From: Antarctobacter sediminis
Lineage (GTDB): Bacteria > Pseudomonadota > Alphaproteobacteria > Rhodobacterales > Rhodobacteraceae
Direction of reading: 5' to 3'
Length of the DNA stretch: 64,000 bases
Assembly (NCBI RefSeq): GCF_019218285.1
Contig: NZ_JAHUZG010000007.1
Span: forward strand, 1-64,000
Part shown: one piece after another, positions 1 to 64,000 of the stretch
How the letters are laid out: every line of letters starts with the position of its first letter
How positions within the stretch are numbered: position 1 is the stretch's first letter
Translations under genes and position numbers: made by a program
Notes under the pieces: model-generated
What the model saw: the letters and a program-made list of their open reading frames with translations, nothing else
Database searches by the model: none
Told to the model about the DNA's origin: nothing

Positions 1-91
1 TGTGGTCGGATTGGGGCCGCGAGGATTTCATCAAGGCGCTCCAACAACAGATGCGCGACGGCTTCCTCGCTCTGGCGCCCGCAAGCGCGCC

Positions 92-1552
92 TCAGAACGG
101 CGCTTCCACGTCACCCATGCGTACAAAAACCGATTTCAACTGCGAGAAATGGTTGATCGCCGCCTTGGAATTTTCGCGCCCGACGCCGGACATCTTCATG
201 CCGCCAAAGGGCAGTTCCACCGGCGCGTCATTGTACGAGTTGATAAAGCACGACCCAGCGTCCAAGGCCCCGATCACCCGGTGCGCCCGCGCCAGATCCC
301 GGGTAAACACCCCGGCGGACAGGCCCATGGTGGTGTCATTGGCCCGTGCGATCACCTCGTCCTCGGTTTCGAAATCCAGCACCGACATCACCGGGCCAAA
401 GATCTCTTCGCGGCAGATTGTCATGTCGTCGGTCACATCGGCAAAGACCGTCGGTGCGATGTAGAACCCGGGTCGCTCCAGCGCCGCGCCGCCACAGACC
501 AGACGTGCGCCTTCGGCAATGCCTTTCTCGATATAGCCCAGCACGATCTCGCGCTGCCGCTGGCTGACCATTGGGCCAAAGGTCGTGGCCTCGTCCATCG
601 GGTCACCGATCACCGCGCCTTGCAAGCGCGCCGCCATACGGTCGAGGAAGGCCTCCTTGATCCCTTTCTGCACAAAAACCCGCGTGCCGTTGGAACAGAC
701 CTGCCCCGAGGAATAGAAATTCCCTAGGATCGCCCCGCCCACGGCGTTTTCCAGATCCGCATCGCCAAAGATCACCAGCGGGGATTTCCCGCCCAACTCC
801 ATCGTCACATGTTTCATGCCATCGGCGGCGGCCGCATAGACCTTGCGCCCTGTCGGCACCGATCCGGTGAGCGAGACCTTGTCGACGCGCGGATCCCCCA
901 CCAGCGCCGCACCCACGGCGCCCATGCCCTGCACAACGTTGTACAGTCCGGCAGGCGCGCCCGCCTCCATCAGGATCTCAGCCACCTTGAGCGCACACAG
1001 CGGGGTCACTTCCGACGGCTTGAAGATCATCGCATTGCCGCAGGCCAGCGCAGGCGCGCCTTTCCAGCAGCTGATCTGCGTCGGGTAGTTCCACGCCCCG
1101 ATCCCCACGCAAAGCCCCAGCGGTTCGCGCACGGTATAGCCCCAGTTGCCATCGGGCAGCTGCACATGTTCGCCGGTCAGGCTGCCTGCCAGACCGCCGA
1201 AATATTCCAGCGCATCCGCCGCGCTGGTCGCATCGACATAGAGCGTTTCGGACAGCGGTTTGCCGGTATCATAGCTTTCCAGCTCGGAAAGCTCCCGGTT
1301 GCGTTCGCGCATGATGTCGGCGGCGCGGCGCAGCACCCGTCCGCGCTCGGTGCCGCTCAGCTTGCCCCATTCGGCTTGCGCGCGACGGCCGCTTTCGATC
1401 GCGCGCTCGATCACGGCGGGCGTGGCGGCATGGACCTTGGCGATGACGTCGCCCGTGGCCGGATAGACCACCTCGATCACCTCGCCTGCACTGTCCTCAA
1501 GATATTGCCCGTCGACGAAATGCGACGCCTTGGGTTGCGTGTCGTAGCTCAT
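92..1552 (-). CDS. betB: Betaine aldehyde dehydrogenase
   Basis: NAD(P)+-dependent oxidation of betaine aldehyde to glycine betaine, the last step of osmoprotectant synthesis from choline. The 486-residue product has the full aldehyde dehydrogenase fold. The Rossmann-side motif FKPSEVTPL is near residue 178, [10 protein letters not shown] near 226, the general base is Glu252 (in [10 protein letters not shown]) and the catalytic Cys286 is in [16 protein letters not shown] ribosome site sits 7 nt before the ATG. It is the third gene after betI and betC, separated from betC by about 106 bp holding a perfect inverted repeat. Choline dehydrogenase (betA) would be expected next but would lie beyond the window edge. 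Very sure. Confidence 0.97.
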
Positions 1553-1598
1553 CTCTTTGCTCCTCGGCCGGGTCAGCCCGGCGATGTCTGGTGCCGAC

Positions 1599-1651
1599 CC
1601 GCCGGTTTTCCGGACGGGGGTGGGCGGGTGGGCCGTCCGGAAAACCGGCGG
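1599..1651. repeat. Perfect 19-bp inverted repeat between betC and betB
   Basis: Arms at 1599-1617 and 1633-1651 are exact reverse complements around a 15-nt loop. No T-tract follows on the minus strand, so it is not a classical intrinsic terminator. A smaller 6-bp hairpin (1567-1572 with 1577-1582) follows it before betB. It could be an mRNA-stabilising or partly terminating structure that sets the betC:betB ratio. The structure is seen; its function is inferred. Confidence 0.75.
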
Positions 1652-1658
1652 CCCGCTG

Positions 1659-3167
1659 TCATTCTCCGCGCGGAAAGCGTTGGTTTTCCTCGACCACGTT
1701 CAGGTCCATGTGATTGCGCATGTAGCGTTCGCTGGCCTTTTGCAGCGGTTGGAAATCCCATGGGAAATAGCCGCCCTGCCGCAGGGCCTCGTAAACCACC
1801 CAGCGCCGCGCCTGACTTTGCCGCACCTCGGCGTCGAACCGTTCAAGATCCCAGCGCGCCGCCGCCTTGATGCGAAACCGTTCCAATACCTCGGCGTGGC
1901 CCGGATCCTCGGCAAGGTTGGTCAGCTCATGCGGATCCGCCTCCAGATCGAAAAGCTGTTCCGGGTCCAGCGCGCAATTGGTGTATTTCCACCGGCCCTC
2001 GCGCAGGCAGACCAGCGGCGCATATGACGCCTCGGCCGCGTATTCCATTGCCACCGGCGCCACGCGTGGCCCGCCCCGCATTACGGGCGCCAGGCTTTCG
2101 CCCTCTGTCCAGGGCATGACCTCGGACATGTCCACGCCCGCCAGATCGCACAGCGTCGGGCACAGGTCGATGGTCGACACGGGCGCGTTGACCCGCCCAC
2201 CGTCTTGCCCGGGGACAGAGATCATCAGCGGCACCCGCGCCGAGCCTTCGTAGAAGTTCATTTTGAACCACAGGCCACGTTCGCCCAGCATGTCGCCGTG
2301 ATCGCTGACAAAAACCACCACGGCCTCTTGCCGGGTGTCGTCCAGCACCTTCAGCAACTGGCCGATCTTTTCGTCGAGATATGAGATATTGGCGAAATAG
2401 GCCCGGCGAGAACGGCGAATATCCTCTTCGGTGATATCGAATTTCCGCCAGTCGTTCGCATCGAAAATCCGCTGCGCGTGCGGGTCGTGATCCTCATAGG
2501 CCATGGCCGGGACTTCGGGCAGCAGATGCTCGCAATCCTCGTAAAGATCCCAGAACCGCTTGCGCGCCACGTAAGGATCATGCGGATGGGTGAAGCTGAC
2601 GGTCAGGCACCATGGCCGGTCGTCATGGCCCCGGGCAAGGTCATATAGCTTGCGCTCGGCGTGATAGGCGACCTCGTCATCGTATTCCATCTGGTTGGAG
2701 ATCTCGGCCACGCCCGCGCCGGTGACAGAGCCCATGTTGTGATACCACCAGTCGATGCGCTCGCCGGGCTTGCGGTAATCCGGGGTCCAACCGAAGTCGG
2801 CAGGGTAGATATCCGTGGTCAGCCGTTCCTCGAACCCATGCATCTGGTCGGGGCCGACAAAATGCATCTTTCCGCTGAGGCAGGTCTGGTAGCCCGCGCG
2901 GCGCAGGTGATGCGCATAGGTGGGAATGTCGCTCGCGAATTCGGCGGCATTGTCATAGACGCGCGTCATGCTGGGCAGTTGGCCGGACATGAAACTGGCC
3001 CGCCCCGGCGCGCAAAGCGGCGAGGCAGTATAGCTGTTGGCAAAGCGTGTCGACCGTTCGGCCAGTGCCCGCAGGTTGGGCACATGCAGCCAGTCCACAG
3101 GGCCATCCGGGAACAGCGTGCCGTTCAACTGGTCCACCATCAGGATCAGGATATTGGGCTGGGTCAT
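1659..3167 (-). CDS. betC: Choline-sulfatase
   Basis: Hydrolyses choline-O-sulfate to choline and sulfate, feeding the Bet pathway. The 502-residue protein has the sulfatase signature with the formylglycine precursor Cys52 in CAPGR, preceded by a metal-binding N-terminus ([12 protein letters not shown]). An [11 protein letters not shown] motif near residue 290 supplies more metal ligands. The C-terminus has the extra segment typical of choline-sulfatases, including an acidic [15 protein letters not shown] stretch. Its ATG overlaps the betI stop by 4 nt, so the two are translationally coupled. Length is normal for the family. Confidence 0.96.
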
Positions 3168-3730
3168 GGCGTCCTCATCAGGGCATGGGCGGCTTGGGTG
3201 ACCTGCGCAGCGGCGCCTGCGACACCGCCGCCGGACAGGGCTGCGCGCAGGTAAACCCCGTCGATCAGCGCGGCGATGGTTGTGGCCACCGCCTGCGGAT
3301 CCTCGGCCCTGCCCCGCAGCGCGTGGACAAGGTTCGACTGCAACCGCCGCTGATAGATGTGCAACAGCCGCGCCGCCTCCGGTTCACGCCGCGCAAGAAC
3401 ATAGAAATTCAGCCACGCGGACACGGTTTCGGGTTGGAAACAGCTGTCGGCGAAATTTGCGGCGATCACCGCCTCCAACCGCCGATCGTTCGGTGCCTCG
3501 GCCAGCGCAGCGCGCACTTCGGCCCCGTATTCGCTGAGGATGTGGCGCATGGCGGCAAGAAAGATCTGCGACTTGCCGCCGTAGTAATGATGCGCCAGCG
3601 CGCTGGACATGCCGGCACGTTTGGCGATGCGCGACACGGTTACGTCGAGGCTCCCGACCTCGCCGATTTCGGCCACCGTAGCCTCCATGAGCGCCGCACG
3701 CCTGATGGGTTCCTGTCCGATCTTGGGCAT
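3164..3730 (-). CDS. betI: TetR-family repressor BetI
   Basis: Choline-responsive repressor of the bet genes. I start it at the ATG giving MPKIGQEPIRRAAL, the usual BetI N-terminus (188 residues). The frame is open 16 codons further upstream, but that extension runs through the palindromic operator. Residues about 8-55 form the TetR helix-turn-helix (VSRIAKRAGMSSALAHHYYG), and the rest is the ligand-binding and dimer domain. It is first in the betI-betC-betB unit and overlaps betC by ATGA. Autoregulation is likely given the palindrome just upstream. Confidence 0.94.
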   Translation of the reverse strand: MPKIGQEPIRRAALMEATVAEIGEVGSLDVTVSRIAKRAGMSSALAHHYYGGKSQIFLAAMRHILSEYGAEVRAALAEAPNDRRLEAVIAANFADSCFQPETVSAWLNFYVLARREPEAARLLHIYQRRLQSNLVHALRGRAEDPQAVATTIAALIDGVYLRAALSGGGVAGAAAQVTQAAHALMRTP

Positions 3731-3748
3731 GATCGCAGGATGGTTTTT

Positions 3749-3766
3749 ATTGACTGGCGAGTCAAT
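3749..3766. promoter_or_regulatory. Candidate BetI operator
   Basis: An 18-bp perfect palindrome, ATTGACT-GGCG-AGTCAAT, ends 19 bp upstream of the chosen betI ATG. E. coli BetI is known to bind a related A/T-flanked inverted repeat, and the arms here resemble it. Position directly before the repressor gene fits choline-relieved autoregulation. The palindrome is seen; the ligand is inferred. Confidence 0.7.
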
Positions 3767-3822
3767 CAAGAAAAACACGCCAGTCCAGAACAGTCTGCCA
3801 AGGGCCTCGCCTTGGCGCAGGG

Positions 3823-4863
3823 TCAGTCTATGCGGCGATAGGTCAGGAAATTGCCGCGTCCGGGATTGATCAATTCCAGCCGGTCAGCGGTGATCTCGCC
3901 CAAATGCACGCAAAAGCTGTCCTGCGTTTCCAGTTCAGTCCGGGTCAGTCCGATGCCCTCGAACGGGGCGTCGGGACAGGTCTCGCCCAGTGTCATCCAT
4001 TGGTGTCCGATGAACTCTCCGTCATAGTAATCATAGACATCGGCCCCCTGGATCGTCATCCGCGAGGCAGGATCGTCGACAGATTGCCAACTGCCCTGCA
4101 ACAGCTGCCGTTCTTCGGAAAAGAAATCGCCGTCAAAGACTTCGGTCACGCGCGACAGGACCACCTCGACGGTGATGTCGCCGTAGTTCACCATGTCGCC
4201 TTCGATCTCGACGGCCAGCGGCATCGGCCAGTATTGCAGATCATCCAGCAAGGTATCGTCGCCACCGCCGCCGTAATATGCGTGATAGCGCCAGCCCTCG
4301 ATCTCGAAACTGCAATAGTCCAGCCCGTCGATCAGTTCGCAGCCGGTAAAAATCCCCTGTTGGGTGAAGGGTTCGCCCAGACTGCCGCGTGCAAAAGGAT
4401 AGGAAATCTCCAGCGGTCCGGCCTCGTCTCCATGGTCCGGATCGATTGGATCGGGCGCGCCGCCATCGGCCACCAAGGTCAGGGTGAAATCGGCGGCATT
4501 CCCGGTGTCCACCTTGCGAAACCGCGTGCTGTCATAGCCGCGCTCAGCGCAATCCGCATCGCCTTGAATTGTAAAGGCGTCCCCTGTGCTGCAAAATGAG
4601 AAAGGCCCATCAAAAGAGCCACCCTTCACCGTGGCGCGGTAGTAAAAATATCTCCGACCAAGCTCGCGCCCCATGACGATTTTGCATTCGCCCGGGTCCA
4701 GCCCCCACCAGCCTTCAGAGGTCCAGATCCCTCCGGGGGCCTCATAACCGATGGCCACGCTTTGGCGCAGATCCGTGTCGTTACAAACGCTCAGGCCCGC
4801 CACCGCGGCCACTGGCAGCATGCCCAGCGCAAGGCTCGCTGCTGCAGTCATCAATCCTGTCAT
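3823..4863 (-). CDS. Secreted DUF1036-type protein
   Basis: Start chosen at the ATG (346 residues) preceded by AGGGAGG; the frame is open 12 codons earlier without a ribosome site. Residues 1-22 are a signal peptide (MTGLMTAAASLALGMLPVAAVA). Residues about 24-115 match the DUF1036 pattern of a secreted, Cys-rich, Trp-rich domain (LSVCNDTD, WTSEGWWGLDPGEC, RRYFYYRATV). The remaining 230 residues are acidic, rich in Tyr and Asp, and not recognised; they contain YHAYYGGGGDD and a C-terminal lipocalin-like stretch (LLQGSWQSVDDPAS). Periplasmic or exported; role unknown. It stands alone between betI and a small gene. Confidence 0.8.
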   Translation of the reverse strand: MTGLMTAAASLALGMLPVAAVAGLSVCNDTDLRQSVAIGYEAPGGIWTSEGWWGLDPGECKIVMGRELGRRYFYYRATVKGGSFDGPFSFCSTGDAFTIQGDADCAERGYDSTRFRKVDTGNAADFTLTLVADGGAPDPIDPDHGDEAGPLEISYPFARGSLGEPFTQQGIFTGCELIDGLDYCSFEIEGWRYHAYYGGGGDDTLLDDLQYWPMPLAVEIEGDMVNYGDITVEVVLSRVTEVFDGDFFSEERQLLQGSWQSVDDPASRMTIQGADVYDYYDGEFIGHQWMTLGETCPDAPFEGIGLTRTELETQDSFCVHLGEITADRLELINPGRGNFLTYRRID

Positions 4864-4935
4864 GCCGATCCTCCCTTTGTCGGGGAACATCAGACACATC
4901 GGCCCGACGCGCTGTCGAGCCTTTTTGGCAAATTG

Positions 4936-5133
4936 TCAGACCTCGATCGTGCCAAGCACCGTATTCTGAGGCAAGCGCGCCACTTCGACGCCACGATCCG
5001 TCCGCCGCAGGTTGTATCCATAGCCGCGCATACGGAACCGCCATTCCGCCTCGGACAGGACCTTGCTGCGCTCACTCAACAAGAAGTCCTGAATCTCATC
5101 CATATTCTCGGTCAATTTTCCCTCCGCAAACAT
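4936..5133 (-). CDS. Small conserved-looking protein, unknown
   Basis: 65 residues, started at the ATG with GAGGAG 7 nt upstream; a codon for Met 5 residues earlier has no such site. It is charged and soluble, with no membrane segment. The C-terminal half (FRMRGYGYNLRRTDRG, then VEVARLPQNTVLG) reads like a short beta-rich domain and the N-terminal half (MDEIQDFLLSERS) like a helix. I do not recognise the family. The strong ribosome site and coding-type base use support a real gene. Confidence 0.65.
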   Translation of the reverse strand: MFAEGKLTENMDEIQDFLLSERSKVLSEAEWRFRMRGYGYNLRRTDRGVEVARLPQNTVLGTIEV

Positions 5134-5245
5134 CCTTTCACTCCTCAAATGCTGCCGACGATAGCTTGCAGCATCGTTAAAAAATGGGGCGCAATCGCGC
5201 CCACGGCAGGGAAACTCTAAGAATTGTGAACAATCAGGAGGGCAG

Positions 5246-6145
5246 TCAGCCCTTTGTTTCCGGCACCAAGGGGGTAATGCGCCGCTTCAACACCGCCTCA
5301 CGCCAGGTGATAAAGACGACCGCCGCCAGAATCAGTGACCCGCCTCCGACAACCCAGGGATCGACCGGTTCGCCAAAGGCCAGTGCGCCCAGCGACACGG
5401 CCCAGACCAGTTGCAGGAAGGTAACCGGCTGCGTCACGGTGACGGGGGCCGCGGCAAAGGCCAGCGTCATCGTATAATGACCCGCCGTGGCAAACAGTGC
5501 GACCCCCATCAGGATCGCCAGTTCGCCCCATGTCGGCCAGACCCAGACGGCAATGGCCAGCGGTGCCAGCCCGATGGTCACCCCCACCGACAACAGCGCC
5601 ACGACCAGCGCCGCGCTGACCTCGCCCGACAGGATCTTGGCCAGCAGGTAGGACCCCGCAAACAACAGCGCAGTCGCCAGCATGGCGAAATGCCCGGGAT
5701 CAAGCTCGCGGAACCCGGGTCGCAGGATCATGAAAGCGCCTACCAGCGCCGCGACGATGGCCATGACCCGGCGAAAGGCCAGTCTCTCGCCAAGGAAAAA
5801 CACCGCCAGAACGGTGACGTAAACCGGGTTGAGGTAATTCATCGCCGTCACCTCGGCGAGCGGGATGCGCGTCATGGCAAAGAACCACAGCGCCACACCC
5901 ACCGTGTGGAACACCGCACGCAACGAAAACAGCCCCCAAAGCCGCGGCGTCAGGCGCATCCGGACCAGTTTGGGAACCAGCGGAACAAAGAAGATGAGGC
6001 CAAGCACATAGCGGAGGAAGGCGGACTCGGCAGCGGGGATACGCGGCCCCAACATCTTGACCAAAGCTGTCACAGCGACAAAGCTAAGGCCTGTCACCAC
6101 CATCCAGAATACGCCCCGCGCGGGGCTTTGCGCATGTTCCGCCAT
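5246..6145 (-). CDS. EamA/DMT-family transporter
   Basis: Inner-membrane drug/metabolite-type permease, 299 residues with about ten hydrophobic helices arranged as two EamA repeats. The repeats are marked by AESAFLRYVLGLIFF in the first half and by AAPVTVTQPVTFLQLVWAV in the second. The C-terminus is short, basic and cytoplasmic. The substrate cannot be told from sequence. It is a single gene, 42 bp from the LysE-type exporter on the same strand. Confidence 0.9.
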   Translation of the reverse strand: MAEHAQSPARGVFWMVVTGLSFVAVTALVKMLGPRIPAAESAFLRYVLGLIFFVPLVPKLVRMRLTPRLWGLFSLRAVFHTVGVALWFFAMTRIPLAEVTAMNYLNPVYVTVLAVFFLGERLAFRRVMAIVAALVGAFMILRPGFRELDPGHFAMLATALLFAGSYLLAKILSGEVSAALVVALLSVGVTIGLAPLAIAVWVWPTWGELAILMGVALFATAGHYTMTLAFAAAPVTVTQPVTFLQLVWAVSLGALAFGEPVDPWVVGGGSLILAAVVFITWREAVLKRRITPLVPETKG

Positions 6146-6187
6146 GGCACCGGCTTATCGGATTGACCGGCGGGCACAAGGCCCCGC

Positions 6188-6784
6188 CTACATCCAGATA
6201 AGCTTGGCCGCGATGGCCCACATGGTCAGGCCGACAAACAGATCCAGCACCTGCCATGCCCGGGGCCGCGCAAAAAGCGGAGCAAGTGCGCGCGCGCCGT
6301 AACCCAGCGAGAAGAAAAAGACGAAGGACGCAGTCATGGCGCCAACGGCAAAGGCCACACGGGCATCATATTGCGCCGAGATCGCCCCCAGCAGAACAAC
6401 CGTATCAAGGTAGACATGCGGGTTGAGCCACGTCAGCGCAAGGCAAGTCAGCAGCGCCGCCCGCAGGTCCTGCGCCTCGGCCCCGGCTTGCAGCGCTTCG
6501 CCGCCTTTCCATGCCGAATACAAGGTCTTGGCCCCGTACCACAGAAGGAAAGCAGCGCCAAAGATGCGCATCCCCCATTCGAGCCCGGGGATTGCCGTCG
6601 CCAAGACCCCGAACCCGGCCACGCCGGCGGCGATCAACGCCGCGTCGGACAGCGCGCAGACCAGAACAACGGGCAGCACGTGCATTCGGCGCAACCCCTG
6701 ACGCAAGACAAAGGCGTTCTGAGCCCCAATCGCAAGGATCAGGCTGAACCCAAGCGCAAACCCCGCCACCAAGGCTTCGAACAT
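6188..6784 (-). CDS. LysE/ArgO-family amino-acid exporter
   Basis: Started at MFEALVAGFALGFSLI (198 residues, normal for LysE), with GGAGG 8 nt upstream. The frame is open 118 codons further but that stretch has no membrane character and covers the divergent promoter. Six hydrophobic helices are visible. The signature GAQNAFVLRQGLRR near residue 20 is diagnostic of the LysE superfamily, and LTWLNPHVYLDT near 135 is the second conserved motif. It probably exports a basic or other amino acid. Divergent from the gene at 6917. Confidence 0.92.
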   Translation of the reverse strand: MFEALVAGFALGFSLILAIGAQNAFVLRQGLRRMHVLPVVLVCALSDAALIAAGVAGFGVLATAIPGLEWGMRIFGAAFLLWYGAKTLYSAWKGGEALQAGAEAQDLRAALLTCLALTWLNPHVYLDTVVLLGAISAQYDARVAFAVGAMTASFVFFFSLGYGARALAPLFARPRAWQVLDLFVGLTMWAIAAKLIWM

Positions 6785-6916
6785 CTCCCTTACCTCCGAC
6801 CGGAAAACCACCCGCAGCAACTGGCAAAGCTCTGCAACAGAGGCAAGGCAAAACCGATCAGGAGACATTGACCCGGAAGCGGAAATCCCGCCACTGTGGC
6901 CACAAGGAGCAAGTGC

Positions 6917-7627
6917 ATGTGCTGGAATGAAACCGTCACCTATTCCATGGCCGGTCTGGGCGCCGCCGCAACCTTTGTGGCATGGCGGCGTGGCGAGCCA
7001 GCCGGAATCTGGGGCACAATCGGCTATTTCACCGCGATGGAAGGGTTGCAAGCCTGGGGTTACAACGTGGTGGACCAATGCGGTTCGCCCGGCAATCAGG
7101 CGGTAACGCTGCTGTCCTACTTGCACATCACGCTGCAACCCATCGTGGTGAACCTCTTTTGCATGGCGCTGGTCGGTTCTGCCATCACCCCGCGCATCAG
7201 GCGGCGGGTTCTCGCCATTTCGGCGCTGGCCTCGGCCATGTTGATGGCGCGCCTGATCCCCCTGCCCCAGTTCGGCATCTGCCCACCCGGAACACCGCTA
7301 TGCGGCATCGGCCTGTGCACGATTTCCGGCAATTGGCACATCGGCTGGACAATCCCATTGAATGACCTTTTCAGCCTTGCACGGTGGGTCGGTCCCATCG
7401 GCCAGTTCCCCGATTACATGCTGGCCTGTCTGATCCTGCCCTGCTTTTACGGGGCGTGGCGCTTTGCCCTGCTCAATGCCTGCGCCGGGCCCATGCTGGC
7501 TTCGGTCCTGACCAAGAACCCCAGCGAAATGCCCGCCGTCTGGTGCCTGTTGTCGGTGGCGCTGGTTCTGATCGGCCTCAGCCCGTTCTTCCGGCGTCAG
7601 GTCTTTCCCCCCGGCGCACCGGCTTAG
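6917..7627 (+). CDS. DUF5765-like integral membrane protein
   Basis: I start it at ATG 6917 (MCWNETVTYSMAGLG, 236 residues) because AAGGAG lies 7 nt upstream; a GTG seven codons earlier lacks a site. About seven hydrophobic helices span the inner membrane. Unusual features are many Cys and Trp residues (MCWNE, QFGICPPGTPLCGIGLCTISGNWHIGW) in the loops. That pattern fits the poorly characterised DUF5765 group, from memory of the family and not from a search. Function unknown. Its stop overlaps the stop of the convergent next gene. Confidence 0.7.
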   Translation: MCWNETVTYSMAGLGAAATFVAWRRGEPAGIWGTIGYFTAMEGLQAWGYNVVDQCGSPGNQAVTLLSYLHITLQPIVVNLFCMALVGSAITPRIRRRVLAISALASAMLMARLIPLPQFGICPPGTPLCGIGLCTISGNWHIGWTIPLNDLFSLARWVGPIGQFPDYMLACLILPCFYGAWRFALLNACAGPMLASVLTKNPSEMPAVWCLLSVALVLIGLSPFFRRQVFPPGAPA

Positions 7628-8379
7628 CGCGGGGTTCGTCCCGGCGGATGAAACAGGTATTCCGCCAACAGGCCAAGCTTGAACGGCAAGCGTCCCTTGC
7701 GCTCGACCAGTTGTTTCAACGTCATGCGCCGCCGCCGAACGATCTGGCGGGCGATGCGAAATTCCGTCCGACGTTTCCACTCCAGAAAACGCTCGGGCAG
7801 GAAACGGCGAATGAACTTCCACAGCCAGGCCAGTTGAAGAAAGGCCACCGCCTTGAAAACCATCTTTTCCAGGCTCTTCGAGGTCATCTTGATCGTCGCG
7901 CTGAGCGCCGCCACCAGCCACAACGGCAATTGCACCGAAAACAAAACCAGCCACAGGCCAAGCGATGTGACCGACAGTGCCAGTGTCGCAAAGAGGATCA
8001 CCAACCAGGCCACCGCGCGTTCCATCCGGCTTAGCCCGTTGAACCATGCCATCAGCCGCGCATAGTGCCGCTGGATGATCGCCAGATACCCTTTCACCAA
8101 CAACTGGATGCGGCGCAGGATGGCCTTTCCCAACATGATCGGCACCACCGTGGTGGTGATCCATTTCTTGATGATCTCGACGCGAAAGAACATCGCGCCC
8201 TGCGTCTTGAGCCACAGCAACACCGCGCCCAGTTCCACGCCGGCCAGCTTTTTCAACAGAATCTTGGCCTGCGTCAGGATCAGCCCCAGCGCGATCAGCA
8301 CTTCGTGGCCAAAGTACCATGTCGCCGCGCCGGACAGCGCCACGAAAACCAACAGCAAGATAAGCGCCCGGATCAGCAT
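7624..8379 (-). CDS. Membrane protein of unknown function
   Basis: 251 residues. Hydrophobic helices lie at about 1-35, 85-105 and a long pair at 120-165 (VAWLVILFATLALSVTSLGL then LVLFSVQLPLWLVAALSA). The C-terminal 80 residues are very basic (RIARQIVRRRRMTLKQLVERKGR) and likely cytoplasmic. I do not recognise the family. Convergent with the DUF5765-like gene, sharing 4 nt at the stops; no neighbouring gene shares the strand closely. Confidence 0.7.
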   Translation of the reverse strand: MLIRALILLLVFVALSGAATWYFGHEVLIALGLILTQAKILLKKLAGVELGAVLLWLKTQGAMFFRVEIIKKWITTTVVPIMLGKAILRRIQLLVKGYLAIIQRHYARLMAWFNGLSRMERAVAWLVILFATLALSVTSLGLWLVLFSVQLPLWLVAALSATIKMTSKSLEKMVFKAVAFLQLAWLWKFIRRFLPERFLEWKRRTEFRIARQIVRRRRMTLKQLVERKGRLPFKLGLLAEYLFHPPGRTPR

Positions 8380-8527
8380 GTACCCGGCTTAGGCGGTTTT
8401 GCAGGCATCCCGCAAGACTGGCCCGTCGTCCGCGATCCGGCGCAGGCTCGACAAGACCGGGGGCGCCTGTCACACTCTGCCTTGTCCCCGCGCGCTGTGG
8501 CGGGGGCCGACAGGATGGTACGGACCG

Positions 8528-9643
8528 ATGGCAAACCTGCTTTGGATCGTCCTCCTTTGCCTGTCGCTGGGCTCTGCCTCTGCCGTCATGGCCGACGCCG
8601 AGATCCATGTTATCGCGGTCGGCAAAGGCCATGAAACGGACGACTATTACGCCCTGCCCGAAGCCCGTGTTCTTGTGGACCGGCCCGGACAGGAGGTCAG
8701 CCTTGTGCTGCTGGACGGCGGCGACCTGCGATGGAAGGTCGAGGCAACCCAAGGTACGTTCATCACGCAGATCCTGCTGGGTGGCCCCCGACCACAGGAC
8801 AGCAAGGTCATGCTGTTCGGCACTCCGATGATGGGGGCTCAGACCGCCGGTCTGCCGCTTGTCTACCACCCGCATGGTCAAGAATTTCGCGCCTTGGTCA
8901 AGGACCTGACCGACCGGCTGTCCGCGCCGCGCCTGCACAGTTTTCAGGCCACCCACAAGGCCCGCGATGTGCCGCTGCGGATTGATGCCGTGGACACCAT
9001 CACCCCACAACTTGCCCGCAATTATCTGTCGGACCTGCTACATGATTCTGGCGATCTGCCTTCCGCATTGCGGCGATGGATCAGCACCGGGGGCGCGTTT
9101 CAGACCCATTCCGTGCTGTTCGACGAAAGCGGTTTTACCCTGATCGGCCCAAACGAACGGCGGCATTTCCCCCGCCCGCCCGAAATGCCTGCGATCCTCT
9201 TGCCAGTGGGCGGGCTCTATTCCCCCGACCACCAGGAACTCTATGGCCTGAGTTATGGCGCCGAAGGCTATGTTTATGCGGTCGATACAGCAAGCGGGGC
9301 ATGGCGCGTCATCACCAGCCTGCATGGCTATGACGCGGCGGCGATGCACTTTGATGCGGACAGCCGACAGGTGATCCTGACCGGCGCGTTTTCCCGTCCG
9401 GGGGATGTCAGGATCATCGGGCTGGACGGTTCGATCCATGCGTCCTTTGTCCCGGCCACCGGATTTCCCGGGCTTTCCGACCTTTCCGATTTTGGCAATG
9501 AACATGGGCCGCCGCTGGTCCCGCGGGCTTATTCCGAAGGATGGCTGTTGTTATCAGCCGAAGGTCAGGGCAATGCCCACCGGCTTTATGCGTTGAAACC
9601 GAAGACCGGCGAGGTCCGGCTGCTGCGCTATCACGACGACTGA
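8528..9643 (+). CDS. Exported protein of unknown function, propeller-like C-half
   Basis: Started at MANLLWIVLLCLSLG (371 residues), giving a signal peptide with cleavage near ADA at about 24; the frame upstream is open but not signal-like. The N-terminal half carries EIHVIAVGKGHETDD and a Val/Asp-rich domain. The second half has short repeats (GLYSPDHQELYGLSYG, YVYAVDTASGAWRVI, VRIIGLDGSIHASF, HRLYALKPKTGEVRLL) that look like blades of a beta-propeller. Periplasmic location is inferred. No catalytic motif is recognised. Confidence 0.7.
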   Translation: MANLLWIVLLCLSLGSASAVMADAEIHVIAVGKGHETDDYYALPEARVLVDRPGQEVSLVLLDGGDLRWKVEATQGTFITQILLGGPRPQDSKVMLFGTPMMGAQTAGLPLVYHPHGQEFRALVKDLTDRLSAPRLHSFQATHKARDVPLRIDAVDTITPQLARNYLSDLLHDSGDLPSALRRWISTGGAFQTHSVLFDESGFTLIGPNERRHFPRPPEMPAILLPVGGLYSPDHQELYGLSYGAEGYVYAVDTASGAWRVITSLHGYDAAAMHFDADSRQVILTGAFSRPGDVRIIGLDGSIHASFVPATGFPGLSDLSDFGNEHGPPLVPRAYSEGWLLLSAEGQGNAHRLYALKPKTGEVRLLRYHDD

Positions 9644-9663
9644 GCCGGAACCGTCTGGCAAAG

Positions 9664-9686
9664 AAAAACCCCCGCCGAGGCGGGGG
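9664..9686 (-). terminator. Intrinsic terminator of the YebC-family gene
   Basis: A 7-bp GC stem (9669-9675 with 9680-9686) with a CGAG tetraloop is followed on the minus strand by five T residues. It lies 27 bp beyond the stop of the YebC-family gene and also just past the stop of the convergent plus-strand gene. Confidence 0.85.
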
Positions 9687-9712
9687 CGATCCTTGTCAAA
9701 GCGCATTGCGGG

Positions 9713-10462
9713 TCAGGCGTTTTCCAGCTGCGCCATGACCTCGTCGGAGGCTTCGAAATTGGTGGTGACGCGCTGTACATCGTCGTCATCCTCCAGCGCC
9801 TCGACCAGACGCATCAGCGACTGCATTCCGTCAAGGTCCAGTTCGGTCGTGGTGGTCGGCTTCCACACCAGCTTGGTCGATTCCGACTCGCCCAGTTCGG
9901 CCTCCAGCGCGGTCGACACCTCGTTCAGGTCAGTATCGGCGCAATAGATGATGTGACCGTCTTCCGAGCTTTCCACGTCTTCGGCCCCCGCCTCGATCGC
10001 GGCCATCATGACGTCATCCGCATCGCCCACCGACGCGCCGTAAACGATTTCGCCCTTACGTTCGAACATGAACCCGACAGAGCCGGTTTCACCAAGGTTG
10101 CCGCCGTTCTTGGTAAAGGTCGACCGCACGGTCGAGGCCGTCCGGTTGCGGTTGTCGGTCATCGCCTCGACGATCACAGCGACACCATTGGGGCCATAGC
10201 CCTCATAGCGGATTTCTTCGTAATCCTCGGCGTCGCCGCCAACCGCTTTCTTGATGGCGCGTTCGATATTGTCCTTGGGCATTGACTGGCCCTTGGCTTC
10301 CTTCACCGCCAAGCGCAGGCGCGGGTTCTTGTCAGGGTCGGGATCGCCCATCTTGGCGGCGATGGTGATTTCCTTCGACAGCTTGGAAAAGATCTTGGCC
10401 CGGATCTTGTCCTGACGGCCCTTGCGGTGCTGGATGTTTGCCCATTTGGAATGGCCGGCCAT
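9713..10462 (-). CDS. YebC/PmpR-family transcription or translation factor
   Basis: 249 residues, full length for the family. The N-terminus [15 protein letters not shown] and the following [10 protein letters not shown] and [13 protein letters not shown] are hallmarks. An acidic C-terminal domain is present ([19 protein letters not shown]). Members bind DNA as regulators, and recent work links some to translation of difficult peptide motifs; which applies here cannot be read from sequence. Monocistronic, with its own terminator. Often found beside ruvC in other bacteria, but not here. Confidence 0.95.
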
Positions 10463-10587
10463 GGTCGGTGTGCCTCTTTATCGGGTGTCCTTGATATCCG
10501 CGCCTCTATATTCCAGCGCCGCCCCTCTTGCCAAGTCCGCGCGCGTGTCGCGTTGCGCGGCGGCTTTCCTTGCGCTAGCGCTGAAAC

Positions 10588-11322
10588 ATGAGCCGATTCC
10601 TCCTGCTTCAATTGCGCCCGGAAACCGAGGCCAGCGATTCCGAATTTCGCGCCGTGCTGGACAAGTCCGGGCTGGACGCATCGCGCCTGCACCGGATGCG
10701 CCTTGACCGTGAGGATCTGCCGCGCGACCTCGACCCGGGCGACTACGCCGGGGTGATCGTCGGCGGCGGGCCGGGATGTGTCAGCGACAAACCCGCCGAG
10801 AAGGACCCGGTCGAACGGCGCATCGAAGAGGCGATCCTGCGCCTGATGCCCCGGATCACCGCAGAGGACATCCCCTTCATGGGGTGCTGTTACGGCATCG
10901 GCATTCTTGCCCACCACCTTGGCGCCGAAGTGTCGAAAACCCGGTTTGGCGAACCGGTGGGGGCGGTGACCTGCTATATGACGGACGAGGGCGAAAAAGA
11001 CCCGCTGACAGCCGGTCTGCCGCGCAGTTTCGACGCCTTTGTCGGCCACAAGGAGGCCGTGCAGCACCTGCCCAAGGGTGCCGTTCATCTGGTGTCATCG
11101 GGCCCCTGCCCTTACCAGATGATCCGCTATGGCCAGAACGTCTATGCCACGCAGTTCCACCCCGAGGCGGACGCGGCCGAGTTCGAGACAAGGATTCACA
11201 TCTATCGCCATCGCGGCTATTTCGCCCCCGAAGAGGCCGACACGCTGATCCAGATGTGCCGCGCCGCAGATGTGACCGAACCGGCGCGCATCCTCGAAGG
11301 ATTCGTGGAACGGTACGGCTAG
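10588..11322 (+). CDS. Class I glutamine amidotransferase
   Basis: 244-residue GATase1 protein. The nucleophile Cys is in GCCYGIGIL near residue 97 and the His-Glu pair in TQFHPEAD near residue 190, so the triad is intact. GGGPGCVSDKP near 56 supplies the oxyanion loop region. No synthase domain is fused, so its acceptor is unknown; such solo enzymes in proteobacteria are often labelled GMP-synthase-like. The neighbours give no pathway hint; the next gene is a convergent MFS permease. Confidence 0.9.
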   Translation: MSRFLLLQLRPETEASDSEFRAVLDKSGLDASRLHRMRLDREDLPRDLDPGDYAGVIVGGGPGCVSDKPAEKDPVERRIEEAILRLMPRITAEDIPFMGCCYGIGILAHHLGAEVSKTRFGEPVGAVTCYMTDEGEKDPLTAGLPRSFDAFVGHKEAVQHLPKGAVHLVSSGPCPYQMIRYGQNVYATQFHPEADAAEFETRIHIYRHRGYFAPEEADTLIQMCRAADVTEPARILEGFVERYG

Positions 11323-11325
11323 GAT

Positions 11326-12480
11326 TCAGGCCTTTGCAAGACTGCCACCCCGCCCAAGGGCCGAGGCAAACAGCGCAATCAGCAAGGCAATCCCGCCGAC
11401 CATGAGGAAGGACATCCGCAGCGAGGTCGCCTCGGCGATGAACCCGATGGCCGGCGGCCCCAGCAGCATCGCGCCATAGCCCAGCGTCGCGACCGAGGCG
11501 ATGGCCTGCCCGGCGGGCACCTCCGGGTCATGCGCCGCGCGGGAAAAGGCCATCGGGATCACGGCGGCATAGCCCATGCCCATCAGAACGAACCCGACCA
11601 GCGCAATCGCCAGCACATCGGTGCCGACACACAGGAAATAACCGCCCGCCGCCAGCACGCCCGCCACCCGGGCGACCATTTGCGGGCCGAAACGGGTGAT
11701 GATCCGGTCGACGCTCAGACGCATGATGACCATGGTGATGGAAAAGGCAGCATAGCCCAGCGTGGCCTGCGATTCGGGCGCGCCCAGCACGTCGCGCAGG
11801 TAGACCGCGCTCCAATCGACCGCCGCCCCTTCGCCCAGCCCCGCACCCAACGCGATGACGCCGACAAGGATCAACGGTCCGCGCGGGAAGGCGAACATCG
11901 GCGCTTTGCCCGGCGACAGGCGTATGCGCGAGGTCCAGGGCGCCCGCAGGAACGGCCAGGCCAATAGGCCCGAGATCACCGCCGCCGCAAGGAAATGCAT
12001 GCCGGTGCCCGCGCCCATGCTGGTGGCAAGGAACCCGCCCGCCGCGCCAAGCCCGGCGCCAAGGCTCCACATCGCGTGGAAGGAGGACATGACCGACCGG
12101 CCCATGTGCTCTTCGACCTCGGTTGCCCAGCTGTTCATGGCCACGTCCATCGACCCGTGACACATGCCAAAGGCGAACAGCGCAAGTCCCAGCAGCGCCA
12201 CGCTGCCCGCAAACCCCACACCGACAATCGACAACAGGTAGACCACCGCGATCCATCGCGTCACCCGCACGGCACCGTGGCGATCCGACAGGCTGCCGGC
12301 CAGCGGAAAAGAAATCAGCGCCCCGATTCCCATCAACAGCAACAGCACGCCCAGCGTGCTTTCCGACAGGTCGAGCGTGTCGACATAGGTGGGCACGCGC
12401 GAGGCCCAGCAGCCCAGCAGGACGCCGTTCAGGGCAAAGCCCGCAGCGACGCTGCGCCATGGGGTCAGGATCTTGGACAT
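11326..12480 (-). CDS. MFS-family transporter
   Basis: Started at MSKILTPWRSVAAGF (384 residues), with AGGGAG about 8 nt upstream; 13 further upstream codons are open but lack a site. Twelve hydrophobic helices are apparent. The MFS motif between helices 2 and 3 is GSLSDRHGAVRVTR. The pattern (GCWASRVPTYVDTLDLSESTL truncated here to its core WASRVP near the N-terminus) resembles YbjJ-like MFS exporters. Substrate unknown. Convergent with the amidotransferase, 3 bp apart. Confidence 0.88.
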   Translation of the reverse strand: MSKILTPWRSVAAGFALNGVLLGCWASRVPTYVDTLDLSESTLGVLLLLMGIGALISFPLAGSLSDRHGAVRVTRWIAVVYLLSIVGVGFAGSVALLGLALFAFGMCHGSMDVAMNSWATEVEEHMGRSVMSSFHAMWSLGAGLGAAGGFLATSMGAGTGMHFLAAAVISGLLAWPFLRAPWTSRIRLSPGKAPMFAFPRGPLILVGVIALGAGLGEGAAVDWSAVYLRDVLGAPESQATLGYAAFSITMVIMRLSVDRIITRFGPQMVARVAGVLAAGGYFLCVGTDVLAIALVGFVLMGMGYAAVIPMAFSRAAHDPEVPAGQAIASVATLGYGAMLLGPPAIGFIAEATSLRMSFLMVGGIALLIALFASALGRGGSLAKA

Positions 12481-12617
12481 CGCACTTCTCCCTGCCGCTG
12501 CCGGGTCCCGGCACACCACCCGGACCCGCGCCAGTAATCAGGAGAAGCCTCGACACACAAGGCGTGTCGGGCGAACGCGCCGGAAAATGCCGGACATCGC
12601 AGCCCGGCCCCATCACC

Positions 12618-13361
12618 TCAGATGAACTGCGCGCGCTCTTCCGGCACCGGCTTGACGATCTCCAGCGCCTGTTCAAGGTCGATGCTTTTGTCGAACAGCG
12701 CCCGGCCCACGACGGCGCCCGCCAGGTGCGGCACGTATTTCATGCGCGACAGGTCATCCAGCGACCGGGTCAGCCCCCGGGCAATTACCGGGGTGCGGGT
12801 TTCCGACGACAGTTGCGTAACCAGTGCAAGGCTATCCTCGGCCTCATCCAGATCGGCGTCGATGTCGGTCACGATAAAGGCCGCCAGCGGGCTGTCCGCA
12901 AAAGCCTTGAGCACAGCAGAGGGCACCATGGCGCTTTGCTCGCGCCAGCCCTCGCCTGCGACGTGGCCTTTGTAAACATCGACCGACACGACGATCTGTT
13001 CGGGAAAGGCGCGCGCGGCCTCTTTCACAAGGTCCGGCTGCTGCACGGCCAGTGTACCAACGACGATGCGCCCCGCCCCGGCCTCGATCCATTCCTCGAT
13101 CCGCTTGAGCGACCGGAACCCGCCGCCCAGCTGGACGGAGGCACCGGCGGTGCGGATGATCTCACGCACGGTGTCGGCATTGCGCTCGTCGCCCTGCAAC
13201 GCGTCGAAATCGGTGATGTGAATCCATCCGGCCCCGGCCTTGGCAAATTCCGCCGCCTTGGCAACCGGGTCCACATGCCAGATCTGCGGTTCTTCCATGC
13301 GCCCACGGAACAGGCTGACACAGCGGCCTTCCAGAAGCTCGATCAGGGGGTAAAGGATCAT
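12618..13361 (-). CDS. HisA-like TIM-barrel protein, catalytic residues altered
   Basis: 247 residues, the length of HisA (the ProFAR isomerase of histidine synthesis), starting MILYPLIELLEGRCV like HisA. The second catalytic Asp is kept (Asp128 in VSVDVYKG). The first, normally Asp8, is Glu8. The phosphate-loop motif DGT after the TDI strand is replaced (VTDIDADLDE), and the usual SGG is RGL (IARGLTRS). The C-terminal VVGRALFD is HisA-like. It stands alone, away from any his gene. It is therefore probably a paralogue with another substrate, or an impaired isomerase, rather than the main HisA. Confidence 0.8.
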   Translation of the reverse strand: MILYPLIELLEGRCVSLFRGRMEEPQIWHVDPVAKAAEFAKAGAGWIHITDFDALQGDERNADTVREIIRTAGASVQLGGGFRSLKRIEEWIEAGAGRIVVGTLAVQQPDLVKEAARAFPEQIVVSVDVYKGHVAGEGWREQSAMVPSAVLKAFADSPLAAFIVTDIDADLDEAEDSLALVTQLSSETRTPVIARGLTRSLDDLSRMKYVPHLAGAVVGRALFDKSIDLEQALEIVKPVPEERAQFI

Positions 13362-13480
13362 GCGGGTCTCCCTTCCGGCACAAAGCTCTTTGCACCCTGT
13401 GGTAGGAGGATTCGCCCGCTGCCGCAGTACCGGTTACGACACTTCGCGGTCCGGCCAAGACAAGGCCGCACCACCCAAGG

Positions 13481-15259
13481 TTACAGGGGCCAAAACAGCG
13501 GAATCAACAGCGCGGCGACTGCCCCGATGCTAAGGTTCAGCGGCAGGCCCACCTTGAAGAAATCCGAGAACTTGTAACCGCCCGGCCCGTAGACCAGCGT
13601 ATTGGTCTGATAGCCGATGGGCGTGGCAAAGCTGCACGAGGCGGCCACCATGACCGCCACCACCAGCGGGCGGGGATCGACACCAATGGCCGCCGCAAGG
13701 CTGATGGCAATGGGTGTGACGACCACGGCAACCGCGTTGTTGGACACGGTTTCTGTCAGAATGCTGGTCAGCAGGTAGACCGCCCAGATCATCAGCGGCG
13801 CGGGCAGTTGCGCCATGATCGGGGCAATGGCGCTGACGATCATCTCTACCGCGCCCGAGGCCTGCAAGGCCGCGCCGATGGCCAGCATGGCAAAGATCAG
13901 CGCCAGCAACTGCCCTTCGACAAAGGAAAACGCCTCATCGGCGTCGATGCAGCGGGTCAGCAGGACAAGGGCCACGGCGACCACCGCCAGCGACAGGATC
14001 GGCGCGATCCCCAGCGCCGACAGCACGACGATGCCCGCCAGCGCGCCCAGCGCCAGCGGCGCATGGCCGCGGCGGAAGGCCCGCGCCGAGGGACGCGCAA
14101 CATCGACAAGGTCCATCTCGTCGGCCAGCCGCTTGATGTCTTCGGCATTGCCTTCCAGCAGCAGCGTGTCCCCAACGCGTACCACCAGGTCATCCAGCTG
14201 CCGCCCGATGTTCTGGTTCCGCCGATGCACCGCCAGCGGGTAGACCCCGAACCGCCGCCGCAGACGCAGCGCGCCAAGGCTGCGGCCCACCATCTTGCAC
14301 CCGGGGGTAATCAGCACCTCGACCGTGGTGGTTTCCTTGGCCGAAACCTGATCGACACGCTTGAGTTCCTTGTTGGTCTGCAACGACAGCAACTCGGTCA
14401 TCTGCGTCCGCAGAACCACCCGGTCGCCCACCTGCAATTCGACCCCTTGCAGGTTGCGCCGCAGCGATTCATCGCCTCGGATCACGTCGATCAAACGCAC
14501 GCCGTCGCGTTTGAACAACTGCACGCCCAGCACCTCGCGCCCGATCAGGTTCGACTCAGGCGGGATCACCGCCTCGGTAAAGAACTTCATCCGCGAACGG
14601 TCAGACAGCATTCCCGCCATCGAGGTCCGGTCCGGCAAAAGGAAACGCCCGACAAGGAACAGGTAGGCCATGCCAAAGGCCACAAGGATCACCGCCAGCG
14701 GCGTCACCTCGAAAATGGTGAACGGTTCCAAGCCCTGCGTGCGCGCCACGCCATCGACCAGCAGGTTTGTCGAGGTACCGATCAACGTCAGAGTGCCGCC
14801 AAGGATTGCCGCGTAGCTCAGCGGGATCAAAAGCTTGGACGGTGCAATTCCCAGCGTCTTGGCGATCTGCACAAAGATCGGCAGCATCACCACCACAACC
14901 GGTGTATTGTTCATGAAAGCCGAGGCAACGACCACCACCAGCAGGATCCCGGCGATCGCCTGTTTTGGCCTTCGCACCACCTGATCCTGCGCAAATCCGG
15001 TGAAGGCATCCAGCGCCCCGGTGCGCACCAAGGCTCCCATCACCACGAACATCGCCGCGATGGTCCAGGGCGCGGGATTGGACAGCACGTCCAGCGCCGC
15101 CTCATAGGGCAGCACCCCCAGCAGCAGCAGAACCGCCACACCACCGATGGCCGTGACCTCTGTAGGATAGGTTTCGCGCACGAAGAGCACGAACATCGCC
15201 GCCACCACGGCGAGCGTCACCATCGCCTGTCCGGTCTGGCCCAGTTCGATCCCGATCAT
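13481..15259 (-). CDS. SLC13/DASS-type permease with two RCK_C domains
   Basis: 592 residues. Membrane domain of about 11 helices is split by a cytoplasmic insert at roughly 205-390. The insert holds two TrkA_C (RCK_C) domains, recognised by the repeated pattern of VLITPGCKMVGRSLG and VRVGDTLLLEGNAED. Transport signatures are MNNTPVVVVMLPI and TETVSNNAVAVVVTP. Members carry divalent anions such as sulfate or dicarboxylates with sodium; others of this shape are sulfur-acid or citrate-like permeases. Substrate not decidable here. Inner membrane. Confidence 0.9.
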   Translation of the reverse strand: MIGIELGQTGQAMVTLAVVAAMFVLFVRETYPTEVTAIGGVAVLLLLGVLPYEAALDVLSNPAPWTIAAMFVVMGALVRTGALDAFTGFAQDQVVRRPKQAIAGILLVVVVASAFMNNTPVVVVMLPIFVQIAKTLGIAPSKLLIPLSYAAILGGTLTLIGTSTNLLVDGVARTQGLEPFTIFEVTPLAVILVAFGMAYLFLVGRFLLPDRTSMAGMLSDRSRMKFFTEAVIPPESNLIGREVLGVQLFKRDGVRLIDVIRGDESLRRNLQGVELQVGDRVVLRTQMTELLSLQTNKELKRVDQVSAKETTTVEVLITPGCKMVGRSLGALRLRRRFGVYPLAVHRRNQNIGRQLDDLVVRVGDTLLLEGNAEDIKRLADEMDLVDVARPSARAFRRGHAPLALGALAGIVVLSALGIAPILSLAVVAVALVLLTRCIDADEAFSFVEGQLLALIFAMLAIGAALQASGAVEMIVSAIAPIMAQLPAPLMIWAVYLLTSILTETVSNNAVAVVVTPIAISLAAAIGVDPRPLVVAVMVAASCSFATPIGYQTNTLVYGPGGYKFSDFFKVGLPLNLSIGAVAALLIPLFWPL

Positions 15260-15284
15260 ATTCCGTTCAGCTCACCGCCTGCTC

Positions 15285-16205
15285 TCAACCGGCCGCATTC
15301 TGACCTGCCACAGGGGCGGGCACAAGCGGTTTACGCTGCGGCTGCACAAGGATCATACCCGCCAACATCAGAGCCAGCGCCGTCCAGACCCATCCTGCAT
15401 AGCTTTCCGACAGAAAGATCATGGCCCATGTGACCCCGAAAAGCGTCACCAGATAGCTCACCTGTGCAGCAAAAACGGCGCCCGTGCGCCCGACCAGCCA
15501 GACATAGGCGGCATAGGAAAAGGCGTGCAGACCGGCGCTGGCGATCACCGCCTTGTCCGGCGCGGTCAGCGGCAGCTTGGGCACGATGAACTGCCCGCTG
15601 GCCAGCGCCAGAGGCAGGCTTGTCAACGCGCCCACGACAGAGGCCCCCGCCAGAACCTGCACCGCGTCCAGCCCGCCGGTGCCCCATTTGCCCACCACAT
15701 TGCCCTCGACCGCGTAGCAGGCCGACGCCAGAAGCGCGATCCCGATCCACACGACCTCGGTGCCTTGCGGCAGGCTGGTTTCGGGCAGCACCAACAGCGC
15801 CACGCCGCCAAGGCCCAGCATCAGCCCCAAAACCCGCCCCGGCGCAAGACGATCGGTGCCCAGAGCCAGCGCGATGGGCAGCGAAAACATGGGCACCGAA
15901 CTCAGCAGGATCGACAAAACGCCCGACGGCAGATGCACCGCCGCCTGGTAGGACGCGATGCCCGGCGCAACCGTGCCCACAATCGCGATAAAGAGATAAA
16001 GCCGCAGTGCCCTCGGGTGGCAGGGCAGCCGTTTTCCCTTGAGCACCGTCAGCGCCCCCAGCAGAAGGCCCACCAGAACCGTCTGCCAGAAGATCAGCCC
16101 GAAATGCCGATAGCCTTCGGATACGGCGATCTTGGTCAGGGGCTGTGTCGCGCCCCAGGCGGCCCCCGTCACCACCAGGATGACAAAGGGCAAAAGCCGC
16201 GTCAT
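15285..16205 (-). CDS. EamA/DMT-family transporter
   Basis: Started at MTRLLPFVILVVTGAAWG (306 residues), whose ATG overlaps the stop of the upstream phosphoesterase gene by 4 nt (ATGA); the much longer open frame beyond this runs antiparallel to nothing membrane-like and overlaps that gene. Ten hydrophobic helices form two EamA repeats (GAAWGATQPLTKIAV; LGLGGVALLVLP). Substrate unknown. Translational coupling to the metallophosphoesterase suggests shared expression but not necessarily shared function. Confidence 0.9.
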   Translation of the reverse strand: MTRLLPFVILVVTGAAWGATQPLTKIAVSEGYRHFGLIFWQTVLVGLLLGALTVLKGKRLPCHPRALRLYLFIAIVGTVAPGIASYQAAVHLPSGVLSILLSSVPMFSLPIALALGTDRLAPGRVLGLMLGLGGVALLVLPETSLPQGTEVVWIGIALLASACYAVEGNVVGKWGTGGLDAVQVLAGASVVGALTSLPLALASGQFIVPKLPLTAPDKAVIASAGLHAFSYAAYVWLVGRTGAVFAAQVSYLVTLFGVTWAMIFLSESYAGWVWTALALMLAGMILVQPQRKPLVPAPVAGQNAAG

Positions 16206-17017
16206 GCGGGCCCGGATTGCGCCAGACGCCCGCCTTGCCGGACCATCTGCACGTTCACGGCCTTGCCGGTCAGATCGTCGGTTTCGACATAGACACCCGA
16301 CAGCGTGGCCTCGCCCAGCGCCGGGCTGAACCGGCCCTTCGCCATGCCGTTGACAAAGCGGCGCAGCGGCTCCGCCGGCTCCATCCCGATGACCGAGTTG
16401 TAATCCCCGCACATGCCCGCGTCCGACTGGAACGCGGTGCCGCCCGGCAGGATCTGCGTGTCCGAGGTCGGCACATGGGTATGCGTGCCCACCACGAGGC
16501 TGGCCCGCCCGTCGCAGAAATGGCCCATACCCATCTTTTCCGAAGTTGCCTCGCAATGCATGTCCACCACGATGGCCTGCGCCTGCCCGCCCAGCGGGTG
16601 CCGTTTCAACACCTCGTCGATGGCCACGAAGGGGCTGTCATAGTTGCGGCTCATAAAAACCTGGCCCAGTGCCTGCGCCACCATCACCTTGCGCCCGCGC
16701 GCGTCCTTGTACAGGCCCACGCCGCGCCCCGGCGCCTGCCGGGCAAAGTTCAAGGGCCGCACGATGCGCGGCTCGGACTCGATGTGGGTCAGCATCTCTT
16801 TCTGGTCGAAAGCGTGATCGCCCAGCGTAATGACATCCGCCCCCGCATCAAAGATCGCCTTGGCATGATCCGCAGACAATCCGTGCCCGTTGGTCGCGTT
16901 TTCCGCGTTCACGATCACGAAATCCAACCGCCAGTCCTTGCGCAGCCCCGGCAGCCGGTCGGTTATTCCCTGCCGCCCCGCGCGGCCCATCACATCGCCA
17001 AAAAAAAGTATCTTCAT
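16202..17017 (-). CDS. YmdB-type metallophosphoesterase
   Basis: 271 residues, started at MKILFFGDVMGRAG. It matches the family TIGR00282/YmdB, dinuclear-metal phosphodiesterases (B. subtilis YmdB acts on 2',3'-cyclic nucleotides). Ligands seen: Asp8 (FFGDVMG), Glu39 and Asn40 (NAENATNG), His68 (TLGDHAFD), a His in VVDMHCEATSEK near 151, and His-x-His in VVGTHTHVPTSD near 176-178. The position normally Asn67 in GNH is Asp67 here. Cytoplasmic. Couples to the downstream EamA gene by a 4-nt overlap. Confidence 0.88.
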   Translation of the reverse strand: MKILFFGDVMGRAGRQGITDRLPGLRKDWRLDFVIVNAENATNGHGLSADHAKAIFDAGADVITLGDHAFDQKEMLTHIESEPRIVRPLNFARQAPGRGVGLYKDARGRKVMVAQALGQVFMSRNYDSPFVAIDEVLKRHPLGGQAQAIVVDMHCEATSEKMGMGHFCDGRASLVVGTHTHVPTSDTQILPGGTAFQSDAGMCGDYNSVIGMEPAEPLRRFVNGMAKGRFSPALGEATLSGVYVETDDLTGKAVNVQMVRQGGRLAQSGPA

Positions 17018-17111
17018 GACCGATACGCCTACTGCGCCACCGTCGCCTTTGAAAGCCCCAATCGTCCCGGCCTGACACCCGGGCGCGTCTTCCCTCGCCC
17101 AATGTCGCCGG

Positions 17112-17860
17112 TCAGTCGCAGGCCAGCAGGGCTTCCGCCATCTCGGGGCTGTAAGGATCGCTGGCCCAACGCTCCAGCTTGCCGTCAAAGCGAACGATCA
17201 TCAGGTGGCGCCAGTCGCCCGAGGGCAGGACCATTTCCGGCCCCTCGCCGCAGTCGCGCAGACCGCCGACGATATAGTCCCAGCCGATGCGGTGATTGGA
17301 AAACCCGGCAAGCGCCGCCACTTCGCTCAGGCCGCCGTCGCGATAGCGCCAGACGCGCAGCGTCTTGGCCAGATGCGGACGGTCGACATAGGCGATTTCA
17401 ACATGCCCGTCGCCGTCCAGATCCGCCGCTCCGATCGGTGCGAGCCAGCGAAACCGCTGGCCAATAAACGGCGTTGCCGCCAGCGGCCGCAAATCTCCGT
17501 TCTCGACGGTCCAGATCGCCAACCGCGCGCCGCGCGCCTCGTGGCTTTCGACCGTCACGACCTCGGGACGCCCGTCGCCCGTCACGTCCCAAAGACGCGG
17601 CGCGATATCTTCAAAGACCAGCGGCGTCTCCCAGCGGCGGCGCAGGATGCGTCCGTCCGACAGGGTCACCGCCAGCGTGTCATATTCGATCTCGTCGCCC
17701 AGCACGCCATGCGGATAGCGCGTGGTTTCGCCCTCGTAGCGGGCGTCGACCGCCTGTTGCGCCGACGTCAGCGACGCCGGCAACAGGCACACCGTAACCA
17801 GTGCGCCGCGCAAAAGACGGCGCAAGGGGCACCACGGCAGACGCGGCGCCCGATCCGGCA

Positions 17861-17861
<1 letters not shown>
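17112..17861 (-). CDS. Exported FG-GAP/VCBS-repeat protein
   Basis: 249 residues. A basic start then LLRGALVTVCLLPASLTSAQQ is a signal peptide (cleavage near 34). Calcium-loop repeats are visible: DVTGDGRPEVVTVE near 92 and DLDGDGHVEIAYVD near 147, typical of FG-GAP/integrin-like propeller blades. The C-terminus has paired Cys (LRDCGEG and the final LACD). It overlaps the stop of the upstream ferredoxin gene by 1 nt (TGATG), so it is translated with it. Periplasmic; function unknown. Confidence 0.8.
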
Positions 17862-18217
<356 letters not shown>

Positions 18218-18350
18218 CTAGAGGGGCTGCCCCCCGCCCGCCAGCCCCATTTGCGTCCCCACGGGAATTGATCTGCCGTTTTTGGTCTCTCGCACCGCGC
18301 CGGAACGGGGCCATGACGCGCTGTCGCTCCCAACGATTCGCAGATCGGAC

Positions 18351-18384
18351 TTGGACTTTCGCCACAAATGTTCCATATTTGTTC
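18351..18384 (+). promoter_or_regulatory. SOS promoter: sigma70 -35/-10 with LexA box
   Basis: The alphaproteobacterial LexA box GTTC-CATATTT-GTTC lies at 18370-18384 with exact N7 spacing. A -35 hexamer TTGGAC at 18351-18356 and a -10-like CATATT at 18374-18379 are 17 nt apart, so the -10 lies between the two GTTC half-sites and bound LexA would block polymerase. The predicted start of transcription is around 18386, at or next to the ATG at 18387, implying a leaderless or nearly leaderless mRNA. Confidence 0.8.
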
Positions 18385-18386
18385 GA

Positions 18387-18719
18387 ATGAACTGGCCCCA
18401 TCCTCCGTCCTGTCTGCCCGCCAACCGGCTGGCCGAACCGCCTAACGGCGCGCGCATCACCGTGGCCGGGCTGGTGATCCTGCGCCAGCGCCCCGGCACC
18501 GCCAAGGGCGTGATCTTCATCACACTGGAGGATGAGACCGGCGTGGTGAACGTGATCGTCTGGCGCAAGCTCTACGAAACCTACCGCCGTGCGGTGATCG
18601 CCGGACGGATGCTGCGCGTCACCGGGCGCGTCCAGCGCGAAAACGGCGTGACCCATGTGATCTCGGAACATATCGAGGATATCTCGCCCCTGCTCGACCG
18701 GCTGCTTGACACCCCCTGA
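18387..18719 (+). CDS. Orphan DnaE2 C-terminal OB-fold domain
   Basis: 110 residues whose core (ARITVAGLVILRQRPGTAKG, then ITLEDETGVVNVIVW and MLRVTGRVQRE) is the OB fold found at the extreme C-terminus of error-prone polymerase DnaE2. The short N-terminus MNWPHPPSCLPANRL runs directly into it, and nothing upstream encodes polymerase domains. No room exists for a ribosome site: the LexA box ends 2 nt before the ATG. Either a remnant of an imuA-imuB-dnaE2 locus left with its SOS promoter after deletion, or a standalone SOS-induced nucleic-acid-binding protein. The reading frame is intact and well conserved in character. Confidence 0.8.
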   Translation: MNWPHPPSCLPANRLAEPPNGARITVAGLVILRQRPGTAKGVIFITLEDETGVVNVIVWRKLYETYRRAVIAGRMLRVTGRVQRENGVTHVISEHIEDISPLLDRLLDTP

Positions 18720-18826
18720 GAGGATTGCGGCGGCGGAGTGCCGCCGCCCGTTCCGCCGCCCTAGGCAGCACAGGCCAAACCCGCTATCTTGCCCGCAAGA
18801 AAAGGCACATCAGAGGCCCGAGCAGA

Positions 18827-19354
18827 ATGCCCATTTTCCTCCGGTTCCAGGCCATGCCCCTTGCCGCGCTGACCCTTCTGACCGCCTGCGGCACGCCGCA
18901 GACCGTTGCGCGTGACGTGCAGGACACCGCCCCGCCGCCGCAGGCAGAACACACAAAAGACGGCACCTGCCGGGCCCGCGACGTACGCCCGGCCGTCTAC
19001 GAACATGTCATGGGCGAGGTGCAGGTCGTTCAGGCCGAAATCGCCGAGGATGGCACGATGATCCGCCCGCCCATCTATCGCAAGGCACCGGTGCCACGGG
19101 TTGTCCGCGAACGCGCCGAGATCACGTTCGAGGCGCCCTGCCCCGAAGAGATGACCGTGGAATTCATCTCCTCGGTTCAGCGGGCGCTGGCCGCGCGCGG
19201 CTATTTCAAGGCCGATGTCACCGGCAGGCTGGATGCCCCCACCTCTGACGCGATCCGCACCTATCAATCCGAACGCGGCTTGCAGAGTGCGCAGCTTTCG
19301 CTGGAAACCGCGCGCGCCTTGGGCTTGATTGCGGTAGAACGACCCGACGGCTGA
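18827..19354 (+). CDS. Lipoprotein with peptidoglycan-binding domain
   Basis: Started at MPIFLRFQAMPLAAL (175 residues), which gives a lipoprotein signal with lipobox LLTACG (Cys near 23). The middle is variable and Pro-rich. A C-terminal PG_binding_1 domain is present from about 118 (SSVQRALAARGYFKADVTG, DAIRTYQSERGL). It probably tethers the envelope to murein. Ribosome site is weak (AGAGG, 10 nt), so the exact start is less sure. The gene follows the DnaE2-like fragment with 107 bp between, including a GC hairpin near 18727-18748 without a T-tract. Confidence 0.8.
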   Translation: MPIFLRFQAMPLAALTLLTACGTPQTVARDVQDTAPPPQAEHTKDGTCRARDVRPAVYEHVMGEVQVVQAEIAEDGTMIRPPIYRKAPVPRVVRERAEITFEAPCPEEMTVEFISSVQRALAARGYFKADVTGRLDAPTSDAIRTYQSERGLQSAQLSLETARALGLIAVERPDG

Positions 19355-19392
19355 GGCCGCAGGGAATTTGCCAAGCAATAGGGAGGCACGGG

Positions 19393-20175
19393 ATGAGCAC
19401 TGTCGGCATCATCGGAGGCTCGGGCATGTTGGGACGCGCCATCGCGCAGGCCTGGCTGGACAGCGGCACGGTCGCGGCGGGCGATCTGTGGATTGCCAAT
19501 CGCAGCGGCGACCAAGGCGATTTCCCCCAAGCCGTGACAGTGACCGCTGATCCCGCAGCGCTTGTCGCCGCCTGTGACTCGATCCTGATCTGCATTCCCC
19601 CGGCACAGGTTCCCGCCCTGCGTCTGGATGCGCGGGACAAGCTGATCCTTTCGGTCATGGCGGCTGTGACCATCGACGACCTGTCGCAACTTAGCGGCAG
19701 CGCCCGGGTGATCCGCGCCATGTCCAGCCCCGCCGCCGCGCGCCGGCTGGCTTATTCGCCATGGGTCGCCGCCCCCGCCGCCACCGAGACCGACCGGGCC
19801 GAGGCCCGCCGCCTGCTGGGGGCCTGCGGCCAGGAAGACGCCCTGGAAGATGAGGCGCTGCTGGACCATTTCACCGCCCTGACAGGCCCGGTTCCGGGGT
19901 TCGTCGCATGGTTGGCCGCCGCAATGGCAGATCATGCCACGGCTCAGGGCGTTCCGGCCGAAATTGCTGACCGTGCCGTCCGTCAGTTGTTGCTGGCCAG
20001 CGGCGAGATGCTGGCCAAGGACCAGATGACGCCACAGGAGCATGTTCGCCAGATGATCGATTACGCGGGCACCACAGCCGCCGGATTGGTTCTGCTGGAA
20101 CAAGGACCGGCGCGCAAACTGGTGTCCGAGGCGCTGAGTGCCTCGGCGCAGAAGGCGCGCGACATGCGTCCCTGA
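19393..20175 (+). CDS. Pyrroline-5-carboxylate reductase-like protein
   Basis: 260 residues. N-terminal NAD(P)-binding motif GIIGGSGMLGRAIA, then the ProC-like VRAMSSPAAARR near 110 (in canonical ProC this region is RxMPN) and the C-terminal dimer domain with QEHVRQMIDYAGTTAAGLVL. The usual proline-family residues are thus partly changed: MPN to MSS. It may make proline or act on another imine. Stands in a plus-strand run after the lipoprotein and ends at a strong terminator. Confidence 0.82.
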   Translation: MSTVGIIGGSGMLGRAIAQAWLDSGTVAAGDLWIANRSGDQGDFPQAVTVTADPAALVAACDSILICIPPAQVPALRLDARDKLILSVMAAVTIDDLSQLSGSARVIRAMSSPAAARRLAYSPWVAAPAATETDRAEARRLLGACGQEDALEDEALLDHFTALTGPVPGFVAWLAAAMADHATAQGVPAEIADRAVRQLLLASGEMLAKDQMTPQEHVRQMIDYAGTTAAGLVLLEQGPARKLVSEALSASAQKARDMRP

Positions 20176-20196
20176 CCTTTTCGCACCAAGAACGCA

Positions 20197-20228
20197 AAAG
20201 GGCGGCCCCGGGGCCGCCCTTTGTTGTT
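20197..20228. terminator. Bidirectional intrinsic terminator
   Basis: A 13-bp perfect palindrome (20197-20209 with 20210-20222) ends in an AAA/TTT run and is followed on the plus strand by TTGTTT. It separates the plus-strand ProC-like gene from the convergent degP-like gene. Confidence 0.85.
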
Positions 20229-20258
20229 TCAGGGATGCGTCGTCGGGCCTCCGTCAGA

Positions 20259-21728
20259 TCATTCTGCCGGCAGCGTCAGCGCGACAAACCGCGGGTCGCC
20301 ATTGCTGCGCACCAACAGCAGGATCGACTTGCGGCCCTCGTCACGCGCCTCGGCGATGCGGGCATCCAGATCGTCCGTGCTGGTGATTGCCTGCTGGCTG
20401 GCCTCGGTCAGAACATCACCGGCACGCAGGCCCTTTTCATAGGCCTCCGACGTCGGATCCACATCCATGATCGCCAGACCGGTCATGCCTGCGGGCAGGT
20501 CCAGTTCCGAACGGATGTCGTCGGTCAGCGGGCTAAGCGTCAGTCCAAGCGTTTCCACCTCTGCCGGACCGGCGTCGGGCGTGCCCGGCGCAGCGGCCGG
20601 AACGGCACCGCGTGCCTCTTCGCGGCGGCCGAGGGTGACTTTCAGCGTCTGGGTTTCACCGTCACGGTTGACCACGACACGCACGGTCTTGCCCACCGGC
20701 GTATTGGCCACGACACGCACCAACTGGCGGGTATCGACCACCTCGACGCCGTCGAATGTCACGATCACGTCGCCCGCTTCCATGCCAGCTTCCTGGGCCG
20801 GACCCTCGGGCACGTCGGAAACCAGCGCGCCCTTGGCCTGTGCCAGACCCAGCGCATCGGCCACGTCGTCGCTGACATCCTGAATACGCACGCCCAGCCA
20901 GCCGCGCCGGGTTTCACCGAATTCCTTCAGTTGGTCGACCACGTTGACCACGACATTCGATGCCATCGAGAAACCGATGCCGATCGACCCACCGTTCGGT
21001 GACAGGATCGCCGTGTTCACACCGATCACCTCGCCGTTCATGTTAAACAGCGGGCCGCCCGAGTTGCCCCGGTTGATGGCTGCGTCGGTCTGGATGTAAT
21101 CGTCATAGGTGCCGCTCAGGGCGCGATTGCGGGCCGAAACGATCCCGGCAGACACTGAGAAGCCCTGCCCCAGCGGGTTGCCCATCGCCATGACCCAGTC
21201 GCCCACACGCGCCGTGTTGCTGTCGCCGAAATTGACGAAGGTCAGCGGGCGTTCGGCATCAACCTTGAGCAGCGCGATATCGGTATTCGGATCCGTGCCA
21301 ACCAGTTCGGCGGGCAGTTCGAACCCTTCGAAAAATTCGATGGTGATTTCATCGGCACCTTCGATCACGTGATTGTTGGTCACGATATATCCGTCGTCGG
21401 AGATAACGAAACCAGAGCCAAGGGCCGAAGACCGGCGCGGACGATCCGGACCGCCACGGTCCTGAAAGTCACGAAAGAAATCCTCAAAAGGCGACCCTTC
21501 GGGAACGATGCCGCGCGGACCGGACCGCCCCGCAACAGTGGTCGAGGTCGTAATATTGACCACGGCCGGGCTGATGCGTTCAGCAAGGTCGGCAAAGCTT
21601 TCGGGCGCGCCACGCGCCGAAGCCATCAGGGATTGCGATACAATAAGGAACATCGACAACGTCGCCAGCCAGAATAGCCTCAGCGGTGTCTTGTTTTCCT
21701 GCGTCAGAGCGAGGGATTGCGGTTTCAA
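20259..21728 (-). CDS. Do/DegP-family periplasmic serine protease
   Basis: 489 residues if translation begins at the TTG codon, chosen because AAGGAG stands 6 nt before it; an ATG 28 codons upstream gives no ribosome site and a second basic segment. Residues about 17-40 are a signal (LFWLATLSMFLIVSQSLMAS). Catalytic triad: His120 (VTNNHVIEG), Asp150 (NTDIALLKV) and Ser223 (RGNSGGPL). Two PDZ domains follow, at about 245-335 and 390-485. It degrades and chaperones damaged envelope proteins; DegQ-like identity is equally possible. Confidence 0.94.
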   Translation of the reverse strand: MKPQSLALTQENKTPLRLFWLATLSMFLIVSQSLMASARGAPESFADLAERISPAVVNITTSTTVAGRSGPRGIVPEGSPFEDFFRDFQDRGGPDRPRRSSALGSGFVISDDGYIVTNNHVIEGADEITIEFFEGFELPAELVGTDPNTDIALLKVDAERPLTFVNFGDSNTARVGDWVMAMGNPLGQGFSVSAGIVSARNRALSGTYDDYIQTDAAINRGNSGGPLFNMNGEVIGVNTAILSPNGGSIGIGFSMASNVVVNVVDQLKEFGETRRGWLGVRIQDVSDDVADALGLAQAKGALVSDVPEGPAQEAGMEAGDVIVTFDGVEVVDTRQLVRVVANTPVGKTVRVVVNRDGETQTLKVTLGRREEARGAVPAAAPGTPDAGPAEVETLGLTLSPLTDDIRSELDLPAGMTGLAIMDVDPTSEAYEKGLRAGDVLTEASQQAITSTDDLDARIAEARDEGRKSILLLVRSNGDPRFVALTLPAE

Positions 21729-21987
21729 TGGGGTCTCCTTGTCTCTGCCAGTCAGCAGGCGCAAAAGCCTACGCACCGCCGCCTGCCTCCTATCTGTCAG
21801 TGTGACAAACATAGGTGCGCGCGCGCAACACCAAAGGGCAGAATCGCATGCTCACCGGGTTGTGAGGATGACCACACGGGCCGGATCGGCGTTTTTTCGC
21901 TCTCCGGCCATGTGGCCATCCCTTTTCCACAAGACGCAAGACCCGTGTCAGCCCCCAGATCGTCGGGTGCCCGCCATTGTTGGCGCG

Positions 21988-22758
21988 TCAGGCTCTCATC
22001 GGGGGAAGACCGGCAAGCCGCCGCCCCTCGTCGGACTTCAACGAAAAGTCAGTGCCCAGATAGGCGTCTGCCGCTGTTGTCGTCAGCCATTCTATGGCCT
22101 GCGCCACCCAGTCCGGCGGGATATGCGCTGACCAATCCAACTGACTGACCGGGTTAATTCCAGAAAAGCGGATCTGTTCCTGCATACGCGTCGCCACCGT
22201 TCCGGGACTCAGGCCGATGACGCGAACCCCGGTGCCGCGGTACTCCTTGTCTGCCACCCGGGTCAGCGACAGCACTGCCGCCTTGGTAGAACAATAGTGG
22301 CTCCACCCCTCCAAAGCCGAGGTCGCCGCGCCAGAGGATATGTTCACCACGGTGCCGCCACCCTGCGCGACCATCTCGGGAATGGCGTACCGCAGCCCGT
22401 GATAGACCCCTTTGAGGTTTACATCGACGACTTGCCCCCAGGCTTCCGGATCGCTTTCGCCCAAAGGCGCAATCGGATCGATCATCCCTGCATTGTTCAC
22501 CAGCAGGTCAATCCGCCCGGTTTCGTCCACGGTCGCGTCGATCAGGGATTTTACCTGCGACGCGCTGGCAACATCCGTTTGCCATGCACAGGCTGACAGC
22601 CCCTTTGCGGTCAACTCCTCTGCGATGGCGGCGATCCGGCGGGCGTCGCGCGCCGCCAGAACCACATGGGCGCCAAGCGCCGCGAAATGGCGCGCTGTCG
22701 CTTCGCCGATGCCCCGACTGGCGCCGGTCACGACGACGGTTTTGCCTTTGAAGATCAT
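21988..22758 (-). CDS. Short-chain dehydrogenase/reductase
   Basis: 256 residues started at MIFKGKTVVVTGASRG. That ATG overlaps the stop of the upstream 70-residue gene (ATGA), favouring it over an ATG three codons earlier. Classical SDR features: TGASRGIGEAT cofactor loop, NNAG, catalytic Ser in VNISSGAA and YCSTK (Tyr-x3-Lys). Substrate unknown. Co-transcribed with the small gene and divergent from a LysR regulator, the usual layout for a regulated catabolic step. Confidence 0.93.
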   Translation of the reverse strand: MIFKGKTVVVTGASRGIGEATARHFAALGAHVVLAARDARRIAAIAEELTAKGLSACAWQTDVASASQVKSLIDATVDETGRIDLLVNNAGMIDPIAPLGESDPEAWGQVVDVNLKGVYHGLRYAIPEMVAQGGGTVVNISSGAATSALEGWSHYCSTKAAVLSLTRVADKEYRGTGVRVIGLSPGTVATRMQEQIRFSGINPVSQLDWSAHIPPDWVAQAIEWLTTTAADAYLGTDFSLKSDEGRRLAGLPPMRA

Positions 22759-22967
22759 GGGGCGCATCCCAGAAAAAACCTTTGCATCAAGGGCGTTCCG
22801 GCACTGGCGGTGTCGGACATGGGCACGTCGTCCGACACAGCAAGGGCGTCGTGGATCGACGGGATCGTCATCGCGATGAACCTAGACCCATCAGGCAAAT
22901 TGGCCTTTCTGGGGTCCGGCGATCCGTCCCGGGCGGTTTCAGGGATGAGCAGTTGAATTTCGGGCAT
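22755..22967 (-). CDS. Small protein translationally coupled to SDR, unknown
   Basis: 70 residues with a strong ribosome site (AAGGAG, 6 nt before the ATG) and a 4-nt overlap with the SDR start. Soluble, Pro- and Asp-rich (MPEIQLLIPETARDGSPD at the start; DDVPMSDTASAGTPLMQRF later). No family is recognised, and the ending LGCAP suggests it could be a short or truncated accessory protein. The coupling argues it is real, as does its position first in a transcript facing a LysR gene. Confidence 0.6.
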   Translation of the reverse strand: MPEIQLLIPETARDGSPDPRKANLPDGSRFIAMTIPSIHDALAVSDDVPMSDTASAGTPLMQRFFLGCAP

Positions 22968-23070
22968 ACGAAGCTCCTTGGTGAGAATTTCCGATGCAAT
23001 CCGGTTTATCGCCTACAAATTTCGCGATAAATTTCGACATGGTCCCAACTCTCATGCAGAAAGCGCACGA

Positions 23071-23976
23071 ATGAACATCAACGACCTTGCGCTGATCCAA
23101 GAAATTGCCCGGCTTGGCAGTTTTGCCGCCGTCGCCCGGCAGCGCGGCGTCGACCCGTCCTCGATCGGGCGGGGTGTTGCCGGGATCGAAGCGGAACTTG
23201 GCCTGCGGCTGTTCGCGCGCACGACGCGGCGCATGGAGTTGACAGAGGCCGGGGCGCTGTATCTAGCGCGGATTGCCCCGCTGACCGAAGAGTTGGATCG
23301 GGCGCGGGAAGAGGCGCGCGCAATCCAATCGGAACCGCGCGGCACGCTCCGCCTATCGGCCTCTGCCACCTTTGGTCAGAACTTTATCGTCCCGCGCCTT
23401 GCCGATTTCCGGGCGGCCAACCCCAACGTGGCCGTCGAAGGGCTGTTTTCGGACACCAATATCGATCTGGTGGCCGACCGGATCGACCTTGCCATCCGTC
23501 TGGCCCCCGAGGTCGAAGGCGACTATGTGGTCAGCAAGCTCATGGACACGCGCTATCACGTGGTGGCCGCGCCCGGCTATTTGGCCAAGGCCCCGCCGCT
23601 GCACAGCCCCGCGGACATGGCAAACCACCGTGCCATCCTCTTTGCCCTGCGCGATTTCCGGTCCCGGTGGATCTTTCGGAATCCTATGGGGGACGTGATC
23701 GAACAACCGGTCTCCGGCGATGTCCTCCTGTCCCCGGCTGGGGCGGTCCGCGACGCCGCGCTGGCGGGGCTTGGTCCGGCCATGTTGCCCGACTGGCTGA
23801 TCCGGGAAGATCTTGAAACCGGTCGTCTTGTCACCTGCATCGCCGGTTGGGACGTGACGGCCACAACCTTTGACACGGCCGCATGGCTTGTCTTCCCAAG
23901 CCGAAGCTTCGTCCCCGGCAAGGTCCGTGCCATGATTGATTTCCTGAGAGGCGAAGGCACGCCCGCGCGCCCGTAG
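23071..23976 (+). CDS. LysR-family regulator
   Basis: 301 residues from MNINDLALIQEIARLG; the frame is open 31 codons upstream, but that reads across the divergent promoter. Winged helix-turn-helix at 1-60 (FAAVARQRGVDPSSIGRGVAGIEAELGLRLF) truncated here to its core VDPSSIGRGVAGIEAEL, then the effector domain. Divergent from the small-gene/SDR pair, which it most likely controls. Effector unknown. Confidence 0.9.
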   Translation: MNINDLALIQEIARLGSFAAVARQRGVDPSSIGRGVAGIEAELGLRLFARTTRRMELTEAGALYLARIAPLTEELDRAREEARAIQSEPRGTLRLSASATFGQNFIVPRLADFRAANPNVAVEGLFSDTNIDLVADRIDLAIRLAPEVEGDYVVSKLMDTRYHVVAAPGYLAKAPPLHSPADMANHRAILFALRDFRSRWIFRNPMGDVIEQPVSGDVLLSPAGAVRDAALAGLGPAMLPDWLIREDLETGRLVTCIAGWDVTATTFDTAAWLVFPSRSFVPGKVRAMIDFLRGEGTPARP

Positions 23977-24224
23977 CAGGATCGGCCCGCTTGTCATCAC
24001 CTGGCAGGTTGATCTTGTCCGCCAGATGCGATCATGGCTGGCAAATACCGCAGCGCAGGACCTGCCCTGCTGGGTCTGCGCGGCACCTTTCACATGTAAT
24101 GCTTGTATCCATGCACGCGTGCGCAAGCTGCGAGGGGCAAGCGAAACAAAGGGGCACAGGACCGCCCAATCCATCAAGCCGTTCCGGATAGGCGATCACA
24201 CCGGTCAGCCCGACCAAGAGCGCC

Positions 24225-24425
24225 TTAAAACAGCCCGCCCTTGGCCAGCCACAGCACGATCAGCCCGGTAACAAGGGTCAGTGCGCCCAGCAGGCGGCGT
24301 TGGTCGAGGGGGATTTGGCGCAGCGCCTCTAGCAGGCGCTCGACAAGATGAGGGGCCAGTACATAGACCAGCCCCTCGATCACGAGGACCATCCCGATCC
24401 CCAAGAGTATGTCGGACCCGCTCAA
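24225..24425 (-). CDS. DUF2065 membrane protein (YjeT-like)
   Basis: 66 residues from a TTG start whose last bases overlap the hflC stop by 3 nt. Two hydrophobic helices (ILLGIGMVLVIEGLVYVLA and LLGALTLVTGLIVLWLA) joined by HLVERLLEALRQIPLDQRR. The pattern matches DUF2065, which regularly follows hflC in proteobacteria. Inner membrane; molecular role unknown. Coupled to hflK-hflC, so probably acts with that complex. Confidence 0.85.
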   Translation of the reverse strand: MSGSDILLGIGMVLVIEGLVYVLAPHLVERLLEALRQIPLDQRRLLGALTLVTGLIVLWLAKGGLF

Positions 24426-25480
24426 TTGTCGGCGGGAGCCGTGTCGGCCTCTGGCGCCGCAGGCGCGGGGGCCGGATCCGCAGGGGCCGGTGCCGGGGTC
24501 GTCGGAGCCGGACCTTCGGGCGCGGGATCCTCAGCCGTCTCGGGAGCCGGCGCGTCCGGTGCCTTGGCACTGGCCGTTGGCGCGGGCAGCGTCAGCGTGC
24601 CCCCATCGGCCAGTTCGTTCTTGAAGTAGTTGAAGAACTGGCTGTCCGGCGTCATGACCATGGTCGAGTTTTCGCCCCGCAGCGCCGCGTCATAGGCCTG
24701 AAGCGAACGATAGAAGGCAAAGAACTCGGGGTCGGCGCCATAGGCATCGGCAAAGATCCGGTTGCGTTCGGCGTCAGCCTCACCACGGATCACGTTGGCG
24801 TCCCGGTCGGCTTCGGACAGGGTTTCCACGACGGTACGATCCGCAAGTGCGCGCACGCGCTGCGCCGCTTCGTTACCGCGTGCCCTTTCGTCGGCGGCTT
24901 CACGTTCCCGCTCGGCCCGCATCCGGTCAAAGGTCGCGTCAAGGTTCTGTGCCGGCAGGTTGGTCTGCTTCAGTCGCACGTCAACCACGTCAAGCCCCAG
25001 CGAGCGCGCCTCTTCGCGGGCTGCGTCACGAATCCGCACCATCAGCTCGCGCCGGTCTTCGGACAGGATCCGGTCCGAGGTGACAAGATCGGCACCCAGC
25101 ACTTCGCGGATCTGCGCGTTCAGGATGCCGGAAAGGCGATCCTCGGCCACGCGGATTCCGCCGATCCCAACCGCCTGCCGGAATTGCACCACATTGGCGA
25201 TCCGGTAACGGGCAAAGGCGTCGACCACCAGTCGGCGGTCATCCGAGGGGGTAACTTCGATGGTCTGCGTGTCCAGCGACAAGATGCGGTCGTCGTATTT
25301 TACCACTTCCTGAATCAACGGGATCTTGAAGGCCAGGCCCGGCTCTTCCTTGACGGCCTTGATCTGACCGAATTGAAGCACCAGCGCCTTTTCCCGCTCG
25401 TCCACAACAAAGATCGACGACAGGAAGACCACGATGGCGATCACGAGGACCGGCAAAAGATAGGTTGTCTTGCGCATCAC
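24422..25480 (-). CDS. hflC: FtsH protease modulator HflC
   Basis: 352 residues. An N-terminal membrane anchor (LLPVLVIAIVVFLSSIFVV) is followed by the SPFH/band-7 domain with DEREKALVLQFGQI and TRYRIANV-like strands, and a coiled stretch with repeated Arg/Glu heptads (AEREREAADERARG). The last 55 residues are an Ala/Pro-rich tail (APAPADPAPAPAAPEAD) not seen in E. coli HflC. HflKC forms the large vault controlling FtsH. Overlaps hflK by 4 nt. Confidence 0.94.
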   Translation of the reverse strand: MMRKTTYLLPVLVIAIVVFLSSIFVVDEREKALVLQFGQIKAVKEEPGLAFKIPLIQEVVKYDDRILSLDTQTIEVTPSDDRRLVVDAFARYRIANVVQFRQAVGIGGIRVAEDRLSGILNAQIREVLGADLVTSDRILSEDRRELMVRIRDAAREEARSLGLDVVDVRLKQTNLPAQNLDATFDRMRAEREREAADERARGNEAAQRVRALADRTVVETLSEADRDANVIRGEADAERNRIFADAYGADPEFFAFYRSLQAYDAALRGENSTMVMTPDSQFFNYFKNELADGGTLTLPAPTASAKAPDAPAPETAEDPAPEGPAPTTPAPAPADPAPAPAAPEADTAPADN

Positions 25481-26640
25481 TGGTCACCTCCGCTGCGGCG
25501 AAGTTCATTGAGCGGCAGGTAAGGAACGACACCGCCCCCGCCCGCGCCGCCACCGGCAACCGAATTGTCGAGGATCATCTTGTCGACATCGCCCAGCACG
25601 CGTTCCATCGTTTCGATGTACAGACGGCGACGGGTCACTTCGGGCGCCAGCGCGTATTCCTCCTGAACGCTGGTAAAGCGAGCCGCCTCACCCAGCGCCT
25701 GGTTGACGACCTGCGCGCGATAACCTTCGGCTTCTTCGCGGATCTGCGCCGCCTTGCCTCGGGCCTCGGCCACCACGCGGTTGGCATAGGCATCCGCCTG
25801 ACGCTCCAGCCGGTCACGTTCCTGTTCCGCGGCCTGAACGGCGCGGAAGGCGTCGATCACCTCGCGTGGCGGGTCCGCGTTGTCGAGGTTGACCCGGACA
25901 ATGCTGATGCCGCTGTCATATTCGTCCAGTGTCGCCTGAATCTGTTCACGCGCGCCGTCCGCGATCACACCACGGTCACGGTTGAGGATCGGTGCCAGGT
26001 TCGAGGCCGCGATGATCTCGCGCATCACCGATTCAGACACGGCCTGAACGGTCAACTGCGGGTCGCGGATATTGAACAGCAGTTTCGCCGGATCCGAGAT
26101 GTTCCAGACCACCTGAAAGTCGATGTCGACGATATTCGCATCGGTGGTCAGCATCAGGCCGTCATTGCCACCACGGCCGCCGCCAATTGTCTCGGTCCGT
26201 TCCGAGGTCACATTGACGACCTCGTAGGTCACAAGCGGCCAGGGCGCAAAGTTCAGACCCGGATCGCCGGTGTCCGAATAACTGCCAAGGAAGAGTTCCA
26301 CGGACTGCTCTTCGGGGCGCACGGTGTAGAAACTGCCAAACAGCCAGAGGCCGAACAGCACGACAACCCCCAGAGCCACGGTGCCCCGTGTCAGGCCGGG
26401 TCCGCCGGCACCGCCGCCGCCGCCCCCCGAACCATTGTTGCCAGAGCCATCACCGCGACCGCCCATCAGAACGCGCAGCCGCTCCTGCCCCTTCTTCATC
26501 AGTTCGTCGATTTCGGGCATCTGGTTGTCATCGGGGCGTCGGCCGCCGCCACCGCCGCCGCTGGGCGGACGATGACCGTTGCCGCCACCGCCTTGGTTGC
26601 CACCGCCGCCCCCCCAGGGGCCGCCGCTGTTGCCTGCCAT
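25477..26640 (-). CDS. hflK: FtsH protease modulator HflK
   Basis: 387 residues. The first 75 are unusually Gly-rich (GGPWGGGGGNQGGGGNG and a second GSGGGGGGAGG block), then a membrane helix (GVVVLFGLWLFGSFY), the SPFH domain (YTVRPEEQSVELFLGSY) and a heptad-rich helix before the C-terminus. Product partners HflC (translated from the overlapping ATGA). No DUF2065 or miaA nearby upstream; gor follows 60 bp upstream on the same strand. Confidence 0.94.
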   Translation of the reverse strand: MAGNSGGPWGGGGGNQGGGGNGHRPPSGGGGGGRRPDDNQMPEIDELMKKGQERLRVLMGGRGDGSGNNGSGGGGGGAGGPGLTRGTVALGVVVLFGLWLFGSFYTVRPEEQSVELFLGSYSDTGDPGLNFAPWPLVTYEVVNVTSERTETIGGGRGGNDGLMLTTDANIVDIDFQVVWNISDPAKLLFNIRDPQLTVQAVSESVMREIIAASNLAPILNRDRGVIADGAREQIQATLDEYDSGISIVRVNLDNADPPREVIDAFRAVQAAEQERDRLERQADAYANRVVAEARGKAAQIREEAEGYRAQVVNQALGEAARFTSVQEEYALAPEVTRRRLYIETMERVLGDVDKMILDNSVAGGGAGGGGVVPYLPLNELRRSGGDQ

Positions 26641-26700
26641 GAACTTCGGTCCTTTTCGTCTCTCGTCTCGGGGTTCAAACTGGGCGCATCGTCGGCAAAT

Positions 26701-28140
26701 TCAAGCCGTCCGGATCGGATTGCGCATGGTCACGATCTCTTCCGACATGGTCGGATGTACCGCAACCGTCCGGTCAAAGTCTTCCTTGGTCGCGCCCATC
26801 TTGATGGCGATGCCCGCCAACTGGATCATTTCGCCCGCGCCGGGTGCCACGATGTGACAACCCAGAACCTTGCGGGTCGCCTTGGACACGATCAGCTTCA
26901 TCATCACACGATCCGGCTTGTCGGCAAAGGCCGTCTGCATCGGGCGGAAAGAGGTACAGTAAACTTCGATTTCTTCCTGATCGCGGGCCGCCTCTTCGCT
27001 GAGGCCGACAGTGCCCATTTCAGGCTGGGTAAACACGGCCGAGGGGATCAATTCGTGATCCACCGGGGTTGGGTTGCCCTTAAAGACCGTTTCGACAAAG
27101 GCCATGCCTTCGCGGATCGCGACGGGCGTCAGGTTCACCCGGTCGGTGACATCGCCAATGGCATAGACCGAGGGCACCTTGGTCTGGCTGTAGTCGTCCA
27201 CCTGGATTGCGCCATTGCGGCCAAGCTCGATTCCCAGATCCTCTAGCCCCATGTCGTCGGTATTGGGTTTGCGGCCGGTTGCGAACAGCACGGCGTCGAA
27301 ATCGCGGATCTTGCCATTGGTGGCCTTGACGCGGATCGGGCCCGACCCGGCGCTGTCTTCCTGCGCGGCGCCGAATTGCGTCGCTTCGACCGGGGCGGTG
27401 CCCATGCCCTCGGCCTCGGGGCTGTCAGCGCGGTGCATCTCGACGATGTTGGTGCCGGTGTGCAGCTCGATTCCGCGCTCTTTCATGGCGTCCGCGATCA
27501 GGCCGCGCGCCTCTTCGTCAAAGCCGCGCAGGATCTGCGCGCCGCGGTAATATTGCGTCACCTCGACACCCAGACCATGCAGGATGCAGGCAAATTCACA
27601 AGCGATATAGCCCCCGCCAACGATGAGGATGGATTTCGGCAGTTGGTCCATATGGAACAGGTCGTCCGACACCATCCCCAGATGCGCATTCGGCATCTCC
27701 GGGCGCACGGGACGCCCACCGGTGGCCACGAGGATATGCTTGGCCGTCTTGGTCTCGCCTGTCGACAATTCGACCGTATGCGCATCCTTCAGACGGGCAC
27801 GCGCGTCAAAGGTTTCAACGCCCGACCCGGACAACAGTTTGCGATAGACGTTTTCAAGGCGATCAAGCTCGGTCTTGAGCTGGCCGTGAAAACGGGACCA
27901 TTCAAAGGTGCCATCGGCCATGTCCCAGCCGTAGGCCCGCGCCTCGGCAGGCATACCGGCGTATTCGCTGGCAAAGACCATCAGTTTTTTGGGGACACAG
28001 CCCCGGATGACACAGGTGCCGCCATAACGGTCCTCTTCGGCAAGGGCCACCTTGGCCCCCGTTTCACCGGCCGCCACGCGCGCGGCCCGCACGCCACCAG
28101 AGCCGCCACCAATGACAAAAAGGTCGTAATCAAAGTCCAT
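26701..28140 (-). CDS. gor: Glutathione-disulfide reductase
   Basis: NADPH-dependent reduction of GSSG. 479 residues, about 30 longer than most bacterial enzymes. FAD motif GGGSGGVRAA near 11, redox pair Cys43/Cys48 in GGTCVIRGCVP, NADP motif IVGGGYIACEF near 173, and the partner His in AVHPTMSEE near the C-terminus. The extra length is an Ala/Glu/Gly insert at about 238-268 (PEAEGMGTAPVEATQFG). A Thr at the ATGGRP site is intact. Cytoplasm. Lies 60 bp before hflK and 142 bp after rpiA on the same strand. Confidence 0.95.
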   Translation of the reverse strand: MDFDYDLFVIGGGSGGVRAARVAAGETGAKVALAEEDRYGGTCVIRGCVPKKLMVFASEYAGMPAEARAYGWDMADGTFEWSRFHGQLKTELDRLENVYRKLLSGSGVETFDARARLKDAHTVELSTGETKTAKHILVATGGRPVRPEMPNAHLGMVSDDLFHMDQLPKSILIVGGGYIACEFACILHGLGVEVTQYYRGAQILRGFDEEARGLIADAMKERGIELHTGTNIVEMHRADSPEAEGMGTAPVEATQFGAAQEDSAGSGPIRVKATNGKIRDFDAVLFATGRKPNTDDMGLEDLGIELGRNGAIQVDDYSQTKVPSVYAIGDVTDRVNLTPVAIREGMAFVETVFKGNPTPVDHELIPSAVFTQPEMGTVGLSEEAARDQEEIEVYCTSFRPMQTAFADKPDRVMMKLIVSKATRKVLGCHIVAPGAGEMIQLAGIAIKMGATKEDFDRTVAVHPTMSEEIVTMRNPIRTA

Positions 28141-28282
28141 GAGATCTCATCCGGCGTTGTTTGAAGGAGGTATTTCACAACGCAAATAGGATTGCCAGTG
28201 CGGGCACCAAAGCCCCTGCCCCGCCGGAATGCCGCAGTTTCGCCAAGGGTCAACCGATCGTGAAGCCCGCGAGCCCCCGATC

Positions 28283-29065
28283 TCAGAGGTCCCGAAAGAT
28301 GTTGTCGTCCTCGACGAAATCCAGCTGCGTTTCGCTGACGGTGCCGTCATTGATGTCGCGGATCTCGACCCGCCCATCGCCGTGGCCGATCAGCACCTTG
28401 TCGCAAATGTCGATGAACAGCCCGTTCTCGACCACGCCGGGGATCTGGTTTAGCACCATCGCCAGTTGCCGGGCATTGCCGATCCGGCCAAGGTGCAGAT
28501 CGAGGATATGGTTGCCTTCATCCGTAAAGAAAGGCTGATCGCCGTTCATCCGCAGGGTCGTCTTGCGCCCCATCACGTCCATCGAGACCAGCGTTTCCTC
28601 GATCAGCGCCTGACTGGTCTGCCAGCCGAAGGGAATGACCTCGACGGGCAAGGGAAAGTTGCCCAGCCATTCCACCTCTTTGGCGGCATCGGCAATGACC
28701 ACCATCTGATCGCTGGCCGTGGCGACGATCTTTTCCTGCAACAGGGCGCCACCGCCGCCCTTGATAAGGTTCAGGTCACCGTCAAATTCGTCCGCACCGT
28801 CGATGGTGATGTCCAGCCAACGCGCCTCGTCAAGCGAGATCACCTCGATGCCAACATCCCGCGCCAGCGCGGCGGTCCGACTGGAGGTTGGCACACCGCG
28901 AAAACGCAGCCCCTCTTCGCGCACCAGCTCGCCAAGACAGCGCACAAGCCAAGCGGCAGTCGAACCCGTACCCAGACCGACACGCATCCCCGACTCGACA
29001 AAGGACGCCGCCTGTTTGGCTGCCGCGAACTTGGCCTTGTCGATGGGAGACAGCTCTCCGGTCAT
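28283..29065 (-). CDS. rpiA: Ribose-5-phosphate isomerase A
   Basis: Interconverts ribose-5-phosphate and ribulose-5-phosphate in the pentose phosphate pathway. 260 residues. RpiA fingerprints: GLGTGSTAAWLVR near 30, DGADEFDGDLNLIKGGGGAL near 89 carrying the acid residues, and the later VEVIPFGW and FTDEGNHILDLHLG. Length slightly above the usual 220-235, with a C-terminal tail (EIRDINDGTVSETQLDF) that is a common alphaproteobacterial extension. Strand and spacing suggest it may be transcribed with gor. Confidence 0.95.
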   Translation of the reverse strand: MTGELSPIDKAKFAAAKQAASFVESGMRVGLGTGSTAAWLVRCLGELVREEGLRFRGVPTSSRTAALARDVGIEVISLDEARWLDITIDGADEFDGDLNLIKGGGGALLQEKIVATASDQMVVIADAAKEVEWLGNFPLPVEVIPFGWQTSQALIEETLVSMDVMGRKTTLRMNGDQPFFTDEGNHILDLHLGRIGNARQLAMVLNQIPGVVENGLFIDICDKVLIGHGDGRVEIRDINDGTVSETQLDFVEDDNIFRDL

Positions 29066-29154
29066 GGTGGGTTCCTCGCGTGTTGGACGCTCCTGACAGC
29101 GAAATTATAGGCGCAGACGCCGACAGGAGCGAGGCCAAACTGGATACAGATCTA

Positions 29155-29589
29155 TCAGAGCCGGACACGCACCGGGTCAAAACCCAGCAAGAACCGCTGT
29201 CCCGCCCCCGGATTGCGGCTCATCGGTTTGCAGCGCGCCTTGGCCTGACCAAGGTCGCTCTTGCGCGGAGCGCGGTTGAAAAAACTGAGATTGGTCATGA
29301 CCTTTTTTTCACCAACCTTGACCCATCCCTTGCGGAAGGCCTTGCGAGTGTTGCTATGCGCAAAACTGGTAGAGGCGCTGGTCGCGCCACAAACATGCGT
29401 GACGCCGTTGATGTCCAGCACGGCCCAGACAAATTCAATCTGCCCCAGTGCAGTGTCCCAATTGATTTCTCCCTTGGCGAAGGCCTGGTTTACGGGGACC
29501 TCCAGCAGGGTCGCCTGCTGGGCGTTGGCCGCGAAGGCCGACAAACTCAATGCGGCGGCAAGAAATGACGACTTGACGGAAGGGAACAT
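29155..29589 (-). CDS. Secreted protein of unknown function
   Basis: 144 residues. AAGGAGG lies 5 nt before the ATG. Signal peptide MFPSVKSSFLAAALSLSAFA, cleavage near ANA-QQ (23). Mature part has two Cys (HVCGATS, ARCKPMS) that could pair, and basic residues towards the end. I do not recognise a family. Just downstream of the sigma/anti-sigma pair on the same strand, so it may belong to that regulon; this is inference. Confidence 0.7.
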   Translation of the reverse strand: MFPSVKSSFLAAALSLSAFAANAQQATLLEVPVNQAFAKGEINWDTALGQIEFVWAVLDINGVTHVCGATSASTSFAHSNTRKAFRKGWVKVGEKKVMTNLSFFNRAPRKSDLGQAKARCKPMSRNPGAGQRFLLGFDPVRVRL

Positions 29590-29707
29590 CCCGACCTCCT
29601 TGAAAACTAAGACAAGGCAAGGTGTTACGGAGGCAACCCAGGCTCCGCAAGTCCGCGCCGGAGTTGACGCCGAATTGCGTCACACGGGCGCAACAGGCCA
29701 CGAATAG

Positions 29708-30391
29708 TTACTGCTGAGCCAGCACACCTTCGGCGCGTTGCGGTCCTGTTGGCACACCATCGGGCGCCCCGCCCAGAGGTTCTTCCGACACCATCAATCG
29801 CCCACCTTCGATCTGCCCCGCCAGCGCAGGCGGCAGGGCAACAAGCGTTTCCGTCCCACGCAAAAGCGCAAGCGAAACCGGTGTCCCGTCGTCAGGCATC
29901 AGCCACAGTTCCAGAACGCGCCCTTCGGCCACTGCCCCGTCGGTTCGGGCGACGGTCAGCACGGCAGAGGCCGGATCGAAACGCATGGACAAGCTCAGAC
30001 CATCCTCCGCGCCGGTCATATCCCCACCGAGTGCGGGCCGCTGAGGCTCCAGAAACCCCGAGGCCAGAACCGCCCAAGCGACAAAGGCCCCCGTGACCGC
30101 CCCCACCAGATACGGCAAAAGCTGTTTCCGGATCGAGCGCCGCTCTGTCACGCCAAAGACCTGCGTTTCCACCCGCCGCAACAACTGTGGCGGCGGCGTT
30201 TCAGCCGGAATCAGATCGGTGAAACTGGCGAAATACTCGGTCCAGGCCGCGACATCCTGTTGCAGATCCCGGTCTGTGGCCAGCCGGTTTTCGAATTCAG
30301 CGATCTCACCCTTGGGCATCAGCCCCAGCGAATATTCTGCCGCGCCGGCCTCGTCTCCGCCGGGCAGATCGGGATTCAGTGGCGCGTTCAT
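29708..30391 (-). CDS. RskA-type anti-sigma factor
   Basis: 227 residues from the ATG overlapping the sigma stop (ATGA). N-terminal part AEYSLGLMPKGEIAEFENRL then a transmembrane helix near 88-110 (YLVGAVTGAFVAWAVLASG). The C-terminal periplasmic domain LELWLMPDDGTPVSLALL matches the RskA/anti-sigma-K domain. No zinc-binding His-x3-Cys-x2-Cys motif, so it is not a ChrR-type sensor. It should hold the cognate ECF sigma at the membrane until an envelope signal releases it. Confidence 0.88.
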   Translation of the reverse strand: MNAPLNPDLPGGDEAGAAEYSLGLMPKGEIAEFENRLATDRDLQQDVAAWTEYFASFTDLIPAETPPPQLLRRVETQVFGVTERRSIRKQLLPYLVGAVTGAFVAWAVLASGFLEPQRPALGGDMTGAEDGLSLSMRFDPASAVLTVARTDGAVAEGRVLELWLMPDDGTPVSLALLRGTETLVALPPALAGQIEGGRLMVSEEPLGGAPDGVPTGPQRAEGVLAQQ

Positions 30392-30939
30392 CGGCTGAGA
30401 CACTCGCGCACCTGTACAAGATCGCCCCGCAAGGTCGCCCGAAGCGCCTCTTTGGACATGCCCGCGCCTTCGGCCAGATCGGCATAAGTCGCGCCATAGA
30501 GATAAGCATGGCGCAACATGTCGGCCCGTGCGCGCGGCAGTTCGCGCAGACAGATTTCCAATGCCCGCGCCTCTTCGCGCATGGATTCGATCACATCCGT
30601 GTCAGGCCTTGAGGCATAAAGGCGCTCGGTGATTTCCAGCGGGCCGGCCACCCGTCCCTCGGCGCGTTCGACGCCAAGCCGGGCAATGGAAGCGTCGCGG
30701 GTGATTGTTACCAACCACGTCACGGGCGAGGCAAAATCCCCGCGATATTGCGCCGCACTGTCCCAAAGACCGACGAAAACCTCTTCGATCACGTCTTGCG
30801 CCAACATCTCGTCGCGCAGAATTCGCAGGGCCAAACCATATAGCCGCGGCGCCGTCGCCGCATAGAGTTTGCGAAAGGCCGCGCGGTCGCCGCTGGCCAC
30901 TTGTCCCAGCAGGGATTCGATTTCATCCAGCGGTGTCAT
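30388..30939 (-). CDS. ECF RNA polymerase sigma factor
   Basis: 183 residues from MTPLDEIESLLGQVASG; 64 upstream open codons lack sigma similarity and overlap the divergent promoter. Region 2 is seen as LYGLALRILRDEMLAQDVIE, with EEVFVGLWDSAAQYRG; region 2.4/WLVTITRDASIARL binds the -10. Region 4 HTH is YLYGATYADLAEGAGMSKEA. Coupled to the RskA-type anti-sigma by ATGA. Divergent from cobS. Target regulon unknown; no convincing autoregulatory promoter motif seen by eye. Confidence 0.93.
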   Translation of the reverse strand: MTPLDEIESLLGQVASGDRAAFRKLYAATAPRLYGLALRILRDEMLAQDVIEEVFVGLWDSAAQYRGDFASPVTWLVTITRDASIARLGVERAEGRVAGPLEITERLYASRPDTDVIESMREEARALEICLRELPRARADMLRHAYLYGATYADLAEGAGMSKEALRATLRGDLVQVRECLSR

Positions 30940-31038
30940 GTGAAACGTCTCGCCACTTCCCCTTGCCCCTCCCAAAGATATGTTGCACGTAACGCGGAGC
31001 AAAGAGCTTCCGGGCATTGACAGAAGGACGCGGGCACC

Positions 31039-32025
31039 ATGGCCGACGGCATGATCGATATCAACGCGAAACCGACCGAGGAAATCTCTGTTCGCGAGGT
31101 CTTTGGTATCGATACGGACATGATCGTACATGGTTTTCCCGATCGGACCGACCGTGTGCCGGATCTGGACTCAACCTACAAATTCGATCCGGACACGACG
31201 CTGGCGATCCTCGCGGGCTTCCGCAACAACCGCCGCGTGATGATCCAGGGCTACCACGGCACCGGCAAATCGACTCACATCGAACAGGTCGCGGCGCGCC
31301 TGAACTGGCCCGCCGTGCGTGTGAACCTTGACAGCCACATCAGCCGGATCGACCTGATCGGTAAGGATGCGATCAAACTGGTGGACGGCAAGCAGGTCAC
31401 CCAGTTCCAGGAAGGAATCCTGCCCTGGGCGCTGCGCAACCCGACCGCCATCGTCTTTGACGAATACGACGCCGGCCGCGCCGACGTGATGTTCGTGATC
31501 CAGCGCGTGCTGGAAACCGACGGCAAGCTGACCCTTCTGGACCAGAACGAGGTCATCACCCCGCACAAGTATTTCCGCATCTTCGCGACCTCGAACACCG
31601 TGGGCCTTGGCGACACCACCGGCCTGTATCACGGCACCCAGCAGATCAACCAGGGCCAGATGGACCGCTGGTCACTGGTGGCCACGCTGAATTATCTGTC
31701 GATCGACGCGGAAACGAACATCGTTCTGTCCAAGGCACCCCACTACAACACGGAAAAGGGCCGCAAGACGATCCGCCAGATGGTCACCGTGGCGGATTTC
31801 ACCCGCCGCGCGTTTATGAACGGCGAACTGTCCACCGTCATGTCGCCGCGGACCGTGATCGCATGGGCCACCAACGCCGAGATCTTCCGCAACGTGGGCT
31901 ATGCCTTCCGCCTGTCCTTCCTCAACAAATGCGACGAACTGGAGCGCCAGACCGTGGCAGAGTTCTACCAGCGTTGCTTTGACGAGGAACTGCCGGAAAG
32001 CGCGGCAAGCCTAAGCCTCGTCTGA
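31039..32025 (+). CDS. cobS: Aerobic cobaltochelatase subunit CobS
   Basis: 328 residues. AAA+ of the MoxR group: Walker [10 protein letters not shown] at 71-79 and Walker [10 protein letters not shown] near 137-145; sensor features follow in [13 protein letters not shown]. CobS and CobT form the ATPase chaperone ring that with CobN inserts cobalt into hydrogenobyrinate a,c-diamide in the aerobic B12 pathway. The partner cobT lies about 2.9 kb downstream on the same strand; cobN is not in the window. Followed by a strong terminator. Confidence 0.95.
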
Positions 32026-32049
32026 CACGCATCTTTCGGGATCACAGCA

Positions 32050-32080
32050 AACGCCGCCCTGATGGGCGGCGTTTTCGTTT
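32050..32080 (+). terminator. Intrinsic terminator after cobS
   Basis: A 10-bp stem (32050-32059 with 32064-32073) with a TGAT loop, ending in TT and followed by TTCGTTT on the plus strand. It lies 25 bp past the cobS stop and would separate cobS from the next genes. Confidence 0.85.
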
Positions 32081-32148
32081 GGCAGATCCGGCTTGTGCCC
32101 CCTGTCGATGCGGGGAACACTGGCCGCAGTCCACTTGGGAGTGCAGCC

Positions 32149-32808
32149 ATGCATCTTGGCCTGATCGGTGGCATCGGCGTTGCCGCAACCGTTGTCTACT
32201 ACCAGCGTCTGACCGCCGCAGTTGGCGGCCCGTTTGATCTGACCATCGAACATGCCGATGTGCAGGCACTGATCCGAAACAACCTCGCCGATGACCGTAA
32301 TACGCAGGCGCGCATCTATGCCCGCCACATCGACAGGTTGGCCCGGGCGGGCTGCGATGCCGTGGCGATCACCTCGCTGGGTGGTCATTTCTGCTTTGAC
32401 GAGACCGAGGCGCTGTCTCCGGTGCCACTGATCTCTGCGGTGGAACCTTTGGATGCGTTTTTTGCGGCGCAGGGAATTGGCTGTGTCGGCCTGCTGGGAA
32501 CGCGGGTCGTGATGCACACGCGACTTTATGGTCAGCTGACCCGCACGGGTTCCGTCGTTCTGGATGATGAGGCCGACCACCTTGGCCAGACCTATCAGAA
32601 CATGGCCGTCGCAGGCCATTGCACAACGGATCAACGGGCGCTGTTCATAGACGCGGGTCGGCGGATGGTCCACGACCTTGGGGCCGAGGCGATCGTACTT
32701 GCCGGGACGGACCTGAACCTTGCCTTTGACGGGCAGGACCCCGGTTACCCGGTGATCGACGCATTGGACGTACACGTTGCCGAACTGGCCCGCCTGATCA
32801 AGGCGTGA
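32149..32808 (+). CDS. Aspartate/glutamate racemase-fold protein without the catalytic Cys pair
   Basis: 219 residues from MHLGLIGGIGVAATV with GGGAG upstream. Fold and spacing match the Asp/Glu racemase superfamily (YYQRL near 16, LLGTRVVMHTRLYG near 115). Catalysis normally needs Cys in CNT near 76 and in GCTE near 186; here these read SLGG (Ser76) and AGTD (Gly186, Thr187). So neither thiol is present. It may be a degenerate paralogue, a hydratase-like protein or a binding protein. Lies between cobS and cobT. Confidence 0.78.
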   Translation: MHLGLIGGIGVAATVVYYQRLTAAVGGPFDLTIEHADVQALIRNNLADDRNTQARIYARHIDRLARAGCDAVAITSLGGHFCFDETEALSPVPLISAVEPLDAFFAAQGIGCVGLLGTRVVMHTRLYGQLTRTGSVVLDDEADHLGQTYQNMAVAGHCTTDQRALFIDAGRRMVHDLGAEAIVLAGTDLNLAFDGQDPGYPVIDALDVHVAELARLIKA

Positions 32809-32877
32809 TCCACCGCATCCGCCATCCCGAACGCCGGCCCAAGCGGTTGTTAACCAATTTGGCCTAGCGTTCGACGG

Positions 32878-33297
32878 ATGAACGGTTTGCGAAGAACTCT
32901 CGCAACGCTCCTCCTGACCTTCGGATCAGCGTCGCAGGCAGCGGATCCTGCCTCTCCCTCGGACGAGGTGCTGATGCTTGCGGCCTGCCAGGCGCGCTAT
33001 ACCGCGGTGCTTGAACACGCTTGGTTGATGCAGGGCGATACTGAGGCCGCCGCCATGCGGCGTGATTTCTTTGCCGCGATGCAATCCGCGCTGACCCGGA
33101 ACATACCACATCGCCACGACATCGAGCGCCAGCTCCTGACCTTTCGGATCGCTCAGAAACATGCGGCAAGCGATTTGCTGACGACCGCCCGCTTTGGCAG
33201 TGATGCCCGCCGTGCCCGGATTGCGCTGTCGCTTGTGTCGCGCCAACTGGCAGAATGTGACCGGCTGGTGATCGGAGACATGCCGCCCGATGCCTGA
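32878..33297 (+). CDS. Exported protein, paralogue A of a tandem pair
   Basis: 139 residues. Signal MNGLRRTLATLLLTFGSASQA, cleavage near 21. Mature part is helical with two Cys (LAACQARY near 35, LAECDRLV near 127) that likely form a disulfide. It is similar to the next gene at the level of order and motif (AxC-x6-7-LEHAWLMQGDTEAAAMRRDFF versus its counterpart), suggesting duplication. Family not recognised. Lies between cobS and cobT. Confidence 0.72.
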   Translation: MNGLRRTLATLLLTFGSASQAADPASPSDEVLMLAACQARYTAVLEHAWLMQGDTEAAAMRRDFFAAMQSALTRNIPHRHDIERQLLTFRIAQKHAASDLLTTARFGSDARRARIALSLVSRQLAECDRLVIGDMPPDA

Positions 33298-33373
33298 TCG
33301 CGCGGCCACGCCATCTCAAAAGTTTTCATATCGCCCTATTTTTTAGCGGATTTTTGGCGCAAAATCTGAAAAC

Positions 33374-33769
33374 ATGGGCGTTATGAAAACAATTCTGACT
33401 GTTTTCGCCCTTTGCACGGGCTTGGCCACTCCGGCGGTGGCGCTGACCGAAGGGCCCCGCGAGCGGGCGCAGGTCTTTGCCACATGCCTTGGGCGCGCTT
33501 CGGCAGAGATGGAGCATCGCTGGCTGATGGGCGGCGGGGCCGAAACTGAACAGCGACGCCGCGCCTTGTTCGAGGATCTGCTGACCGCCATTGCCCCGGC
33601 TTCGGGCCTGCCCGGTCGCGATATCCTTGACCTGCGCATACGCGCCAAGATGGCCCAGGCACAGCTTTTGCAGATCGCCACCTTTCACACGGACCCGGAC
33701 AGGAAACGGCGCGCGACGGCAGCCGCCCGCAACGCCATGCGGCCCTGTGACTTGCTGGTGATTTCCTGA
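33374..33769 (+). CDS. Exported protein, paralogue B of a tandem pair
   Basis: 131 residues. Signal MGVMKTILTVFALCTGLATPAVA, cleavage near 23. Motif FATCLGRASAEMEHRWLMGG aligns with ACQARYTAVLEHAWLMQG of the preceding gene, and both end in a Cys-Asp stretch (RPCDLLVIS here). This is a diverged tandem duplicate. Ribosome site unclear; a Met three codons later is an equal start. Function unknown. Confidence 0.7.
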   Translation: MGVMKTILTVFALCTGLATPAVALTEGPRERAQVFATCLGRASAEMEHRWLMGGGAETEQRRRALFEDLLTAIAPASGLPGRDILDLRIRAKMAQAQLLQIATFHTDPDRKRRATAAARNAMRPCDLLVIS

Positions 33770-33779
33770 ATCCGGCGCG

Positions 33780-34811
33780 TCAGAAGTAATCCGGGCACAG
33801 CCTGTCCGCCCCATCGGCCACACGCCGAAGCAATCCGGCCTGCGGACCATCGCGGGTCAGCGCGGTATAGTCCTCGATCCATGCCATCATCTCGGACCGC
33901 AAGCGGGCACGTTCATCGGCGTCTGTCGTGGCTGTCAAGGCGTTGGCCATCCCTGTTCTTGCCACGCCCATGCCAATCAATTGGCGCACAAAAGAATCCA
34001 GCTCGGCCCGACCGTCGGGTGCGATGACCTCGAATAAAGGGCCGGTCCCTTCGGTCAGCTGGTGGGCGAGGCAATCGAAATTGCGGCCCTGGCTGAGTTC
34101 AAAGACCGTGACGATGCCCAGCGCCAGTTCTGCCGCATCGGCATCCACGCGTGTATAGCTTGTCCGGGTATCAAAGAGGTCGCGCGTGACGGGATTGCGC
34201 TGTTGGCCGCGCAGGACCAGCACACCCTCGTGCAATGACAACAAGACGGGTAGTTCGAAATGGTTGATCTTTGATTTGACATGCAGATCGTATGAGCGTT
34301 CGAACTCCAGTTGCCGTGCGCCGTAGAGCACCGTTTCGCCCGCGTAGGGCGGACTGAACTTGCCGCCGCCGCGGGCTTCCAGTGTCAGTTCCGCCACCAC
34401 GCCCAGGTATTCCCCCTGCTCGGACCACAGCGGCCGTGCCGGTTCGGGGGCCGCGGCCTTTATCCAGTATTGCGTGACTTTCACGGTGTCCGGCGTGCCG
34501 CCAGCCTCGATCAAAAGCAGCTCTTGCCCCGGAACCGTCACCCCCAGCAGGAAGGACAGCATGTCATCTCCCAGCCAAGCCCCGTGCAGCCGGGCCGGGT
34601 CGGTCACGGGCACCGCCACCTCTGCCGCGATCTGGTTGAACTGGAACAGTTGCAAGGCCGCCTGCGTACACCCCAGCGGGCCATCGGGATCCTCGGACGC
34701 CCCGGCGGGGGCTGGCACATGCAGCGCCGCCTGCATCTCGGCACAGGTCACATCGGCCCGGCACAGCGCCGGAACAAGGGTCAGCAAGACCGCAAGAATC
34801 AAGCGTGGCAC
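33780..34811 (-). CDS. Exported protein of unknown function
   Basis: 343 residues from the GTG giving [19 protein letters not shown], preceded by AAGGAA 6 nt upstream; a TTG seven codons earlier lacks a site. Signal peptide cleaved near 19. No recognised family; two conserved-looking Cys pairs ([16 protein letters not shown]) and a long beta-rich middle ([16 protein letters not shown]). Facing the cobT gene from the other strand, and convergent with paralogue B, 10 bp apart. Confidence 0.68.
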
Positions 34812-34929
34812 GAAAAATTCCTTTCGGGACAAACACTCTTTGACACTGGGCCAAGCCTATCCCACGATCCCCCATGATCCAAGCCCGCGACCCCTTGCGG
34901 GCGCCTCTCAAAGGGCGGATAAAAGCGCC

Positions 34930-36807
34930 ATGAGCAAGCCCAGCGATAACCCCGCCGATCCGTTCAAGAAGGCTCTGGCCGAGGCCACCAAGGTCATGGC
35001 AGACGATCCGGATCTGTCCGTAAGCTATTCGGTCGATCCGGCCGGGATCTCGGGCGAATCCATGCGCCTGCCGCAGGTCAGCCGCCGCATGACCCGGGAC
35101 GAGGTGCTGCTGGCGCGCGGCACGGCCGACGCGCTGGCGCTGTACCACCGGTATCACGACGCGGGCACGCATTCGAAATACCTGCCGCAGGGCGATATGG
35201 CGCGCGAGCTTTACGAGGCGATGGAAACCGCCCGCTGCGAGGCGATGGGCGCCCGTGACATGCCCGGCACCGCCGGAAACATCGACGCCAAGATCGCTGC
35301 CGAGGCGACCCGCCGTGGCTATGGCCAGATCCGACAGGCGTCCGAGGCCCCGCTGCCGCAGGCCGCGAACTACCTGATCCGCCATCTTGCCACCGGACGT
35401 GACCTGCCTGCCGATGCCGCAAATGTCATGGAACTGTGGCGTGGCTTCATGGAGGATCACGCGGGCGAAACGCTGGACCGGCTGGACGACACGCTTGCCG
35501 ATCAGGCCGCTTTTGCCAAATTCGCGCGCCAGATGATCACCGACCTTGGCTATGGCGACCAACTGGGCGACGACCCGGACAGTCTCGACGACGAGAACGA
35601 GGAAGACAGCGCCGAGGAAGGCCAAGAGGATCAGGAACCCGATTCCACCGGCAATGACGATGATCAGGGCGAAGAGGCCGAAGCCTCGCCCGAACAGTCG
35701 CAGGAAGAAACGCAGGATCCGTCGCAGGCACAGGTCACCATGGATGACATGGCCGACCAGGAGCTTGGCGAAGAGGCCGAAATGCCCGAAGGCGAAGCCC
35801 CGCTGGAGCCGCCTGCCCCGCAGCCGATTTCCGAGGCCGACCCCGATTACAAGGTCTATAGCACCGACCACGACGAAGAGATTTCAGCCGAGGAACTGGC
35901 CGAACCCGTCGAACTGGAACGCCTGCGCGCCTATCTGGACCAGCAGCTTGAACCGCTCAAGGGCGCGGTCTCGCGTCTGGCCAACAAGCTGCAACGCCGC
36001 CTTCAGGCGCAACAGAACCGCAGTTGGGAGTTCGACCGCGAGGAAGGAATCCTTGATGCGGGGCGGTTGGCCCGCGTGGTGGCCAACCCGACAACGCCGC
36101 TGTCGTTCAAGGTCGAAAAGGACATGGAGTTCCGCGACACGGTGGTGACCCTGCTGCTGGACAACTCTGGTTCGATGCGCGGGCGGCCGATCTCGATCGC
36201 CGCGATCTGTGCCGATGTTCTGGCGCGGACGCTGGAACGCTGCTCGGTCAAGGTGGAAATCCTCGGCTTTACCACCCGGGCGTGGAAAGGAGGCCTTGCA
36301 CGTGAGGATTGGCTGAACGCGGGCCGTGAACAGCAACCCGGCCGCCTGAACGACCTGCGCCACATCATCTACAAACACGCCGACGCCCCTTGGCGGCGCA
36401 CCCGCGACAACCTTGGCCTGATGATGAAAGAGGGCCTGCTGAAGGAAAACATCGATGGTGAGGCGCTGGAATGGGCGCACCGCCGGATGGCCGGTCGCCC
36501 CGAGGCGCGTAAGATCCTGATGGTGATCTCGGACGGTGCGCCGGTAGATGACTCCACTCTGTCGGTGAACCCGGCCAACTATCTTGAGAAACACCTGCGC
36601 GACGTGATCGCTATGGTTGAGCGCAAGAAGATGGTGGAACTGTTGGCCATCGGCATCGGCCACGACGTGACACGGTACTATGAACGCGCGGTGACGATCA
36701 CCGACGTGGAACAGCTGGCGGGCGCCATGACCGAACAGCTTGCCGCGCTCTTTGACAGCGACCCGCGCGCACGCGCGCGGTTTGCCGGGATCAAGCGCGC
36801 GGGCTGA
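34930..36807 (+). CDS. cobT: Cobaltochelatase subunit CobT
   Basis: 625 residues from [16 protein letters not shown]; a longer open frame upstream crosses another gene and is not used. Residues 1-205 are the conserved N-terminal domain. About 210-330 is a highly acidic linker ([19 protein letters not shown]). The C-terminal VWA domain has the MIDAS motif DNSGSMRG at 411-418 (Asp-x-Ser-x-Ser kept). Works with CobS in the cobalt insertion complex. Its stop overlaps a small antiparallel gene by 17 bp. Confidence 0.95.
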
Positions 36808-36985
36808 TCGATTTGGGCACCGTGCGCTGGTGCGGCGCTGCCAAAAAGACCTGCGCCACAACGGCGCGCCATACGGCGCGCCGCCTTGCACACAACTGGT
36901 GGTTCGCGGTGCGGGTGGCTTGCCCGGCAGGCACGTGCCGGTTGGCGCGGTGGTACAGATGGGACGTGTCGAAAGGTGTGAACAT
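36791..36985 (-). CDS. Possible small protein convergent with cobT
   Basis: 64 residues started at [18 protein letters not shown] with GGAG 6 nt upstream. Rich in Arg, His and aromatic residues; no membrane segment. About 78 percent of third codon positions are G or C, in line with real genes nearby, but short length keeps doubt. The stop falls inside the end of cobT. Contains the AscI-like palindrome pair GGCGCGCC (36867-36886). Family not recognised. Confidence 0.4.
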
Positions 36986-37139
36986 GGGGCGCTCCGCTGG
37001 GTGAAACCCTGTCATCACGCCGCCCCTGCGACGGCGCGATAAGGTTGCATTTACCTAGCCGTCCCGTCCCCGCAGTTGCGATCCGAAGCCTGCGCAATGC
37101 GTGGCGGGATACGCTGTCCCGATGGCGGACCTTCCCTGC

Positions 37140-37583
37140 TTAGTTACCGTCGTATTTGCGCATCGCAGAGTTCAGAGGGTTGCGTCCGTCCACCGTGAAT
37201 TGGGCAAAATGCACCTTCCAGCAATCCGGATGCCGATGCAGGACCGAAAATGCCTGATGCGGCTTGTCCGACAACTGCGTGCCATGATGAATATAGCGCG
37301 TCTCATGCGTGGCCCAGATCGTGTCTGTATCGCGAAACTCGGCATGGGTCACGCGGCGCACCATGTGGGTGATGCTTTGCTCATGCTGCCGGGCCATGAT
37401 CGTCTCGAACAAGGCGCGCGTCTCGGCCTCGGTCTTCAGGACAAGTCTGCCTTCGAAGCTTTCGACCGTGTTGGGGATCGTGAACCAGCACAGCACGTTT
37501 TCCATGTCGCCGGCCAGCATGGCAGCGCCGCACCGATCCAGCATATCCTGAAAAATCTTCCTTGCCTGCGGGTCGTCGCGCAC
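37140..37583 (-). CDS. NTF2/SnoaL-like protein, paralogue 1
   Basis: 147 residues from a GTG start with AAAGGA upstream. NTF2-like cone fold is suggested by the helical N-terminus (ARKIFQDMLDRCGAAMLAG), the alternating beta strands and a conserved ITHMVRRV near 71. No catalytic His/Asp set was clearly identifiable. It shares motif order with the next gene (ITHMVRR, WATHETRYIHHG versus CATYETRYVRKG), so the two are tandem paralogues. Function unknown. Confidence 0.75.
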   Translation of the reverse strand: MRDDPQARKIFQDMLDRCGAAMLAGDMENVLCWFTIPNTVESFEGRLVLKTEAETRALFETIMARQHEQSITHMVRRVTHAEFRDTDTIWATHETRYIHHGTQLSDKPHQAFSVLHRHPDCWKVHFAQFTVDGRNPLNSAMRKYDGN

Positions 37584-37670
37584 AGGGCCCGTCCTTTCGT
37601 TGCCATGGCAACCGTTTTATCATCTGACACACATGAAAAACCGGGAAAATTTGCCTTCCAAACACCCTGA

Positions 37671-38117
37671 TCAGGCGGGCGGCCGCCGCAATCGGCGCAA
37701 GGTCGTATTGGCCGGGCTTTCCCCGGTGACGGCAAACTGCATCGAACTGATCCGCCAGCGATCTGGCCCGCGCCGCAGGACAACATATCCAGGATAGGGA
37801 TCCTCGGCCCGCAGGTTCCCCTTGCGGACATAGCGTGTTTCATAGGTGGCACAGATGGTGTTCGCATCCTCGAACTCGGCCTCAAGGCAGCGGCGCACCA
37901 TATGGGTGATCTGACCGTTCTTCAGATCCTCGACGAAGGCGACACAGATGGCGCGCATGCCTTCCGTTGTTGTGACCACGGTCCGCCCCCGCATGGTTTC
38001 CAGCGTCATCGGCAGATCGCACCACGCCAGAGTTTCATCAACATCCCCGGCCACGGTCGCATCGCCCTGCCGATCAAGGAAATCCTGCGCAATCCTGCGC
38101 GCGTCACCTGTTGTCAC
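37671..38117 (-). CDS. NTF2/SnoaL-like protein, paralogue 2
   Basis: 148 residues from a GTG; ribosome site weak. Same architecture as paralogue 1: ITHMVRRC near 71, ATYETRYVRKG near 90, and a C-terminal RRGPDRWRISSMQFAVTG that matches the partner's RHPDCWKVHFAQFTVDG. Separated by 87 bp on the same strand. Likely a duplicated NTF2-like domain of unknown substrate. Confidence 0.75.
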   Translation of the reverse strand: MTTGDARRIAQDFLDRQGDATVAGDVDETLAWCDLPMTLETMRGRTVVTTTEGMRAICVAFVEDLKNGQITHMVRRCLEAEFEDANTICATYETRYVRKGNLRAEDPYPGYVVLRRGPDRWRISSMQFAVTGESPANTTLRRLRRPPA

Positions 38118-38254
38118 CGTTGCCCCGGCCCAAAAGATTCACTGACATTCATGAATCGGTATACATGCCAGAAATGTGTTCAGGCAATCCTAACGGCCCT
38201 GCCCCTTGCCACGCGCCCGGCAATGGATAGGCTGCGCCGACAAAGGAGACCCCG

Positions 38255-40021
38255 ATGTTCCAGAGCTTTACCGAGACCGCTTCGCCCGATCAGGGGCCGC
38301 CGCGACTAGCCGCGCTGCGCGGACATCTGACCGCGCATGAACTGGATGGCTTTATCGTGCCGCGTGCCGATGCGCATCAGGGCGAATACGTGGCCCCCCG
38401 GGACGACCGGCTGGCATGGCTGACCGGGTTCACCGGTTCGGCCGGCTGGTGCGTGGCGCTCAGGGAACGGGCCGCGGTATTTGTCGACGGGCGTTATCGG
38501 GTGCAGGTCAAGGCACAGGTGGACGCCATCTTTGAAAAGGTCGACTGGCCGGAAAACTCGCTGGCGGACTGGATAGGTGCGGCGCTGCCTGCGGGCAGGA
38601 TCGGGTTCGACCCGTGGCTGCTCAGCGTCGATCAGGAACGTGCCCTGTCGGACAAGTTGCCCGGCGTGACCCTGACGGCCAGCGACAATCTTGTCGATGC
38701 CATCTGGCCCGATCAGCCTGCGCCACCTCAGGGCAAGGTTTTTGCCCAGCCGCTGGAACTGGCAGGCGAAGCGCATGGGGACAAGATCGCGCGGCTGGCG
38801 AAAACGCTTAGGGCAGAGGCCGCCGTCATCACCCTGCCCGACAGCATTGCGTGGCTTCTGAACATCCGTGGCAGCGACATTCCCCGCAACCCGGTGCCGC
38901 ATGGCTTTGCCGTCCTGCATGCGGATGCGCGTGTGACGCTCTACATGGACGCGGCCAAACTGACCGATCTGGGCGATCATCTTGGCCCGCAGGTCGAACA
39001 GCGGGCACCCGAGGATTTCCTGCCAGACCTGTCCGCGCTGGAAGGCCCCGTCCAGATCGATCCGGCCACCTGCCCCGTTGCCGTCTTCAAGGCGCTGCGA
39101 GACCCGCAAGAGGCCCCCGATCCCTGCCTGCTGCCCAAGGCCCGCAAGAACGCCGCCGAACTGGACGGAACCCGCGCCGCCCATCTGCGAGATGCACAGG
39201 CCATGGTGCGCTTTCTTGCATGGCTGGACGCCCAGCCGCATGGCAGCCTGACCGAGATCGCAGTGGTCAAGCAACTCGAAGAGGAACGCCGCGCGACCAA
39301 TGCACTGCGCGATATTTCTTTCGAAACGATCTCGGGGGCCGGACCGAACGGCGCAATCGTCCACTACCGCGTGACAGAGGCCACAAACCGACCGGTGAAT
39401 GCGGGCGAGTTGCTGTTGGTGGATTCGGGCGGGCAATATGTCGATGGCACCACCGACATCACGCGTACCATCGCCATCGGCGACCCCGGTGCCGAAGAGG
39501 TCGAGGCCTTTACCCGCGTGCTAAAGGGCATGATTGCCGTGTCACGGCTGCGCTTTCCCAAGGGGTTGGCGGGCCGGGATATCGATCCCTTTGCGCGCGC
39601 CGCGCTTTGGGAAGCGGGGCTGGACTATGGGCATGGCACCGGCCACGGCGTCGGCGCCTATCTTTCGGTTCACGAAGGTCCGCAACGCATTGCCCGCACC
39701 GGCACCGTACCGCTGGAACCGGGCATGATCCTGTCGAACGAGCCCGGCTTTTACCGCGAAGGCGCCTATGGCATCCGGATCGAGAACCTGATAGCCGTCG
39801 AGGAAGCGCCGAAACTCTATGGCCAGACCGTGGCCGAGATGTTGCAGTTCGAAACCCTGACATGGGTTCCCATCGACAGGCGGCTGATCGACGCCAACCT
39901 GCTGACGGACGCCGAACGCAACTGGCTGAACGACTATCATCGCCGGGTGCATGACATGCTGGCCCCGCATCTTGATGCGGCAACGGGTCAGTGGCTCTCG
40001 AACGCTTGTTCTGGCATCTGA
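38255..40021 (+). CDS. pepP: M24-family aminopeptidase P
   Basis: 588 residues, with AAGGAG 6 nt before the ATG. N-terminal creatinase-type domains (1-300) precede the pita-bread peptidase. Metal ligands: Asp pair in LLLVDSGGQYVDGTTDITRT, His in GHGTGHGVG, Glu in LEPGMILSNEPGFY and Glu in IRIENL. It should remove N-terminal residues from Xaa-Pro peptides. Cytoplasm, no signal. Symbol used in the general sense of aminopeptidase P. Length matches the long form of the enzyme. Confidence 0.92.
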   Translation: MFQSFTETASPDQGPPRLAALRGHLTAHELDGFIVPRADAHQGEYVAPRDDRLAWLTGFTGSAGWCVALRERAAVFVDGRYRVQVKAQVDAIFEKVDWPENSLADWIGAALPAGRIGFDPWLLSVDQERALSDKLPGVTLTASDNLVDAIWPDQPAPPQGKVFAQPLELAGEAHGDKIARLAKTLRAEAAVITLPDSIAWLLNIRGSDIPRNPVPHGFAVLHADARVTLYMDAAKLTDLGDHLGPQVEQRAPEDFLPDLSALEGPVQIDPATCPVAVFKALRDPQEAPDPCLLPKARKNAAELDGTRAAHLRDAQAMVRFLAWLDAQPHGSLTEIAVVKQLEEERRATNALRDISFETISGAGPNGAIVHYRVTEATNRPVNAGELLLVDSGGQYVDGTTDITRTIAIGDPGAEEVEAFTRVLKGMIAVSRLRFPKGLAGRDIDPFARAALWEAGLDYGHGTGHGVGAYLSVHEGPQRIARTGTVPLEPGMILSNEPGFYREGAYGIRIENLIAVEEAPKLYGQTVAEMLQFETLTWVPIDRRLIDANLLTDAERNWLNDYHRRVHDMLAPHLDAATGQWLSNACSGI

Positions 40022-40080
40022 CATGACAACGTTACAAAGCCCGTGTCTGTGATACGGGGAAAAGACATGGGGGAAATCAC

Positions 40081-40422
40081 ATGAGCAAGATCACCATCAC
40101 GCCGGCCGCCGGCACCTGGGTCGTGCGCGCCGGTGGCGCGGTCCTTGGCGAATCCGCCAATGCGCTGTCGCTGCAAGAGGACGGTTACGCCCCGGTTATC
40201 TATTTCCCGCGCGGCGACATTGCCATGGCTTTCCTCGACCGTACGGACCACAGCACCACCTGCCCGCACAAGGGGCAGGCCACCTATTTCTCGATCATGT
40301 CGAAATCCACGACCTATGAAAACGCAGCGTGGTCTTACGAAGACCCCAAGGCCGATGTCGCGCAGATCAAGGATCACCTTGCGTTTTACGGTCAGGACGG
40401 CGTGACCGTAGAACATCTCTGA
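40081..40422 (+). CDS. DUF427 protein
   Basis: 113 residues. Matches DUF427: ARAGGAVLGES-like start, VIYFPRGDIAMAFL near 39, and TCPHKGQATYFSI near 60 with the conserved Cys-Pro-His. Cytoplasmic; function unknown. Sits 59 bp after aminopeptidase P, possibly the same transcript. Confidence 0.85.
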   Translation: MSKITITPAAGTWVVRAGGAVLGESANALSLQEDGYAPVIYFPRGDIAMAFLDRTDHSTTCPHKGQATYFSIMSKSTTYENAAWSYEDPKADVAQIKDHLAFYGQDGVTVEHL

Positions 40423-40774
40423 CAGATCTCACTGGCGGCGGGCGCTTGCCCGCCCCCGGTCACACGGACCTTTGCGGCCGCGCCGGTCCACGGCCCCCTC
40501 CAGACAATCGAGAGAAGACTTGCAGGGCTTGCCGCTGGCGCGTCAGCCCAACAATAATGCCTGTCCGCGGGGGATGTTGGTGCTGTATCCCGTGCATTGG
40601 TGGCTTTGACCGGGGTCGCAAAGGCATTTTCAGCGGTCCGGGGCAACAGGCCGACACCCACCATAAGCCATTGATAAATATATATGCTATCCACTATCAG
40701 CCCTCCGATATTGCCCCTCCGGGGGGAAATGGCCCAAGTCTGACCCATCGCTTCCGACAACAAAGGACGAACCC
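40423..40774. other. Intergenic stretch with hairpin and AT-rich patch
   Basis: 352 bp without a gene I can support. A 7-bp GC stem (40439-40445 with 40450-40456) is likely the end of the DUF427 transcript, though no T-tract follows. Around 40668-40690 is an AT-rich patch with ATAAATATATATGC that could hold a promoter for the next gene, about 85 bp before its ATG. Confidence 0.5.
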
Positions 40775-41722
40775 ATGCTCAGATTGCTAACCTTTCTTTC
40801 GGCCCTTTTCCTCGCCACTGCGGCGGCGGCCTCGACCCTGTGGGTCGACGCGCCCCGCGATGGCTATCTCAACCTGCGCAGCGGTCCCTCGACCCAGCAT
40901 CACGTGATTTCCAGAATGCCCCACGGCAGCAAGGTCGAACTGCTGCGCGCGCCCGGCAAATGGGTCAAGGTGCGGGATCGCTCTGGCTCGGTCGGCTGGG
41001 CGCACAGCCGCTTTCTTTCCAATCAGAAACCCAAGAAAGGCCATGGTGGACACGCGGATGACCAGCGCAAAGGCACCCTCTACTGGGTCGACGCGCCCCG
41101 TCGCGGCTATGCCTACCTGCGCAACGGCCCGTCCCGGAATGACCGCGTGATCGACACAATGAACCACGGCGACAAACTGCGCGTCTACGCTCAGGAGGGC
41201 GACTGGTATCGCGTCACCTATCGCGGAAAACATGGCTGGGTGAACAATCGCGTTCTGTCGCGCAACCAGGTCAACAAGGGCTACGGTCACGACCGCACAC
41301 CGGATTATGGCGACAAACACGCGGGCACGACCTATTGGGTGCACGCGCCCGGCTATGGCGGGCTGAACATGCGCAGCGGCCCGGGTACATCCTACCCTGT
41401 CGTCATGACGATGAAACAGCGCGACAAGGTGACCGAGCTTGGCCGCAAGGGCAAATGGATCCTGCTGCGCCACGGTTCGGGCCATACGGGTTGGGCACAT
41501 GGCGACTATCTGACCACGCGCAAGCCCGCTCCGGTTTCGCACAATGGCACGGACTACTCGGATGACCGGGACCATTGGCGCGACCGCGACGGCGACCGTC
41601 GCCGGGACCACCACCGTGAGCCGACGTATAATTCCTTTGGCGATGCAATTGCGGCCTGTGCCGGCCGCAGCGGGCAGGATCTTCAGTTCTGCGTCCTGAA
41701 CAACCTGTCGCGGCTCAAGTAA
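40775..41722 (+). CDS. Exported protein with three SH3b repeats
   Basis: 315 residues. Signal MLRLLTFLSALFLATAAAA, cleavage near 19. Three bacterial SH3 (SH3_3/SH3b) repeats at about 20-85, 102-165 and 186-250, each starting with WVDAPRDGYLNLRSGPS, WVDAPRRGYAYLRNGPS or WVHAPGYGGLNMRSGPG and ending in VGWAHSRFLS-like. A basic, Asp/Arg-rich tail follows, then a Cys-containing helix (IAACAGRSGQDLQFCVLNN). Probably binds murein in the periplasm. Confidence 0.85.
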   Translation: MLRLLTFLSALFLATAAAASTLWVDAPRDGYLNLRSGPSTQHHVISRMPHGSKVELLRAPGKWVKVRDRSGSVGWAHSRFLSNQKPKKGHGGHADDQRKGTLYWVDAPRRGYAYLRNGPSRNDRVIDTMNHGDKLRVYAQEGDWYRVTYRGKHGWVNNRVLSRNQVNKGYGHDRTPDYGDKHAGTTYWVHAPGYGGLNMRSGPGTSYPVVMTMKQRDKVTELGRKGKWILLRHGSGHTGWAHGDYLTTRKPAPVSHNGTDYSDDRDHWRDRDGDRRRDHHREPTYNSFGDAIAACAGRSGQDLQFCVLNNLSRLK

Positions 41723-41752
41723 GGCGCGCCGCAGGCAAGACCGGGAAAACAC

Positions 41753-41782
41753 ACGGGCGGTGCCTTTGGGCCCGCCCGTTTT
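41753..41782 (+). terminator. Intrinsic terminator of SH3b gene
   Basis: 8-bp stem, 41753-41760 with 41772-41779, ending in a run of four T. It lies 31 bp past the SH3b stop. Confidence 0.75.
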
Positions 41783-41882
41783 GGTGCCGGTCTGGACGGT
41801 GGTGCGGGCCTTCTGGAATCACTGACCTGCCGCGACCTGCCAATTTGGCTATGTTGGGCACGTTCCGGAACTTTCGGGGGGC

Positions 41883-43271
41883 ATGATGACCTTGACGACC
41901 CAATCGACCCGCATCGCCGTGCTGGCCCTTTTGGCCGGGCTATCCGGCAACGTGCCCGTACAGGCCGAAACCAAAGCCACGGCAATCGACCTTTGCCACC
42001 AGTTGGCAGCGAGCGACCTTGATACCGGTCTGCCCGCGCCCTTTCAGGGTGTGCCATTTGACCGGATCGACACCGAGGCCGCCATTCCTGCCTGTCGGCA
42101 AGCTGTGGCGGAACAACCGGACAACCCGCGGCTGGTCTATCAACTCGCCCGCGCGTTGGATCAGGCCAACAGGGATCTGCCCGAAGCGGCCGACCTATAT
42201 GCCCGCGCAGGCAGGCTTGGGTCTCCGCTTGCGCTTAATAACCTTGCCGCGTTCTATGCAGAAGGCCGGGGCGTTCCAAAGGACAAAAGCCACGCCGTTG
42301 CCCTGTTTCAGCAGGCCGCCCAAACCGGCCTGCCGATGGCGCTGACCAACCTGGGGTTCCACCACTGGGACGGTGAGGGAGTGGCGCAGGACCGGACCCA
42401 GGCTGTCGCCCTTTTCCGCCAAGCTGCCAAGGCCGGCGATGCGCAGGCCATGTACTGGCTGGCACATGCGCTGGAAACCGGGCAAGGCACAGCCACCGAC
42501 ACCTCTGCTGCGCTGGACTGGTACAAGGCCGCAGCATTGGCCGGGGATCTGGACAGCGCGCTGGACGCTGCCCGCCTGCACCTGCGCGAGGATGCCAAAC
42601 ACAGCCCGGATTTCGAGGCCGCCGCCATACAATACCGCCTTGCCGCGAATGGCGGGCACCCCGGGGCCGCCGCATGGCTGGCCAAAGACATTCTGGCCGG
42701 CAAGGTCGCCCCCTTGGACCCGGACGAGCTGTTGCGGTTGCTGAGGCTGGCGGCCAGCACGGGCGAGGTGCAGGCGCTGCTGAACCTCTGGCAGGCCCAG
42801 CACAAGGCGGAACGTTACAGCGCTGCGCTGGTCACCGCCTATGACGCCTATGATCGCGCCCTTGCGGCATCGCTGAATGAGGGCAATGGATGGCCGGTCT
42901 ATGCGCTGACAACCGCAAGGTCAGTCCAGCGCAGCCTGCAGGCATCGGAACTGCCCCCCCGCTCGGCCGACGAGTTGCGCATGTTTCAAGCCGATTTCCC
43001 GATCTCTTCGCTGCGCCAGTTTTCGCTGAACTTCGACTGCGGGGCGGATCAGACGAGCTATGACCTTTACCTGTGGGACTGGACGCGCGAGCATGACATG
43101 GTCACATCCCAGTTGGACTGGATCGAAACCGCCAAAGGCTGCGTCGTTCCGCCTGACATCCGCGCGGCCTTTACCGATGTCTGGACGCTCGCCAAGGCAA
43201 CCGGGGCCAGCTATCCCGACCTGGCCGGGCAGGAAATTGACGACGACGGACGACGCTACGCCGCCCCGTGA
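41883..43271 (+). CDS. Exported Sel1-repeat protein
   Basis: 462 residues from the ATG (a second in-frame ATG is one codon later). Signal peptide cleavage near 28 (AGLSGNVPVQA-E). Sel1-like repeats (about five) begin near 85: GSPLALNNLAAFYAEGRGV, GLPMALTNLGFHHWDGEGV, GDAQAMYWLAHALETGQG, GDLDSALDAARLHLRED and GHPGAAAWLAKDILAGKV. A non-repeat Cys-containing C-terminal domain follows (FDCGADQTSYDLYLWDW). Sel1 repeats mediate protein contacts; likely periplasmic. Confidence 0.85.
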   Translation: MMTLTTQSTRIAVLALLAGLSGNVPVQAETKATAIDLCHQLAASDLDTGLPAPFQGVPFDRIDTEAAIPACRQAVAEQPDNPRLVYQLARALDQANRDLPEAADLYARAGRLGSPLALNNLAAFYAEGRGVPKDKSHAVALFQQAAQTGLPMALTNLGFHHWDGEGVAQDRTQAVALFRQAAKAGDAQAMYWLAHALETGQGTATDTSAALDWYKAAALAGDLDSALDAARLHLREDAKHSPDFEAAAIQYRLAANGGHPGAAAWLAKDILAGKVAPLDPDELLRLLRLAASTGEVQALLNLWQAQHKAERYSAALVTAYDAYDRALAASLNEGNGWPVYALTTARSVQRSLQASELPPRSADELRMFQADFPISSLRQFSLNFDCGADQTSYDLYLWDWTREHDMVTSQLDWIETAKGCVVPPDIRAAFTDVWTLAKATGASYPDLAGQEIDDDGRRYAAP

Positions 43272-43277
43272 CCGTCG

Positions 43278-44948
43278 TCAGCTGTGTTCCTCTTCCGCCG
43301 TGGCGGCAAGCGCACGGTTATACGCCTTGAGCGCATCGACATGGAACAGCGCTCCCTGAAGGATCGGTTGATCTTCCTGCATCGTCACCACGGGCAGGAA
43401 GGCCACCCCGGACTTGTCGAACCGGGGCAAAGCGGTCTCCAGCGTCGCGCTGGCCTGCACGTACAACCCCTGTTCGATCATCCTCAGGCAGGCTTCTTCG
43501 TCGGCGGCATTCTCATCCGTGGGTTTGCGCATGACGCCCTGCACCCGGAACATGGCCAGAAGATAGGCCTGCGGCCCGGCGGCCAGACTGACATTACGCC
43601 GTTCCAGTTGCGTCAGGAAGAACGACCGGTCCACCAATCGGCTGGCCACCGCGGTCGACATGGAAATCGAAACCATCACCGCAAGCCCGGTCTGCCAGTC
43701 CCCGGTCAGTTCAAAGACGATCAGCGTCGTCGAGATCGGCGCGCCCAGAACCGCCGCCGCCACCGCCCCCATTCCCGCCAGCGCATATAGTGTAAAGGCC
43801 GAAGACACCTCGGGAAAGATGCCGGTGGCGATGTGGCCAAAGGTCAGCCCGGTCAACGCCCCCACCATCAACGAAGGGGAAAAGACACCGCCCCCCATCC
43901 GGCCCGCCATGGTGATCGACACGGCCACAACCTTGAGGACGGCAAAGACAAACGCCTCATGCAGAAGCAGCCCACCGGTAAGCGCGCGACTGGTCGTTTC
44001 ATATCCGACGCCGATGATGTGCGGAAAGAAAATCGCGATTCCGCCCAGCAACAGCCCGGCCACAGCTGGGCGCATCCAGTGCGGCAATCCCAGCTTGCGC
44101 TGCAAACGGGTTTCCATGTCGTCGGCAAGAAAGATTGATTGCATCATGATGACGGCAACCAACCCGCAAACAAGCCCGAGAATAAAAAACGCGGGCAATT
44201 CGAGATAGAATTCCACCGTGGTCGTGCCCGGCAGTACGAATTCCGTGACATCGCCATAGACCAGCCGGTTGATCACCGTGCCCGCCGCGCTGGCCACCAC
44301 GATGGGGGCAAAGGCATGCAGCGCAAAATGGCGCAGGATCACCTCGAGCGCGAACAAGGCCCCGGCAATCGGCGCGTTAAAGCTGGCCGACACCGCCGCG
44401 GCAACGGCACAGCCCAGCAGGTCGCGCCCGGTGATCCCGTCGACCTTCAGCGTATTGGCCACCCAGCTGGAACACATGGCCGCAATATGCACCACCGGCC
44501 CTTCCCGGCCCGTGCTGCCCCCGGTCGACAGGGTGATCCACGAACACAGCGCCGATGCGATCCCGGCCTTCTTTTCAACGCGCCCGTCGTTCAGCGCGGC
44601 TCCTTCGATCACATCCGCAACTGACCGCACCCGCCCGTCAGGGGTGGCCAGATGCAGGACGATTCCCACGACGATTCCTCCCAGTGCCGGCACCAGCAGC
44701 ACCCAGAGCCAAGGGAGACGTTCCGCGAAGGAATGCAACGATTGCAAGTCCGGCGTTCCGTAGACAAGCGTTTGCAGGGATTCGATGGCAAACCGAAAGG
44801 CGATGGCGGCCAAACCCGAGGCAAGTCCAAGCCCCAGCGCGATGAACCAGAACTGAACCTGACCGGGACCGCGATGTCGCAGCATGTCCCAGCCCCGGCC
44901 ACATCCGGCCTGAAACCTGTTGAGGTGATCGTGCAGCAGGTTCAGCAA
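43278..44948 (-). CDS. CLC-type chloride channel/transporter
   Basis: 556 residues. About 12-18 membrane helices plus a C-terminal CBS-like pair (EACLRMIEQGLYVQASATL, LPVVTMQEDQPILQGALF). The gating Glu is Glu149 in GGSTGREGP. The canonical GSGIP motif is absent; the same site reads VADVIEG. GSGIP-lacking bacterial CLCs are common in this subgroup. SFNAPIAGALFALE is the later signature. Inner membrane. Confidence 0.93.
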   Translation of the reverse strand: MLNLLHDHLNRFQAGCGRGWDMLRHRGPGQVQFWFIALGLGLASGLAAIAFRFAIESLQTLVYGTPDLQSLHSFAERLPWLWVLLVPALGGIVVGIVLHLATPDGRVRSVADVIEGAALNDGRVEKKAGIASALCSWITLSTGGSTGREGPVVHIAAMCSSWVANTLKVDGITGRDLLGCAVAAAVSASFNAPIAGALFALEVILRHFALHAFAPIVVASAAGTVINRLVYGDVTEFVLPGTTTVEFYLELPAFFILGLVCGLVAVIMMQSIFLADDMETRLQRKLGLPHWMRPAVAGLLLGGIAIFFPHIIGVGYETTSRALTGGLLLHEAFVFAVLKVVAVSITMAGRMGGGVFSPSLMVGALTGLTFGHIATGIFPEVSSAFTLYALAGMGAVAAAVLGAPISTTLIVFELTGDWQTGLAVMVSISMSTAVASRLVDRSFFLTQLERRNVSLAAGPQAYLLAMFRVQGVMRKPTDENAADEEACLRMIEQGLYVQASATLETALPRFDKSGVAFLPVVTMQEDQPILQGALFHVDALKAYNRALAATAEEEHS

Positions 44949-45028
44949 TCCGGCCTCCCTTGATCCGGTGACTTTCCCACGCCGCAGGCAAGGGTTAGTG
45001 TGGCCCGGTAAATGTGCCGGAGTATCCC

Positions 45029-46402
45029 ATGCCCATCGCCCAGGCGATCGAAGAACTGACTACCCTCCTAGGCGAACGCGTCAGCCTGTCCAAGTCCGAT
45101 CTCGAAGCGCATGGCGCCTCGGAGTCCTATTTTCCAAATACACCGCCACAGGCGGTCGCCTATCCGCGCCGGACCGAGGAGGTCCGCGATATTGTCAACA
45201 TCTGCGCCCGCCACGGCGTGCCGGTGATTGGCTGGGGGGCCGGCACCTCGCTCGAAGGCCATGGTCAGGCTTTGCGCGGCGGCGTCACCGTGGATTTCCG
45301 GCTGATGAACAAGGTGCTGGAGATCCGCCCCGCCGACATGGACGTCACCGTGCAACCCGGCGTCACGCGTGAGGCCCTGAACGAGGAATTGCGCGCCACG
45401 GGGCTGTTTTTCCCGGTGGATCCCGGTGCCAATGCCTCGATCGGCGGGATGGCGATGACGCGCGCCTCGGGCACTACGACGGTGCGCTATGGGTCGATGC
45501 GCGACAATGTTCTGGGGACAGAGGTTGTGCTGGCCGATGGCCGTGTGGTGCGGACCGGGACCCGCGCGCGCAAATCCGCCGCGGGCTATGACCTGACCGC
45601 GCTTATGGTCGGGTCCGAAGGGACGCTGGGGCTTGTGACCGAACTGACCCTGCGCCTGCATGGTATCCCCGAAGCGGTCAGTGCCGGGATCTGTGCCTTT
45701 CCGGACATGCGCGCGGCCACCGCCTGCGTGATGGAAACCATCCAGATGGGCATCCCGATGGCCCGGATCGAATTTGCCTGTGCGCAGACCGCTCAGGCCT
45801 TCAATGCCTATGCGGGCATGGACATGATCGAGGCGCCGCACCTGATGGTGGAATTCCACGGCAGCCCGGACAGCACCGCCCAAGACGCCGAACGCTTTGC
45901 CGAGATTGTCGCCGATCACGGCGGCAGCGCCTTTCGCTGGTCCGCCCGCGAAGAGGAACGGCGCGCGCTCTGGGCGCTGCGCCACAACGGCTATTACGCC
46001 ATTCTCGCCTCGCGTCCCGGTGCGCGCGCCGTGGTGACTGACATTTGCGTGCCGATCTCGCGTCTTGCCGAGGCGGTGGAAGCCACGCAAGAGGACATCG
46101 CCCAGAGCGGCATACCCGGCCCGATCCTCGGACATGTGGGGGATGGGAATTTCCATGCCATCCTGTTGATCGACCCCGATCAACCGGCGGAATTGCAAAT
46201 CGCCAAGGATCTGGCCGCCCGCATGGCCCGTCGTGCGCAGGGGCTGGGCGGCACCTGCACCGGGGAACATGGCGTGGGCTATGGCAAACTGCCCTTCATG
46301 CAGGCCGAACATGGCGAAGGCTGGCAGATCATGGGAGCGATAAAGCGCGCACTGGATCCGCAGAACATCATGAACCCGGGCAAGCTGGTTCCGGGCAACT
46401 GA
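45029..46402 (+). CDS. FAD-linked oxidase, GlcD/D-lactate dehydrogenase type
   Basis: 457 residues from ATG 45029, chosen because GGAG lies 6 nt upstream; a GTG five codons earlier lacks it. FAD-binding_4 domain with VPVIGWGAGTSLEGHGQA near 74 and DPGANASIGGMAMTRASGTT near 135, then the FAD-oxidase C domain ending GTCTGEHGVGYGK near 416. Family members oxidise glycolate or D-lactate with cytochrome or quinone as acceptor. Identity among these is undecided. A hairpin without T-tract (46431-46438 with 46445-46452) follows. Confidence 0.9.
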   Translation: MPIAQAIEELTTLLGERVSLSKSDLEAHGASESYFPNTPPQAVAYPRRTEEVRDIVNICARHGVPVIGWGAGTSLEGHGQALRGGVTVDFRLMNKVLEIRPADMDVTVQPGVTREALNEELRATGLFFPVDPGANASIGGMAMTRASGTTTVRYGSMRDNVLGTEVVLADGRVVRTGTRARKSAAGYDLTALMVGSEGTLGLVTELTLRLHGIPEAVSAGICAFPDMRAATACVMETIQMGIPMARIEFACAQTAQAFNAYAGMDMIEAPHLMVEFHGSPDSTAQDAERFAEIVADHGGSAFRWSAREEERRALWALRHNGYYAILASRPGARAVVTDICVPISRLAEAVEATQEDIAQSGIPGPILGHVGDGNFHAILLIDPDQPAELQIAKDLAARMARRAQGLGGTCTGEHGVGYGKLPFMQAEHGEGWQIMGAIKRALDPQNIMNPGKLVPGN

Positions 46403-46561
46403 CGCCGGGCTGCGGCTGGAGGGTGGGCCGCTGACGGGCGCAGCCCCGTCAGTCGGGGCGCCCGGAGGCCCGGCCCGTCACATGGGGGCAGAGTGTCCTG
46501 CCCGTGCCCTGTCGCGCATATCCCGCCGCGCCACCGCTTGATCCCGGCCGCCAATTCCGTC

Positions 46562-47146
46562 TCACGCCTGCAAGGCGTGCACTCCCCGTGCCGCGCGCGC
46601 CACCCGCGCCGCGCGGGCCTCTGGCCCGGGCGGCGCCATGGCCCCCGTGACCAACCGCAGTTGCCAATCGCCCACCAGCAGGTCTACCCATAAGGCCGCT
46701 GCCTCCTCTGCCGGTCCCTGCACCGTTCCCTCGGCCACGAGCCGGTCAAAAACCGTCCGCAGCCGCGGAAAGACCGTGCCGCGCCCGGCCTCGGCCAGCA
46801 CCGCGCCCAAAGCATTGCTGGGTTCTGCCGCCGCCGCACGGTTCAGCGCCACCGCGCGCGGGCTCAGCAGCATGTCCAGCAGCGCCGCGCCAAGGCTCTC
46901 CAGCACCTCGTCCTGCGCATCGGGCAAATCCTCCAATCGCGCCGTGACCTGCGCCGCATTCCGCAGGATCAGCGCCCGGAACAGGCCGGTCTTGTCGCCG
47001 TACCAGCGATAGAGCGTTTCGTTCGAGGCTTTGGCCCGCTTGGCCACTGCCAGCATCGACAGGCCGGCAAAGCCCTTCTCCGCCAAAATCGCATAAGCCG
47101 CTTCGGCAATCTGCGCCTCGCGCGCTTCCCGTGCCTCAGGTGTCAT
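46562..47146 (-). CDS. TetR-family regulator
   Basis: 194 residues from MTPEAREAREAQIAEAAY; 20 further codons are open upstream, covering the operator region and unlike TetR. Helix-turn-helix AVAKRAKASNETLYRWYGDK at about 32-51. A divergent gene for a small membrane protein starts 124 bp away, with two matching palindromes in between, so it likely represses both directions. Confidence 0.9.
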   Translation of the reverse strand: MTPEAREAREAQIAEAAYAILAEKGFAGLSMLAVAKRAKASNETLYRWYGDKTGLFRALILRNAAQVTARLEDLPDAQDEVLESLGAALLDMLLSPRAVALNRAAAAEPSNALGAVLAEAGRGTVFPRLRTVFDRLVAEGTVQGPAEEAAALWVDLLVGDWQLRLVTGAMAPPGPEARAARVARAARGVHALQA

Positions 47147-47179
47147 TCCCCGCCTTTCGACAAACCTCTTGACGAAAAG

Positions 47180-47223
47180 CGTACATATGATTACGCCAAA
47201 GAGCAACCGTACACATAGTTACG
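47180..47223. promoter_or_regulatory. Two copies of a TetR-type palindrome
   Basis: CGTA-N8-TACG occurs at 47180-47195 and again at 47208-47223, with extended agreement (CGTACAYATRRTTACG in both; N8 is CATATGAT and CACATAGT). The copies are 28 bp apart centre to centre, close to 2.7 helical turns. They lie between the TetR gene and the divergent membrane-protein gene. Confidence 0.75.
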
Positions 47224-47270
47224 CCTTTGGCGCAGAATATCCACGCAGGACCATAAGGAAAGGACATCCC

Positions 47271-47648
47271 ATGCAATCCCCCACCCCGCGCCGCGCGGCA
47301 CTGATGACCCTGTTCATTCTTCAGGCCGTGATGCTCGGCGCGCTCTACGCCGGCGTTGCCCCGCATCCGCCGCAGGCCATCCCGCTCTTTGCCATGGCGC
47401 CTTTCCTCGGCGCTGCGCTGGCCATTTGCGCCGCCGGTTTCATGCTTGCCGATCATCCACTTGCGGGTCCGGCGCTGGCCCTGCTCGCCGCGCTGACGGC
47501 TCTGGTCTCCTTCGGTCCGCAGAAATACCTCGATCCGGCCTTCCCGCAAATCTGGCCTGCGGTGCTGACCGCCCAGACCGCTTGCCTGACGCTCCTCGCA
47601 GGGCTGTTGCCCCGCCGCCGCGCGCACCCTTCGACACAGGCGGCCTGA
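47271..47648 (+). CDS. Small membrane protein regulated by TetR, unknown
   Basis: 125 residues from the ATG with AAGGAAAGG upstream, about 8 nt. Four hydrophobic helices (ALMTLFILQAVMLGALY, PLFAMAPFLGAALAICAA, LAGPALALLAALTALVS, AVLTAQTACLTLLAGLL). No family recognised. The paired operator suggests it is the main target of the divergent TetR, perhaps a small exporter partner. Confidence 0.7.
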   Translation: MQSPTPRRAALMTLFILQAVMLGALYAGVAPHPPQAIPLFAMAPFLGAALAICAAGFMLADHPLAGPALALLAALTALVSFGPQKYLDPAFPQIWPAVLTAQTACLTLLAGLLPRRRAHPSTQAA

Positions 47649-47761
47649 GCGGGTTGCCCACGGTCCCCGTCGTCCAACGGGTCCTTCGCCCTCGGAAACA
47701 GGGGCCAAGGATCAGCGAAGGCAAGAGCCCTCTCTGCAAGTCTTTGACAAAAGGGTGAGCT

Positions 47762-47787
47762 TTGGCTGTCCGCACGGGGACAGCCAA
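47762..47787. terminator. Hairpin between the membrane-protein gene and recN
   Basis: Arms 47762-47771 and 47778-47787 are exact complements (10 bp) with a 6-nt loop. No clear T-run follows on either strand, so termination is possible but unproven. Separates the convergent genes. Confidence 0.5.
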
Positions 47788-47795
47788 GGCACGGT

Positions 47796-49448
47796 TCAGG
47801 CCTTCAACAGCGCCCGTGCCGCCGCGCGGGCCTCTTTCGTGACCGTATCGCCCGACAGCATCCGGGCAATTTCATCTTCGCGTTCATTCGCAGCAAGGGG
47901 CACCACTTCGGACAGCGTCATATCCCCGGCCACGCGCTTGGCCACCCGCCAGTGATGCCCGCCCAGCGCCGCTACCTGCGGCGAATGCGTCACCACCAGC
48001 ACCTGCCCCCCTTCGGACAAGGCCTTGAGCCGGCGCCCGACGGCATCCGCCGTCGCCCCGCCGACGCCTCGGTCGATCTCGTCAAAGATCATCGTGGCAC
48101 CCCGCCCCTGCGCCTGCGCCAGGCAAACCTTCAGCGCCAGCAGGAACCGCGACAGTTCCCCGCCCGAGGCGATCTTGTTCAGGGGGCCCGCCGGGGCGCC
48201 GGGGTTGGTCGCCACGGTAAAGGCCACCGCGTCGCGCCCCTCCGGCCCAGCGGGTGCCTCGGTGACAGCGGTGTGAAAAACCGCCCGCTCCATTTTCAGC
48301 GGCGCCAGTTCGCCCGCCACGGCCGCGTCCAGCTTTTCCGCCGCCGCGCGCCGCAATGCGCTTAGCGCCGTCGCCGCCCGGTCGTATTCCGCCTCGGCCG
48401 CGCGCACCGCCTTTTCAAGCCCGCCGATCCGGGCCTCGCCTGCATCCAGCGCCGCAAGTTTCTCCGCCAGTTCGGTGGCCAGCCCTGCCAATTCATCCGG
48501 TGCCACGTGATGCTTGCGCGCAAGCCCACGGATCGCAAACAACCGCTCTTCCGCCTCTTCCAGCTCCAGCGGATTGAACTCCAGCGCCTCAAGGCAATCG
48601 GCCACGCCGCGCGCCGCTTCGTCCAGTTCCGCCATGGCACGCGCCAGTGCCGCAATCGGCGCCTCCAACCGTCCTTCGGCCTTGTCCGAAGCCCCCTCTA
48701 GCCAGCGCAACGCGTTAGACATCGCCCCTTCGGCCCCGTCGTACCCCAAGGCGCTTGAAGCCTGCGCAATGTCGTCGCGAATCTTTTCCGCCGATTGCAT
48801 CATCCGACGCCGCGCATCCAGTTCGGATTCCTCGCCCGGTTGCGGATCGAGCTTTTCCAGCTCCTCGACCGCATGGCGCAGGAATTCCTCTTCGGCCTTG
48901 ACCGCCTCCAGCGCCGCCCGGGCGGCATCCAGTTCCTTGCGGGCCGCCCCCACGCCGCGCCAGCAGCGTCGCACTTCGCTCAGGGCCTCACCTGCCCCGG
49001 CATGCAGGTCCAGAATCGCGCGGTGCCCCTTGGGGTCCAGCAGGCCACGGTCATCATGCTGGCCGTGCAGTTCAACCAGCGTCTCGGACAGTCGCCGCAG
49101 AACCTCGCCCGATACGCGCCGGTCATTGACCCAGCCGGTCTTGCGTCCGTCCTTGCTGTTCACCCGCCGCAGGATCAATTCGTCCGAAACCGGCAACCCG
49201 GCCTCTTCAAGCACGGCCCGGGCCTCGTGGTCCTCCGGCAGATCGAACTCGGCCACCACCTCGCCCTGTTCGGCGCCGGCGCGGACCAATTCGGCACGCC
49301 CGCGCCACCCCAGCACAAAACCCAACGAATCCAGCAGGATCGACTTGCCCGCCCCGGTCTCGCCGGTCAACACGTTCAGACCCGGCTGGAACTCAAGCTC
49401 CAGCCGTTCAATGATCAACATGTCCCTGATTTCAAGCGCGCGCAGCAT
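47796..49448 (-). CDS. recN: DNA repair protein RecN
   Basis: 550 residues. SMC-like ATPase: Walker A GETGAGKSILLDSLG near 29 at the N-terminus, a long coiled coil in the middle (ARARAAL-type Ala/Glu heptads from about 160 to 370), the signature and Walker B in GGELSRFLLALKVCLA and TMIFDEIDRGVGG near the C-terminus. Acts in double-strand break repair. 24 bp after bamD, so probably transcribed with it. No LexA box seen just upstream. Confidence 0.95.
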   Translation of the reverse strand: MLRALEIRDMLIIERLELEFQPGLNVLTGETGAGKSILLDSLGFVLGWRGRAELVRAGAEQGEVVAEFDLPEDHEARAVLEEAGLPVSDELILRRVNSKDGRKTGWVNDRRVSGEVLRRLSETLVELHGQHDDRGLLDPKGHRAILDLHAGAGEALSEVRRCWRGVGAARKELDAARAALEAVKAEEEFLRHAVEELEKLDPQPGEESELDARRRMMQSAEKIRDDIAQASSALGYDGAEGAMSNALRWLEGASDKAEGRLEAPIAALARAMAELDEAARGVADCLEALEFNPLELEEAEERLFAIRGLARKHHVAPDELAGLATELAEKLAALDAGEARIGGLEKAVRAAEAEYDRAATALSALRRAAAEKLDAAVAGELAPLKMERAVFHTAVTEAPAGPEGRDAVAFTVATNPGAPAGPLNKIASGGELSRFLLALKVCLAQAQGRGATMIFDEIDRGVGGATADAVGRRLKALSEGGQVLVVTHSPQVAALGGHHWRVAKRVAGDMTLSEVVPLAANEREDEIARMLSGDTVTKEARAAARALLKA

Positions 49449-49472
49449 CGCTAGCCACCAATCCTGGCGTCT

Positions 49473-50327
49473 TTACAGCCACTCACCCTTGATCATCTGG
49501 CGATAGATCGCGGAGAGCCAGTTGTCGCCAAGCGCCGTCGGCTTCAGCCCCTGCTTTTGCAAAAGCTTGTAACCATCCTCGTACCAATCGGTCGACTGGT
49601 AGTTATAGCCAAGGATCGCCCCCGCCGTCTGCGCCTCGTTCAAAAGCCCAAGCGACAGGTAAGCCTCTATCAGGCGGAACAGCGCCTCAGGCGTGTGCGT
49701 CGTGGTCTGGAAATCTTCAACCACCACGCGGAACCGGCTGATCGCCGCGCCGTAATGCTGGCGCTTGAGGTAGTAGCGCCCAACTTCCATTTCCTTGGCC
49801 GCCAGATGGTCAAAGGCCAGGTCGAACTTCAGCACCGACGAACGCGCATATTCGCTATCGGGATAGCGTTCGATCACCGTCCGCAGCGCTTGCAGCGCCT
49901 GAAAAGTCAGCCCTTGGTCACGCCCCACCAGTTCGATCTGGTCGTAATAGGACAGCGCCAAAAGATACTGCGCATAGGCCGCGTCATCATCCGCCGGGTA
50001 GAAATCAATGAACCGCTGCGCGGCCGAGCGCGCGTTCTCATAGTCCTTGTTCTCATGATAGGCGTAGGCCTGCATGATCAGCGCACGCTTGGACCAGTCC
50101 GAATAAGGATAAAGCCGCTCGACCTCACCAAAGTAGAAGGCGGCGTCTTTCGGGTCATTCCGCGAAAGTTCGTATTCGCCCCGTTCAAAGATCTGCTTGG
50201 CCGTATAGGACTCCAGCGGAACGTTGCCCGGGCCCACCTCGCGCTTGCGAAGCGAATCACAGCCGGTGAGTACCAGCGAGGCAGCCAAAGCCACGATTAC
50301 CAGTTTACGCGAACCGCCCCCAGACAT
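49473..50327 (-). CDS. bamD: Outer membrane assembly lipoprotein BamD
   Basis: 284 residues from MSGGGSRKLVIVALAASL; earlier open codons are discarded since the lipoprotein signal begins here. Lipobox LVLTGC with Cys23. TPR-type repeats follow in YFGEVERLYPYSDWSKR and ARSSVLKFDLAFDHLA. BamD serves the BAM complex that inserts beta-barrel proteins. Between recN and lpxC on the same strand. Confidence 0.93.
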   Translation of the reverse strand: MSGGGSRKLVIVALAASLVLTGCDSLRKREVGPGNVPLESYTAKQIFERGEYELSRNDPKDAAFYFGEVERLYPYSDWSKRALIMQAYAYHENKDYENARSAAQRFIDFYPADDDAAYAQYLLALSYYDQIELVGRDQGLTFQALQALRTVIERYPDSEYARSSVLKFDLAFDHLAAKEMEVGRYYLKRQHYGAAISRFRVVVEDFQTTTHTPEALFRLIEAYLSLGLLNEAQTAGAILGYNYQSTDWYEDGYKLLQKQGLKPTALGDNWLSAIYRQMIKGEWL

Positions 50328-50460
50328 GCCCGATCGTCCTCTGCTTTGTTCGGTGCCCCCTTTGAGGGCGACCCATTGCGAGGGGTCTAGCACAGAAAAT
50401 TCCGGTGCAAAACGTCTTGAAGACGGATTAATGCCGACCTTGCCGCCCATGCAACAGGGC

Positions 50461-51390
50461 TCAGGCAACAGCCGGAATCTCATGCCTCTCGACCCCGGCG
50501 CCAGGAAGGCGTGCGGCCTGCGCGGGATCGCACAACACGACGCGATAGGCATCAGGTGTATCGAACAACTGCCGCAACAGGGCATTGGTCATGGCGTGCC
50601 CCGCCTTGTGGCCTTCGTAGTGACCAAGGATCGGCGCCCCGGCCAGCGCCAGATCGCCCAATGCGTCCAGCATCTTGTGGCGCACGGCCTCGTCCGAGTG
50701 GCGCAGACCGCCCGGGCTAAGCACCTTGTCGCCATCCACCACAACGGCGTTTTCATATGTCCCGCCCAGCGCCTTGCCCGCCGCGCGCATGGCTTCGACA
50801 TCCGAGGCCCGGCAGAAGGTGCGGCTGTCACAAAGCTCGCGCACAAAGGCCCCATTGGCCAGGTTCAGCGTCTTGCTCTGCTCACCGATGGCAGCGTCGG
50901 AAAAGGCGATGTGGAACTGCATGGTCAGCCCCTGCCCCGGTTGGCCCGGCGAGAGGCGCGCCCAGCCCATGTCGGTACGGGCCTCGACCGGTGCCAAGAT
51001 TTCGATGGCGCGGATCGGCGCAGACAGTTCACGCAACCCGCGAGAGAGGATGCCACGCACGAACGGAACCGAAGACCCGTCGAGGATTGGGGCCTCGGGT
51101 CCGTCGATTTCGATCAAGGCGTTGTGCACACCACATCCCGCCAGCGCCGCCATCACATGTTCCACCGTGGACACGGAGGCCCCGGCACGGTTGACGATCT
51201 GCGTACAAAGCGGTGAAGCCTCGACAGCATCCCAACGCGCCGGGATCATGGTGTCCCCAAGGCGGATGTCCGTCCGTTTGAACCAGATGCCGTAATCGGC
51301 GCTGGCGGGACGGATGGTCAGCCGAGCGGGACGGCCCGAATGAAGGCCAACACCGGAGAAACTGATCGAAGAGCGTAGCGTGGTTTGCAC
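50461..51390 (-). CDS. lpxC: UDP-3-O-acyl-N-acetylglucosamine deacetylase
   Basis: First committed step of lipid A synthesis. 309 residues from a GTG with AGAGG 7 nt upstream; an earlier start lacks the LpxC pattern. Zinc ligands: His78 in STVEHVMAAL, a second His in RHKMLDALGD, and catalytic His in GHKAGHAMTN. The sequence SGVGLHSGRPA near 12 is typical. Length normal. Cytoplasm. Confidence 0.96.
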   Translation of the reverse strand: MQTTLRSSISFSGVGLHSGRPARLTIRPASADYGIWFKRTDIRLGDTMIPARWDAVEASPLCTQIVNRAGASVSTVEHVMAALAGCGVHNALIEIDGPEAPILDGSSVPFVRGILSRGLRELSAPIRAIEILAPVEARTDMGWARLSPGQPGQGLTMQFHIAFSDAAIGEQSKTLNLANGAFVRELCDSRTFCRASDVEAMRAAGKALGGTYENAVVVDGDKVLSPGGLRHSDEAVRHKMLDALGDLALAGAPILGHYEGHKAGHAMTNALLRQLFDTPDAYRVVLCDPAQAARLPGAGVERHEIPAVA

Positions 51391-51683
51391 GAGGAGACCT
51401 CTGGGTTGCACACGTCCCCCCAACCCGGACGCGGCTTTGGGCATGGAGGTAACCAACCGGGGGCCACGTCTCAAATCAAAGATTGTAACCGTGTGAAACA
51501 TGCTGCGGACCGGGTCGGCAAAACCCCGCCAACCGGATGAAACCCGACCAACAAGCATCTGAAAAGGCATAAAAATCACCACCGAAAAACACGACGCAAA
51601 AGGGCGGTCAATTGCCGCCTGCTTCAAGGGTTTTGGCCCAAGTGTTGCGGTTTGTGAACAGTTTATTACCGCCCGTTACAACG
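51391..51683. other. Upstream region of lpxC
   Basis: 293 bp without a gene between lpxC and the ftsZ terminator. Since ftsZ has its own terminator, lpxC must be transcribed from a promoter in this span. I could not single out convincing -35 and -10 hexamers. Confidence 0.5.
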
Positions 51684-51715
51684 CAAAATCGCCCCCGGCG
51701 CAGGCCGGGGGCGAT
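51684..51715 (-). terminator. Intrinsic terminator of ftsZ
   Basis: 12-bp stem (51688-51699 with 51704-51715), GCAG loop, then TTTTG on the minus strand. Separates ftsZ from lpxC in transcription. Confidence 0.88.
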
Positions 51716-51772
51716 CTGTGAAACGGAACCCGCCGGGGCGGAAACCCGCCGCCCCCGCATTGTGCCGGACGC

Positions 51773-53371
51773 TTAGTTTGCCTGACGACGCAGGAAGGCA
51801 GGGATCTCGATGCGGTCGTCTTCCGCCTCGGGTTCCTGATCGTGAATCGGGGCCGGGCGGTGCGCCTGAACCGGCGGTTGCGCGCGGCGCGGCTGTTGCT
51901 GGGCGGCCGGTTCACTGTGGCCGGTCATGCGGCCGATCAGCGAATTGACGCTGAACCGCGACTTTTCCTCGGCCGGGGCAGGCTGCGGCGCAGGTGCCGG
52001 GCGGGGTTGTTCGTCACGGGTCTTGGCGGCGGCCGCCTTCAGGCGATCCATGGTTGCCGGGCTGGGTGTGCCGGGCGCCGCCGGACGCGGTGCCACGAAA
52101 TCCTGCGGATCGGCTTCGATGGTGTCCGGCGCGGGGCGGAACTCTGCCACCTGCGGACGATAGGCCGGCGGAGGCAGGCCGTCATCGCCCTGCGCCTCTT
52201 CGATCACTTCGTCATAGTCGCGCGACAGAACCGGTTCGGACTGTTCCGGCTCATCCATCTGACCAAAGAGCGTGGGCTCCGGCTCGCGCTCGGCCACAAC
52301 CGGCTGCGGCTGCTGCACTTCCGGCGCAGGGGCCGCAGCGGCTGCGGTGTTGCCCAGCGGTTTGGACAGCGGGCGGCGCGGCACCGGAATGTCGTGGACG
52401 TTTTCGGTGGCGTCGATGCCGGTGGCGACCACCGACACACGCATCAGGCCACCCATGCTTTCGTCCATGGTCGAACCGACGATGATGTTGGCATCTGCGT
52501 CCACTTCCTCGCGGATGCGGTTTGCCGCTTCGTCCAGTTCGAACAGCGTCAGATCGTTGCCGCCGGTGATGTTGATCAGGACACCTTTCGCGCCCTTGAG
52601 GCTGATCTCGTCCAGCAGCGGGTTGGCGATGGCCTTCTCGGCCGCCTGAATCGCGCGATCTTCGCCCTCACCTTCGCCGGTGCCCATCATGGCCTTGCCC
52701 ATCTCGTCCATCACGGCGCGCACATCGGCAAAGTCGAGGTTGATCAGACCCGGACGAACCATCAGGTCGGTCACGCCCTTGACGCCTTGGTACAGGACAT
52801 CGTCGGCCATCGAAAACGCCTCGGTAAAGGTCGTCTTTTCGTTGGCAAGGCGGAAAAGGTTCTGGTTCGGAATGATGATCAGCGTATCGACCACCTTTTG
52901 CAGGCTTTCGACGCCGGCCTCGGCCTGGCGCATCCGCTTGGCACCTTCGAACTGGAACGGTTTGGTCACGACACCGACGGTCAGAACCCCAAGTTCACGC
53001 GCGGCCTGTGCGATGATCGGTGCGGCCCCTGTCCCGGTCCCCCCGCCCATGCCCGCGGTGATGAAACACATATGTGCGCCGGCCAAATGGTCGACGATCT
53101 GCTCGATGCTTTCCTCGGCAGCGGCTGCGCCGACAGAGGCGCGCGCCCCGGCGCCCAGCCCTTCGGTCACCTTGACACCCAATTGAACGCGGCTTTGCGA
53201 CATGCTTTGTGCCAGCGCCTGCGCATCGGTGTTGGCAACGACAAAGTCGACGCCTTCGAGCTGTTTCTCGATCATGTTGTTGACGGCGTTGCCGCCTGCC
53301 CCGCCGACGCCAAAGACCGTAATACGGGGCTTCAGTTCGTCCTGCCCGGGCATCGAAAGGTTCAGTGCCAT
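51773..53371 (-). CDS. ftsZ: Cell division protein FtsZ
   Basis: 532 residues, longer than E. coli FtsZ (383). Tubulin GTPase domain at 1-320: [10 protein letters not shown] at 109-118, the T7 loop [11 protein letters not shown] near 214, and [12 protein letters not shown] near 22. A disordered, Pro/Gln/Ala-rich linker of about 190 residues follows and the C-terminal conserved peptide [12 protein letters not shown] ends the protein. Long linkers are common in alphaproteobacteria. Upstream are DnaA-box-like sites. Own terminator. Confidence 0.97.
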
Positions 53372-53525
53372 GAGTGTGTCCGCCTGTCTTTTTATTCCGG
53401 TTTCAGGCCTATGCGCAGCCTGTTCCCTTGAATCCTACCGTTTGAGGCCCGGCACGTCACGCGAAAAACGCAAAAATGCCACCAAATATGGGCAAAAACA
53501 TGACGTATTTCCGCCGATATCGAAG

Positions 53526-53534
53526 ATATCCACA
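53526..53534 (+). promoter_or_regulatory. DnaA-box-like site 1 in ftsZ upstream region
   Basis: ATATCCACA matches the DnaA consensus TTATNCACA at 8 of 9 positions. It lies 155 bp upstream of the ftsZ start and within the inverted repeat GATAT-CCAC-ATATC. Confidence 0.4.
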
Positions 53535-53655
53535 TATCTGGTAGGGAGAGGAAAATTCGGCACAAGCAGCCGCTTTGCGCGCAGCGGCCCAAGCCACGCG
53601 AGACATTGAAATTCCAGAGCTGAACGGAAAGCCTGCCCGACCCTCCTGATGCCTC

Positions 53656-53679
53656 TTATCCACGGGCACCTGTGCATAA
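53656..53679. promoter_or_regulatory. Inverted pair of DnaA-box-like sites before ftsZ
   Basis: 53656-53664 reads TTATCCACG (8 of 9 to TTATNCACA) and 53671-53679 reads TGTGCATAA, the exact reverse complement of TTATGCACA. The pair faces inward and is about 285 bp from the ftsZ ATG. In Caulobacter, DnaA is known to activate ftsZ; whether this applies here is inference. Confidence 0.5.
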
Positions 53680-53714
53680 TCTAAACCGACGCGCGGCCGC
53701 TGTCACCCGCGAAA

Positions 53715-53747
53715 ACGCGCGCAAACGGGGCTGCGCGCGTCTTTTTT
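53715..53747 (+). terminator. Plus-strand intrinsic terminator without an upstream plus-strand gene
   Basis: A 9-bp stem (53715-53723 with 53732-53740) is followed by C and six T on the plus strand. The nearest genes on both sides are minus-strand, so it is oriented to end a transcript from the ftsZ upstream region, possibly a small RNA. Confidence 0.75.
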
Positions 53748-53768
53748 CCTATCCCCGAGGCGGCCCCC

Positions 53769-54020
53769 TCAGGGGGTCAGGTCCAACGCCTCGACCACCC
53801 GGTCATAGGGAAGCCCCGCCGCATCGTTCACCGCGCGCACATCCTCGGCCGAGCCGCCTTCGAAGAGGCACATGCAGCGCCCGTCCCCGGGGGCGAATGT
53901 GGTGCGGATATAGCGGACGCCTTCGGTCTGCGCCGATGTCGAGATTGCCGCCTTTTGCGCCGCGCCAAGATCCTCCATGCTGATCCCTTTCAGCGACCGT
54001 TCCACCATGAATACCGCCAT
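53769..54020 (-). CDS. DUF4242 small protein
   Basis: 83 residues, MAVFMVERSLKGISMEDLGA. Matches DUF4242, small alpha-beta proteins resembling ferredoxin folds and sometimes described as metal binding. VRYIRTTFAPGDGRCMCLFE near 36 and AEDVRAVNDAAGLPYDRVVE near 58 are the typical parts. Divergent from the LysR gene, 140 bp away, with an inverted repeat in between. Function unproven. Confidence 0.8.
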   Translation of the reverse strand: MAVFMVERSLKGISMEDLGAAQKAAISTSAQTEGVRYIRTTFAPGDGRCMCLFEGGSAEDVRAVNDAAGLPYDRVVEALDLTP

Positions 54021-54061
54021 CGTCCGTCTCCTTTGATCAATCTGCGCTCATATTGCAGCGC

Positions 54062-54105
54062 ATTTCCGGCGGTTTCGGAAATGGCGGTTGATTATGCTTT
54101 CATAA
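54062..54105. promoter_or_regulatory. Inverted repeats in the DUF4242/LysR divergent region
   Basis: ATTTCCG-N7-CGGAAAT (54062-54082) and TTATG-CTTT-CATAA (54092-54105) are perfect inverted repeats. LysR regulators bind similar dyads; the second is close to the T-N11-A form. Likely controls both directions. Confidence 0.5.
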
Positions 54106-54160
54106 CCCACGGTTTCGGTTTCCCGCGCTATGATGCGACCAGGATCTGGAGGGACCGGCG

Positions 54161-55039
54161 ATGGAAATGTCGCAGATACGTTATGTCCTTGCCGCGGCAC
54201 GGCACCTGAATTTCACCAAGGCTGCGGGCGATTGCCATGTGTCGCAACCGGCGCTGACCAAGGGCATCAAGGTGCTCGAAGAAGAACTTGGCGCGCAATT
54301 GTTCCACCGCGAAGGTCGCCGTATTGTGCTCAGCGATTTCGGTCGGTCCATGTTGCCTCATCTTCAGCACATCCTTGACGAAGCGCTGGCCGCGCAGACG
54401 CTGGCACAGAATTTTCGCTTGCTGGAAAAGACACCGATCCGCCTTGGCGTGATGTCCACCATTGGTCACCTGCGCCTTGCCCGCTTCCTCGCGCATTTCG
54501 AAAAGACCCATCAGGGCATGGAGCTTTCGGTCCGCGAAGCACCACTGGACGATTTGCAGCAGCTTCTGGATCAGGATGAAATCGATCTTGCCGTTATGAC
54601 CGGCATGGGCGACATCGGCGATCGCTTTCGCACGCTGCCGCTTTACTCCGAACGTTATGTCGTTGTCTTTCCGCCCGAACACCGGCTGGGCCGCATGAAC
54701 GCGATCCGCCTGTCGGACCTGTCCGGCGAAAACTACGTCGACCGGCTGGCCTGTGAAATGCGCGAAACCGTCATGGGGATCTGCGAAACCGAAGGGATCT
54801 CGCTCTATGCCCGGTTTCGTTCGGAACGAGAGGACTGGGTGCAGGCCATGGTTCTGGCCGGGATCGGGTTTGCTTTCATGCCGGAATATTCCGTCACCCT
54901 GCCGGGCCTGATGCAACGCCCGCTGATCGACCCCGAGGTCGCGCGCGAGATCATGGCCGTCACCGTTCCCGGTCGCCGTCAACCGCCGGGGGTACAGTCG
55001 CTGATGCGCGCCGTTCAGGGCTTTGCCTGGCCCGGTTGA
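54161..55039 (+). CDS. LysR-family regulator, OxyR-like
   Basis: 292 residues from the ATG after GGAGG-type spacing (CTGGAGGGACCGGCG). HTH at 1-60 (FTKAAGDCHVSQPALTKGIK), then LysR substrate domain (IRLGVMSTIGHLRLARFL). A Cys in CHVSQ lies in the HTH, and two further Cys (LACEMRE, GICETEG) in the effector domain are near the OxyR-type region, but the spacing was not verified. Divergent from DUF4242. Sits between ftsA and ftsZ. Confidence 0.88.
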   Translation: MEMSQIRYVLAAARHLNFTKAAGDCHVSQPALTKGIKVLEEELGAQLFHREGRRIVLSDFGRSMLPHLQHILDEALAAQTLAQNFRLLEKTPIRLGVMSTIGHLRLARFLAHFEKTHQGMELSVREAPLDDLQQLLDQDEIDLAVMTGMGDIGDRFRTLPLYSERYVVVFPPEHRLGRMNAIRLSDLSGENYVDRLACEMRETVMGICETEGISLYARFRSEREDWVQAMVLAGIGFAFMPEYSVTLPGLMQRPLIDPEVAREIMAVTVPGRRQPPGVQSLMRAVQGFAWPG

Positions 55040-55076
55040 CAATGGGCCAAGGGCCCCTTTCCTGCCGCCGGATGCG

Positions 55077-55098
55077 AAAAACGGCGCCAAAGGCGCCG
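55077..55098 (-). terminator. Intrinsic terminator of ftsA
   Basis: 7-bp stem (55082-55088 with 55092-55098), AAA loop, then TTTTT on the minus strand, 65 bp beyond the ftsA stop. It ends the ftsW-to-ftsA run before the LysR gene, so ftsZ is not transcribed from it unless there is read-through. Confidence 0.85.
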
Positions 55099-55162
55099 CT
55101 TGACGGGACGGTGGGCGGGGCGATCCGTGGGCCGAAGGACCGCGGGAGCGCCGTCCCCGGCC

Positions 55163-56491
55163 CTACCAGTTGTCGCGGAACCACTGCACGGCCCGTTTCA
55201 AAGACCGTGCCGGAAGGCGATCCACCGGGATCTCGAAATCCCACCATTCGTCCTGCGGATGCGCCGCGAACAGGCACAGGCCAACGGCACTGGCAAATCC
55301 CGGCCCCGTCGCGGCCTGAGGCAGGCCATGTACACGCAGCGGACGCCCCAGCCGAACCTGTTGGCCAAGGATCTTGGACGCCAGCCCGTCAAGCCCCGGG
55401 ATCTGGCTTGCCGCACCGGTCAGGACGATCTGCTGCGACGGCAGATGGTCGAACCCGGCCGCATCCAGCCGAATGCGCACCTCTTCGAGGATCTCTTCGA
55501 CACGTGGCCGCATGATGCCGATCAATTCGGCCCGGCTGACAGTGCGCCGGTCATGTTCCCAATCGCCGGTGTCCCCGCCGATTTCGATCATCTCGCGGTC
55601 ATCCATGCCTGTGGCCACCAGACCGCCGTAAAAGGTCTTGATCCGTTCCGCCGTGGCCATCGGGACTTTCAGCCCCTTCGAGATGTCGCGGGTTACGTGA
55701 TCGCCGCCCATACGCACGCTGTCGGCATAGATCATGTGTTTCTTGATAAAGATCGACACGCCAGTGGCCCCGCCGCCCATGTCGATACAGGCCGCGCCCA
55801 GTTCCTGTTCGTCCTCGACCAGAGCAGAAATCCCGCTGACATAGGCCGATGATGCAAGCCCGGCCAGTTCCAGATCACAACGTTTGACGCAATGTGCGAG
55901 GTTCTGGATCGCCTGCGCATCGACCGTCAGCATGTGCATGTCGCAACCAAGTTCATTGCCGATCTGCCCGCGCGGGTCGATCAACCCCGAGCGATGGTCC
56001 AGCACAAAGTTCACCGGCTGCGCGTGCAGCACCTCGCGCCCGTGGCCGAAATCCGGCACGTCACACGCCGACAGCACCCGCGCCACATCCTGTTCGTCCA
56101 CCGTAGAGCCCATGACCTCGGTTTTGCCGGCCAGCCCGTAGGACCGCGGTTCAGCCCCCGAAAATGCGGCGATGACATGATCCACCCGGATGCCCGCCAT
56201 CTTTTGCGCCGCCTGCACCGCGGTGCGGATCGCCCGTTCGGTCGCGCCCATATCGTGGACTTCGCCAAAACGCACACCGCGCGACCGGGTGGTCGCCGCG
56301 CCGATCACCCGAAAACCCGACTGCCCGGCCAGCGAGCCGATGCCCTCGTCCGAGGGATCGGACCCGTCGAACCGCAGCACCAGACAAGCCACCTTGGAGC
56401 TGCCCACGTCCAGAATTGCCACCACACCACGCTGCATTGCAGCCCGGCGCATGTTCCTCATCGCCCTTTGAGACTCGTAAAGCTCGATCAT
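55163..56491 (-). CDS. ftsA: Cell division protein FtsA
   Basis: 442 residues. Actin-like ATPase tethering FtsZ to the membrane. GVVAILDVGSSKVACLVLR near 23 is the phosphate-1 motif; SHS2/1C region at about 85-165; phosphate-2 ACIDMGGGATGVSIF near 232; adenosine motif VLTGAASQIPGL near 365. The C-terminal amphipathic helix RSLKRAVQWFRDNW ends the protein. Overlaps ftsQ by 4 nt (ATGA). Confidence 0.96.
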   Translation of the reverse strand: MIELYESQRAMRNMRRAAMQRGVVAILDVGSSKVACLVLRFDGSDPSDEGIGSLAGQSGFRVIGAATTRSRGVRFGEVHDMGATERAIRTAVQAAQKMAGIRVDHVIAAFSGAEPRSYGLAGKTEVMGSTVDEQDVARVLSACDVPDFGHGREVLHAQPVNFVLDHRSGLIDPRGQIGNELGCDMHMLTVDAQAIQNLAHCVKRCDLELAGLASSAYVSGISALVEDEQELGAACIDMGGGATGVSIFIKKHMIYADSVRMGGDHVTRDISKGLKVPMATAERIKTFYGGLVATGMDDREMIEIGGDTGDWEHDRRTVSRAELIGIMRPRVEEILEEVRIRLDAAGFDHLPSQQIVLTGAASQIPGLDGLASKILGQQVRLGRPLRVHGLPQAATGPGFASAVGLCLFAAHPQDEWWDFEIPVDRLPARSLKRAVQWFRDNW

Positions 56492-57528
56492 CGCAACACT
56501 TCCTTACCCGCCTCGATCGCCTTGATGCGCCACATCTCTTGCGTGGCTGCATCCGTCATTCTTATTGTCGGCCGCCGTGGCAGCCGAAGATCCACCGCCA
56601 CAAGATCGCGTGACAAAAGGTCGACACCTTCGGTCACCGCCATGGCAATCACCTGCTCAAGGGACCGTTCCGCTCCTTTCTCGGGCAGCATGATCCGCTG
56701 CCCCCGGTCAAGAACCACGTCCCAGCGCCGCGCGCCAACACGTTCGTAACCGCGCAGTCGTCCCCGGATCGGTCCGGTCAACGCATCCAGCCGCAGCGCC
56801 TCGTCCACGGCCGCCGCCAGCCGCAAACGTGCGGTCTCGGCCTGTTCCAACGTCTGCGGCGCCGCATTGCGCAGTTGCTCCACCGCCTCGGGGCCCGCCT
56901 GTTCCGCCTCGCGGACCAGTGCCAGCGCCTGCATCAGTTCGGCCCGCAGAATGTCACCCGCGATCACCGGCAGTTCGGCGTGATCGGCCCGCCGCCGTGC
57001 GGGCGCGACAAAGACACCGCCCTCGTCCAGCATCTGGATCCCCTGCACGGTCCGCCACAACACCACCGGCTGCCGCTCGACCACGTCGATTTGCAGAACG
57101 CCGCCTTGTCGTACGCGCACCTCGGCGGATTTCACCGCGTCCAGATTGACGACGCGGCGTTGCAGCGCCTCAAGGTCAAGGTCGAAGGAACTTAGCGGGA
57201 AATCGATCGGCAACTCGACGCGGATCGCATCCGCCAGCGCGCCATTCGCCCCGTCGATCGCCATCATCCGCACCTGAAATTCCGGTCGATCCTCAATCGC
57301 GGCGCGCACCTCTTCCAGCATCAGGTTGAAGGCCGTGCGGTTTTCCTCGACCGAAAACCACGCCGCGCCAGCGCCGAAACACAGGGCAAAGGGCAGCACC
57401 ACCCGCAGCGAAAACCGCACCAATGGTGTCAGCATCAGCCGCTCAAGCCGGTATTTCAGCCGCGAGGCCCGCGGGTCCAGCCGCGCCATCTGCGGATCGT
57501 CACTGATGTAACTCTCTACCGGTCGCAC
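56488..57528 (-). CDS. ftsQ: Cell division protein FtsQ
   Basis: 346 residues from a GTG with GGAGG 7 nt upstream; an ATG seven codons earlier has no site, and both overlap ddl. One membrane helix at about 36-58 ([21 protein letters not shown]), POTRA at about 83-152, beta domain after it. A 58-residue helical insert (192-250, Ala/Glu/Leu-rich, [19 protein letters not shown]) is placed within the beta domain. Coupled to ftsA by ATGA. Confidence 0.93.
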
Positions 57529-58430
57529 GAGGCATCCTCCACCATCCATGCGCAGAATTGGCCAAAGCTCATGCCCGCAAGCGCACCATGTTCCGGCGAC
57601 AGCGAGGTCGGCGTCATGCCCGGCTGCGTGTTGGTTTCCAGAAGGATCAGCCCGTCCAGCCCGCGCGCCTCGTCCCAGCGGAAATCGGTCCGCGTCACAC
57701 CCCGGCAGCCCAAGGCCTCATGCGCGCGCAGGGCATAATCAAGGCAGGCGTCATAGATTTCCTTCGGCACCTCTGCGGGGCAGACATGGCGCGACCCGCC
57801 CGCCTTGTACTTGGCGTCGTAGTCGTACCAGCCATCGGTCACGATATCGGTCACGCCCAGCGCCCGGTCGCCCATGACCGTCGCCGTCAGTTCGCGCCCA
57901 GGAACAAAAGCCTCGACCATGACAACCTCGGGCATGGTCGGGTCCAGCACCGGCGGCCCGTTGGCATCCTCATGCACAAGGTAGACGCCGACCGAGGATC
58001 CTTCGTTGTAGGGTTTGACCACATAAGGCGGCGCCATGACATGCGCCGCCATGACGGCCTCACGCCGGGCCAGACGACTGTCGGCCACCGGCAGACCGGC
58101 GGCGCGATAGACCTCCTTGGTCTTTTCCTTGTCCATCGCCAGCGCCGAGGCCAGCACCCCGGAATGCGTATACGGAATGCGCAGCCATTCCAGCATGCCC
58201 TGGATACAGCCGTCCTCACCCCAACGTCCGTGCAATGCGTTGAACACCACGCCTGGCGCGATCTCTTGCAGGCGCGCGACCACATCAGGCCCCGCGTCCA
58301 GTTCGATCACCTCGTATCCTTCGCCCCTCAAGGCGGTGGCACATTCCCGGCCGGAAACCAGCGAAACCTCGCGCTCTGCCGAGGGCCCGCCTTTCAGAAC
58401 CACCACCTTCGGGAGTGTCCTGCTCGACAT
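57516..58430 (-). CDS. ddl: D-alanine--D-alanine ligase
   Basis: 304 residues from ATG ([15 protein letters not shown]); a TTG five codons earlier is also possible. ATP-grasp: [11 protein letters not shown] near 14, [15 protein letters not shown] near 134, [15 protein letters not shown] near 266. Makes D-Ala-D-Ala for murein. The stop overlaps the GTG-started ftsQ by 13 nt. Follows murB with 146 bp between. Confidence 0.95.
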
Positions 58431-58591
58431 CCCCAAACGCCTCAACTGCCCGGGGTCGATGCCCCTCGTTATCGCGCAGGGGTTGCGCCCCTGTCGCCTT
58501 TATCTGCGCGGGTCATCCCGCCATGAATTTGATGCAACCTGCCTGTGGTCGCCGGGCCCCTGCTCTTGTTTTGGTAAATCGGTGGCCCAAA

Positions 58592-59515
58592 TCACCGCGC
58601 CGGTTCGCCGACCCGCATGATTTCCCAGTGTAGCTGTATTCCGCTGTGTTGGAAAACCTTTTTTCGGACCTCTTCACCCAGTCCCTCAAGGTCTGCTGCA
58701 CTGGCATCGCCGGTATTAACCAAAAAGTTGGAATGCTTGGGCGACATCTGCGCCCCGCCCTGCGTTGCGCCGCGCATTCCGGCCTCGTCGATGACCTTCC
58801 AGGCTTTCAGCTCATGCGTGTCATCTTCGCGTCCGGTGGACGAAAACCCTGCCGGGTTGCGAAAGGTGCTGCCAGCCGTCCGGTCCTTGGTCGGCTGTGT
58901 CTCGTCGCGTTTCTTCAGCTGCGCTTCCATGCGTGCGGCCAGCGCCTCCGGCTCGCCCTCCGTCCCCTCGAACACCGCCTCAACCAGAACCCAGCCGTCG
59001 GGCAAAACGCTTTGCCGATAGGCCAGCTGCAAATCCGCCGCCGGCAACGTCACCAGCTCTCCGGCGCGGGTCACCGCCCGCACTTCGACCAGATGGTCGG
59101 CCACGTAGGAGCCATAGCAGCCCGCGTTCATCCGCACCGCGCCGCCGATGCTGCCGGGGATGGTGCGCAGGAATGTCAGGTCAACGCCCGCCTCGGCGGC
59201 ACGTTTGGCCACATGGGCATCCAGCGCCGCCGCCCCGGCCGTCACCCGCGTTCCCTCGACGGTAATTCCGTTGAAACCGCGCCCAAGGCGCACCACCAGC
59301 GCCCGCAAGCCGCCGTCGCGCACGATCAGGTTCGACCCGACGCCCATGGGAAAAACAGTGACCTCCGCCGACAGCGCCGCAAGGAACTCACACAGATCGT
59401 CCAGATCCGCAGGCTGAAACAGCCAGTCCGCAGGCCCGCCCACGCGCAGCCAGGTCAGGTCGTTCAACGGGCGATCAGCCGTCAGGCGGCCACGAGGTGT
59501 CGGGATCTGTGTCAT
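58592..59515 (-). CDS. murB: UDP-N-acetylenolpyruvoylglucosamine reductase
   Basis: 307 residues. FAD-dependent reduction giving UDP-MurNAc. [13 protein letters not shown] near 26 and [13 protein letters not shown] near 57 bind [18 protein letters not shown] near 120 and GSTFRNP near 215 contain catalytic residues, with the acid Ser from GSTF. Type II-like. Followed by membrane genes and then murC-side genes. Cytoplasm. Confidence 0.95.
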
Positions 59516-59554
59516 GACCGCTTGCTAGGCCGCGCCGCGCGCCGCCGCAAGGGG

Positions 59555-59839
59555 TCAGGCGGTCTTGGCTGGTGTCTCGGCCCGGATCCGCCGCCACCGT
59601 CCGATCAATGCCCCCACCGCCAACCCCGCCAAAGCAGGCAAAGCGCCCAGCATCAGGACAATGGCATAGCCTAATCCGTCCCAGCCCGGCGTGACCTCGG
59701 TCATGTAGAAAAGCCATCCCGCGGCAAGGCCCAGCGCCGCCGCAAGGCCGCAGGTCAGGGCATTCAGTCCATTGCGCACCAGCACCCAGCCGATGCCAAG
59801 CGACCCCAGCGCCACCGCTGCAAGAATGAAAACAGCCAT
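59555..59839 (-). CDS. Small membrane protein near murB, unknown
   Basis: 94 residues from ATG (MAVFILAAVALGSLG); a GTG two codons earlier with AAGGAGG is an equal option. Three hydrophobic helices. C-terminus basic (GRWRRIRAETPAKTA). No family recognised. Between murB and the DUF2484 gene, all on the same strand. Confidence 0.65.
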   Translation of the reverse strand: MAVFILAAVALGSLGIGWVLVRNGLNALTCGLAAALGLAAGWLFYMTEVTPGWDGLGYAIVLMLGALPALAGLAVGALIGRWRRIRAETPAKTA

Positions 59840-59907
59840 GGGCACAATACCTCCTTGTCCGGCCCAAGTGTCGCCGGTCAGGGCGTCATGCGCCAGTCAG
59901 GAGCCCC

Positions 59908-60153
59908 TTACCTTGCGGCCTGCCGCACCCAGCGAAACAGGTAGCGAACCGGCCAACGCAACATGGACATGCCCGCGAACAACACGAACAGCCCCAGCCA
60001 CGGCCCATTTTGGTAAGTTACGAACCCCACAAGAGGAATGCCCAGTGCGATCAGCACATAGGCCCGCGTCCAGTGATTGTCTCTGGACGGTATCATGGCC
60101 AGCACATTTGCCAGCACTGCCCAGGCACAGGCAAGGATCAGCGATAACGACAT
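59908..60153 (-). CDS. DUF2484 membrane protein
   Basis: 81 residues from MSLSLILACAWAVLANVLA with GGAGG 7 nt upstream; 45 upstream open codons are discarded. Two to three helices: ILACAWAVLANVLAMIP, VLIALGIPLVGFVTYQN, LGLFVLFAGMSMLRWPV. DUF2484 is characteristic of Rhodobacteraceae and is usually inside the mur cluster, as here between murC and murB. Function unknown. Confidence 0.85.
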   Translation of the reverse strand: MSLSLILACAWAVLANVLAMIPSRDNHWTRAYVLIALGIPLVGFVTYQNGPWLGLFVLFAGMSMLRWPVRYLFRWVRQAAR

Positions 60154-60271
60154 TGTCTGTCCTCCGTGCCCCCCAGAGGTGACAATAGATTGCGCCCTTT
60201 TCCGCGTCCGCACAACCCCTGCGCTAGATGCAATTGCATAAAAACCTGGCGTGGACCAAGGGGCGATGAAC

Positions 60272-60299
60272 AAGAAAACGGCCCGCAAGGGGGCCGTTT
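60272..60299 (-). terminator. Intrinsic terminator after murC
   Basis: 9-bp stem (60276-60284 with 60291-60299), 6-nt loop; TTTTCTTG follows on the minus strand. About 40 bp beyond murC. Suggests the DUF2484-murB run has another promoter, or depends on read-through. Confidence 0.75.
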
Positions 60300-60338
60300 C
60301 CGAATGTTTGCAGAATGCACCGACGGTGCGGGCCGGGT

Positions 60339-61745
60339 TCAGCCCTGAGCCGCCTCCAGCCGCTTGGGCAGCCCATTGGCCCAGGCCGAAATCGTACCCG
60401 CGCCAAGGCAGACCACCATGTCGCCCGGCATGGCCTGTTCCCGCACCAACCGCTCCAGATCGTCCTCATCGCGGATTGCGCGGGCATGACGGTGCCCATG
60501 GCGGACAAGCCCGGCCACAAGATCATCGCGGGTCGCGCCGGGGATCGGCTCCTCGCCGGCGGCAAAGACCTCGGCAATTGCCACAACGTCCGCTTCGTTG
60601 AAACACGAACAGAACTCTTCGAAGTGATGCGACAGACGCGAATAGCGGTGCGGCTGATGCACGGCAATCACGCGTCCCCCACAGGCCTGCCGCGCCGCCT
60701 TCAGCACGGCGGCGATTTCAACCGGGTGGTGGCCGTAATCGTCGATGATGGTGACTTCGTTCACCTCACCCACCTTGGTAAAGCGCCGGTTCACTCCGCC
60801 AAAGGCGGCCAGCGCCTCGCGGATTTCCTCGCCCGTCATGCCAAGGTGCCGCGCGACGGCGATGGCCGACAGCGCGTTAGAGACGTTGTGATCGCCCGGC
60901 ATCGGCAGGGTCATGCCCTCGATCTTTTCGCCGCTCTGCTGGAACACCACGTCAAAATGCGCCACGCCCGCCTTGTAGGTCAGCCCCACGGCCCGCACAT
61001 CCGCCTGCGCGTTGAAGCCATAGGTTACCACGCGCCGGTCGCTGACACGGCCTACAAGCGCCTGCACCTCGGGGTGATCGGTGCAGCAGACCGCAAGCCC
61101 GTAGAATGGAATGTTCGACACGAAGTCATAAAAGCCCTGCCGCAGGTTCTCGATCGAGCCCCAGTGTTCCATGTGCTCGGGATCGATATTGGTCACGATG
61201 GCGATGGTTGCAGGCAGCCGGTTGAAGGTGCCGTCGCTTTCGTCGGCCTCGACCACCATCCATTCGCCCTGCCCCATGCGCGCGTTCGAGCCATAGGCAT
61301 GAATGATCCCGCCATTGACCACCGTCGGGTCGAACTTGCCCGCGTCCAGCAGCGTTGCAACCATGGTCGTCGTCGTGGTCTTGCCATGCGTTCCCGCCAC
61401 GGCCACGTTGGATTTCAGGCGCATCAGTTCGGCCAGCATCTCTGCCCGGCGCACCACCGGCAGACCGCGGCGGCGTGCCTCATCCAGTTCGGGGTTGCCC
61501 GGCTTGATGGCAGATGAAATCACTACGACTTCGGCGGCGTCGAGGTTCTCGGCCCGCTGGCCTTCGAAGACATGCGCGCCCAGTTCTTCCAGCCGGCGGG
61601 TGATCTTGGAGGATTTCAGATCAGATCCCTGCACCTGGTAACCGTGGTTCAGCAAGACCTCGGCGATGCCGGACATCCCGATGCCACCGATGCCGACAAA
61701 GTGGATCGCGCCCACATCACCCGGCAGTTTCGTCGCCCCGGTCAT
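60339..61745 (-). CDS. murC: UDP-N-acetylmuramate--L-alanine ligase
   Basis: 468 residues from [15 protein letters not shown] with GGAG 7 nt upstream; a further 25 open codons overlap murG and lack a site. Mur ligase: [13 protein letters not shown] near 16, ATP loop [13 protein letters not shown] near 117, NGGIIHAYG near 144. Adds the first residue of the stem peptide. 13 bp after murG. Confidence 0.96.
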
Positions 61746-61758
61746 GCAGGCGCTCCGC

Positions 61759-62901
61759 TCAATCCCCAAATCCTTCATCTGTCTTGCCCTCTTCTTCTTG
61801 TTGTTGTGCTTGTCCGGCAAGGTCTTCGACCAATGCCGCCAGATGTTCTGCCGCTTCCGGTTTGCCCACGGACAGCGCGCCCCGCATCATCTGGATCGCG
61901 CCCGCATCATCGCTGAGCACCGTGTAGATCACCTCGCTCAACGCCTCGACGGTCAGCTTGCTTTCCGGCATGCGAACCGCCGCGCCCGCATCCACCAGCG
62001 CCTGCGCATTGGCGACCTGATGGTCGCCGGTGGCATGAGGATAGGGGATCAGGATACTGGGTCGCCCGATCACGGCGATGTCGGCAACCGAGGACGCGCC
62101 CGATCGCGAAATCACCAGTTGCGCCTCGCTCATCCGTGCGGGGACGTCGTGAAAGAAGGGTTGAACATCGGCATCCAGACCGTGTTCCGCATAGTAGGTG
62201 GCCACCCGTTCCATATCTTCTTCGCGGGCCTGATGGCTGACGCGCAGATTGCCCACCATGTCCAGAGGCAGTGCCGCGATGGCGGGCGGTACAATGTCAG
62301 ACAGCGCCCGCGCCCCCTGCGAGCCGCCGATCACAAGGATCGACATCGGGTAAGGCCCGGGTGCGATATACCCGGCCCCGGCCCGTTCACGGACCGCACC
62401 GCGCACAGGGTTCCCGGTATGGATGCCTTCAACCCCTTCGGGCAGCGCGGTCGGCCATGTGCCGCAGGCCATGACGTCGACCTTGTTGGCGAACCATGTG
62501 TTCACCTTGCCCAGAACGCCGTTCTGTTCATGGATCATGCGCGGCAATTTCAGCACCCAGGCGGCGGTCAGCGCCGGCACACTGGGATAACCGCCAAAGC
62601 CCACAACCACATCGGGACGATCACGGCGCATGCCGAAAATCGCCGAAATCACCCCGGTCGCAAGCCGGAAGGGCACGACGGCCTTGGCCAATATTCCGCC
62701 CCGGTCAAAAGTCGCCGAGGACACGGTTTCGATCTCGACCCCCTCGGGAAAAGCTCCGGTATAACGCGCGCCGCGTTCGTCGGTTGACAGCTTGACCCGC
62801 CAGCCGCGCGCCAGCATCAGTTCGGCAAGCGCCTGAGCGGGGAACATATGCCCCCCGGTCCCGCCTGCCGCCATCACCAGCAAAGGCCTGCGCTTGCCCA
62901 T
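61759..62901 (-). CDS. murG: Lipid II synthase MurG
   Basis: 380 residues, slightly long because of an acidic, Gln/Glu-rich tail ([19 protein letters not shown]) not typical of E. coli Mur[15 protein letters not shown] near 14 and [13 protein letters not shown] near 194 are the UDP-GlcNAc-transferase motifs; [11 protein letters not shown] near 124. Membrane-associated on the inner leaflet. Between ftsW and murC. Confidence 0.96.
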
Positions 62902-63000
62902 AATCCTGTCTCCGTCATCGATCCACGCGCGGATATATCATCCCGGCGCAGGCGTCCATGACAAGGGGAAGACAGGCGGGTTCCTGCCCATAAATGGCGT

Positions 63001-63999
63001 TCACCGCGCGCGTCCACGCAGGATGTCGCGGATTTCACCCTGTGGGCGCGTCCGGGTAAAGGCCAGCAACATGCCGACGGCAATGCCCCCGGCGATCAGC
63101 GACGACCCCCCGTAGCTGACAAAGGGCAAGGTCATTCCCTTGGCGGGAAGCAGACGCACCGCAACGCCCATGTTGATCATGGCCTGCACGCCAAACATGG
63201 CGGCCAGCCCGGTGCCCGCCAGCCGGATGAAAGGATCGCGTTCGCGCATCAGCCGGATCAGGCTGCGCATCACGATCGCCGCGTAAAGCGTGAGGATCGC
63301 AAGGACCAGAACAAGCCCGTATTCCTCGGCTGCGACGGCAATGATGAAATCGGTATGAGCGTCCGGAAGGCTCCACTTGACCTGCCCCTCGCCCACGCCG
63401 ACACCAAAGAAACCGCCTTCGCGGATCGCATTCTCGGCGTAGCCCAATTGCGAGGTCGGATCGACTTCGGGATTCAGGAAGCCGTCAAAACGGCGCTGGA
63501 AGTGCTCCGAGTAGTTGTAGGCCACTGTGCCCGCCATGACGACCAGCCCGGCCAGACCCACCAGCAGCAACATCGGCGCGCCGCCGACGAACCACATGAC
63601 ACCCCAGCCAAAGAGGATCAGCGCCGCCTGACCAAAGTCCGGCTGAAAGGCCAGCATCAGCACGATGCTGACCATCAGCGCAAAGGAATAGGCGCGCCCC
63701 GGCGGGCCGCCCAGATCCTGCGCCGCCGCCATCAACCATGCCGATACAATCACAAACAGCGGCTTGAGAAACTCGGACGGTTGCAGCGAGGCAAAGCCAA
63801 GGCTGTACCAGCGCACTGCCCCCTTGCCGAAATCCGTGCCCAAGACCGGCAACAGCGCCAGCGCGACAAAGGCCACCAGAAAGCCCAGCACCGCAAAGCG
63901 GCGCACCGTGACCGGCCCCATCATCGAAACCAGCACCATGACCACCATGGCCAGACCGCCAAAGAAAGCCTGTTTCTGGACATAATAGAACGGCGGCAA
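63001..63999 (-). CDS. ftsW: Peptidoglycan glycosyltransferase FtsW, truncated by window end
   Basis: At least 332 residues are seen; the start lies past the window edge. SEDS-family polymerase: multiple helices, the conserved NTRGAVRW-type region reads FGKGAVRWYSLGF and the LQPSEFLK motif is present. The SEDS catalytic Asp region is in FLNPEVDPTSQLGYAENAIREGGF truncated here to DPTSQLGYAENAI, and VPFVSYGGSSL reads LPFVSYGGSSL. Forms lipid II into septal glycan with its PBP partner. Confidence 0.95.
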   Translation of the reverse strand: MPPFYYVQKQAFFGGLAMVVMVLVSMMGPVTVRRFAVLGFLVAFVALALLPVLGTDFGKGAVRWYSLGFASLQPSEFLKPLFVIVSAWLMAAAQDLGGPPGRAYSFALMVSIVLMLAFQPDFGQAALILFGWGVMWFVGGAPMLLLVGLAGLVVMAGTVAYNYSEHFQRRFDGFLNPEVDPTSQLGYAENAIREGGFFGVGVGEGQVKWSLPDAHTDFIIAVAAEEYGLVLVLAILTLYAAIVMRSLIRLMRERDPFIRLAGTGLAAMFGVQAMINMGVAVRLLPAKGMTLPFVSYGGSSLIAGGIAVGMLLAFTRTRPQGEIRDILRGRAR

Positions 64000-64000
64000 A

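Follow-up and report, generated by a model that had tools for sequence, protein, structure and literature searches.

Several DnaE2 polymerases without an OB domain have been described, and a C-terminal SRDF[H/R] motif occurs in approximately 77% of DnaE2s (Timinskas et al., 2013, PMC3919608). Division of related genes is also on record, in mycobacteria as a split cassette of imuA'-imuB and dnaE2 (PMC6511836) and in cyanobacteria as a DnaE split by an intein (PMC3919608). With regard to the OB domain itself, loop 1003-1013 and helix 1035-1043 of Escherichia coli Pol III alpha were noted by cryo-EM to contact the beta clamp, and the isolated OB domain of this subunit is reported, with reference to Georgescu (2009), to bind ssDNA; papers on the E. 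coli enzyme differ as to whether the role of the domain is clamp contact or ssDNA sensing (PMC4703070).

A separate gene for the OB domain of DnaE2 goes unmentioned in the accessible text of PMC6511836, PMC6473078 and PMC9426580, the main text of PMC6473078 giving predicted LexA sites for other genes of Dinoroseobacter shibae, a species with an imuA-imuB-dnaE2 cassette on a plasmid (PMC9426580). In a 2026 survey (PMC12926913), truncated sequences were removed ahead of tree construction, and the terms "OB domain", "OB-fold", "Rhodobacter", "Roseobacter" and "gene fission" are absent from its main text. Open-access titles and abstract openings likewise yielded no report of a separately encoded DnaE2 OB domain. 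Within this open-access scope, the division of DnaE2 into two SOS genes that is described below appears to be new, as it was not found in print.

The OB gene and its upstream region

The gene in question, at 18387-18719 on the plus strand of the window (i.e., the whole stretch of 64,000 nt that was analysed), starts with ATG at 18387, ends with a stop codon at 18717-18719 and encodes 110 residues that correspond to a detached C-terminal OB domain of DnaE2. A previous reading of the sequence alone (hereafter the sequence-only reading) had taken the product for the C-terminal OB fold of DnaE2 and nothing more, an assignment borne out by matches to NF004225 (PRK05672.1; positions 942-1039 only of the 1047-position model, E 2.5e-33) and to the Pfam OB-fold family PF01336 (E 6.6e-13; residues 24-98, 18456-18680, plus strand). 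The next-best model was that of DnaE1 (E 8.9e-09). Only OB-type domains were detected in the product by Pfam scan, the polymerase core, finger and (HhH)2 domains being missing, and the C-terminal SRDF[H/R] motif was likewise missing from the window protein. Assignment to the SSB family was rejected, the match to PF00436 scoring 15.5 bits, below the cut-off of 26.

A WPHPP sequence near the N-terminus of the protein (18393-18407, plus strand) conforms to a consensus, WPxPP, that was noted near the N-terminus of 128 of 140 solo OB proteins and in none of 40 linkers of fused DnaE2. In an AlphaFold2 model based on 83 sequences, which were drawn from 169 distinct OB sequences and replaced a run with 17 sequences (pLDDT 70), the OB protein was predicted with a pLDDT of 94.1 and an ordered N-terminus; because of this predicted order, WPxPP is probably part of the fold of the free domain rather than a loose arm. 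Alignment with E. coli Pol III alpha indicated that loop RQRPGTAKG (residues 33-41; 18483-18509, plus strand) is collinear with approximately residues 1003-1011 of the E. coli loop 1003-1013, and that residues 63-71 correspond to helix 1035-1043, the former of these overlapping a helical segment of the predicted model (residues 60-72; 18564-18602, plus strand). Within the loop, R33, Q34, R35, P36, G37, A39 and G41 were invariant in the 83 sequences. A profile of the OB protein gave no match to PDB sequences at E 0.01, the single OB sequence matched E. coli Pol III alpha only at E 0.37, and the 50 Foldseek matches listed were to OB folds of tRNA synthetase, RPA, Stn1 and other proteins, with none to Pol III alpha. 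One solo OB gene (L253, from G106), which has a LexA box and a WPRPP start, was found to encode long low-complexity repeats of the DGAALA type between WPRPP and the OB core.

Purifying selection on the OB gene was evident from dN/dS values of 0.03-0.14 in 15 pairs of six same-genus genes, a comparison that had been suggested along with the sequence-only reading; differences at codon positions 1, 2 and 3 in these pairs were in the ratio 97:62:475.

Upstream of the ATG, a -35-like hexamer TTGGAC (18351-18356, plus strand) was read directly 17 nt before a -10-like hexamer CATATT (18374-18379), and the latter is overlapped by a LexA box, GTTC-CATATTT-GTTC (GTTCCATATTTGTTC; 18370-18384, plus strand), that ends 2 nt before the ATG. 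This promoter, including its 17-nt spacer, had been described in the same terms from sequence alone, and its elements were both legible and conserved, but no promoter was called at the OB gene by a generic sigma-70 scan; a terminator scan likewise gave nothing there. In the 64-kb window, exact GTTC-N7-GTTC is expected approximately 1.95 times by chance and was found twice, and the box alone therefore proves nothing; rather, the box of the OB gene is significant because it is conserved upstream of orthologues. The second exact copy (44844-44858, minus strand) lies within a chloride-channel-like ORF, near the ORF start, and is probably a chance occurrence.

Conservation of the box was assessed at genome loci and at named loci, which share organisms and together provided 125 distinct upstream regions. 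An exact GTTC-N7-GTTC was found by script upstream of the OB start at 57 of 60 genome loci (58 when G106 is counted), no box being present before the start in G019 and G083, and at 78 of 80 named loci (the best 80 of 582 relatives), the misses being one locus that starts at a contig end (L208) and one without a box (L209). When the 125 regions were aligned, T(T/G)G was evident at -18 to -16 relative to the box, and the box itself contained TATNTT. The gap between box and ATG was 1-3 nt in 112 of 135 cases scored by script, and random placement of 18-nt windows gave a box in 2 of 5600. The nearness of the ATG to the box suggests that OB transcripts are leaderless, and the position of a conserved GTTC-N7-GTTC over the promoter, as in the LexA/SOS regulon of alphaproteobacteria, points to probable LexA binding and induction by DNA damage. 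Short orthologues with the same LexA box, the search for which had also been proposed beforehand, were thus found in many genera, in keeping with the earlier view of an intact, probably leaderless SOS-type gene as opposed to a decayed relic. Beside the OB gene, and outside the system, lies a divergent 2Fe-2S ferredoxin gene (PF00111; 17861-18184, minus strand), as is usual for the orthologues: this neighbour was present at 57 of 60 genome loci and at 72 of the 75 named loci (from the best 80 of 582) with at least 700 nt of upstream sequence.

The remaining mutasome genes and the distribution of split dnaE2

The OB domain was found once in the genome to which the window belongs (G000). That no polymerase, imuA or imuB gene lies next to it, as the sequence-only reading had stated, is true locally, yet all three occur elsewhere in the same genome. 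A DnaE2 body is encoded at G000:C2:419516-422389, on a contig other than that of the OB gene, by an open gene that covers model positions 5-939 and then reaches a stop codon; ImuB is encoded at G000:C2:1461114-1462760 and ImuA at G000:C3:260072-260560. G000 thus encodes ImuA, ImuB and a DnaE2 core in addition to the OB protein, the four genes lying at four separate places with no contiguous imuA-imuB-dnaE2 operon, and a physical ImuA-ImuB-DnaE2-OB complex with a role in induced mutagenesis may be formed from their products. The Pfam content of the G000 body was pol3_alpha, finger and HHH_6 without OB, and that of the fused DnaE2 of G009, a genome from another genus, was the same three domains plus OB and a weak PHP match. 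An intein split was rejected, as no intein family was found in Pfam scans of the OB protein and body, and so was an assembly error hiding the rest of dnaE2, the body having its own stop codon in the 57 genomes read and its own box in 55.

A DnaE2 that ends near model positions 938-962 was found in 18 of 61 relatives, and exactly these 18 carried a solo OB piece; most shortened bodies end near 938-940. One of the 18, G014, was rejected as a split genome, leaving 17: on a contig of 217,585 bp, its body extends to position 217,569 and its OB piece begins at base 18, so that the pieces fit a circular plasmid cut open. Co-occurrence of the two halves was then evident from 149 Rhodobacteraceae genomes of at least 97% completeness, each representing a different genus. 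A shortened body was present in 64 of these and a solo OB gene in 63; both halves were present in 62 genomes, the body only in two (G071 and G090), the OB gene only in one (G078) and neither in 84, the corresponding Fisher p of approximately 2e-38 resting on an assumption of independence between genera that does not hold. The 84 genomes with neither half comprised 72 with full-length DnaE2 only (including G014 and G169, both of which also carry cut pieces), 10 without DnaE2, all of them also without the OB gene, and two with broken pieces (G111 and G115). The OB pieces of G169, G111 and G115 were treated as broken cassettes. Split and full-length DnaE2 were found together in one genome of this survey, G062, and G005 likewise carries both kinds.

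Three genomes argue against a strict dependence of either half on the other. G078 (L124 and L324; completeness 100 in about 7 contigs) lacks a DnaE2 body but carries the OB gene with its box and ImuB, while G071 and G090 have the body and ImuB without an OB gene, an absence that is possibly an assembly gap because these assemblies consist of about 100 and 490 contigs. A stop codon is crossed by 10 of the 64 body matches (by that of G110 twice), and in G006, G029 and G032 this stop marks where the gene ends. The body match of G018 (L027) falls in two overlapping frames, covering model positions 6-93 and 88-939, and this copy may be broken by a frameshift or the sequence misread.

No clear solo OB gene was noted outside Rhodobacteraceae in a class-wide set of 193 genomes; OB matches there in frames shorter than 700 residues (G339, G351, G213, G316 and G287) are candidates only, and the short-frame matches within Rhodobacteraceae were those of G000 and G185. 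Named genera with a solo OB gene, from the best 80 of 582 relatives, include Mameliella, Salipiger, Roseivivax, Shimia, Ruegeria, Marivita, Roseovarius, Tropicimonas, Gemmobacter and Maritimibacter. Counts of boxes, tails and motifs refer to 60 of 70 solo-OB genomes (all but G067, G074, G102, G110, G121, G123, G141, G173, G178 and G185) and counts of bodies to 57 of 70 split-body genomes (all but G067, G074, G102, G110, G116, G117, G121, G123, G141, G147, G173, G175 and G178). Among the best 30 of 828 plasmid records, matches to the OB protein were at most 66% identical, 25 being annotated as error-prone DNA polymerase and five carrying no annotation; from these annotations, full-length DnaE2 of Rhodobacteraceae appears often to be plasmid-borne.

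Dispersal of the genes and the presence of LexA-type boxes were shared features of split genomes. In the first survey, imuA and imuB were separate genes in all 17 split genomes; imuB and the body gene are divergent neighbours in G036, and in the others the four genes are distributed over different contigs or separated by tens of kb. GAAC-N7-GAAC was noted before imuB in 17 of 17 genomes and before imuA at all 12 loci examined (12 of the 17 genomes read). A LexA-type box preceded the body gene in 55 of 57 cases; the corresponding counts were 2 of 40 for fused genes and 112 of 2850 for random windows. Most of the body-gene boxes were GAAC-N7-GAAT (40) or GAAC-N7-GAAC (11), and most were located 49-57 nt before conserved SNFTF codons; the body of G018 was scored as a miss, yet a box was visible on reading, and that of G106 shows none. 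A further observation concerns ImuB of the main split clade (e.g., L033:2795-4444 of G036 and L074 of G000), which contains an extra 40-45 residues or so at about positions 158-203 of the query. This segment, missing from the matches seen to ImuB of genomes with full-length DnaE2, of G106 and of G182, may have co-evolved with the split.

Descent of the split gene

When 97 DnaE2 cores were placed in a tree with the OB columns excluded, 56 of 57 split bodies formed one clade with support of 1.0, and the other, that of G182, paired with the full-length DnaE2 of G022. An IQ-TREE run on 40 of the 97 rows agreed with this tree; the OB tree had too few columns to tell one fission from several, and that of G182 may be a second event. 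In G182 (L213:3500-5470), the OB gene lies 955 nt behind the body gene, with its own GTTC-N7-GTTC box and a WPRPP start, and its product still ends, as does fused DnaE2, in HPRDQAKRLFPSRDFH, which contains the SRDFH motif. This motif was missing from all 57 bodies read and, among 140 solo OB proteins, was present only in that of G182. G106, which branched deepest within the main clade in the 40-row tree, has HPRDQSKLLF near the end of its OB protein, and the ferredoxin neighbour was missing at the OB genes of both G182 and G106. G182 appears to preserve an intermediate stage of gene fission, and the features of G182 and G106 fit a course of events in which fission occurred in place, leaving the old tail on the OB half, and was followed by relocation and loss of the tail. 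Fission of dnaE2 is well supported.

Twelve of the 57 bodies (G000-G005, G025, G075, G090, G135, G155 and G164) end in or near HPR(N/D/S), and these HPRN, HPRD and HPRS ends (L016 and 11 others) resemble the stretch before SRDFH in fused DnaE2. In G009, which has full-length dnaE2, this gene is on a contig other than that of imuA and imuB, themselves about 11 kb apart, and dispersal of the cassette may therefore have preceded the cut in dnaE2. The full-length DnaE2 of G022 (L063) has a GSGSGS-type linker where its relatives are split, which could reflect linker expansion or re-fusion.

Proposed function of the separate OB domain and comparison with known systems

Since the same genomes carry a DnaE2 that lacks exactly this domain, the OB gene is most simply explained as encoding the second part of an error-prone polymerase split in two, its product quite probably acting in trans with DnaE2, ImuB and the clamp. 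On this explanation, an ancestral Rhodobacteraceae dnaE2 would have been cut so that the C-terminal OB domain was separated from the polymerase core and (HhH)2/clamp-binding region, and the OB part would have acquired its own LexA-box promoter and N-terminal WPxPP segment, become a separate gene and ended up, as a rule, beside the ferredoxin gene. Likewise, imuA, imuB and the shortened dnaE2 are single genes elsewhere with LexA-type boxes, and inactivation of LexA upon DNA damage would de-repress all four together. The OB protein would then bind in trans to the DnaE2-ImuB-clamp assembly, resuming its former place, where it would provide the contact with the clamp and/or ssDNA that is made in cis by the OB domain of Pol III alpha, and would presumably contribute to mutagenesis.

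That the OB protein is an exchangeable, separately dosed clamp/ssDNA handle, passed between DnaE2-ImuB and other clamp users, is conceivable if unlikely. Were this so, the other users could include replicative Pol III or the ImuB system of G078 that lacks DnaE2, the free domain would control access of lesion bypass to the clamp, and a two-piece C-family polymerase would exist without an intein.

The stand-alone nucleic-acid-binding protein proposed in the sequence-only reading is in accord with the short, boxed orthologues in many genera, but this proposal overlooked the matching OB-less DnaE2. Departure of the domain from DnaE2 to become an independent SOS-induced ssDNA-binding or replication-fork protein, no longer associated with DnaE2, would account for its predicted ability to fold alone with high confidence, for a WPxPP segment unseen in fused DnaE2, for the loss of the SRDFH tail except in G182 and for the OB gene kept by G078 without a body. 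Such independence is nevertheless improbable, given that both halves are present in 62 of the 65 genomes with either, that none of the 10 DnaE2-free genomes has the OB gene and that the clamp-contact loop and helix are retained. Far less probable is a free OB domain that serves as an inhibitor or timing device, competing for the clamp or ssDNA so as to end the work of the shortened DnaE2 and limit mutagenesis; a conserved contact surface and a LexA-type box like that of the polymerase gene would suit such a device, but a positive role is favoured by the fused DnaE2 of sister genera, in which this domain is present in cis, and the pattern is explained without any competitor. Lastly, a relic or recent deletion, also entertained in the sequence-only reading, by which the promoter of a lost imuA-imuB-dnaE2 cassette was joined to the dnaE2 tail, fits the local picture of a tail and promoter without an adjacent cassette but is scarcely credible in view of the same arrangement in 62 of 149 genera, with its box and ferredoxin neighbour recurring across many of them, the purifying selection on the OB gene and the presence of imuA, imuB and the body gene elsewhere in the genome.

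With the OB gene thus regarded as one half of a split polymerase, a large part of Rhodobacteraceae (62 of the 149 genera sampled) seems to use a two-gene DnaE2, which surveys of polymerase polypeptides would register as truncated, and the SOS cassette is seen broken into four single-gene LexA-box units. The split may also be regarded as a natural experiment on the role of the OB domain in C-family polymerases, because this domain can be deleted, titrated or swapped separately with the polymerase untouched.

Among known systems, the OB domain of E. coli Pol III alpha resembles the solo OB protein in its clamp-contact loop and helix, which are collinear with those of the latter, but it works in cis and is not known to belong to the SOS cassette. 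The OB-less DnaE2s of PMC3919608 are similar to the shortened bodies in that the polymerase polypeptide stops before the OB domain and different in that the missing domain is not reported in the consulted text of that paper as a separate gene. In the mycobacterial split cassette, as in Rhodobacteraceae, mutasome genes occupy more than one locus; the former, however, is split between genes whereas the latter is also split inside dnaE2. Intein-split DnaE is likewise a DnaE-family polymerase encoded in two pieces, but these are rejoined by the intein, whereas the OB protein and body are without an intein domain by Pfam. The ImuA-ImuB-DnaE2 (ImuABC) SOS mutasome has in common with the split system homologues of all three proteins, LexA-type boxes, the DnaE2 core and the (HhH)2 region. 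It differs from the split system in that the genes of the latter are dispersed and its DnaE2 is in two pieces, the OB half having its own LexA-box promoter and WPxPP segment and having lost SRDFH outside G182.
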